Below are positions 1 through 29,700 of a stretch of 29,700 bases of DNA, in pieces; positions within the stretch are counted from its first letter, which is position 1; each line of letters opens with the position of its first letter. The DNA comes from a virus, in IMG/VR virus record IMGVR_UViG_3300030104_003196, positions 1-29,700 of that record, one strand, 5' to 3'. The notes under the pieces are model-generated. The model did no database searches, was not told where the DNA came from, and was given only the letters and a program-made list of their open reading frames with translations. The translations under genes and the position numbers were made by a program.

Positions 1-570
1 CCAACGTGGAAAACAGGAGACAGTCGGGACATACATGAAATTTTAGGTGGAGTAGAAGCCGACATGATTTTTAGTTGCCCACCTTACGCTGATCTGGAAG
101 TTTACAGTGACGACGAACGAGATATTTCTACTCTTTCTTACGATCAATTTGTAGCAGCATACAAAGAAATAATTATTAAAACCTGTTCACTTTTAAAGGA
201 TGATTCGTTTGCTTGTTTTGTTATTGGTGAAATTAGAGATAAAAAAGGAATTTATCGCAATTTTGTAGGAGACACCATTAATGCATTTATAGAAGCAGGA
301 TTAGATTATTACAACGAAGCTATCTTAGTGACTCCTGTTGGAACACTTGCCATAAGAACAGGACGTATCTTTTCGGCTGGTAGGAAGTTTGGTAAAACTC
401 ATCAAAACGTATTGGTCTTTGTTAAAGGCGACCCTAAAAAAGCAACGGAGAAATGTGGCCCTTGTGATTTTGGTGAAATCCATGAAGATCCAGCAGAATA
501 CGAACAGGAGCCAGAATCAACAGAATATGGTGAAAAATTAACGGCTGACTCAATCGGAGGAGAATTATAA
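1..570 (+). CDS. DNA methyltransferase, N4-cytosine/N6-adenine type, C-terminal part (5' end outside window)
   Basis: The reading frame is open to the left edge, so the gene is partial; 189 residues are visible and the ATG at 64 is internal. The fragment begins with a GDSRDI segment, followed by the catalytic motif SCPPY at visible residues 25-29, the motif IV of SAM-dependent amino-methyltransferases. Near the end is the RKFGKTHQNVLVF-type segment that I know from many phage methylases, often preceded by a ParB-like domain. No FxGxG SAM-binding motif follows motif IV, so motif I should lie upstream of the window. The last 35 residues are acidic. Its stop overlaps the next start (TAATG at 568-572), coupling it to the GNAT/oxygenase gene. 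Likely role: modifying phage DNA bases. The family call is firm; the target base is unknown. Confidence 0.85.
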   Translation, partial: PTWKTGDSRDIHEILGGVEADMIFSCPPYADLEVYSDDERDISTLSYDQFVAAYKEIIIKTCSLLKDDSFACFVIGEIRDKKGIYRNFVGDTINAFIEAGLDYYNEAILVTPVGTLAIRTGRIFSAGRKFGKTHQNVLVFVKGDPKKATEKCGPCDFGEIHEDPAEYEQEPESTEYGEKLTADSIGGEL

Positions 571-1718
571 TGGATGCTCCTGCTTGGGCTTTAGGGTTTG
601 AACTTTCCTTTTTAAAAGAAGTAGCCGCAATTTTCAAAAAGGAATTTAAACCACATACTTACGGTGCTTTTGGATTACCCAAAGAAAGAGACATTGCTAA
701 TGCGTTAAAGGACAAACAACTTGTTTGGGTTCGTCCTGATTCAGAAATTACAGCAGTTGCTATTTTTCGAATATCTAAATCAAAAAGCTTACAGACTGAT
801 TTTGCCCAAAGGAAAATAACTGTATTGAAAAATGATTTACAAGTTAAAGCGATAGCAGGCACAACGGCTGGAGTTCATACCCTGCTAACAAAACTAATAG
901 CAAAGTCTGGACCTCGTCCTACATGGGTTGAAGTCCACGCAGAAAACAGCCACGTACAAGACGTTATCCTAAAGTTAGGATTCTCAGCAGTAGCAACAAA
1001 AGTATCTGCTTCGTCTGATATAAAAACTTTATACGTTAAAAATGTCAACGAAACTCAACGGGTTTCTGGTTCCCTGTTTGAGTCTGATATTCCGGCTTTA
1101 AAATTATTAGGGAAAGGGGCAGATGTTGAAACAGTTCAACAATGCCTAAAAGAAATTAATCAATTTAAACCACCGTGGGAGCAACATTACAGTTCCTATA
1201 ACAAACGCAAATCTTGGACGGCTGTTGCGTTGCAGGGTTTTGATCCGGATGATCCGCAATTTATTATTAAACCCGAAGAAATGTCGAAAGGATGGAAGCT
1301 GTCAAATCCTAAAAGGTTATTAGCTAAATGTGCACCAACAGCAGCAGCTACAAGTCTTCCTACTGTATGGAAATTGGCAAATTCTATACCCGGTAAATTA
1401 GAAAGAGTTCGTCTAATGCGATTGCAAGCAAACAATGGTGAGTTGACAAGACATGCAGACATTACAGATAGAAATGCCGGAACATCTAACGGACGGATTG
1501 CTCGTCTACATATTCCATTGCAAACGGGAACAGGTTGTATTTTTTCTTCGTGGAATTTATCAGGAGAGAAGGTAATGTCTCACTTTCCTGCTGGATCTCT
1601 TTTTTATCTAGACATTAGGAAACCACACGCAGTTAAAAACACGAGTCAAACAACAAGGATTCATTTAGTAATTGATGTTGCTTGTAATTCTGAAACGAGG
1701 GCTTTAATCAATGCCTAA
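570..1718 (+). CDS. GNAT acetyltransferase-like domain fused to Fe(II)/2-oxoglutarate oxygenase (Asp/Asn beta-hydroxylase-like)
   Basis: 382 residues with two recognisable parts. Residues about 10-157 look like a GNAT fold: a central strand region ends in WVEVHAENSHVQ...LKLGF (about 119-138), the usual GNAT C-terminal signature. Residues about 175-372 resemble the aspartyl/asparaginyl beta-hydroxylase family. The iron triad is visible as HAD (H295, D297) and KPHAV (H353), with RIHLVID (R363) as the probable 2-oxoglutarate-binding arginine and RLHIPL at 312-317 as the characteristic strand. Both active sites look intact. It starts on the preceding stop codon and overlaps the PLP gene by 8 bases. 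The methylase context suggests DNA modification, and the Mu Mom protein is a known GNAT-fold DNA modifier. A protein or small-molecule substrate is possible. Domain calls are good; function is inferred. Confidence 0.8.
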   Translation: MDAPAWALGFELSFLKEVAAIFKKEFKPHTYGAFGLPKERDIANALKDKQLVWVRPDSEITAVAIFRISKSKSLQTDFAQRKITVLKNDLQVKAIAGTTAGVHTLLTKLIAKSGPRPTWVEVHAENSHVQDVILKLGFSAVATKVSASSDIKTLYVKNVNETQRVSGSLFESDIPALKLLGKGADVETVQQCLKEINQFKPPWEQHYSSYNKRKSWTAVALQGFDPDDPQFIIKPEEMSKGWKLSNPKRLLAKCAPTAAATSLPTVWKLANSIPGKLERVRLMRLQANNGELTRHADITDRNAGTSNGRIARLHIPLQTGTGCIFSSWNLSGEKVMSHFPAGSLFYLDIRKPHAVKNTSQTTRIHLVIDVACNSETRALINA

Positions 1719-2436
1719 TAACTGGTGGCAGCCAAAACCGATTATTGAAGAACACAATCGGTTTTTAGTAGTTCGTGATGATCTTGTACCGGGTGGTTCG
1801 AAAATGAGGTTTTTACCTTACTTGGTTAAGGATGCAAAAGAAGTTGTATTCGGTGGCCCTTTTTGTGGAGGTGCTCCGTATGCACTTTCAGTTTGGGGTG
1901 GCAGAACAAAAACCAAAGTGACGTTGTTTTATGCAAAAAGAAAAGAGCTACATACTAGACAAAAAAAAGCGTTAAAAAATGGTGCAACTATTTATCAGGT
2001 TCCGTATGGTTACATGTCTAATGTTCAATCAAAAGCAAAAAAATACGCAAAAGATAAAGGGGCTTTGTTTTTACCTTTAGGCTTTGATGTGTCAGAAGCA
2101 TCGAACCCATTTATCCATCAAATGAAATTAGTTCGTTCAATGGTTGGAAATGTGGACCAAGTATGGGCAGCGACAGGTTCAGGAATGCTTGCTCGTTGTT
2201 TAGGTAAAGCGTTTGATCCTATCCCTGTTCATGGTGTGATTGTGGGATTAGCAAGTCGGAACGAAAAGCAAACTTATTCATCAAATGTTACGTTACATAA
2301 GTACCCTAAAGACTTTTCATGGTCTAGTGGATATGAATCTCCTTTCCCTTCGTGTGGTAATTACGATTTAAAAGCGTGGGAAATGTGTCAAAAATTATCA
2401 AAAGGTAAAACGCTCTTTTGGAATGTTTTGGGTTGA
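1711..2436 (+). CDS. Compact PLP-dependent enzyme of fold type II (ACC deaminase/D-cysteine desulfhydrase-like)
   Basis: 241 residues, shorter than the roughly 330 usual for the ACC deaminase/cysteine desulfhydrase group. Residues 21-36 (VRDDLVPGGSKMRFLP) match the family's RDDL...GGNK.RK.. motif, making K31 the likely PLP-linking lysine. A glycine-rich ATGSGML segment at 154-160 fits the PLP phosphate-binding loop. The SNHxR segment that normally stacks near PLP is replaced by a GGPFCGGAP stretch at 48-56, so the substrate is probably not that of a classical ACC deaminase. The start overlaps the end of the oxygenase gene by 8 bases, and the small terminase gene follows after 3 bases. In this setting it may supply or attach an amino-acid-like group during base modification. 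The fold is well supported; the reaction is unknown. Confidence 0.72.
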   Translation: MPNNWWQPKPIIEEHNRFLVVRDDLVPGGSKMRFLPYLVKDAKEVVFGGPFCGGAPYALSVWGGRTKTKVTLFYAKRKELHTRQKKALKNGATIYQVPYGYMSNVQSKAKKYAKDKGALFLPLGFDVSEASNPFIHQMKLVRSMVGNVDQVWAATGSGMLARCLGKAFDPIPVHGVIVGLASRNEKQTYSSNVTLHKYPKDFSWSSGYESPFPSCGNYDLKAWEMCQKLSKGKTLFWNVLG

Positions 2437-2439
2437 ATT

Positions 2440-2763
2440 ATGCCTGCATCTAAATCAACAGCAGCAAAGGTGGAAATGAGAGTTAACAGAGTTGCTCGTC
2501 TGTTAGCTAATGGAGCTACTCGTTCGGAATGCGTTCAATATGGATCAAGTGAGTGGGGGGTTGGGGCAAGGCAAGTAGATAAATATATTCAAAAAGCTAG
2601 AAAAGTATTACGGGCCGACTGGGAAATTGATCGGCAAACAATGGTTGCTGAACTATTGTCTCAATTGGCTTCGCTGCAAAAGGAAGCAAGAAAAACTAAC
2701 AACCCTTCTGTTGCTTTAGGTTGTATTAATTCGGCTGCTCGAATAGCGAGGATATTAGATTGA
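2440..2763 (+). CDS. terS: Terminase small subunit (probable)
   Basis: 107 residues, directly upstream of the large terminase. Residues about 14-60 form a helix-turn-helix-like segment (VARLLANGATRSECVQY, then a GVGARQVDKYIQKAR recognition-like helix). The C-terminal half is helical and would serve oligomerisation. The pattern of a short DNA-binding head and helical tail just before terL is that of phage small terminases, which recognise the packaging site and regulate the motor. The start follows the PLP gene stop by 3 bases, without an obvious Shine-Dalgarno sequence. The stop codon overlaps the TTG start of terL. The call rests on position plus HTH character, since small terminases are poorly conserved. 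Confidence 0.75.
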   Translation: MPASKSTAAKVEMRVNRVARLLANGATRSECVQYGSSEWGVGARQVDKYIQKARKVLRADWEIDRQTMVAELLSQLASLQKEARKTNNPSVALGCINSAARIARILD

Positions 2764-4109
2764 CTATTTATGACAACATTCCATCAGGCTGTGTTCTCAC
2801 TAAAGCTGGAGATCAAGTTGACAGTCTGGATTTAGAGAAAATCCTTCAAAGGATTAGAAACGATTTACACCCGGGTCAACGAGATTTTGTTGATGATTCT
2901 ACTACTGAAATATTGGGCGTTTCTGCTGGTTATGGTGCAGGAAAAACAAGGGCATTAGCAGCAAAAACATTATTTATGGCGGCGGCAAATCAAGGGTTTA
3001 TCGGCTGCATTATGGAACCAACAGGCCCATTGATTCGTGATATATGGATGAATGATTTTGAACAATTTCTGGAAGAGTACGAGGTTCCTTACACTTTTAG
3101 GGCTTCACCGTTGCCAGAATATATCCTTCATTTGCCTATAGCTGATACGAAAATTTTATGTAGGTCGTTTGAAAACTGGTCGAGAATTATTGGTTTGAAC
3201 TTGGCTTATGTTTTAGCGGATGAAATAGATACTGTTAATCCAACAACCTGTCAACGGGCTTTTCCTAAGATCCTCGGACGACTTAGATCAGGAAATGTCC
3301 GGCAATTTGCAGCAGCGTCTACACCTGAAGGTTTCCGTTGGATGTGGCAAACATTCGGAAGCGAGGAAGCACAAGAAAGAGAAGATCGTAGGCTGATAAA
3401 AATGAAAACATCCGATAATCCGTATTTGCCTGCTGACTTTATTAAAAGATTAGAAGCGAACTACGACCCTAGCTTGTTACAGGCGTACTTAAATGGAGAA
3501 TTTACGAATTTAACGGCTGGTCAGGTGTACGACAGGTTTGATAGAAAATTACATATTTCAGACAAAAAATATGATTTTGAGGATGAGCCATTGCGTATCG
3601 GTATAGATTTCAATATTGGGAATATGTCGTCTGTAATTGGAGTTAGGGTAGGTGATAAGTTAATAATCATTGATGAAATCACAAAAGCACACGATACGGA
3701 TTCGCTAGCCAAAGAAGTAATACGTCGCTATCCTAACCGTAGGATTTTTGTTTACCCTGATTCCTCTGGAGGGAACCGTTCAACCAATGCAGCACAAACC
3801 GATATATCCATACTCGAGAGTTATGGTTTTACCAACCAAAGCCCAAAAGCAAACCCACCAATCCGTGATCGAGTCTCGTCTGTGCAAGCTCTTCTTGAGA
3901 ACGGACAAGGAAAAGTACGATTGGAGATTGCTTCCTGTTGCAAACGCTTGATTGAGTGCTTGGAACTTCAAAGCTATAACGAAAATGGAGACCCAGACAA
4001 AGAAGGTGGATACGACCATGTCAATGATGCTCTTGGCTACTTGGTATGGCGTGAATTTAATCCGTTATATGCTCGGGCAGGACGGGGCACAGGTATTAGA
4101 CTGTATTAA
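2760..4109 (+). CDS. terL: Terminase large subunit, ATPase plus nuclease
   Basis: 449 residues; the packaging motor that translocates and cuts concatemeric DNA at the portal. Walker A is SAGYGAGKT (55-63, K62), Walker B is YVLADE (150-155), and the coupling motif is AAASTPEG (184-191). The RNase H-like nuclease has GIDFN (D283), VYPDSSG (D334) and YDHVNDAL (D419/D423) as metal ligands. The start is a TTG overlapping the terS stop (TTGA at 2760-2763), with a GCGAGG-like ribosome site upstream. No ATG near the N-terminus retains the whole ATPase domain, which supports the TTG. Function is certain; the start is probable. Confidence 0.95.
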   Translation: MTIYDNIPSGCVLTKAGDQVDSLDLEKILQRIRNDLHPGQRDFVDDSTTEILGVSAGYGAGKTRALAAKTLFMAAANQGFIGCIMEPTGPLIRDIWMNDFEQFLEEYEVPYTFRASPLPEYILHLPIADTKILCRSFENWSRIIGLNLAYVLADEIDTVNPTTCQRAFPKILGRLRSGNVRQFAAASTPEGFRWMWQTFGSEEAQEREDRRLIKMKTSDNPYLPADFIKRLEANYDPSLLQAYLNGEFTNLTAGQVYDRFDRKLHISDKKYDFEDEPLRIGIDFNIGNMSSVIGVRVGDKLIIIDEITKAHDTDSLAKEVIRRYPNRRIFVYPDSSGGNRSTNAAQTDISILESYGFTNQSPKANPPIRDRVSSVQALLENGQGKVRLEIASCCKRLIECLELQSYNENGDPDKEGGYDHVNDALGYLVWREFNPLYARAGRGTGIRLY

Positions 4110-4158
4110 AAAGCTTTTAAGAGTACACTAAACTGATTTAAAAAGATGAGGCGTCACA

Positions 4159-5580
4159 GTGTATAGCGGTTTCAATTATTACAACAGGGAAAAAACAGGA
4201 GCAACTTCTGAAATAAATGACCCTAATGCTGCGTGGAAAAATCAGGAGCCTCATTGGGTATTGATTGAAGATTTATTAGGCGGCACATACGAAATAAGGC
4301 GAAAGCATAGACGCTATCTTCCACAGGAACCGAGGGAACAAGACGATAGTTATGACAACCGTTTAGCTCGTTCTGTTGCCCCTCCTTTCTACATTCGATT
4401 GGAACGGATGTTGGCTGGAATGCTGACAAGAAAGCCTGTTCGATTAAATGATGTTGCTGATGTAATTAGGGAGCAGTTATTTGATGTTGATCTTCAGGGT
4501 AACGATCTGAATGTATGGACTTACGACACAGCAAGAAAAATGATTCGTTACGGGCATGTGGGCGTTTTAGTTGATGCTCCTGCTTCTGGGGAAGGGGGCC
4601 GACCTTATTGGGTTGCCTATACGCCAAGGGAAATATTGGGTTGGAGAACAGAGCTTGAAAATGGTCAACAGAAATTATCTCAACTTAGATTGTTAGAAAA
4701 GGTTATTGAGCCTGATGGTTTATATGGAGAAAAGCAGGTGGAGCAAGTTCGTTTATTAACACCGGGTGCTTTTGAAATCCACAGAAAAGACGATAAGGGA
4801 GAGTTTACGCTCCATGATGAAGGCTCGATGAGTTTACCTGATATACCGTTTTCTGTTGCCTATGCAAACAGGGTAAATGTTATGGAATCTCGTCCACCGA
4901 TGGAAGACATAGCAGAATTAAATCTGAAGGCATATCAAACACAAAGCGATTTAGATAATCAATTACATATCAGTGCTGTGCCTATGTTGGCGTTTTATGG
5001 ATTTCCTCAGAGTTCAGAAGAAGTAAGTGCAGGACCGGGTGAAGCAATCGCTTTCCCTGCTGAAGGTCGTGCCGAATATATAGAAAGTAAAGGGACTAGC
5101 TATGACGCACAATTTAAAAGATTAGAACAGCTAGAAGGCCAAATAAACGAACTTGGTTTAGCTGCTGTTCTAGGTCAAAAGCTGTCAGCAGAAACAGCCG
5201 AAGCAAAAACTATTGACCGTTCTCAAGGCGACTCAACAATGCAGGTCGTAGCACAGCAGATGCAGGATATGATTGATAACAGCCTTTTATTTCATGCTCG
5301 TTATTTGGGATCGAATGAATCAGGTAGCAGTTTTGTTAATCGTGATTTCTTAGCTTCTAGGTTAGATCCGCAAGAAATAGGAAGCCTTCTTCAGCTATTT
5401 ACAGCCGGAACAATCACACAAGAAACTCTATTAAAACAGCTACATGAGGGTGAAGTTTTAGGAGATGATTTTGAGGTTGAAGAAGAATTAGAAGCGACAC
5501 AGGCAGCCGGATTAATAGAAATGAATCAGCCAGAACAAAAAGCAACAACAGGTGAAATAGAAGAACCATTAGATGAATAA
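4159..5580 (+). CDS. Portal protein, DUF4055 type
   Basis: 473 residues. The protein forms the dodecameric ring at the DNA entry vertex. The N-terminal part has the pattern of DUF4055 portals: a DLLGGTYEIRR segment, YLPQEP, a YDNRLARS segment and an early MLAGMLTRKPV helix. The middle is alpha/beta, followed by helices with a SAETAEAK segment (the stem/crown region), and the C-terminus is acidic. The start is GTG at 4159 with GATGAGG 6-13 bases upstream, after a 49-base gap from terL. Position between terL and a MuF-like gene is the standard head-module order. The ATG at 5580 overlapping the stop is in another frame; the next gene begins at 5584. Confidence 0.88.
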   Translation: MYSGFNYYNREKTGATSEINDPNAAWKNQEPHWVLIEDLLGGTYEIRRKHRRYLPQEPREQDDSYDNRLARSVAPPFYIRLERMLAGMLTRKPVRLNDVADVIREQLFDVDLQGNDLNVWTYDTARKMIRYGHVGVLVDAPASGEGGRPYWVAYTPREILGWRTELENGQQKLSQLRLLEKVIEPDGLYGEKQVEQVRLLTPGAFEIHRKDDKGEFTLHDEGSMSLPDIPFSVAYANRVNVMESRPPMEDIAELNLKAYQTQSDLDNQLHISAVPMLAFYGFPQSSEEVSAGPGEAIAFPAEGRAEYIESKGTSYDAQFKRLEQLEGQINELGLAAVLGQKLSAETAEAKTIDRSQGDSTMQVVAQQMQDMIDNSLLFHARYLGSNESGSSFVNRDFLASRLDPQEIGSLLQLFTAGTITQETLLKQLHEGEVLGDDFEVEEELEATQAAGLIEMNQPEQKATTGEIEEPLDE

Positions 5581-5583
5581 TGG

Positions 5584-7704
5584 ATGGCCGACTTACCAAC
5601 CCCTGACACTTTTTATCGCCAAGCGATTGACCTTAATCGTTTTAGCAATGGAGTGTCTAAAAAATTAATTACAACCTATAACGACATCATTGTTGAAACA
5701 GCAAATAAATTACAACAAATAGACGAAACAACAGCACCATATACAGCAACTAGGCTTCGGTCATTATTGGCCCAATTAAAAGAATCGCTTGGAACGTGGG
5801 CGATAGATAGTGCAAATGTAACAAGGGAAGAGTTGCAGGGTTTGGCAGTTTTGCAGTCTGAGTTTGTGGAAAATGAGTTAAAAAAGCTGGTTCCTAAAGG
5901 AGAATATGTTCCTGTTAGGACTGTTGCTGTTAGTCCTGATTTTGCCAAATCAGTTGTTATGACTGACCCCACATCAGTCAATATTTTTAATGTTCCCGAT
6001 CAATTACAGGATGAATTGCGAGGGGGCAAATTCAAATTAACGGCACCGGAGGGTGCGTATATAACATTGCCAAATGGAACCACAGTGCAGAAAGCATTTC
6101 GTGGTTTAGCTGTTCAGCAGGCCGAACGATTTAGTCAGGTTGTTAGAAGTGGATTATTGGCAGGTGATACAACTCAGCAAATGGCTCGAAGATTAAAAGG
6201 TCGTTTGGAATTTGGGCAAACTGGAAATGTTAGACAAATTGCCTTAGCTGGAGGACATGCCACAAAAATGGCAAATCATCAGGTGATGACGATTGTTAGA
6301 ACTAGCGTTAATCAAGTTGCAAATACAGCAAGCAAAAGAGCGTTTGAAGCTAATTCTGATATTGCTAAAAAATATAAATATGTGGCGACTTTAGATAGCC
6401 GAACATCTGCCATTTGTGCTCAACTTGACGGTCAGAAATTCACATATAACAAAGGGCCAACCCCACCCCAACATTTTAATTGCAGATCAACAATCGTTCC
6501 TGTTATAGATGACGAATGGTACGAGCAGTTTGGAGAAACGCCACCGGATAAAGTCTTCGGGCCGGATGAAACAAAAAGGGCAGCCAAATGGGGGGAGGAA
6601 CAAAAGGGCAGACCAGTACCCGGAAATATGACATACGGACAATGGTTAGCTCGGCAACCTAAAGGGGTGCAGGCTGAAGTTTTAGGGAAAGAAAAGTCGG
6701 CTTATTTTCGTCGGTTGTCAAAACAAAAGGGTGGAAAGGATGCGTTGCGTTCAATTGTTCGTGAGGATGGGAGCGAGGTTTCGTTGAAACAATTAAAGGC
6801 TCGATACGGCGATCCTGCGAAATTGCAACCAAAGAGAACAGGAAGGAACAGACCGATTCAACCTATTGTTGATGATCCTAAGAAATTCTTCGAGAAACCC
6901 AGTTCTGTCAAATTAGGCAAAGGAGTAGCTGGAGAAGCTAGGTATGTATCCAACAGGCAAGGTGGAGTTGTTATTAAGCGTGGTCGTATAGCTGAAAACG
7001 AAGTTGCTTCTATGAGAAAGTTGCAGGATACAGGTGTTGTTCCTGAACTCTTCGGGTTTAAAAAATTAGAAAGGAAAGCACAGATTGCTTCGTCGTCAAC
7101 GGTAACAATTAAAACTGGATACTTAACAATGGGCAAAGCAAAGGGCAAGCCTTTAATGAAAGAAATTGCAGTAGGAGTTGCAGGTAAAAAAGAAGCTGTT
7201 GAAATGATGGACTCATATTTGGACGTTAGAAAATCTATTCACTTAAAAGGAATTGCTCATAACGATATGCACGGGATGAATTTCTTCTATGACAGAAAAA
7301 CAAAGAAAGGGATGGCAATAGATTTAGGAATGGCTCAATCAGATCCAAAAGCGGCATTAATTGAAGCTATAGGAACAGGGATTGGAGGACGTGGAGAATT
7401 TGCCCAAACAGGTGGAACTATGGCAACGATTAGAGACGGAATACAAACATTTGGAGGAGATTGGCAATCTACAAGAGTTATTGGTGAACTTGAATTGATT
7501 GGACCTGATGGATTCTTGGCAAAAAGTAGCTCCAAATATAAAAAATTTATTTCAAACAGAAAAAAAGTAAGAACCCTATTAAAAAAAGAGTTGGACGGAC
7601 CTGAATTAATGTCACGAAACATTAGGGAACGAACCGATAATCTTGTGGGTATTTCTGATGCAAAAGCACTAAAATATATCAACATGCTTTATGAAGGATT
7701 GTGA
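5584..7704 (+). CDS. MuF-like minor head protein with C-terminal protein kinase-like domain
   Basis: 706 residues, far longer than a plain MuF protein. Residues about 1-310 are head-morphogenesis-like and end in the MuF signature (YVATLDSRTS at 267-274, then PPQHFNCRS at 294-302). Residues about 320-410 follow the usual MuF trailing region (MTYGQWLARQPK, YFRRLSK, VSLKQLK). Residues about 440-600 look like a kinase: a glycine loop LGKGVAGEARY (444-454), VVIK with K465, a Glu in ENEV (E473), a hinge-like GYLTMGKAKGKP, a catalytic loop HNDMHGMN (H559, D561, N566) and IDLG with D580. All core catalytic residues are present. MuF proteins are minor virion components, so the kinase may enter the host with DNA. 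The MuF call is strong, the kinase fold likely, and its target unknown. Confidence 0.87.
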   Translation: MADLPTPDTFYRQAIDLNRFSNGVSKKLITTYNDIIVETANKLQQIDETTAPYTATRLRSLLAQLKESLGTWAIDSANVTREELQGLAVLQSEFVENELKKLVPKGEYVPVRTVAVSPDFAKSVVMTDPTSVNIFNVPDQLQDELRGGKFKLTAPEGAYITLPNGTTVQKAFRGLAVQQAERFSQVVRSGLLAGDTTQQMARRLKGRLEFGQTGNVRQIALAGGHATKMANHQVMTIVRTSVNQVANTASKRAFEANSDIAKKYKYVATLDSRTSAICAQLDGQKFTYNKGPTPPQHFNCRSTIVPVIDDEWYEQFGETPPDKVFGPDETKRAAKWGEEQKGRPVPGNMTYGQWLARQPKGVQAEVLGKEKSAYFRRLSKQKGGKDALRSIVREDGSEVSLKQLKARYGDPAKLQPKRTGRNRPIQPIVDDPKKFFEKPSSVKLGKGVAGEARYVSNRQGGVVIKRGRIAENEVASMRKLQDTGVVPELFGFKKLERKAQIASSSTVTIKTGYLTMGKAKGKPLMKEIAVGVAGKKEAVEMMDSYLDVRKSIHLKGIAHNDMHGMNFFYDRKTKKGMAIDLGMAQSDPKAALIEAIGTGIGGRGEFAQTGGTMATIRDGIQTFGGDWQSTRVIGELELIGPDGFLAKSSSKYKKFISNRKKVRTLLKKELDGPELMSRNIRERTDNLVGISDAKALKYINMLYEGL

Positions 7705-7862
7705 TTAGTAATTCCAAGTATTTAGCTTTGTGCCATCAACGGAAGATAGCTAACTGGGAGGCTGATTTTGTGACAGCAGATCGCTTGTATAATCAAATGA
7801 AAGAAATGATTAAAAAGGATCAAGTAACAGATGAAGAGTTAGAGGCTTCGGCTTATGTTTAA
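7701..7862 (+). CDS. Small hypothetical protein, 53 aa
   Basis: A short open frame beginning with GTG at 7701 that overlaps the MuF-kinase stop as GTGA, the same coupling style used across this window. The 53 residues start MISNSKYLALCHQRK and end in an acidic helix (QVTDEELEAS). It is predicted helical, with no membrane segment and no motif I recognise. It fills an otherwise empty gap between the MuF gene and the basic peptide at 7881. Real expression is plausible from the coupling and clean length, but nothing else supports it. Confidence 0.5.
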   Translation: MISNSKYLALCHQRKIANWEADFVTADRLYNQMKEMIKKDQVTDEELEASAYV

Positions 7863-7880
7863 GTTAATTGCTTTTTTGTC

Positions 7881-7958
7881 ATGCCTAAAGGTGCCGGAAC
7901 TTATGGATCTAAAGTAGGAAGACCAAAAAAGAAAAAGAAAGGAGGTAAGAAGAAATGA
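7881..7958 (+). CDS. Tiny lysine-rich peptide, 25 aa, AT-hook-like
   Basis: MPKGAGTYGSKVGRP followed by lysine clusters: 25 residues with ten lysines and one arginine. Similar very short MPKGxGTYGSKxGRPxKKK peptides recur in tailed-phage head modules as I remember them, which is the main reason to call it. GRPKKK resembles the core of an AT-hook that inserts into the minor groove. The stop overlaps the next start (ATGA at 7955-7958), and its own codons contain the strong ribosome site for that gene. Function unknown; a DNA-associated virion or packaging role is a guess. Confidence 0.55.
   Translation: MPKGAGTYGSKVGRPKKKKKGGKKK
7938..7946 (+). promoter_or_regulatory. Strong Shine-Dalgarno for the HVA1/Tudor-like gene
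   Basis: AAAGGAGGT lies 8 bases before the ATG at 7955, a near-ideal match to the anti-Shine-Dalgarno. It sits inside the coding sequence of the 25-aa lysine-rich peptide. Many other starts in this window have no comparable signal. Confidence 0.75.
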
Positions 7959-8182
7959 AAAAAGGATCAAGAGTTAGCTGGATTTATCAAGGCGTTCGTA
8001 CGTATGGAAAAGTTACGGGTGTTGCTGGAAAAAGAGCTTCTATCAAAGGCCCATCTGGAGGAACAGTTACGAGAGTTGGAACTGATAAAGATCCTGTAAT
8101 TAGAATCAAATCAGAATCAACAGGCAATTCGGTTTTAAAAAAACGATCTCAACTGAAAACAGCTTCTAAGAAAAAAAGTTAA
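7955..8182 (+). CDS. Small basic protein, hypervirulence-associated (HVA1) Tudor-like family
   Basis: 75 residues. GSRVSWIYQGVRTYGKVTGV at 4-23 matches the small beta-barrel pattern of the HVA1/TUDOR family (G..VSW...G....GKV), and the middle continues with short strands and PVIRIKSE. The last 15 residues are lysine-rich. It has a strong ribosome site and overlaps the stop of the preceding lysine-rich peptide. Proteins of this family occur in phage head modules with no established role; the small barrel and positive charge suggest nucleic acid or capsid contact, which is inference. Confidence 0.65.
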   Translation: MKKGSRVSWIYQGVRTYGKVTGVAGKRASIKGPSGGTVTRVGTDKDPVIRIKSESTGNSVLKKRSQLKTASKKKS

Positions 8183-8241
8183 ATGGTAATTTTAATAAAA
8201 AGTTGGTATGCTAAAACCATCTAAACAACCCTGTGGGTTTT

Positions 8242-8928
8242 ATGTCTGAAGAAGCTAACGCTCCTGTGGAGCAGGCTGTCGATTCTGAAGTTGAGAATCT
8301 AAAAGCTGAAGTAGAGGCGATGCGTAAAAAAAACGCTGAGCTATTAGACGAAACAAAAAAAGCAAAAGCAAAAGCGAACGCTTCTCCTGACGTGGATGTT
8401 CAAGCTTTGCTTGATTTTAAGGCGAAAGCGGAACAGGTCGAATTAGAGCAGAAAGGAAAGTACGGAGAAGCAAAACAAGCATTAGAACAACAATATAGAG
8501 AAAAATCAACAACAGATAAACAGAAAATAGAAGAGCTTGAATCAAAGCTCCGAGAACTCGAATTAATTTCACCCGCAAGCCAAGCATTAGCAGAAGTTGT
8601 TCACGATCCTAATTTAGTTTTACAGAACTTTTTACCAAAAGACAAAATTGATCTTCAAGAAGGAAAGCCTGTTGTTGTTGATGGATACGAGCGTATTCCT
8701 GTTGCTGATTGGGCTAAAACAAAACTAAAAGAACAAGCACCTTATTTACTGAAACAACAGGTACCGCAAGGGGGTGGGGCTCCTGCTGGAAGAACAACAT
8801 CTGCGGCTGTTCCTTCTGGGACCAAGAATCCTTTTGAGTCTGAATCTTTCAATATTACAGAACAAATGAGGTTGTATAGAACAGACAAAGATTTATATGA
8901 TCGGTTACAATCGGCTGCAAAGCGTTAG
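8242..8928 (+). CDS. Capsid scaffolding protein
   Basis: 228 residues from the ATG at 8242 (a GTG at 8233 would add three residues and is less likely). The N-terminal half is a charged coiled coil (residues about 15-115, rich in Glu, Lys, Ala and Gln). The C-terminal end has NPFESESFNITEQMRLYRTD, a helix-forming segment I associate with phage scaffolds that bind coat protein. Lying immediately before the major capsid gene is the standard position. The protein would guide procapsid assembly and then leave or be degraded. A separate head protease is not apparent in the window. Confidence 0.8.
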   Translation: MSEEANAPVEQAVDSEVENLKAEVEAMRKKNAELLDETKKAKAKANASPDVDVQALLDFKAKAEQVELEQKGKYGEAKQALEQQYREKSTTDKQKIEELESKLRELELISPASQALAEVVHDPNLVLQNFLPKDKIDLQEGKPVVVDGYERIPVADWAKTKLKEQAPYLLKQQVPQGGGAPAGRTTSAAVPSGTKNPFESESFNITEQMRLYRTDKDLYDRLQSAAKR

Positions 8929-8946
8929 TATAGTTAGATAAGACAA

Positions 8947-8975
8947 GGCTGTGCCGAGTCAGGGGCTTGTGGCCC
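8947..8975 (+). promoter_or_regulatory. GC-rich leader with two small hairpins before the capsid gene
   Basis: In the 77-base gap before the capsid gene, a GC-rich island stands out from its AT-rich surroundings. It can fold as GGC-tgt-GCC (8947-8955) and GGGC-ttgtg-GCCC (8963-8975). No Shine-Dalgarno lies within 15 bases of the capsid ATG. The element might help translation or mRNA stability, but both stems are short. Confidence 0.3.
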
Positions 8976-9005
8976 ACATCGTAATTCTATTTCTTTGGTA
9001 TTTTT

Positions 9006-10031
9006 ATGGCGACCTTACGGTCGGACGTGATCATCCCAGAGGTGTTTACACCTTATGTCATAGAGCAAACAACTCAACGTGACGCTTTTTTAGCTAGCGG
9101 TGTGGTTCAGCCTTTGGCAGAGTTAAACGCAACTGAGGGTGGAGACTTTGTTAACGTCCCATTTTGGAAAGCAAATCTTTCTGGTGATTTTGAAGTTCTA
9201 TCAGATAGCACATCATTAACACCCGGTAAGATTTCAGCAGACAAACAGATTTCTGTTGTTTTACACAGAGGTCGTGCTTTTGAAGCAAGAGATTTGGCTG
9301 CTTTAGCTGCTGGTAGTGACCCTATGGCAGCAATTGGTAATAAGCTTGGTGCTTACATAGCAAACCAAAGACAGAAAGATTTACTTTCTACTCTTTCTGG
9401 AGTTTTTGGTTCTATAAATGCAAATGACAGTAATTCTGCTTTCTTCAATCTTTGTATTGACTCAGAAAGTGGCGATACTCCTACAGGTTTAAGTCCAAAG
9501 CATGTTGCAAAAGCAAAAGCCATTTTAGGCGATGCAGGTGACAAGCTAACTGCTGTTTGTATTCACTCAAAGGTTTACTACGACTTAGTTGAGCGTAAGC
9601 TTGTTGACTATGTTGTAGCGTCTGACACTAATGCTGGTGCAACTGCATCTGGTGGTTCAATCGTTTCTGCTTATGGCAGTAATGGTGCTGTTCCTACTTA
9701 TTGCGGTTTAAGAGTAATCGTGTCTGATGATGTAGCAACAACTGGTTCTGGAGCCTCTACTGAGTATTCAACGTACTTCTTTACTGCTGGAGCAATCGCT
9801 TCAGGTGAGCAGGCTGGATTAACAATGGAAACTGACAGAGACATCTTGGCTAAGTCCGATGCTCTAGCTGTCGATCTTCATTACACATATCATCCTGTTG
9901 GTTCTAAGTGGGCTGTTACTACAACAAATCCTACTCGTGCCCAACTAGAAACCGTAGCCAACTGGTCGAAGGTCTACGAGCTTAAAAACATAGGAATTGT
10001 TCGTGCAACGAACGTTTCTGCTCAGGATTAG
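9006..10031 (+). CDS. Major capsid protein, HK97-fold
   Basis: 341 residues. The N-terminus (SDVIIPEVFTPYVIEQTTQR) and the following NVPFWKANLSGDFEVLSD segment match coat proteins of the type that start directly with an E-loop region and lack a prohead-protease delta domain. Next comes a long helix around ANQRQKDLLSTL (about 118-129), the spine-helix position, then a domain rich in Ser, Thr and Gly. It lies directly downstream of the scaffold gene and upstream of a decoration-like protein. Being the most abundant virion protein, its lack of a Shine-Dalgarno and its unusual leader are notable. Confidence 0.9.
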   Translation: MATLRSDVIIPEVFTPYVIEQTTQRDAFLASGVVQPLAELNATEGGDFVNVPFWKANLSGDFEVLSDSTSLTPGKISADKQISVVLHRGRAFEARDLAALAAGSDPMAAIGNKLGAYIANQRQKDLLSTLSGVFGSINANDSNSAFFNLCIDSESGDTPTGLSPKHVAKAKAILGDAGDKLTAVCIHSKVYYDLVERKLVDYVVASDTNAGATASGGSIVSAYGSNGAVPTYCGLRVIVSDDVATTGSGASTEYSTYFFTAGAIASGEQAGLTMETDRDILAKSDALAVDLHYTYHPVGSKWAVTTTNPTRAQLETVANWSKVYELKNIGIVRATNVSAQD

Positions 10032-10043
10032 AGGTAATTAATT

Positions 10044-10409
10044 ATGCCTTCAAAATTTGAAGTAACGGCTGGTAAGGCTGCTGGCCCTACTACTGGCGGA
10101 ACAGTTACTCAAGCAACAAACAAAGGAACTGGCGTGACTCTTAATACTGAGTCAGGTCAGATCACAATGAACAATGCAGCGTTAGCGGATGCGGCTGAAG
10201 TCACTTTTACTGTGACTAATGATCGTGTGGCGGCGACTGATGTTGTTGTTGTTAATCACGGTTCAGGAGGAACAGCAGGTGCTTATTGGCTCTGTGTTTC
10301 AACTGTAGCGGCTGGATCTTTCAAGGTTTCAGTTGGCAACCTTTCAGGTGGTTCATTAAGCGAAGCAATCGTTTTGAACTTTGTACTTTTAAAGGGTGCA
10401 TCTAGCTAA
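10044..10409 (+). CDS. Capsid decoration/head fibre-like beta protein
   Basis: 121 residues, almost wholly Gly, Ala, Thr, Ser and Val with alternating strands. The pattern VTQATNKGTGVTLNTESGQITMN, then VTNDRVAATDVVVVNH and GTAGAYWLCVSTVAAGSF, is one I recognise from small beta-sandwich proteins that follow the capsid gene in many phages. The spacing from the capsid stop is 12 bases with GAGG upstream. It probably binds the capsid surface. The family call is from memory of similar proteins; a decoration role is likely but not shown by the sequence. Confidence 0.68.
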   Translation: MPSKFEVTAGKAAGPTTGGTVTQATNKGTGVTLNTESGQITMNNAALADAAEVTFTVTNDRVAATDVVVVNHGSGGTAGAYWLCVSTVAAGSFKVSVGNLSGGSLSEAIVLNFVLLKGASS

Positions 10410-10588
10410 TGGGGATGTTCGCATTTAGGCGAGCAAAAGAACAGGAGGCTGCTTTAACAGCAGTCTCTTGTCCTGCTCCTAAACCAAAACAAAAGCGTAA
10501 AACGAAATCTAAAGTTTCTACTGATGGCGATAGCAATCAACGCAACGGTGGGAGCAGCAAACGCAAACAGTTATCTGACTCTGACTGA
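10409..10588 (+). CDS. Small basic hypothetical protein, 59 aa, overlapping the connector gene
   Basis: ATG at 10409 overlaps the stop of the decoration gene (TAATG). The 59 residues begin MGMFAFRRAKEQEAA, continue with a Pro/Lys-rich stretch (PAPKPKQKRKTKSK) and end in a Ser/Asp tail encoded inside the next gene (10524-10588, about 65 bases of dual coding). Short MxFAFRRA..E proteins in this exact place, running into the connector start, are familiar from other phage genomes. No enzymatic motif is visible. Without it a 114-base gap would remain. Confidence 0.6.
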   Translation: MGMFAFRRAKEQEAALTAVSCPAPKPKQKRKTKSKVSTDGDSNQRNGGSSKRKQLSDSD

Positions 10589-11084
10589 CGCTCAATCATT
10601 GATTGACGGTTTAATTGAAGATGATGATGTTGTTGAGTGGGCTTCTGCTACAACCGATCAAAAGAATCGTGCTCTTTATACAGCAGCACAAAGAATTGAT
10701 CGTGAGCGTTTTCTAGGTGCTAGAGCGACAGATACTCAATCTCTTCAGTGGCCAAGAACAGGAGTTAGGAAACCGGATACATATATCAACACTTACGCTG
10801 TTGGTTTTCCATTTCGTATAACAACTGATTATTTTACTGATACAGAAATCCCTGATCAGATCAAAAAGGCACAAGCTGTTTTGAGTGTTTATTTACATAA
10901 CAATAAAGACGGGTTAGGGCTTTCAGGACTAGAAGACTTTAAACAGGTCAATATTGGTAGCATGAATGTAACCCCTAACTTTTACGGATCTATTGGTGCG
11001 GATAGAGTTCCACCAATGTTTGAAAGGTATTTCACTGGCCTTAGAATTAGTGGACCCGGTAATGTAGCCATCAAACGGAGTTAA
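10524..11084 (+). CDS. Head-tail connector/adaptor, DnaT-like family
   Basis: 186 residues. The N-terminus (NATVGAANANSYLTLTDAQSL) and TTDQKNRALYTAAQRIDRE followed by LQWPRTGV match the family labelled putative DnaT-like ssDNA-binding protein in phages. Members sit at the head-completion position and act as adaptors under the portal. The helical core and position after capsid and decoration genes agree. The DnaT label is historical and should not be read as a replication function. Confidence 0.78.
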   Translation: MAIAINATVGAANANSYLTLTDAQSLIDGLIEDDDVVEWASATTDQKNRALYTAAQRIDRERFLGARATDTQSLQWPRTGVRKPDTYINTYAVGFPFRITTDYFTDTEIPDQIKKAQAVLSVYLHNNKDGLGLSGLEDFKQVNIGSMNVTPNFYGSIGADRVPPMFERYFTGLRISGPGNVAIKRS

Positions 11085-11088
11085 CCCA

Positions 11089-11328
11089 ATGGGAATTTCT
11101 AGTTATCCAGCAGCACTTATCATCACAGACACGAGTGCCCATACTGGGAGGTTTGGAAAAATCACCTGTCTAACAGATTCAACTGTTACGTTAGTTTCTC
11201 CGAATGTAACGAAAAATGGATCTTCTACTGTTTCTGGGATTGAGTTAAAAGCAAGTACAGAAATCGAGGGGATTTTCACAAGCATTACTCAGACAAGTGC
11301 TGGTTCTGTTATTGCTTATCGGATCTAA
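11089..11328 (+). CDS. Small beta-rich structural protein, 79 aa
   Basis: 79 residues, strands throughout (SYPAALIITD, GRFGKITCLTDSTVTLV, ELKASTEIEGIFTSIT, GSVIAYRI). The layout of a growing barrel ending in a VIAY-R strand resembles small proteins found in the head-tail joining block of many phages, whose role is not established. It lies 4 bases after the connector gene, and its stop overlaps the next start (TAATG at 11326-11330). I do not assign a function beyond probable virion component. Confidence 0.6.
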   Translation: MGISSYPAALIITDTSAHTGRFGKITCLTDSTVTLVSPNVTKNGSSTVSGIELKASTEIEGIFTSITQTSAGSVIAYRI

Positions 11329-11684
11329 TGGCTCTTGCCTCAGCATTAAAAAAAGCAGCCAACAAAGTTTTAAAAACAGTTGGTGCTGATGTAACCATTA
11401 GACGAGTTACAACAGGTACTTACAATGCGGCAACAGGCAAAGCAGCAGAATCAGTAACAGGTACAACTATTAAAGGTTTCGTTGAAGATATAAATAAAAG
11501 AGAAGTTAGCCAACTTATTCAAGCGGATGATCGGCTTCTAACTATTGCAGCAGCTAGCATTACTTACGTTCCTGCTACTTCAGACAAAGTTATTATTAGT
11601 GGTTCAACTTATCAAATTATTAGGGTAAAAATCGTAGAACAAGATAATACGGCTATTAGCTATGAACTGGTATTAAGGGGATGA
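11328..11684 (+). CDS. Head closure (stopper) protein
   Basis: 118 residues. The pattern TGTYNAATGKAAESVTGTTI followed by GFVEDI, DDRLLTIAA and SGSTYQIIRVKIVEQ is that of head-closure proteins: a small beta-barrel in which a (Y/F)DP-like turn has become TYNAATG. In siphophages this ring closes the portal channel after packaging. Its place between the connector and the gp10-like gene agrees. Start overlaps the previous stop (TAATG) and its stop overlaps the next start (ATGA). Confidence 0.75.
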   Translation: MALASALKKAANKVLKTVGADVTIRRVTTGTYNAATGKAAESVTGTTIKGFVEDINKREVSQLIQADDRLLTIAAASITYVPATSDKVIISGSTYQIIRVKIVEQDNTAISYELVLRG

Positions 11685-12169
11685 CAAAAATAATAAAGTT
11701 GGATGATTTAGGGGCATATTACGAGGATACTGTTACAAGTTTGTTAAGAGGTACAGTTTTAGAATTAGGCATCGCAATTAAAAAAGCAAGTCCAGTTGAT
11801 ACCGGTCGTTTTCGTATGAGTTGGCAGATAGGCCAAAACAGTACGGCTGCTGGTCAACTTCCACCTGCACCTAAAAGTTTTTACCAGAAGTCCAAACCCC
11901 GCACTCCTTTGTATGTTGACCAAGGAGACGGAAGAATGAAAACAGTGGGTTACAGGTCAGGTTTTGAAAACATTGGGAATAGCTATTACATCCACAATAA
12001 TTTGCCATACGCTGAAGCTCTTTCTTATGGCACCAGTTTGCCTCCGTCATGGAAAGCAGCAGGCATTAGAGGAAGCGATCAAGCACAAGTTGGATGGTTA
12101 GATTTGATTGCAAAAGCCCAACTAAGGAAAACTAAATCTAGACTTGAGCATATACGGAGGAAAGGCTAG
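11681..12169 (+). CDS. HK97 gp10-like tail completion/neck protein
   Basis: 162 residues. SPVDTGRFRMSW (about 36-47) is the signature of the HK97 gp10-like neck family (sPvdTGrlR.Sw), and YYIHNNLPYAEALSYGTS (about 103-120) is the second conserved block. The tail is basic (RKTKSRLEHIRRKG). It would sit between the stopper and the tail terminator and help join tail to head. Overlaps the head-closure gene by ATGA and the next gene by TAGTG. Confidence 0.88.
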   Translation: MTKIIKLDDLGAYYEDTVTSLLRGTVLELGIAIKKASPVDTGRFRMSWQIGQNSTAAGQLPPAPKSFYQKSKPRTPLYVDQGDGRMKTVGYRSGFENIGNSYYIHNNLPYAEALSYGTSLPPSWKAAGIRGSDQAQVGWLDLIAKAQLRKTKSRLEHIRRKG

Positions 12170-12591
12170 TGGCAGCAATCGTTCTTAATGATGTTCGTCA
12201 AGTTATTGAGGAACGAGTTAATGCGGAACTTAAAAAGGCTCCAGTTATTCCGGTAGTTTTTAATAATGTGCCTTATACCCCAACAAAAGAATTGTGGGTT
12301 CAATGTCTGGTTAATTTTGGGAGCAATACTTATTTAACCCTTGGAGGAACAACAGGGTCGGCAAATATGATTGATGGAATAGTTGTTCTTAATATATTTT
12401 CTGAGATAGGAATGGGGGCTGGAGCTAATTTGGAAGTAGCGTCTAGACTCAGAAATTTATTTAATAGGGTTATAACTTCAGGCGTTTATTTTGATGCTGC
12501 TAACGGGCCTGATATTCAAGAAACTTCTTCTCCACCTAATTATTTTCAATCACAGATTAGAATAACTTTTGAAACAGTAGAATCTCTCTAA
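12169..12591 (+). CDS. Tail terminator protein (DUF4128-like)
   Basis: 140 residues starting at GTG 12169, which overlaps the preceding TAG (TAGTG). The pattern is that of DUF4128/tail terminators: an N-terminal helix (VLNDVRQVIEERVNAEL), a PVVFNNVPYTPTKELWVQ segment, then strands and ANLEVASRLRNLF, ending in a strand with ITFETVE. Such hexameric rings cap the tail tube and stop its growth. The position between the gp10-like protein and the tube protein is expected. Confidence 0.82.
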   Translation: MAAIVLNDVRQVIEERVNAELKKAPVIPVVFNNVPYTPTKELWVQCLVNFGSNTYLTLGGTTGSANMIDGIVVLNIFSEIGMGAGANLEVASRLRNLFNRVITSGVYFDAANGPDIQETSSPPNYFQSQIRITFETVESL

Positions 12592-12737
12592 TGCCCCATT
12601 TAACAGAAGAACAACTTGACGCTATTGAAGCGGTCAAGGGAAAAAGAAACCCTGCTCTTTGGGACCCACGTTGTCAGCAGTACCTTGATGGCAAATCAAA
12701 AACACAAGAATCTGTTTCTAAGACAGAAAAAGGTTAA
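12591..12737 (+). CDS. Small hypothetical protein, 48 aa
   Basis: The ATG at 12591 overlaps the tail terminator stop (TAATG). The 48 residues begin MPHLTEEQLDAIEAVK and contain NPALWDPRCQQYLDGK, a compact segment that could form two helices. The tail is Ser/Lys-rich. No known family comes to mind. Coupling to the terminator gene and filling of the gap before the tube gene support it as real. Confidence 0.5.
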   Translation: MPHLTEEQLDAIEAVKGKRNPALWDPRCQQYLDGKSKTQESVSKTEKG

Positions 12738-12765
12738 ACTCTATTCATTGACCCCTTTTTTTTAA

Positions 12766-13182
12766 ATGGCTAATTATCGAGGAGAGGAAGGCTCTGTAAA
12801 GTTTAAAAACTCAGCAGGTACAGCCGAAGCAGTTGTTCAAACTACAAGTTGGACTCTTGATCTTGCTAAAGAGGTTTTAGAAACAACCGTTCAAGGCGAC
12901 ACTGCTCGTACTTATGTTGGCGGCTTGATTTCTGGCTCTGGCTCCATTGAGTTTAACTACACGGCTGCGTCAGGAAATGAAACAAAGAATTTAATTGACG
13001 ATGTTTTAGCAACTGAAGATGGTGGCGATGCTGTCTTTGAGTTTTACATTGATACATCTGGATCTAAAAAATGGTCTTTCTCTGGAATCATTACAGGAAT
13101 TAGTGCTTCAACAACAGTTGGTGAATTAACTTCTGTTTCTGCTACATACCAAGCTAGTGGTGCAATTACCTCTGCTGTCTAA
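12766..13182 (+). CDS. Major tail tube protein
   Basis: 138 residues, nearly all beta. Key features are GEEGSVKF near the N-terminus, SWTLDLAKEVLETTVQGDTARTYV (about 28-51) and GSGSIEFNY, then ISASTTVGELTSVSATYQASG near the C-terminus. This is the pattern of siphophage tube proteins that stack as hexamers around the tape measure. The small size and position between tail terminator and chaperone genes agree. A single copy is present, without an Ig-like extension. Confidence 0.88.
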   Translation: MANYRGEEGSVKFKNSAGTAEAVVQTTSWTLDLAKEVLETTVQGDTARTYVGGLISGSGSIEFNYTAASGNETKNLIDDVLATEDGGDAVFEFYIDTSGSKKWSFSGIITGISASTTVGELTSVSATYQASGAITSAV

Positions 13183-13209
13183 TATATAAAAAGATAAAAT
13201 CACTTAAAC

Positions 13210-13569
13210 ATGGCAGCATCTAAAAAACGTGCAGTTGATTTATTGACTAGCACGTTCGATCTTTCTCAGAGAAAGAAATATACAGTAAAAGACGATGACG
13301 GTAATGACTTGCTTGATCTTTACTTTCGTCCGATAACTAGGTCGGATAGAAAGAAGGCACAGGAAGCAGCAGGCACAGACGAAGCTTTAGAAATTAGCAC
13401 CCAAATGCTTGTTCGAATAGCTGAATTAGAAGACGGGACAAAAGCTTTCCAAGCTGGAGATGCTATTAAATTACAAAGGGAGTTACCAGAATCGGTTTTG
13501 AATGAAATAGAACTGTTTTTGTTTGGCGTAGGTGGTAATGCTGATTTAAAAGAAACAAAAAAAGACTAA
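13210..13569 (+). CDS. Tail assembly chaperone (G-like)
   Basis: 119 residues. The N-terminal half is beta-rich (KYTVKDDDGNDLLDLYFRPIT) and the rest helical (SDRKKAQEAAGTDEALEI...LVRIAELEDG), the usual make-up of chaperones that coat the tape measure during tail assembly. The gene ends in an A-rich stretch (13557-13563) just before the TAA at 13567. An open -1 frame continues past this stop as the T extension, as in lambda G/GT. Position between tube and tape measure genes is diagnostic. Confidence 0.85.
   Translation: MAASKKRAVDLLTSTFDLSQRKKYTVKDDDGNDLLDLYFRPITRSDRKKAQEAAGTDEALEISTQMLVRIAELEDGTKAFQAGDAIKLQRELPESVLNEIELFLFGVGGNADLKETKKD
13557..13563 (+). promoter_or_regulatory. Predicted -1 ribosomal frameshift slippery heptamer
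   Basis: The zero-frame codons are ACA AAA AAA GAC TAA, giving a classical A AAA AAA heptamer followed by G, one codon before the stop. Slipping back one base continues into an open frame to 13742. I see no strong downstream pseudoknot by eye; the nearby stop and G-run may matter. Confidence 0.75.
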
Positions 13570-13742
13570 GGGGGGATAGCTGGTTAAATTTTGAGTTTTT
13601 CCTTGCAACAGAATTAGGAATGACTGTTAGTAGGCTTCGATTGGAATTATCGGAGTCGGAGTTTATTCATTTTGCTGCTTTTTATGAGAATAGAGGAGAA
13701 GATGAAAGACGAGAAATAGAAAAGTCAAGAAGAAAACGGTAG
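13563..13742 (+). CDS. T extension of the tail assembly chaperone (GT fusion by -1 frameshift)
   Basis: The -1 frame adds 59 residues (beginning RLRGDSWLNFEFF) to the first 118 of the chaperone, for a GT protein of about 177 residues. WLNFEFFLATELGMTVSRLRLELSESEFIHFAAFYE matches the usual T-domain pattern (W..fe..la.elG.tv..L...s..E...w.a.y) and ends in a charged tail. It has no start codon near its beginning, so it makes sense only as a frameshift product. In lambda-like phages GT recruits tube protein to the tape measure. The next gene begins 25 bases later. Confidence 0.85.
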   Translation, partial: RLRGDSWLNFEFFLATELGMTVSRLRLELSESEFIHFAAFYENRGEDERREIEKSRRKR

Positions 13743-13767
13743 AATAAAAAGAAGTTTGTGATTAAGC

Positions 13768-15771
13768 GTGGCTGAAGTCCCCGTCGTTCTGAAAGTTGTA
13801 GCGGGTGGGGCCGTTAGTCAATTAAGGCGTGTTAATCAGCAAGCAAAAAATTTAAGTAAAAGGTTTAAAGAAACAGCAAGATCGGCGGCTGGTATAACTA
13901 AAAAATTAAACGGATTAAGTGGAGTACTTGGTCGATTAGCATTAGCGGAAGCAGGAAGAAGGGCTGTCGCTGCTGCTGCTGATTATGCAGCGTTGCAACA
14001 AAGGATTGCATTGTTGACGTCAGATTATGGAGAGAATGCGGCGGCGTTAGAAGTAGCAGCAAAAGCAGCAAAAACCTTTGGTTTAAGTCAAAGGGAAGCA
14101 GCAGGTGGAGTAGCAGACATATACGCTCGTCTTCGTCCGATGGGTGTTTCGTTGGAGGATATAGAAACCACCTTTGTTGGTTTTAATACGGCGGCAAAAC
14201 TATCAGGAGCAAGTGCTGTAGAAGCTGCTGGAGCTTTTAGGCAGTTATCTCAGGCATTAGGCTCAGGTCGATTACAAGGAGATGAATTTAGAAGCATTTC
14301 TGAACAGATGCCAGCCATTATGACGGCGATTAGTCGGGAAATGGGACAGCCAGTAGGAAAATTAAAGAAGCTGGCATCAGAAGGACAAATAACAGCAGAT
14401 ATTGTTATTGCTTCATTAGAAAGGATTGAAAGAGAAGGGGCTGGAAAAATTGCGTCAATTATGGAAAATTCTCCAGTTCAGAAGATGAAAGATTTACAGA
14501 ATGAGATAGAAAAATTACAGATAGCAGTTGGAGAAAACTTAATACCTGTAGCGTTGCCATTAACTAAATTATTAACAACTTTGTTGATTGAATTTAATAA
14601 ATTTAATCCAGCAGTAAAAGGAGGAGCTATTGCGGCACTTAGCTTAGCGGCTGGAATTGTTGTTGTTATTCCATCTATAGTAGCTTTAAAAGCAGCGTTA
14701 GCAGGGATAGGAATTGCATTAGCTCCTTTGCTTCTTTTTGCTGCTAAATGGGCTTTAATTGCTGGTGGTGTAGCTGCTATTGGTATCGGGATTAGTCAAA
14801 TAGGGAAAGAAGCGAGGGATGCAAGGAAAGAATTTGAGGCTTTATTGGGAACAGGCAGTTCTACTGATTTAATTAAAAAACAGGAAGAATTAACTAAACA
14901 ATTAGATAAGTTAGTTCAAACTCCTGTTTCGGGAACTGGTAGAGCAAAAGCAGCAGCAGGAAAAGAAAAACAAAGACAAATAAAAGTACTACAAGACCGA
15001 ATCAAAACATTAGAAACAGAAATACATAACAAAGAGATGTCGGAAAAAGACGAAGCAAAAGAAGCGTTCCTAGCATCTAAAACACCGGAAAAGATAGCAG
15101 AAGCAGCAAAGGCAAGGGCAGCATCAGAAAAAGCAGCCTTAGCTCCAATAGTGGAACAAACAGCATTATTGGAAGCTCAATTAGCAGGAAAAGAACAAGA
15201 GTTTTTATTAGAACAAGAAGTTCAAAAATTGTTAGAAAAGGGTGGTTTAGAGAATGAAGAAGCAGTAAGAGCAGCTATTGAAAAAAGGGAACAGCTAAAA
15301 GGGCAAGTAAAAGAAGCTGAGAAATTAAAAGGCATTTTTAAGGAATTAGGGACAGAAATAAAAGATTCAATGGTAGAAGGATTAAAAGCTGCAATAAAAG
15401 GAACAGAGTCATTAGGAGAAGCCGTAGGAAATATTCTTAACAGAATTAGCGATAAATTATTAGATATTGGACTTAATTTTGCTTTAAGCAAGCTTCCATT
15501 TATGGCAAAGGGTGGGCCTGTTAGTCGTGGTAGTTCTTATATCGTAGGAGAGAAGGGGCCAGAGGTTTTTACTCCGAGCAGATCAGGAGCAATTGTGCCA
15601 AACGACCAGTTAGGTGGAGGATCTACATCTGTTGTTGTTAATGTTGATGCTTCTGGGTCTGCTGTCGAGGGAGAAGAAGAACAAGGTCGAGAATTAGGCA
15701 ATATGTTGGCAAGTGTCGTCCAAGCTGAAATTGTACGTCAAAAAAGACCGGGTGGTTTATTAGCTACTTAA
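13768..15771 (+). CDS. Tape measure protein
   Basis: 667 residues from a GTG start. The N-terminal third has the tape-measure core pattern (RIALLTSDYGENAAALEVAA; LSGASAVEAAGAFRQLSQALGSG; GDEFRSISEQMPAIMTAISREMG, about 80-192). Residues about 284-345 are strongly hydrophobic, probably two to three membrane-spanning segments that help DNA entry. Residues about 360-545 are coiled coil. The C-terminus has the common KGGPVSRGSSYIVGEKGPEV motif (581-600). With roughly 1.5 Angstrom per residue the tail would be about 100 nm. No lysozyme or peptidase insert is visible. The length and chaperone context make the call secure. Confidence 0.95.
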   Translation: MAEVPVVLKVVAGGAVSQLRRVNQQAKNLSKRFKETARSAAGITKKLNGLSGVLGRLALAEAGRRAVAAAADYAALQQRIALLTSDYGENAAALEVAAKAAKTFGLSQREAAGGVADIYARLRPMGVSLEDIETTFVGFNTAAKLSGASAVEAAGAFRQLSQALGSGRLQGDEFRSISEQMPAIMTAISREMGQPVGKLKKLASEGQITADIVIASLERIEREGAGKIASIMENSPVQKMKDLQNEIEKLQIAVGENLIPVALPLTKLLTTLLIEFNKFNPAVKGGAIAALSLAAGIVVVIPSIVALKAALAGIGIALAPLLLFAAKWALIAGGVAAIGIGISQIGKEARDARKEFEALLGTGSSTDLIKKQEELTKQLDKLVQTPVSGTGRAKAAAGKEKQRQIKVLQDRIKTLETEIHNKEMSEKDEAKEAFLASKTPEKIAEAAKARAASEKAALAPIVEQTALLEAQLAGKEQEFLLEQEVQKLLEKGGLENEEAVRAAIEKREQLKGQVKEAEKLKGIFKELGTEIKDSMVEGLKAAIKGTESLGEAVGNILNRISDKLLDIGLNFALSKLPFMAKGGPVSRGSSYIVGEKGPEVFTPSRSGAIVPNDQLGGGSTSVVVNVDASGSAVEGEEEQGRELGNMLASVVQAEIVRQKRPGGLLAT

Positions 15772-15774
15772 ATT

Positions 15775-16116
15775 ATGGCATCATTTCCTTCTATTAAACC
15801 CAAGTACGGGTCTTCAAAAAGCAGCAACCCAAAACTTACACAAATCCAATTAGGAGATGGATACACTCAAGTTTTACGTTTTGGACTAAACCAAAACCCT
15901 AAAGTCTGGAGCTTAAGATGGGAAGTTTCGGAAGCAGATGCAGACACAATTGAAACTTTTTTAAACGCTAGAGCAGATGACGGGGCTACCTTTGACTGGA
16001 CTCCCGTTGATTCGTCCACGGGATACAAATGGCGTTGTTTAAGTTGGCGAAAGACAGTTCCTTACATTAATAGAGTTTCTATTAGTGCAACATTTATCCA
16101 ATTCTTTGATCCCTAA
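15775..16116 (+). CDS. Minor tail protein, lambda M-like
   Basis: 113 residues. QIQLGDGYTQVLRFGLNQNP near the N-terminus, then WSLRWEVSEADADTIETFLNAR and FDWTPVDS..GYKWRC, match the phage minor tail M family (PF05939 type). It forms part of the distal tail tip with L, K, I and J, whose homologues follow in lambda order. The stop overlaps the next start (TAATG). Confidence 0.88.
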   Translation: MASFPSIKPKYGSSKSSNPKLTQIQLGDGYTQVLRFGLNQNPKVWSLRWEVSEADADTIETFLNARADDGATFDWTPVDSSTGYKWRCLSWRKTVPYINRVSISATFIQFFDP

Positions 16117-17036
16117 TGGCTGTTACTGCTTGGGCTGCCAGCACTTCGTATAGCGTTGGTGATATTCGAAGGGCTGCTACTGCTCAAGTTACAGGATTAT
16201 TTTTTAGATGCACAACAGCAGGAACAAGCGGATCGAGTGAACCTAAATGGGGTACAGATATTGGATCAACGGTTACTGATAACAATTGTGTTTGGACTGC
16301 GATTAGTAGTACTTTTGAAGAGTTAGCGTCCTTAGCACCTAACACAATTATTGAATTGTTTGAATTACGACTAAACTCTACGCTTCATGGGAGCTCAGAT
16401 ATTTACCGATGGCATAACGGAGTCAATGCGGCTGTAACTGGAGACATTGTCTGGGCAGGAGAAAGTTACTCAAAACAACCCATAATGGCCGACGGTTTTG
16501 AATATAAAGCAGGAGAAGGAACGCTTCCTCGTCCGATGTTGACCGTCGGCAATGCTGAAAAGGCAACTTCAGGATCTTATGTTTCTGTTGCTGAGATTTC
16601 TGCTTTGTTATTGCTTGTAAACGAAACGACAGCGGGCAATGATCTTGGGGGTGCAGAAGTAAGAAGGATTCGTACTCTTAAAAAGTTTCTTGATGGTGAG
16701 TCAGGAGCAGATCCTTACGCTCAATTCCCAACAGAGTTGTGGTATATAGATAGAAAAACGTCAGAGAATAGGGCTCAGGTTTCTTTTGAGTTAGCGTCTA
16801 AGTTTGATTTACCGGGTACAACTGTTCCTAAGAGACAAATTGTTGCTTCTGTTTGTCAATGGGCTTATAGGTCTTCTGAATGTAGTTATACGGGAAGCAA
16901 TTATTTTGATGCAAACGACAATGTAGTTAGTGGAGCAGCCAATGATGTTTGTGGAAAAAGATTAACTTCTTGCAAAAAACGATTTAGTGGAACTTTACCT
17001 TTTGGTGGTTTTCCGGGTGCTGGACAAATCAAATGA
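16116..17036 (+). CDS. Minor tail protein, lambda L-like, with N-terminal carbohydrate-binding-like module
   Basis: 306 residues. From about residue 67 it follows lambda L: LAPNTIIELFEL, IVWAGESYSKQPI, then a C-terminal part with four cysteines (C247, C256, C279, C286) in the positions that hold an iron-sulfur cluster in the L family. Residues 1-65 are an extra small module with WAASTSYSVGD, FFRCTTAGTSGSSEPKWG and CVWTAI, resembling carbohydrate-binding CBM5/12-like repeats in phage tail proteins. Such a module could bind host surface glycans. Start and end overlap the neighbouring genes (TAATG and ATGA). Confidence 0.85.
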   Translation: MAVTAWAASTSYSVGDIRRAATAQVTGLFFRCTTAGTSGSSEPKWGTDIGSTVTDNNCVWTAISSTFEELASLAPNTIIELFELRLNSTLHGSSDIYRWHNGVNAAVTGDIVWAGESYSKQPIMADGFEYKAGEGTLPRPMLTVGNAEKATSGSYVSVAEISALLLLVNETTAGNDLGGAEVRRIRTLKKFLDGESGADPYAQFPTELWYIDRKTSENRAQVSFELASKFDLPGTTVPKRQIVASVCQWAYRSSECSYTGSNYFDANDNVVSGAANDVCGKRLTSCKKRFSGTLPFGGFPGAGQIK

Positions 17037-17746
17037 AGTTAAATAAAAAAATAAAAGAAGAAGCTTTAATACATGCAAAAGAAGATGCTCCAAGAGAAAG
17101 CGTTGGGTTGGTTCATGTTGTTAAAGGTCGTCAAAGATATTTTCCTTGTAATAATTTGGCCGAGACACCCGACGAGCATTTTGTTTTAGATCCTGTTGAT
17201 TATGCCAATTGTGAAGATAAAGGCGAAATAATTTGTGTTATTCATTCGCATCCCATAACGAATCATCATCCCAGTCCAGCCGATTTAGTTGCTTGTGAGA
17301 AATCTGGATTACCGTGGTTTGTTGTTAATCCTGACACTGAAAATTGGGGCTATTGTGAACCTAATGGGTATGAATTGCCGTTTGTTGGTCGTCCTTTCTT
17401 TCATGGTGTAATTGATTGCTATACGTTAGTTCAAGACTTTTACAAGAAAGAATTGGATATAAAAATGGGAGACTATTTTAGGAGAGATAAATGGTGGGAA
17501 AAAGGTGAAAACATGTATTTGGATAACTTTAAAAAAGAAGGAATGAGAGAAGTTGAAATGAATTCGATTAAATATGGTGACATTTTATTATTAAAACTTG
17601 ATTCAATTGTTCCAAATCATGCAGCTCTATATTTAGGTGAAATGATTATTTTGCACCATGTTCAAGGGAGACTTTCATCTCGTGATGTCTATGGCGGCTA
17701 TTATCAGAAAGTAACCGAGCTATGCTTGAGGCATGAAAGTCGTTAA
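17033..17746 (+). CDS. Tail tip assembly protein, lambda K-like (JAMM peptidase plus NlpC/P60)
   Basis: 237 residues with two peptidase domains. The N-terminal Mov34/JAMM-like domain has E22, HSHP (H71, H73) and PSPAD (S81, D84), the full zinc set. The C-terminal NlpC/P60 domain has GVIDCYTLV (C129), NHAALYLG (H196) and a HH pair at 208-209. This fusion is typical of lambda K, which is needed for tip assembly and may cut peptidoglycan on entry. All catalytic residues look intact. It overlaps L by ATGA and the I-like gene by 14 bases. Confidence 0.92.
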   Translation: MKLNKKIKEEALIHAKEDAPRESVGLVHVVKGRQRYFPCNNLAETPDEHFVLDPVDYANCEDKGEIICVIHSHPITNHHPSPADLVACEKSGLPWFVVNPDTENWGYCEPNGYELPFVGRPFFHGVIDCYTLVQDFYKKELDIKMGDYFRRDKWWEKGENMYLDNFKKEGMREVEMNSIKYGDILLLKLDSIVPNHAALYLGEMIILHHVQGRLSSRDVYGGYYQKVTELCLRHESR

Positions 17747-18335
17747 AGTTTACGGAGCGTTAAAGAAACGATTAGGTCAAGGAACTTTTGAATTAAACGT
17801 AGAAACGCCTGCTCAAGCGATTAAAGCCTTATGTGCAAACTTTAGTGGGCTTGAAAAATGGTTTATTGATAATGATCAAAATGGGATCGCTTATAAGGTT
17901 TTAGTTGGTCATTCCCAAATAGGTCAAGACAATATTGAAGAATTATCTTACCCGTGGAGTGAAAAAGAAGTATTTAGTATTACCCCTGTCTTATCTGGAG
18001 CAGGTAGCGGATTTGGACGGTTTCTTTTAGGGGCTGCAATAGTGGCAACTGCTGTTTTTGTACCCGGTGGAATTGCTGCTACTGGTTGGGCAAAAGCTAC
18101 GTGGATGGCAAAAGCGGCGGTATCAATTGGAGCAAGTTTAGCTTTAGGAGGCGTTGCCCAAATGCTTTCACCGCAACCTCCAAGACCGAAAGAAGCAAAT
18201 AAAAATGAAAGCTTTGGTTTTGGAGGCGTTACAAATACTATTGAACAAGGCGTACCCGTTCCAATTTGTTACGGACGCTTATATGTTGGGAGTGCGGCAA
18301 TTTCCGTCGGATTAGACACAGATCAGGTTGTTTAA
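17733..18335 (+). CDS. Tail assembly protein, lambda I-like
   Basis: 200 residues. The first 90 form a ubiquitin-like beta-grasp region (VKVYGALKKRLGQGTFELNVETPAQAI), followed by a glycine-rich turn, two hydrophobic segments (about 94-117 and 125-147) and a C-terminal PVPICYGRLYVGSAAISVGLD motif shared with I-family proteins. It helps build the tail tip and is found between K and J homologues. Starts inside the K-like gene (14-base overlap) and ends just before the J-like start. Confidence 0.85.
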   Translation: MKVVKVYGALKKRLGQGTFELNVETPAQAIKALCANFSGLEKWFIDNDQNGIAYKVLVGHSQIGQDNIEELSYPWSEKEVFSITPVLSGAGSGFGRFLLGAAIVATAVFVPGGIAATGWAKATWMAKAAVSIGASLALGGVAQMLSPQPPRPKEANKNESFGFGGVTNTIEQGVPVPICYGRLYVGSAAISVGLDTDQVV

Positions 18336-18336
18336 C

Positions 18337-21300
18337 ATGGTTTTAATTCAAGGAGCTGGAGGAGGAGGAAAAGGCGGAGGGAGTAAGACTCCGACAGAGG
18401 CTGATGATTCGCTTCAGTCAGTTCAACATGCAAAAGTGTTGGATCTAATTGCAGAAGGCCCAATTCAAGGATTAGACAATCAGGCTTATCCGTTGAACAG
18501 TATTTTTCTCGACGGGACTCCCATTCAAAATGCAGCAGGTGAAGACCGTTTCGACTCCAATGCTTATTCAGTTATTTATGACAGGTTAGGGACTCAAGGA
18601 CAAACTTATATTTCTGATCTAGAAGGCACTTCTGTTGAGGAAGGTGTTGGGGCAACTATTACTAAAGTAAACCCTCCAGCTAGTGCAACGCAGCAAATAG
18701 GAGATGGAACAAATAGTACAAGTATTGATAAAATAAGAATCACTATTTCTTTTAATGCATTACAACTGCTTGAAGATGATGGAGATATTGTTCATAACAG
18801 TGTCGAGTTAAAAATCCAACTTGCTTATAACGGTGCAAGCTTTCAAGATATAAAAACCGATACGATTTCAGGAAAGTCAAGTTCAACTTACAAACGGGAT
18901 TATGTAATTACTCCAGCACAGTGGAACGGTCAAAGTGGTGGTTCAAGTAATTGGCCTATTCAAGTAAAACTTGTAAGGCTTTCAGATGATGCTAGTAATA
19001 AAAATGTAAGTGCTTTTGTTTGGGAAAGTTATACAAAAATATCTGATGAGAAATTATCTTATCCAAACTCTGCGTTGATGTATCTGCGTTTTGATGCGTC
19101 TTCTTTTAATTCTATTCCACAGCGAAAATATTTAATTAGGGGGTTGAAAATCAATATTCCTCATAATGGTTCTGTTGATACGAGTACACATATTGGACGA
19201 GTTACTTATTCCGGTTTGTTTAATGGAACGGTAAATAATCTTCAATGGACAAATGATCCTGCTTGGTGTTTGTGGGATCTTTTAACTAATACAAGATTTG
19301 GCTGTTCGATTCCTGCAAGTAGTTTAGATGCTTTTGATTTTTATAAAATCAGCCAATATTGCAATGAACTTGTTTCTGATGGAAAAGGAGGAGTAGAACC
19401 CAGATTTTCGTGCAATATGTTAATTAACTCAAAGGCGGAAGTTTATAACGCAATTCAATCAATGACGGCAATCTTTAGGGGTATGAGTTTTTATAGTTCC
19501 GGTTCGTTAGTTGCTTTATGTGATAAACCTCGTGATTCTCAGTATGTGATTGGCCCTAGTAATATTGTTGATGGTAATTTTGAGTATCAAGGAAGTTCAC
19601 AGAAAGTAAGACATACAGTTGTTACTGTTGGTTATCAAGATTATGACGGGTTAGGAGATGTAAAAATTGAATATGTAGAGGATGCTGACGCAATTGCAAA
19701 ATACGGAATCATCCCGACGCAAGTGCAAGCTTTGGGATGTTATTCACAAGGACAAGCAAGAAGACTAGGAAAATGGATGTTACTTAGTGAACAGAATTTA
19801 ACTCAAACCGTTTCTTTTTCCGTTGATATTTCTTCAGGAATAATTCTCAGACCCGGTATGGTGATAGATATTGCAGATCCGGTAAAAGCTGGAAGGAGAA
19901 GGTTTGGTCGGATTCAATCAGCAACAACAACTTCAATAACTGTTGACTCTGATACTGACTTAAACAATGTCGATATGTCGGCTTTTCCAACTCTTTCTGT
20001 TTTGTTGCCAACGGGATTAGTAGAAACAAAACCAATTACAGCAATTGAAGCGATTTTTGATAGGCAGATAGATATTCAAGGAAGTTTTAGTGAAGCTCCT
20101 AATGCCGGACAAGTTTGGTTAATTCAAACAACAGGGATTCAATCACAGCAATTTAATGTTGTGAATGTTTCCGAAGAAGGCAAAGGAGTTTTTTCTGTAA
20201 CTGCTCTTGAATACAACTCAACTATTTATGACGCAGTTGAACAGAATTTAAAAGTTGAACATCGGGATGTCTCAGACTTAAACGATGCACCCGGTTCCGT
20301 AACGGGTATTTCTGGAGCACAATATTTATACCAAAGAGGACAAGGTGTTTTTGTTGGATTCGGTGTTTCTTGGACTGCTCCCACTTTAGGTGGCCCACTA
20401 AATTCTTATGTGGTTGCTTATCGTTTTTCTAGTGATGGAACTTCTTACGGAAATTGGCAGACAGTTTCAACTCAGAGTCCCTCTATCAATATTGAAAATC
20501 TTTTAAAAGGATCGCTTCAGGTAAAAGTGCAAGCATTGAGCTTTCTAGGAAAAGGTAGTGCTTCTGTTTCTGAAACATTTACTCTTGAAGGTAAATCTGC
20601 TAGACCGGGTGACGTTCAAAACTTAACTTTTGAATCTATCAATCAAAATTCAGGAAGATTGAGGTGGGATCAATCTGTTGATCTTGATGTAAAAGTAGGA
20701 GGCAAAATATTCATTAGACATTCTTCTTTGACAGACGGAAACGGAACGTGGAGTAATTCAGTTGACTTAATTGATGCAAAGGCAGGAAACGCAACAGAGG
20801 CAGTTATTCCAAAGGTTTCAGGAGAAATACTTGTTAAGTTTGCCGACTCTTCTGGAATACAAAGTTTAAATGAAGCGAGCGTAATTATTACACTAGCTGA
20901 AAAAAACCAGACGCTTATTGTCAAAACACAAAGAGAAGATCAAATCAGTCCCACGCCTTTTAGTGGTTCAAAAACCAATACAGCTTATGATGCATCGGCT
21001 GACGCTTTAGAACTCACTGTTTCGAGTGGAGATGTTAGTTCTTCTGGTACTTATACGTTCGCTTCTGTTCTTGATTTGGAGCATACTTATGCACTTGATC
21101 TTTCTCGTTATTTTGTAACTAGAGGAAATTTTGAAAGCGATTTAATAGATAATTGGCCTGATGTAGATGCAAGAACAGATTGGGATGGAGGAATTATTGA
21201 CAGTGTTAATGCTGCTTTAAAAATTAGGACAACAACTGACGATCCGAGTAGCTCGCCTACTTGGAGCAGTTGGATTCCTTGTGCAAATGGAACTTTTAGC

Positions 21301-21681
21301 GGTCGAGGATTTCAATTTAAAACGGATTTAACAAGTACCTCAACCGATCAAAATATTCTTGTTGATCAATTGGGTTATACGGCTTCCTTAGATCAAAGAA
21401 CAGAACAAAGCGTTGGACTTGTTGCCAGTGGTACGTCTGGGTCTGGTAAATCTTTAACTTTTAGTAATGCTTTTTTTACAGGGACATCTGCTTTAGGAGG
21501 TGGCTCTACAGCTTATTTGCCGAGCATTGGAATTGTTGCTCAAAACATGGCTAGTGGAGATTATTACAACGTAACGGCTGTTTCATCTACAGGATTCACA
21601 GTAATCTTTAAGAACTCTTCTAATACTGTTGTTGATCGTAATTTTTATTGGACTGCTGTAGGCTATGGGCGTAGGGCTTAA
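18337..21681 (+). CDS. Tail tip/central fibre protein, lambda J-like
   Basis: 1114 residues from the ATG at 18337 (a TTG at 18328 would add three). The N-terminus is glycine-rich (GAGGGGKGGG), then VQHAKVLDLIAEGPIQGL, the J-family opening. Residues about 1-640 hold the tip domains that bind the tail tube. Residues about 650-860 contain two fibronectin type III-like domains. The C-terminal 250 residues are beta-rich, with low-complexity Ser/Thr/Gly, and would be the host-contact part. Host-range determination by J-type proteins is known; the receptor here is unknown. It ends 23 bases before the first fibre gene. Confidence 0.9.
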   Translation: MVLIQGAGGGGKGGGSKTPTEADDSLQSVQHAKVLDLIAEGPIQGLDNQAYPLNSIFLDGTPIQNAAGEDRFDSNAYSVIYDRLGTQGQTYISDLEGTSVEEGVGATITKVNPPASATQQIGDGTNSTSIDKIRITISFNALQLLEDDGDIVHNSVELKIQLAYNGASFQDIKTDTISGKSSSTYKRDYVITPAQWNGQSGGSSNWPIQVKLVRLSDDASNKNVSAFVWESYTKISDEKLSYPNSALMYLRFDASSFNSIPQRKYLIRGLKINIPHNGSVDTSTHIGRVTYSGLFNGTVNNLQWTNDPAWCLWDLLTNTRFGCSIPASSLDAFDFYKISQYCNELVSDGKGGVEPRFSCNMLINSKAEVYNAIQSMTAIFRGMSFYSSGSLVALCDKPRDSQYVIGPSNIVDGNFEYQGSSQKVRHTVVTVGYQDYDGLGDVKIEYVEDADAIAKYGIIPTQVQALGCYSQGQARRLGKWMLLSEQNLTQTVSFSVDISSGIILRPGMVIDIADPVKAGRRRFGRIQSATTTSITVDSDTDLNNVDMSAFPTLSVLLPTGLVETKPITAIEAIFDRQIDIQGSFSEAPNAGQVWLIQTTGIQSQQFNVVNVSEEGKGVFSVTALEYNSTIYDAVEQNLKVEHRDVSDLNDAPGSVTGISGAQYLYQRGQGVFVGFGVSWTAPTLGGPLNSYVVAYRFSSDGTSYGNWQTVSTQSPSINIENLLKGSLQVKVQALSFLGKGSASVSETFTLEGKSARPGDVQNLTFESINQNSGRLRWDQSVDLDVKVGGKIFIRHSSLTDGNGTWSNSVDLIDAKAGNATEAVIPKVSGEILVKFADSSGIQSLNEASVIITLAEKNQTLIVKTQREDQISPTPFSGSKTNTAYDASADALELTVSSGDVSSSGTYTFASVLDLEHTYALDLSRYFVTRGNFESDLIDNWPDVDARTDWDGGIIDSVNAALKIRTTTDDPSSSPTWSSWIPCANGTFSGRGFQFKTDLTSTSTDQNILVDQLGYTASLDQRTEQSVGLVASGTSGSGKSLTFSNAFFTGTSALGGGSTAYLPSIGIVAQNMASGDYYNVTAVSSTGFTVIFKNSSNTVVDRNFYWTAVGYGRRA

Positions 21682-21704
21682 ACTATAGAAAACAAAATAA
21701 AACA

Positions 21705-22604
21705 ATGAGTCCGATACATGATTATACAATTTCAAACGCTTCAGGAAGTAGCGTAAGAAATGATCTTCAAGACGCATTAAGGGCGTTAAATTCTGCGAAC
21801 AGTAACAGTTCAGCACCGACAGATCAATTGACGGCGTTTAGCCCGTGGGGAGATACAACTAACAATATTTTCAAAAGAAGGAATCAAGGAAATAATGATT
21901 GGATTTCTTTGAGGAAAGCCGACGGCACTGTTTTGATTCCTGACGGTTCGGCGGCTAGTCCAAGTATCCAACCTTCTGACGACGCAAACACTGGAATTTA
22001 TAGCCCTGCATCGGATCAAATCGGTGTTAGTTGTGGGGGCACTTTACGTTTAACGATTTCCGATTCAGCAATAACAACAACCGAGCCAATTGGTTTACCT
22101 GACGCAAACGCAAGCCTTCCTGCTCTTGTTTTTTCTGATGATACAGATACGGGAATATATAGCTCAACAGCAAATCAATTAGATATTGCAACAGGTGGAA
22201 CAAGAAGATTCTCTTTAAGCAGTACGTCTCTGAGTATTGTCCCTGACTTGGTTTTAGAAAATCAAGCCGACCTTCGGTTAAGTGAAGCCAGTGGAAATGG
22301 GTCTAATTATATTGCTTTTCAAGCTCCTGCTGCTATTGGTTCAAACGTCACTTTGACCCTTCCAGCAACAGACGGATCAACAGGACAAGCAATGGTTACA
22401 AATGGTTCTGGAGTTCTTTCGTGGGCAAATGCTGGAGCAGCAACAGGTGGATCAACAGACGCTATCTTTTATGAAAATGGTCAAGCGGTAACGGCGAATT
22501 ATACAATCACAAACGGTCAAAATGCTGGCAGTTTTGGCCCGATTACTATAAACTCAGGTGTAACAGTTACAGTCGGAACTGGTGAAACTTGGACGGTTGT
22601 TTAA
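21705..22604 (+). CDS. Tail fibre protein with repeated GIYS modules
   Basis: 299 residues. The N-terminal 45 residues (SPIHDYTISNASGSSVRNDL) look like a tail-anchoring part. Two related modules follow, SDDANTGIYSPASDQIGVSCGGTLRLTIS and SDDTDTGIYSSTANQLDIATGGTRRFSLS (about residues 85-175), of the kind common in marine phage fibres. A trimeric beta part comes next. The last 48 residues form a cap shared with the 700-aa fibre (37 of 48 identical by hand count). It starts 23 bases after J and ends 3 bases before the next gene. Confidence 0.78.
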   Translation: MSPIHDYTISNASGSSVRNDLQDALRALNSANSNSSAPTDQLTAFSPWGDTTNNIFKRRNQGNNDWISLRKADGTVLIPDGSAASPSIQPSDDANTGIYSPASDQIGVSCGGTLRLTISDSAITTTEPIGLPDANASLPALVFSDDTDTGIYSSTANQLDIATGGTRRFSLSSTSLSIVPDLVLENQADLRLSEASGNGSNYIAFQAPAAIGSNVTLTLPATDGSTGQAMVTNGSGVLSWANAGAATGGSTDAIFYENGQAVTANYTITNGQNAGSFGPITINSGVTVTVGTGETWTVV

Positions 22605-22607
22605 TTT

Positions 22608-23147
22608 ATGAGCCAGATTAAAGTTAATAGTATTATTCCCGTTGCTGGTTTATCTGGCGGAGCAAGTGGTGGAATTATTCAAACTATTCAGACAGTTAAA
22701 ACCGATCATTTCTCCCAATCCAGTCTGAGTACAGGAACCTATACAAATGATGTGATGACTTTATCCATAACTCCGGCATCTACTAATAATAAAGTTCTTA
22801 TAACTGCAAACTTACAAGTTGCATCAAGTCTTACTCAACCGACAATAGGTGCTGTAATAGTACGAGATTCAACTATTGTTGATGGATACCGAGGCCCTGC
22901 TGCTGGAAACCGTGCCAGAATGGGCTCAACAGTTGCAGCTCCTCATCAATCGAATACGATGAACTTGCTAGTGAATTATTTAGATGCACCGAGCACTACT
23001 TCTGCAATCACTTATCGTATAAGACTCGTTTCATTATATGGAGAGGCAAGTTCGACTTTATACCTGAACAATTCGGGATCGGACCCAGACGAAGCGTATG
23101 GTATGAGATGTAGTTCTCAACTAATATTACAGGAGGTGTCGGGATGA
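22608..23147 (+). CDS. Short tail fibre/virion structural protein with IKVNSI anchor
   Basis: 179 residues. The N-terminus MSQIKVNSI resembles the MSTLKVNTI opening of two genes downstream, probably a shared anchor. The rest (IIQTIQTVKTDHFSQSS, LSITPASTNNKVLITANLQV, then RIRLVSLYG...TLYLNNSG) is a beta-sandwich type I know from marine phage tail proteins. It overlaps the next gene by ATGA, and the strong AGGAGGT for that gene lies inside its 3' end. Role in host contact is inferred from position. Confidence 0.68.
   Translation: MSQIKVNSIIPVAGLSGGASGGIIQTIQTVKTDHFSQSSLSTGTYTNDVMTLSITPASTNNKVLITANLQVASSLTQPTIGAVIVRDSTIVDGYRGPAAGNRARMGSTVAAPHQSNTMNLLVNYLDAPSTTSAITYRIRLVSLYGEASSTLYLNNSGSDPDEAYGMRCSSQLILQEVSG
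23131..23137 (+). promoter_or_regulatory. Strong Shine-Dalgarno for the XkdW-like gene
   Basis: AGGAGGT lies 6 bases before the ATG at 23144, within the end of the preceding gene. Most fibre genes nearby have weaker or no ribosome sites, so this gene may be translated at a higher rate. Confidence 0.7.
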
Positions 23148-23440
23148 GTTTAGATCATGCGGCAATTAGAAAAGCTTATCCGAATGTCGTCATTGTTGAT
23201 GATGGTGCAGGGGCTTTTGATAAAGATGGCAATTCAATTACTCTCGTACAATCAAACATAGATACAGCACGTACCACGTTAAATACAGAAGCTGCTGCTG
23301 TTAAATACAAAGAAGACAGAGCAAAGGCTTTCGCTTCTATTGGCGATCAATTAGACATGCAATATTGGGACGCTGTAAATGGAACAACGACATGGAAAGA
23401 CCATGTTGCTAAAGTTAAGTCGGACAATCCTAAGCCATGA
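23144..23440 (+). CDS. XkdW-like tail accessory protein
   Basis: 98 residues. The end IGDQLDMQYWDAVNGTTTWKDHVAKVKSDNPKP contains the IGDQLDxxYxDxxNGT..W pattern common in phage tail proteins of the XkdW kind and near fibre-assembly genes. The N-terminal part (IRKAYPNVVIVDDG) is a short alpha/beta region. Overlaps both neighbours by ATGA. It may help fold or attach fibres; the exact role is not known. Confidence 0.65.
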   Translation: MSLDHAAIRKAYPNVVIVDDGAGAFDKDGNSITLVQSNIDTARTTLNTEAAAVKYKEDRAKAFASIGDQLDMQYWDAVNGTTTWKDHVAKVKSDNPKP

Positions 23441-23826
23441 GTACTTTATCTGTCGGCACGATTAAGAGTGCATCATCAGCCGCACCCGTTTTTCAAAACA
23501 GTTCGGGAACTGAAAAAGGTCAATTAGCAAAAATTTGGGTGAATTTACAGGGTGATGGAACTGCCGCAATCCGAGATTCATTTAATGTTTCTTCTATAAC
23601 GGATAATGGGACAGGCAATTATACCGTTACTTTTTCAAATTCAATGTCAAATGATGATTTTTGCTGCCTTATAACAACTAGAAAACATAGTAATGGAGTC
23701 ACATATACAACAGGAAATATAAACTCGGCTCTTTCGACAAGTAACGTAGTCGTTGAGTCTTTTACTTTAAGCGGTAGTACTTCTGACACTCCGACAATGT
23801 GTGTCGCTATCTTTGGAGACAACTAA
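23437..23826 (+). CDS. Short tail fibre protein, first of a tandem pair
   Basis: 129 residues. Opens MSTLSVGTIKSASSAAPVF, then has the domain KIWVNLQGDGTAAIRDSFNV followed by SSITDNGTGNYTVTFS and CVAIFGDN at the end. The following gene has the same layout and clear similarity, so the two arose by duplication. This domain (WVNF.G.GT.AIRdSfNVSSITD.GTG.YTV.F) is frequent in marine phage fibres. The start overlaps the previous stop (ATGA) and the end overlaps the next start (TAATG at 23824-23828). Confidence 0.7.
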   Translation: MSTLSVGTIKSASSAAPVFQNSSGTEKGQLAKIWVNLQGDGTAAIRDSFNVSSITDNGTGNYTVTFSNSMSNDDFCCLITTRKHSNGVTYTTGNINSALSTSNVVVESFTLSGSTSDTPTMCVAIFGDN

Positions 23827-24206
23827 TGTCAACACTTAAAGTCAACACAATTCAAGACACAAGTGGTGGTTCGTCTTCAACTCCTGCTCAGATAGAACAA
23901 GGTCGGGCAAAAGTTTGGGTAAATTTTGATGGAACTGGAACACCAGCAGCCAGAGACTCATATAACGTAAGTTCTATCGCCGATGATGGAACAGGCAAGT
24001 ACACCATTAATTTTAGTATTACGTTAGATAATGCCAATTTTGCTTATGCAATCCATAGTTCTTCTGGGAATCACAATAGTAAAGTTTATACTTCAAATTT
24101 CATGGCGAGCACAACTACATCGATTCAAATTCTTTGTGAAAAAGAAGGTGGAGATAATTTTGACGAACCTTATGTTACTGTCATTATTTTCGGCGATCCA
24201 TCCTAG
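23826..24206 (+). CDS. Short tail fibre protein, second of a tandem pair
   Basis: 126 residues from the ATG at 23826, which overlaps the previous stop; an ATG at 23799 lies inside the previous gene and would add an unrelated nine residues, so the later start is preferred. It opens MSTLKVNTIQDTSGGSSSTP, then KVWVNFDGTGTPAARDSYNV followed by SSIADDGTGKYTINFS, parallel to the upstream paralogue. The C-terminal halves differ far more, as expected if that part touches the host. It ends with VTVIIFGDPS, matching the first copy's CVAIFGDN. Confidence 0.7.
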   Translation: MSTLKVNTIQDTSGGSSSTPAQIEQGRAKVWVNFDGTGTPAARDSYNVSSIADDGTGKYTINFSITLDNANFAYAIHSSSGNHNSKVYTSNFMASTTTSIQILCEKEGGDNFDEPYVTVIIFGDPS

Positions 24207-24233
24207 TCAAGTTTATACTAAAAGAAAAAATCA

Positions 24234-24434
24234 ATGGCTAATTCCGACAAACGCATTATTTACACAGACGACAATGGACAAGTTTGTGTTGTTGTTCCTT
24301 CTGACAATTGTGGCTTAACTGTTGAACAAATCAAAGACAAGGATGTTCCTAGCGGTAAGACAGCTACAATAGTTGATAAATCGGCTGTTCCTAGTGATAG
24401 GAGTTTCCGTGATTCTTGGACATTTACTCCTTAA
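24234..24434 (+). CDS. Small tail accessory protein, 66 aa
   Basis: 66 residues: KRIIYTDDNGQVCVVVPSDNCGLTVEQI, then DVPSGKTATIVDKSAVPSDRSFRDSW. The pattern RIIYtddnG.V.Vv.P..nc.lT.EeI..KDVP.g....ivd...iPsDR.FR.aW recurs in small proteins of marine phage tail regions, which lets me call the family but not its function. It is probably a folding or attachment factor for fibres. A 27-base gap separates it from the previous gene; an overlapping frame at 24031-24318 is not used. Confidence 0.62.
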   Translation: MANSDKRIIYTDDNGQVCVVVPSDNCGLTVEQIKDKDVPSGKTATIVDKSAVPSDRSFRDSWTFTP

Positions 24435-24440
24435 ATCGAC

Positions 24441-24701
24441 ATGGGATTTGGAATTGACATGGCGAAAGCCAGAGAAATTCATAAGACAAATATCAGAACA
24501 GCAAGAACTCCAAAGCTTGCTGAACTTGATGTTGAATTTCAAAAAGCACAAGAAACAAGTGCTGATACTTCGGCCATTGTTGCAAAGAAACAAGCATTAA
24601 GAGATGCACCAGCAGATTCAGCAATTGCATCTGCTTCTGATACTGATGCTTTAAAATCTCAATGGAATACAACTATTTTAGGGACAAGTCCTTATAGTTA
24701 A
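24441..24701 (+). CDS. Small tail accessory protein, 86 aa, helical
   Basis: 86 residues, mostly helix. FGIDMAKAREIHKTNIRTARTPKLAELDVEFQKAQE and AKKQALRDAP match a small family often paired with the preceding RIIYTDDNG protein in phage tail regions, as I recall it. It lies 6 bases downstream of that gene. Possibly a fibre-assembly partner. No membrane segment or catalytic motif. Confidence 0.62.
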   Translation: MGFGIDMAKAREIHKTNIRTARTPKLAELDVEFQKAQETSADTSAIVAKKQALRDAPADSAIASASDTDALKSQWNTTILGTSPYS

Positions 24702-24704
24702 ATC

Positions 24705-25046
24705 ATGGCTATTGCACCGGGAACGTATGACATGACGATCCAAAGAAGATCGGACCATAGTGTTTCTGTGACGTTAAAAGATTCAAGCAATGCAGCAATT
24801 AACTTAGGTGGATATACATTAGCTTCACAGATTTGGGATTTAGGTAGAACGACAAAAGCAGCAGATGCAACTGTTTCTGTGACGAGTGCTTCTGGTGGAA
24901 CTTTCACTTGGAGCGTGACAGATACCCAGACAGCCACTTTCTCGGCTGACGAGTATAAATATGATGTGTTGTTAACTAACAGTTCAGGACTGAAAGAATA
25001 CTGGATAGAAGGTACTATTTATATGGATGAAGGATACACTGCATGA
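24705..25046 (+). CDS. BppU-like baseplate/fibre adaptor protein
   Basis: 113 residues, beta-rich. The N-terminus (APGTYDMTIQRRSDHSVSVTLKDSSNAAINLGGYTLASQIW) follows the pattern of BppU/adaptor domains (y.iti..G.d....v.lkd..g.pidLtGyt....i.). It ends with a strand pair and YMDEGYTA. Adaptors of this sort attach fibres to the tip. The stop overlaps the next start by ATGA. Confidence 0.6.
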   Translation: MAIAPGTYDMTIQRRSDHSVSVTLKDSSNAAINLGGYTLASQIWDLGRTTKAADATVSVTSASGGTFTWSVTDTQTATFSADEYKYDVLLTNSSGLKEYWIEGTIYMDEGYTA

Positions 25047-25270
25047 CCACAGTAAATATCACAACCAATAAAAACACGGTAACTATTGACGAAGATAATA
25101 GTTCAGTCATTACGGTGGCAACTCAGGGGCCACAGGGAGCACAAGGAACGGTGATTGATATTGATAGTGCTGTAAACAAATCTATCGTTTATTATGACGG
25201 TAGCTCGTCAAGTCTCAAGGCCAATAATACTTGGACTACAGACACACTTACAAACGGAGGTAACTTCTAG
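25043..25270 (+). CDS. Short fibre adaptor with collagen-like stretch, 75 aa
   Basis: 75 residues. The N-terminus is strand-rich (TTVNITTNKNTVTIDEDNSS), followed by a brief Gly-X-Y-like segment TQGPQGAQGT and a Ser/Thr-rich end (NGGNF). Collagen-like segments in phage fibres promote trimers. It overlaps the previous gene by ATGA and its stop overlaps the next GTG start (TAGTG at 25268-25272). The last residues could also be read as a leader into the long fibre that follows, but a stop separates them. Confidence 0.58.
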   Translation: MTTVNITTNKNTVTIDEDNSSVITVATQGPQGAQGTVIDIDSAVNKSIVYYDGSSSSLKANNTWTTDTLTNGGNF

Positions 25271-26655
25271 TGGCTAACACGATCAGGATTAAAAAAAGGG
25301 CTGCTAGTGGTGCTGATGGTGCACCGTCAAGCTTATCTCCTTCAGAATTAGCGTTTAATGAAAGTGATCTAAAACTGTATTACGGTTTTGGTGATAACGG
25401 TTCTACTCCACCTTCTGCAAGTTCAATTATTACCGTTGGTGGATCTGGAGCGTTTTTTAATAAGACAGATACAAAAACAGCTAACACAGTCCTTGTTGGA
25501 CCTGCAAGTGGATCGGCTGCGGCTCCTACTTTCAGAGCTTTAGTTGCTGCTGATTTATTAAAGTTAAATGAATTTACGGCTCCTGATGGTGCTGTTGCCT
25601 TAAACAGTCAAAAGATCACAGGCTTGGCTGCTCCTGCGGCTGACACTGATGCGGCCACAAAAGGTTATGTTGACTCCAGTTCAGAAGGACTTGATGTAAA
25701 GGACTCAGTAAAGATCGCAACAACAGCAAATATTACTCTTAGTGGAACTCAGACAATTGATGGAGTTGCGATTAGTGCAGACGAAAGGGTTCTTGTAAAA
25801 GACCAAAGTACAGCATCGCAAAATGGTATTTACCTTTGCAAAGCTGGATCATGGGCAAGAGCCGATGATATGGCTGCGGGTGAAGATGCAGCAGGAAATT
25901 TCACATTTGTTGAGCAAGGTTCAAGTCAAGCTGATACAGGATGGGTTTGTAGCTCCGATAAGGGTTCAGCAGTTGTCGGAACAAATAACCTAGCGTTTTC
26001 TCAATTTAGTGGTGCAGCAACTTTTACGGCTGGAGATGGTCTTGATAAATCTGGCACTACTTTTTCTGTCGATCTTAAATCAAACGGTGGATTAGTAATT
26101 GAATCAACAGAATTGGCGGTTGATTTAGGTGCAAGCTCTATAACTAATACTCTTGCAATAGCAAACGGTGGAACAGGAGCAACTTCAGCCAGTGCTGCAA
26201 GAACGGCCCTCGGAGTGGCCATCGGTTCAGACGTCTTAGCTTATGACGCTGCGGTGGCGGCAATTGCAGGATTAGCAACAACAGACGGCGGCTTTATTGT
26301 TGGTAATGGTTCAACTTTTGTTCTTGAAACTGGAGCAACTGCAAGAACTTCATTAGGAGCACAAACATTAGCGGCGGATCTTACTTCCTTATCTAGTTGT
26401 CAATCTGGTGGAGCTGCGGCTTTAGCTGCTCTGACTTCGACAGAAATCGAAATTCTTGATGGAGCAACAGTTACAACTACCGAGTTGAATCTTATAGATG
26501 GTGGAACCTCTGCAACTTCTACAACTTTAGCGGCGGCTGATCGTTTCCTTTGCAATGATGCGGGAACTATGAAACAGGTCGCTTTGTCTGATCTGGTTAC
26601 ATTTTTAGAGGATGGTTCTACTTCTGGTTTTGATATAAACGGAGGAACATACTAA
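25270..26655 (+). CDS. Long tail fibre protein, 461 aa
   Basis: 461 residues starting with GTG 25270. N-terminal anchor NTIRIKKRAASGADGAPSSL then ELAFNESDLKLYYGFGDNG. Residues about 125-245 (KGYVDSSSEGLDVKDSVKIA; ADERVLVKDQSTASQNGIYL; SWARADDMAAGEDAAG; TGWVCSSD) are a fibre domain found in many phages. Then come low-complexity Gly/Thr repeats (NGGTGATSASAARTALGVA) and a C-terminal LTSTEIEILDGATVTTTELNLIDG repeat. It is likely a trimeric shaft protein for host binding. It lies between the short adaptors and the 700-aa fibre. Confidence 0.8.
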   Translation: MANTIRIKKRAASGADGAPSSLSPSELAFNESDLKLYYGFGDNGSTPPSASSIITVGGSGAFFNKTDTKTANTVLVGPASGSAAAPTFRALVAADLLKLNEFTAPDGAVALNSQKITGLAAPAADTDAATKGYVDSSSEGLDVKDSVKIATTANITLSGTQTIDGVAISADERVLVKDQSTASQNGIYLCKAGSWARADDMAAGEDAAGNFTFVEQGSSQADTGWVCSSDKGSAVVGTNNLAFSQFSGAATFTAGDGLDKSGTTFSVDLKSNGGLVIESTELAVDLGASSITNTLAIANGGTGATSASAARTALGVAIGSDVLAYDAAVAAIAGLATTDGGFIVGNGSTFVLETGATARTSLGAQTLAADLTSLSSCQSGGAAALAALTSTEIEILDGATVTTTELNLIDGGTSATSTTLAAADRFLCNDAGTMKQVALSDLVTFLEDGSTSGFDINGGTY

Positions 26656-26670
26656 AACAAATTAAACACT

Positions 26671-26676
26671 AGGAGG
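26671..26676 (+). promoter_or_regulatory. Strong Shine-Dalgarno for the 700-aa fibre gene
   Basis: AGGAGG lies 8 bases before the ATG at 26685 and is preceded by a 15-base AT-rich gap. It is one of only three near-perfect ribosome sites I found in the window, so strong translation of this fibre is likely. Confidence 0.7.
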
Positions 26677-26684
26677 ATTAAAAA

Positions 26685-28787
26685 ATGGCAGTCACAATTA
26701 AACTTAAGAACGCAAGTGGCAGCGATCCAAGTGCTAGTGATTTAGTTTTAGGTGAGTTAGCTGTAAGGACTGACAACGGTAAGATTTTCCTAAAGAAAGA
26801 TAATGGGTCAGTTGCGGAAGTAAGTGGCGGTGGTGGTATTGATGATGGAGACAAAGGCGATATAACAGTTTCTAATAGCGGCGATACTTGGACGATTGAC
26901 GCTGATGCTGTTACTTATGCCAAGATCCAAAACGTATCGGCTACTGATCGTTTATTAGGTAGAGATTCTTCTGGTGCGGGTGTTATTGAAGAGATTTCAC
27001 CAAGTTCAGTAAGAACGATGCTCGGCTTGGCTACTTCAGCGACAACCGACACGACTAATGCAGATAACATTGGATCGGGAACATTAGCAGCAGCTAGGGT
27101 TGCGACACTTAACCAAGACACAACAGGCTCGGCGGCAACATTAACAACAGCCCGAACTATTGCTGGAACTTCATTTGATGGCTCGGCTAATATTGATATT
27201 TCTTACGCAAATTTAACTAATAAATTATCAGTAGGAGACGGTGGATTAACTGCAAATGATTTTACAAATACGCTGAAATCTAAACTTGACGGTATAGAGA
27301 GTGGAGCAACAGCAGACCAAACAAAATCAGATATTGATGCTCTCGGAATTGCAGCCTCTACAGCAACAACTCTAGCCACAGCAAGGACTATTGGAGGAAC
27401 TTCTTTTGATGGTTCGGCAAATATAGCAGTTGCTCTTGCGGCTACTGCAACCACATTGGCTACGGCCCGAACAATTGCAGGAGTTAGCTTTGATGGGTCG
27501 GCTAATATTTCGTTAAACAATAATGCAATTACAAACGGTGCTGGCTATATAACAGCAACCCTGACAGAAGAACAAGTCGAAGATTTTGTAGGTGGAATGG
27601 TTACGGGTAACACCGAGACAGGTATTACAGTTACCTATCAAGACGCTGACGGAACTTTAGATTTTGTAGTTGCTACTCAAACCGATAATAATTTTACAAC
27701 GACCTTAAAAAACAAATTAGACGGAATTGCTGCAAGTGCTACCAACGTCACCAATAACAACCAACTAACAAACGGAGCAAGTTATATAACAAGTTCTGGA
27801 ACGTCTGCGGCTTGTTCAGGTAATTCAGCAACAGCAACAGCATTAGCGACAGCGAGAACTATCGGCGGAACAAGTTTTGACGGAACAGCAAACATATCAG
27901 TAGCCCTTGCTGACACAGCTACAGCGTTAGCTACAGCTCGAACTATTGCAGGAGTGAGTTTTGACGGAACTGCAAATATTTCACTTAATAATAATGCAAT
28001 CACAAATGGAGCAGGCTACATAACAGCAACCCTGACAGAAGAGCAGGTTGAGGATTATGTGGGAGGAATGGTTACGGGTAATACTGAAACGGGAATTACA
28101 GTTACCTATCAAGATGCAGATGGGACTCTTGACTTTGTAGTTGCTTCTCAGACTGATAATAACTTCACTACAACTCTTAAAAATAAACTTGATGGTATAG
28201 CGGCAAGTGCAACTAATGTCACAAATAACAACCAGCTAACCAACGGTGCAGGATATATAACTGCGACTCTTACAGAGGAACAGGTCGAAGACTACGTTGG
28301 AGGGATGGTTACGGGGAATACTGAAACAGGAATAACTGTTACTTATCAAGATGCTGATGGAACGCTTGATTTTGTTGTAGCCACTCAATCAGACAATAAT
28401 TTCACAACAACTTTGAAGAATAAGTTAGATGGAATTGCCGCAAGTGCTACGAATGTCACGAACAATAATCAATTAACTAACGGAGCTAGTTATGTAACTT
28501 CTTCAATTATTAACTCTTTAAATGCAAGCAACTTAGATTCAGGAACGGTTGGAACTGCAAGACTTGGTTCAGGAACGGCATCTTCAAGTACATATTTAAG
28601 AGGAGACGGTTCTTGGGCAACGATTTCAGCAGGAGCCGAGGATGGTATTTTCTGGGAGAACGATCAAGCGGTTAGTTCAAATTACACAATTACAAACGGC
28701 AAGAACGCAATGTCGGCTGGCCCGATCACTATTAACAGTGGTGTAACTGTTACGGTTGGAAGTGGCGAAAATTGGACTATAGTTTAA
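26685..28787 (+). CDS. Long tail fibre protein with triple 79-residue repeat
   Basis: 700 residues. The N-terminal anchor VTIKLKNASGSDPSASDLVL then GELAVRTDNGKIFLKKDNGS parallels that of the 461-aa fibre. A Gly/Ala/Thr-rich shaft follows with several LATARTIGGTSFDGSANI-type blocks. Three repeats of about 79 residues (TNGAGYITATLTEEQVED... to ...NNNQL) lie at 27531-27767, 28002-28238 and 28239-28475. Late in the protein comes RLGSGTASSSTYLRGDGSWAT, then the C-terminal cap shared with the 299-aa fibre. It is probably a trimeric host-contact fibre. A strong ribosome site lies upstream. No endosialidase or chaperone domain is seen. Confidence 0.82.
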   Translation: MAVTIKLKNASGSDPSASDLVLGELAVRTDNGKIFLKKDNGSVAEVSGGGGIDDGDKGDITVSNSGDTWTIDADAVTYAKIQNVSATDRLLGRDSSGAGVIEEISPSSVRTMLGLATSATTDTTNADNIGSGTLAAARVATLNQDTTGSAATLTTARTIAGTSFDGSANIDISYANLTNKLSVGDGGLTANDFTNTLKSKLDGIESGATADQTKSDIDALGIAASTATTLATARTIGGTSFDGSANIAVALAATATTLATARTIAGVSFDGSANISLNNNAITNGAGYITATLTEEQVEDFVGGMVTGNTETGITVTYQDADGTLDFVVATQTDNNFTTTLKNKLDGIAASATNVTNNNQLTNGASYITSSGTSAACSGNSATATALATARTIGGTSFDGTANISVALADTATALATARTIAGVSFDGTANISLNNNAITNGAGYITATLTEEQVEDYVGGMVTGNTETGITVTYQDADGTLDFVVASQTDNNFTTTLKNKLDGIAASATNVTNNNQLTNGAGYITATLTEEQVEDYVGGMVTGNTETGITVTYQDADGTLDFVVATQSDNNFTTTLKNKLDGIAASATNVTNNNQLTNGASYVTSSIINSLNASNLDSGTVGTARLGSGTASSSTYLRGDGSWATISAGAEDGIFWENDQAVSSNYTITNGKNAMSAGPITINSGVTVTVGSGENWTIV
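27531..27767 (+). repeat. Fibre repeat unit 1 (79 codons)
   Basis: First copy of the TNGAGYITATLTEEQVED... to ...NNNQL unit inside the 700-aa fibre gene. It is separated from copy 2 by an LATARTI-rich segment. The protein is nearly identical to copies 2 and 3 (for example F for Y in VEDF), while third codon bases differ widely. Confidence 0.9.
28002..28238 (+). repeat. Fibre repeat unit 2 (79 codons)
   Basis: Second copy, directly followed by copy 3 without a spacer. By hand count it differs from copy 3 at about 50 of 79 codons but at only two residues (both Ser/Thr exchanges). Confidence 0.9.
28239..28475 (+). repeat. Fibre repeat unit 3 (79 codons)
   Basis: Third copy, directly abutting copy 2 and followed by a partial TNGASYVT start of a fourth unit. 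Protein almost unchanged from copy 2, with heavily reshuffled synonymous codons. Confidence 0.9.
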
Positions 28788-28802
28788 AAAAAAAATCACT
28801 GT

Positions 28803-29048
28803 ATGACTATTTCAATCGAATCAATTAAAAAATACGCCGAAGGCTTAAAGGCTGATTTATTAAAAGCTAAAGATAGAAAAGAACAAGCAGTTCAATCTGT
28901 TAATGAAGCCGATAGTCAAGTTAAACTCCTTGATGGTGCTTTGCAGTTTGCAAATCTTTTAATTCAAGATTCAGCAAAGACTGATGTTTCATCTGTTGTT
29001 GAAGGCGTAATAAACCTTGAAGAGGAAGCAGAGCAAACAAACCCATAA
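28803..29048 (+). CDS. Small coiled-coil protein, 81 aa
   Basis: 81 residues, almost entirely helical with regular heptads (IKKYAEGLKADLLKAKDRKE, then VNEADSQVKLLDGALQFANLL) and an acidic end (EEEAEQTNP). No membrane segment and no recognised domain. Position after the last fibre gene suggests a tail accessory or assembly factor, and marine phages often have such a protein in this place as I recall it. The start is 15 bases after the fibre stop with an A-run between. Confidence 0.58.
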   Translation: MTISIESIKKYAEGLKADLLKAKDRKEQAVQSVNEADSQVKLLDGALQFANLLIQDSAKTDVSSVVEGVINLEEEAEQTNP

Positions 29049-29098
29049 AAACAATTAAGCTAGTATGAGTAAGAGCTTTTAAGATTGCGTCTCGTACC

Positions 29099-29353
29099 AT
29101 GCAAAAAATTCTCAACATTATCAGTGTACTTTCTTTTGTTCTTGTGGCAGCAATTACTGGTGGTGGGGTGTTTGGCTATTTATGGATAACTAATGAAGAA
29201 AACCAAAAGATGCTTCAAGACAAAGCAATGGAGAAAGTGATGGGTGCAATTAAATTACCCGGTTTGTCTGGTCCGGCATTGCCCACTGGATCTTTAAGTC
29301 CTGCACAGCAAAAGAATGAAGAAAAAAAAGCATTTGGTTTGCCTAGCTTTTGA
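29099..29353 (+). CDS. Small membrane protein, 84 aa, one transmembrane segment
   Basis: 84 residues. Residues about 5-31 (ILNIISVLSFVLVAAITGGG then VFGYLWI) form one hydrophobic helix near the N-terminus; a charged region and a Pro/Gly-rich part (GLSGPALPTGSLSPAQQ) follow. A similar membrane protein followed by a proline-rich protein is an arrangement I associate with cyanophage tail-fibre regions. It might be a membrane-acting factor, but one helix alone is not enough to call a holin. It follows a 50-base gap and its stop overlaps the next start (TTGA). Confidence 0.6.
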   Translation: MQKILNIISVLSFVLVAAITGGGVFGYLWITNEENQKMLQDKAMEKVMGAIKLPGLSGPALPTGSLSPAQQKNEEKKAFGLPSF

Positions 29354-29700
29354 TTCCTAAGATTGGTGTAGAGCCTATTGGGGTCGAGCCTGTTAGGACT
29401 TATGTGATTAATATCCCTACCGTTAATCCTCCAAACGTACCAATCAACGTACCGATAGGATTCCCGATTATTGAAATGCCTTGTGTTAAAGCAAGGCGTA
29501 GTGGTGAAAATGACGGTCTTATAAATAATGATCCAGATGGCAACATGATTTTGTGTCCTGCTCCGACACCAAGTTATGAGCCGATGAATTTTGAACCGAT
29601 GAGGTTTGTGCCTATAGAAGATGGAGAAGAACAAAGACACGAAGAACCAGAGATCCCTCCAGCACCAGAAGTGCCGAGAGAACAACCAGATACTTGCCCT
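29350..29700 (+). CDS. Proline-rich protein, N-terminal part (continues past the right edge)
   Basis: An open frame from TTG at 29350 (TTGA overlap with the preceding stop) to the window end, 117 codons. Composition is rich in Pro, Val, Ile and Glu: VEPIGVEPVRTYVINIPTVN, a VPINVPIGFPII segment, a CVKARR..ENDGLINNDPDGN part, then PEIPPAPEVPREQP. Proteins of this kind in cyanophages often end in a membrane helix, which would lie beyond the edge. A minus-strand frame at 29215-29685 is a shadow. Start codon uncertain; no other good start lies near the beginning. Confidence 0.62.
   Translation, partial: MIPKIGVEPIGVEPVRTYVINIPTVNPPNVPINVPIGFPIIEMPCVKARRSGENDGLINNDPDGNMILCPAPTPSYEPMNFEPMRFVPIEDGEEQRHEEPEIPPAPEVPREQPDTCP

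Follow-up and report, generated by a model that had tools for sequence, protein, structure and literature searches.

The window, a 29,700-base stretch that forms the first part of a 30,360-base virus contig (IMGVR_UViG_3300030104_003196) from a marine phage, opens with three coupled genes that very probably constitute a hypermodification system for the phage's own DNA. Taken as a whole, these genes are best explained, with a probability that we put at roughly one half, by a pathway that starts with the ParB-guided transfer of an arm of SAM to a base of the DNA. The initial annotation had already proposed a hypermodification cassette beside the terminase, a proposal for which conservation, the fusion of domains and the co-occurrence with amino acid:DNA transferase (ADDT) systems now give strong support; its reading of the pathway was correct in general type and mistaken in several of its parts.

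Gene content and domain assignments

All open reading frames of the cassette and of the adjoining terminase lie on the + strand, and neighbors either overlap or are 3 bases apart. Gene 1 (positions 1–570, +), open at the contig start, encodes the C-terminal motif IV (SCPPY) half of a ParB-methyltransferase (MT) fusion; gene 2 (570–1718, +) encodes a 382-residue fusion of a GNAT-like domain to an Fe(II)/2OG oxygenase of the Asp/Asn/Pro-hydroxylase type; and gene 3 (1711–2436, +) encodes a compact fold-type II PLP enzyme of 241 residues. Three bases beyond gene 3 begins a small terS-like gene (2440–2763, +; phrog_34910, E = 2e-32, a family without a named function) that is co-inherited with the cassette, followed by terL, the terminase large subunit (2760–4109, +; PF17289, PF03237 and phrog_2), a neighbor outside the pathway. 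The three cassette genes are real and are translationally coupled to the terminase, running into terS and terL as the initial annotation had described.

Gene 1 belongs by sequence to the N4/N6 amino-methyltransferases, as its SCPPY motif had been taken to indicate, with matches to PF01555 (N6_N4_Mtase; E = 3e-6, above the Pfam cut-off) and to phrog_498 (E = 4e-60, at positions 456–617 of a 633-position profile; FSCPPYADLEVYSDD). Enzymes of this class combine, in a SAM-binding fold, a DPFxGxG motif I with a (D/N/S)PP(Y/F/W) motif IV, which in gene 1 takes the variant form CPPY, with Cys at the first position; the motif IV region ADMIFSCPPYADLEV (58–102, +) corresponds to the target-base pocket of an amino-methyltransferase. 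C-P-P-Y recurs in nearly all of 217 family members, and S-P-P-Y is found in a few. Gene 1 comprises the motif IV half only, cut off by the end of the virus record, with which the window begins. Complete homologues consist of ParB, motif I and motif IV, and one of them, of 535 residues (locus L003, 5253–6860), is 97% identical across the shared part. In these complete homologues motif I, in the half that the window gene lacks, reads DPFAGGSVRG and precedes motif IV, the opposite of the order in the nearest solved methyltransferase, 2zie. Motif I still resembles that of a SAM methyltransferase, so that plain methyl transfer is possible on this basis.

Within gene 2, a double-stranded beta-helix oxygenase domain (1125–1715, +; H295, D297, H353 and R363) matches PF05118 (Asp_Arg_Hydrox) with E = 1e-8 over residues 192–370, above the Pfam cut-off. 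The domain combines the hallmarks of that family, namely an HxD...H iron triad, a 2OG-binding Arg and the double-stranded beta-helix, and its facial triad H295/D297/H353 together with R363 is invariant or nearly so in 40 homologues. The predicted model of gene 2 (pLDDT 94.7) matches the fold of L-proline cis-4-hydroxylase (4p7x) with a Z score of 16.7. By sequence profile and fold, the nearest solved relatives of the oxygenase are L-proline cis-4-hydroxylase, proline 3-hydroxylase, AspH and a beta-hydroxylase of nucleoside-antibiotic biosynthesis; human PHD2 and AlkB stand lower in the lists of relatives, where they are expected, since all belong to one superfamily. PF12851 (Tet_JBP) gave no match to gene 2 at E ≤ 1 while PF05118 did, a result that is still compatible with a distant relation. 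Sequence and predicted model together place the oxygenase in the amino-acid/peptide-hydroxylase branch, with L-proline cis-4-hydroxylase and AspH, rather than with the TET/JBP enzymes to which it had previously been likened.

The N-terminal domain of gene 2 (residues about 1–165; 570–1064, +) is probably a GNAT domain, judged chiefly by the order of helices and strands in the predicted model, which is of GNAT type; the signal in its sequence is weak. Acetyltransf_18 is marginal in 4 of 36 GNAT-AspH members (best E = 0.013), the gene 2 domain itself has no significant Pfam match, sequence searches returned no meaningful solved relatives of it, and no canonical Q/RxxGxG/A motif was seen. Fold searches were run with the whole gene 2 model, and their matches were filled by the oxygenase half. 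In the single chain described by the initial annotation as GNAT plus Fe/2OG oxygenase, then, the oxygenase is well founded and the GNAT part probable, but no similarity to Mom of phage Mu was detected: hhalign against one Mom sequence gave a probability of 0.3%.

Gene 3 matches phrog_7093 (E = 2e-28) and, below Pfam's cut-off, PALP (E = 1e-5). Its model aligns over the full length with D-cysteine desulfhydrase/ACC-deaminase homologues (Z = 24.2 over 239 residues against D-Cys desulfhydrase, 4d9c), and along with the whole fold it has the Schiff-base Lys (K31 in PGGSK) and the glycine-rich phosphate loop (G156-S-G158) of fold-type II PLP (PALP) enzymes, K31 and GSG both being invariant in 60 PLP homologues. 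Structure prediction, a check that the initial annotation had named, thus yielded models that fit an AspH/proline-hydroxylase-type oxygenase with a GNAT-like domain for gene 2 and the fold-II PLP enzyme already suspected for gene 3. ACC deaminase and D-cysteine desulfhydrase carry a substrate loop, SNHTR, whose Ser and Asn lie beside PLP. Because gene 3 has GGPFCGGAPYA (P..G.A) in place of this usual loop, its substrate likely differs.

Linkage, nesting and association with amino acid:DNA transferases

Tens of independent contigs carry these genes in an identical order, which puts the arrangement far beyond chance; the trio, for which the initial annotation had suggested a search in other phages, also occurs beside unrelated terminases. 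In scans seeded with family members, limited to the best 80 loci and counted over distinct sequences that have 2.5 kb of flank or more, the MT is no farther than 5 kb away for 57 of 61 PLP genes, and 25 of 32 GNAT-AspH genes lie near the MT and 25 of 32 near a PLP gene. Given this seeding and selection, the fractions describe relatives of the window and not all phages. AspH-type proteins that lack the GNAT domain came out of the same scan and so serve as a useful control; they are near the MT or a PLP gene in 0 of 27 cases. Across marine contigs, MT, GNAT-AspH, PLP and terS stay together in loci where terL may be only 24–33% identical, the terS-like gene being kept at 69–99% identity in these and other loci. 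In one locus (L002) GNAT-AspH and PLP share about 95% identity with those of the window, the MT is only 64% identical, and neither terS nor terL shows similarity to the window's. MT, GNAT-AspH and PLP are a unit, beyond mere neighbors.

This unit extends into single polypeptides. The PLP domain of Erythrobacter phages R6L and ZS04 and of Pseudanabaena phage Pam4 is inserted inside the MT, between its motif I and SCPPY halves, and loci L049 and L051 join GNAT-AspH to the motif IV half of the MT in one protein. Locus L050 encodes one chain of 1192 residues, counted from the first likely Met, in the order ParB, MT motif I half, PLP, GNAT, AspH and MT motif IV half. Such nested fusions argue strongly that the parts act in a single reaction sequence on DNA.

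The MT core also occurs without these partners. Among 140 MT relatives with an FAGG..R motif I, 66 have neither PLP, GNAT-AspH nor AdoMet decarboxylase, indicating that the core can act on its own in some way. The frequent downstream neighbor of these lone MTs is a terminase-like gene; when a hidden common partner was sought among their neighbors, no tailoring-enzyme family stood out. PLP and GNAT-AspH are gained or lost many times on the MT tree, and no column clearly discriminates MTs with PLP from those without it, as expected if PLP works downstream. From both observations, PLP and GNAT-AspH appear to be optional tailoring modules added to a shared core. GNAT-AspH is additionally found beside other methyltransferases, of C5 type with SPPC in L056 and of N-type in L065 and L069.

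A second genomic setting ties the GNAT-AspH fusion to amino acids borne on DNA. In mycobacteriophage LilMcDreamy, gp1–gp4 encode ParB, a TET/JBP-like oxygenase (annotated as a queuine tRNA-ribosyltransferase), a PF18724 ADDT and a GNAT-AspH homologue, followed by the terminase; the gene 2 model superposes on gp4 with TM scores of 0.83/0.86 over 376 columns. A diverged copy of this order (58–61% identity), with Tet_JBP and ADDT above Pfam cut-offs, is present in locus L067. In the same slot, Vincenzo, a mycobacteriophage of the same subfamily as LilMcDreamy, carries ParB-MT and PLP, and Phelemich carries TET/JBP-like, ADDT-like and flavoprotein genes. The Vincenzo PLP enzyme is distantly related to that of ViI-like Kutterviruses (tblastn E about 1e-9, 62% of the query). 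When LilMcDreamy proteins were searched against all loci by tblastn, ADDT and a TET/JBP-like gene were found beside GNAT-AspH only in L026/L068 and L067, and neither was found beside any MT/GNAT-AspH/PLP trio, the window being the start of an incomplete genome. It is because GNAT-AspH homologues follow TET/JBP and ADDT in two other phages that we connect the fusion with DNA-borne amino acids. GNAT-AspH would accordingly serve two different entry routes, both of which would lead to a DNA-borne amino-acid adduct.

A decarboxylase-linked sister clade and the proposed pathway

In Pseudomonas phage ZRG1 and Croceibacter phage P2559S, a homologous ParB-MT lies directly 5' of an AdoMet decarboxylase (PF02675; E = 2e-23 and 2e-19, respectively), which in P2559S is a proven AdoMet decarboxylase (PMC9992855). 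Motif I of this sister clade changes from FAGG[SP]xRG to FAGD[ST]xFG, with loss of the Arg and gain of an Asp. Among 205 MT members classed by motif I, the decarboxylase is present with 61 of 65 FAGD..F enzymes and with 0 of 140 FAGG..R enzymes, an association whose Fisher p of 7e-48 overstates independence, since its one evolutionary origin means that it does not represent many independent events. After clustering at 85%, all 39 decarboxylase-linked MTs are of the D..F type, and the decarboxylase is always downstream on the same strand. The decarboxylase-linked MTs form one clade within the family tree (SH-aLRT 100), so that the link has one origin and long retention. Decarboxylated SAM is the cell's aminopropyl donor, and the Arg and Asp changes in the cofactor motif would fit a cofactor without a carboxylate; the decarboxylase of the sister clade might instead serve polyamine synthesis. 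This sister system, like the ParB domain and the MT-PLP nesting, lay beyond what the initial annotation could see.

We propose that a ParB-guided protein with an N4/N6 DNA methyltransferase fold binds phage DNA and attaches a SAM-derived side chain, most likely to the exocyclic amine of A or C. The preferred donor arm would be 3-amino-3-carboxypropyl, yielding a DNA-bound amino acid; we favor it because a methyl group offers a PLP enzyme, a GNAT and an amino-acid hydroxylase little, whereas an amino-acid arm suits all three, and SAM is suggested as the source of the arm by the decarboxylase sister clade. The nested or adjacent fold-II PLP enzyme would then act on the DNA-bound amino acid by decarboxylation, elimination or deamination; decarboxylation, perhaps the step used, would arrive at the aminopropyl product that the decarboxylase route also yields. 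In further steps the AspH/proline-hydroxylase-type oxygenase would hydroxylate the side chain and the GNAT domain would acylate an amine, and the modified product may shield packaged DNA from nucleases. What is shown of this scheme are the protein families, the conserved catalytic residues, the gene coupling, the nesting and the link to ADDT systems, and what is inferred are the base, the arm, the sequence of steps and the function. For the specific claim that the MT transfers the aminocarboxypropyl (or aminopropyl) arm of SAM and not a methyl group, with PLP, GNAT and AspH tailoring it, we judge the chances to be slightly below even. More tentatively, the two systems might represent a new class of DNA modification, in which methyltransferase-fold enzymes load a base with an arm, aminocarboxypropyl from SAM in the window type and aminopropyl from decarboxylated SAM in the sister type, PLP decarboxylation and AdoMet decarboxylase being two unrelated ways to the same aminopropyl-DNA, with AspH supplying hydroxyl groups and GNAT acyl groups.

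Within DNA hypermodification the chief alternative, which we consider unlikely, is that the PLP enzyme itself performs the attachment: aminoacrylate formed from serine, O-acetylserine or cysteine would be attacked by a base flipped into the MT-fold domain, a beta-replacement as in willardiine/lupinic acid synthesis, and GNAT and AspH would again tailor the product. Nesting of PLP in the MT may bring its active site next to the flipped base, its fold is that of the aminoacrylate-forming cysteine synthase and D-Cys desulfhydrase, and fold-II enzymes that alkylate nucleobase nitrogens provide a precedent. Such a route leaves the AdoMet-decarboxylase sister clade and the motif I change unexplained, however, and some half of the FAGG..R family is without PLP although no column clearly sets the MT core of these members apart. 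Moreover, the loop with which cysteine synthase binds the substrate carboxylate, SSGNT, is replaced by P..G.A in gene 3.

It is improbable, in our view, that the ParB-MT works as a conventional N6-A or N4-C methylase and that PLP and GNAT-AspH are auxiliary metabolic or protein-modifying genes. PF01555 membership and the 66 partnerless family members would agree with this, and phages do carry metabolic genes, but the near-obligate PLP-MT linkage, the nesting and the single-chain fusion argue against it, as does the position of GNAT-AspH after ADDT in two other phages. Bacterial genomes point the same way: one pattern scan, at its sensitivity, found no GNAT-AspH relative among 54 pattern matches, and the PLP relatives there, probably in prophages and mainly of Alphaproteobacteria, mostly lie directly downstream of the same MT. 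Least credible is the scheme of the initial annotation, in which a base is methylated, the methyl group hydroxylated by a TET-like enzyme and the product acylated or aminated in a Mom-like step, because, although a methyltransferase, 2OG oxygenase, GNAT and PLP enzyme are all there, the oxygenase groups with proline/Asp hydroxylases, the MT is of the amino and not the C5 type, and no Mom similarity was detected; tailoring of an amino-acid-like adduct fits better.

Transfer of a SAM arm by the ParB-MT would unite four phage gene families, so far anonymous, in a single testable pathway and would explain why an AdoMet decarboxylase, in marine phages usually read as polyamine metabolism, stands directly behind a DNA 'methyltransferase'. 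If it is true, DNA receives amino-acid or polyamine-like arms from SAM, and the cassette would be a modular enzyme set for labeling DNA and likely an anti-restriction device. The question is directly testable because cultured phages carry parts of the system (Vincenzo, AlanGrant, R6L, ZS04, Pam4, Mae-JY30, LilMcDreamy, P2559S and ZRG1).

Relation to known DNA modification systems

Neither the phrog_498 MT nor the concept of amino-acid hypermodification is new. In the open-access literature we found no prior description of a pathway with exactly this gene set, in keeping with the initial annotation, nor of DNA aminocarboxypropylation, of decarboxylated SAM in phage DNA modification or of an AdoMet decarboxylase together with ParB. 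To our knowledge, transfer of an amino-acid or polyamine-like arm from SAM is known from tRNA, rRNA and polyamines, not from DNA.

Phages ViI and M6 are said, in work by Lee et al. of 2018 and 2022, to put an amino acid on 5-hmdU and to sculpt the adduct with PLP decarboxylases, radical SAM isomerases, flavin lyases and acetyltransferases; we know of no AspH-type oxygenase among these sculpting enzymes. The cassette resembles this thymidine hypermodification in that a DNA-borne amino acid, here a proposed one, would be tailored by PLP and acyltransferase enzymes. It differs in having no adjoining 5-hmdU kinase or ADDT, and entry would be by a ParB-methyltransferase-fold enzyme. Mom of phage Mu, which makes N6-carbamoylmethyladenine, is likewise a GNAT-fold enzyme modifying phage DNA, but it shares no detectable profile similarity with the GNAT-like domain of the window, which is fused to a 2OG oxygenase. 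Other phrog_498 ParB-MTs, such as those of Listeria phage B054 and Enterococcus phage phiFL3A, represent the same core enzyme, often to the left of the terminase, but stand alone, without PLP, GNAT-AspH or AdoMet decarboxylase.

A further parallel is the 5-carboxymethylcytosine pathway of Synechococcus phage S-B43, formed by CmoA, CmoX and CmoY, in which CmoX, an SPPC-motif enzyme acting on C5 of cytosine, uses Cx-SAM (PMC12783734). There, too, an enzyme with a DNA methyltransferase fold draws on a SAM derivative to install a handle on a base, a second enzyme extends that handle with an amino acid, and ParB genes are often nearby (PMC12783734). In contrast to CmoX, the core of the window system is an N-type CPPY enzyme, and its partners are PLP, GNAT-AspH or, in the sister clade, AdoMet decarboxylase.

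Genes downstream of the cassette

Identity comparison across loci shows that the terS-like gene of the window (2440-2763) was co-inherited with the cassette at 69–99% identity, terL being swapped meanwhile. Further downstream, a Mu F-like head-morphogenesis protein (PF04233; window 5584-7704) shares its chain with a protein-kinase-like domain (HNDMHGMN motif; Pkinase at E = 9e-5); the fusion could be an effector that is injected to act inside the bacterial host.

A mycobacteriophage family labelled as a queuine enzyme

The mycobacteriophage phrog_6059 proteins (LilMcDreamy gp2, L026:855-1787; L372:810-1673; L067:5111-5971), labelled 'queuine tRNA-ribosyltransferase', look like TET/JBP oxygenases in sequence; the L067 copy has a PF12851 match (E = 9e-9) and an HRD...WVHGVTP...R pattern. 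Because of this likeness, the label may be mistaken in mycobacteriophages, as perhaps are some DpdA calls resting on it.

Variation among related cassettes

In the related locus L118 (1061-2980), the GNAT-AspH gene appears to be split by an intein-like insertion immediately ahead of the conserved SSYNKR. In L017, a 206-aa gene belonging to no known family (6242-6862) is inserted between ParB-MT and GNAT-AspH. An extended form of the proposed cassette pathway is encoded at L069 (4211-9188; probably a T4-like phage), where an N-type methyltransferase, GNAT-AspH, a 2-hydroxyacid dehydrogenase, a PLP enzyme, and a protein matching no Pfam family, possibly a glycosyltransferase, lie consecutively. 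L056 (5746-9765) carries the cassette's GNAT-AspH and PLP tailoring pair with a different core enzyme: a C5 methyltransferase precedes GNAT-AspH, and the PLP gene follows ∼0.9 kb beyond. The SPPC motif of this methyltransferase is likewise described for CmoX, the C5 cytosine enzyme of the Synechococcus phage S-B43 5-carboxymethylcytosine pathway (PMC12783734).
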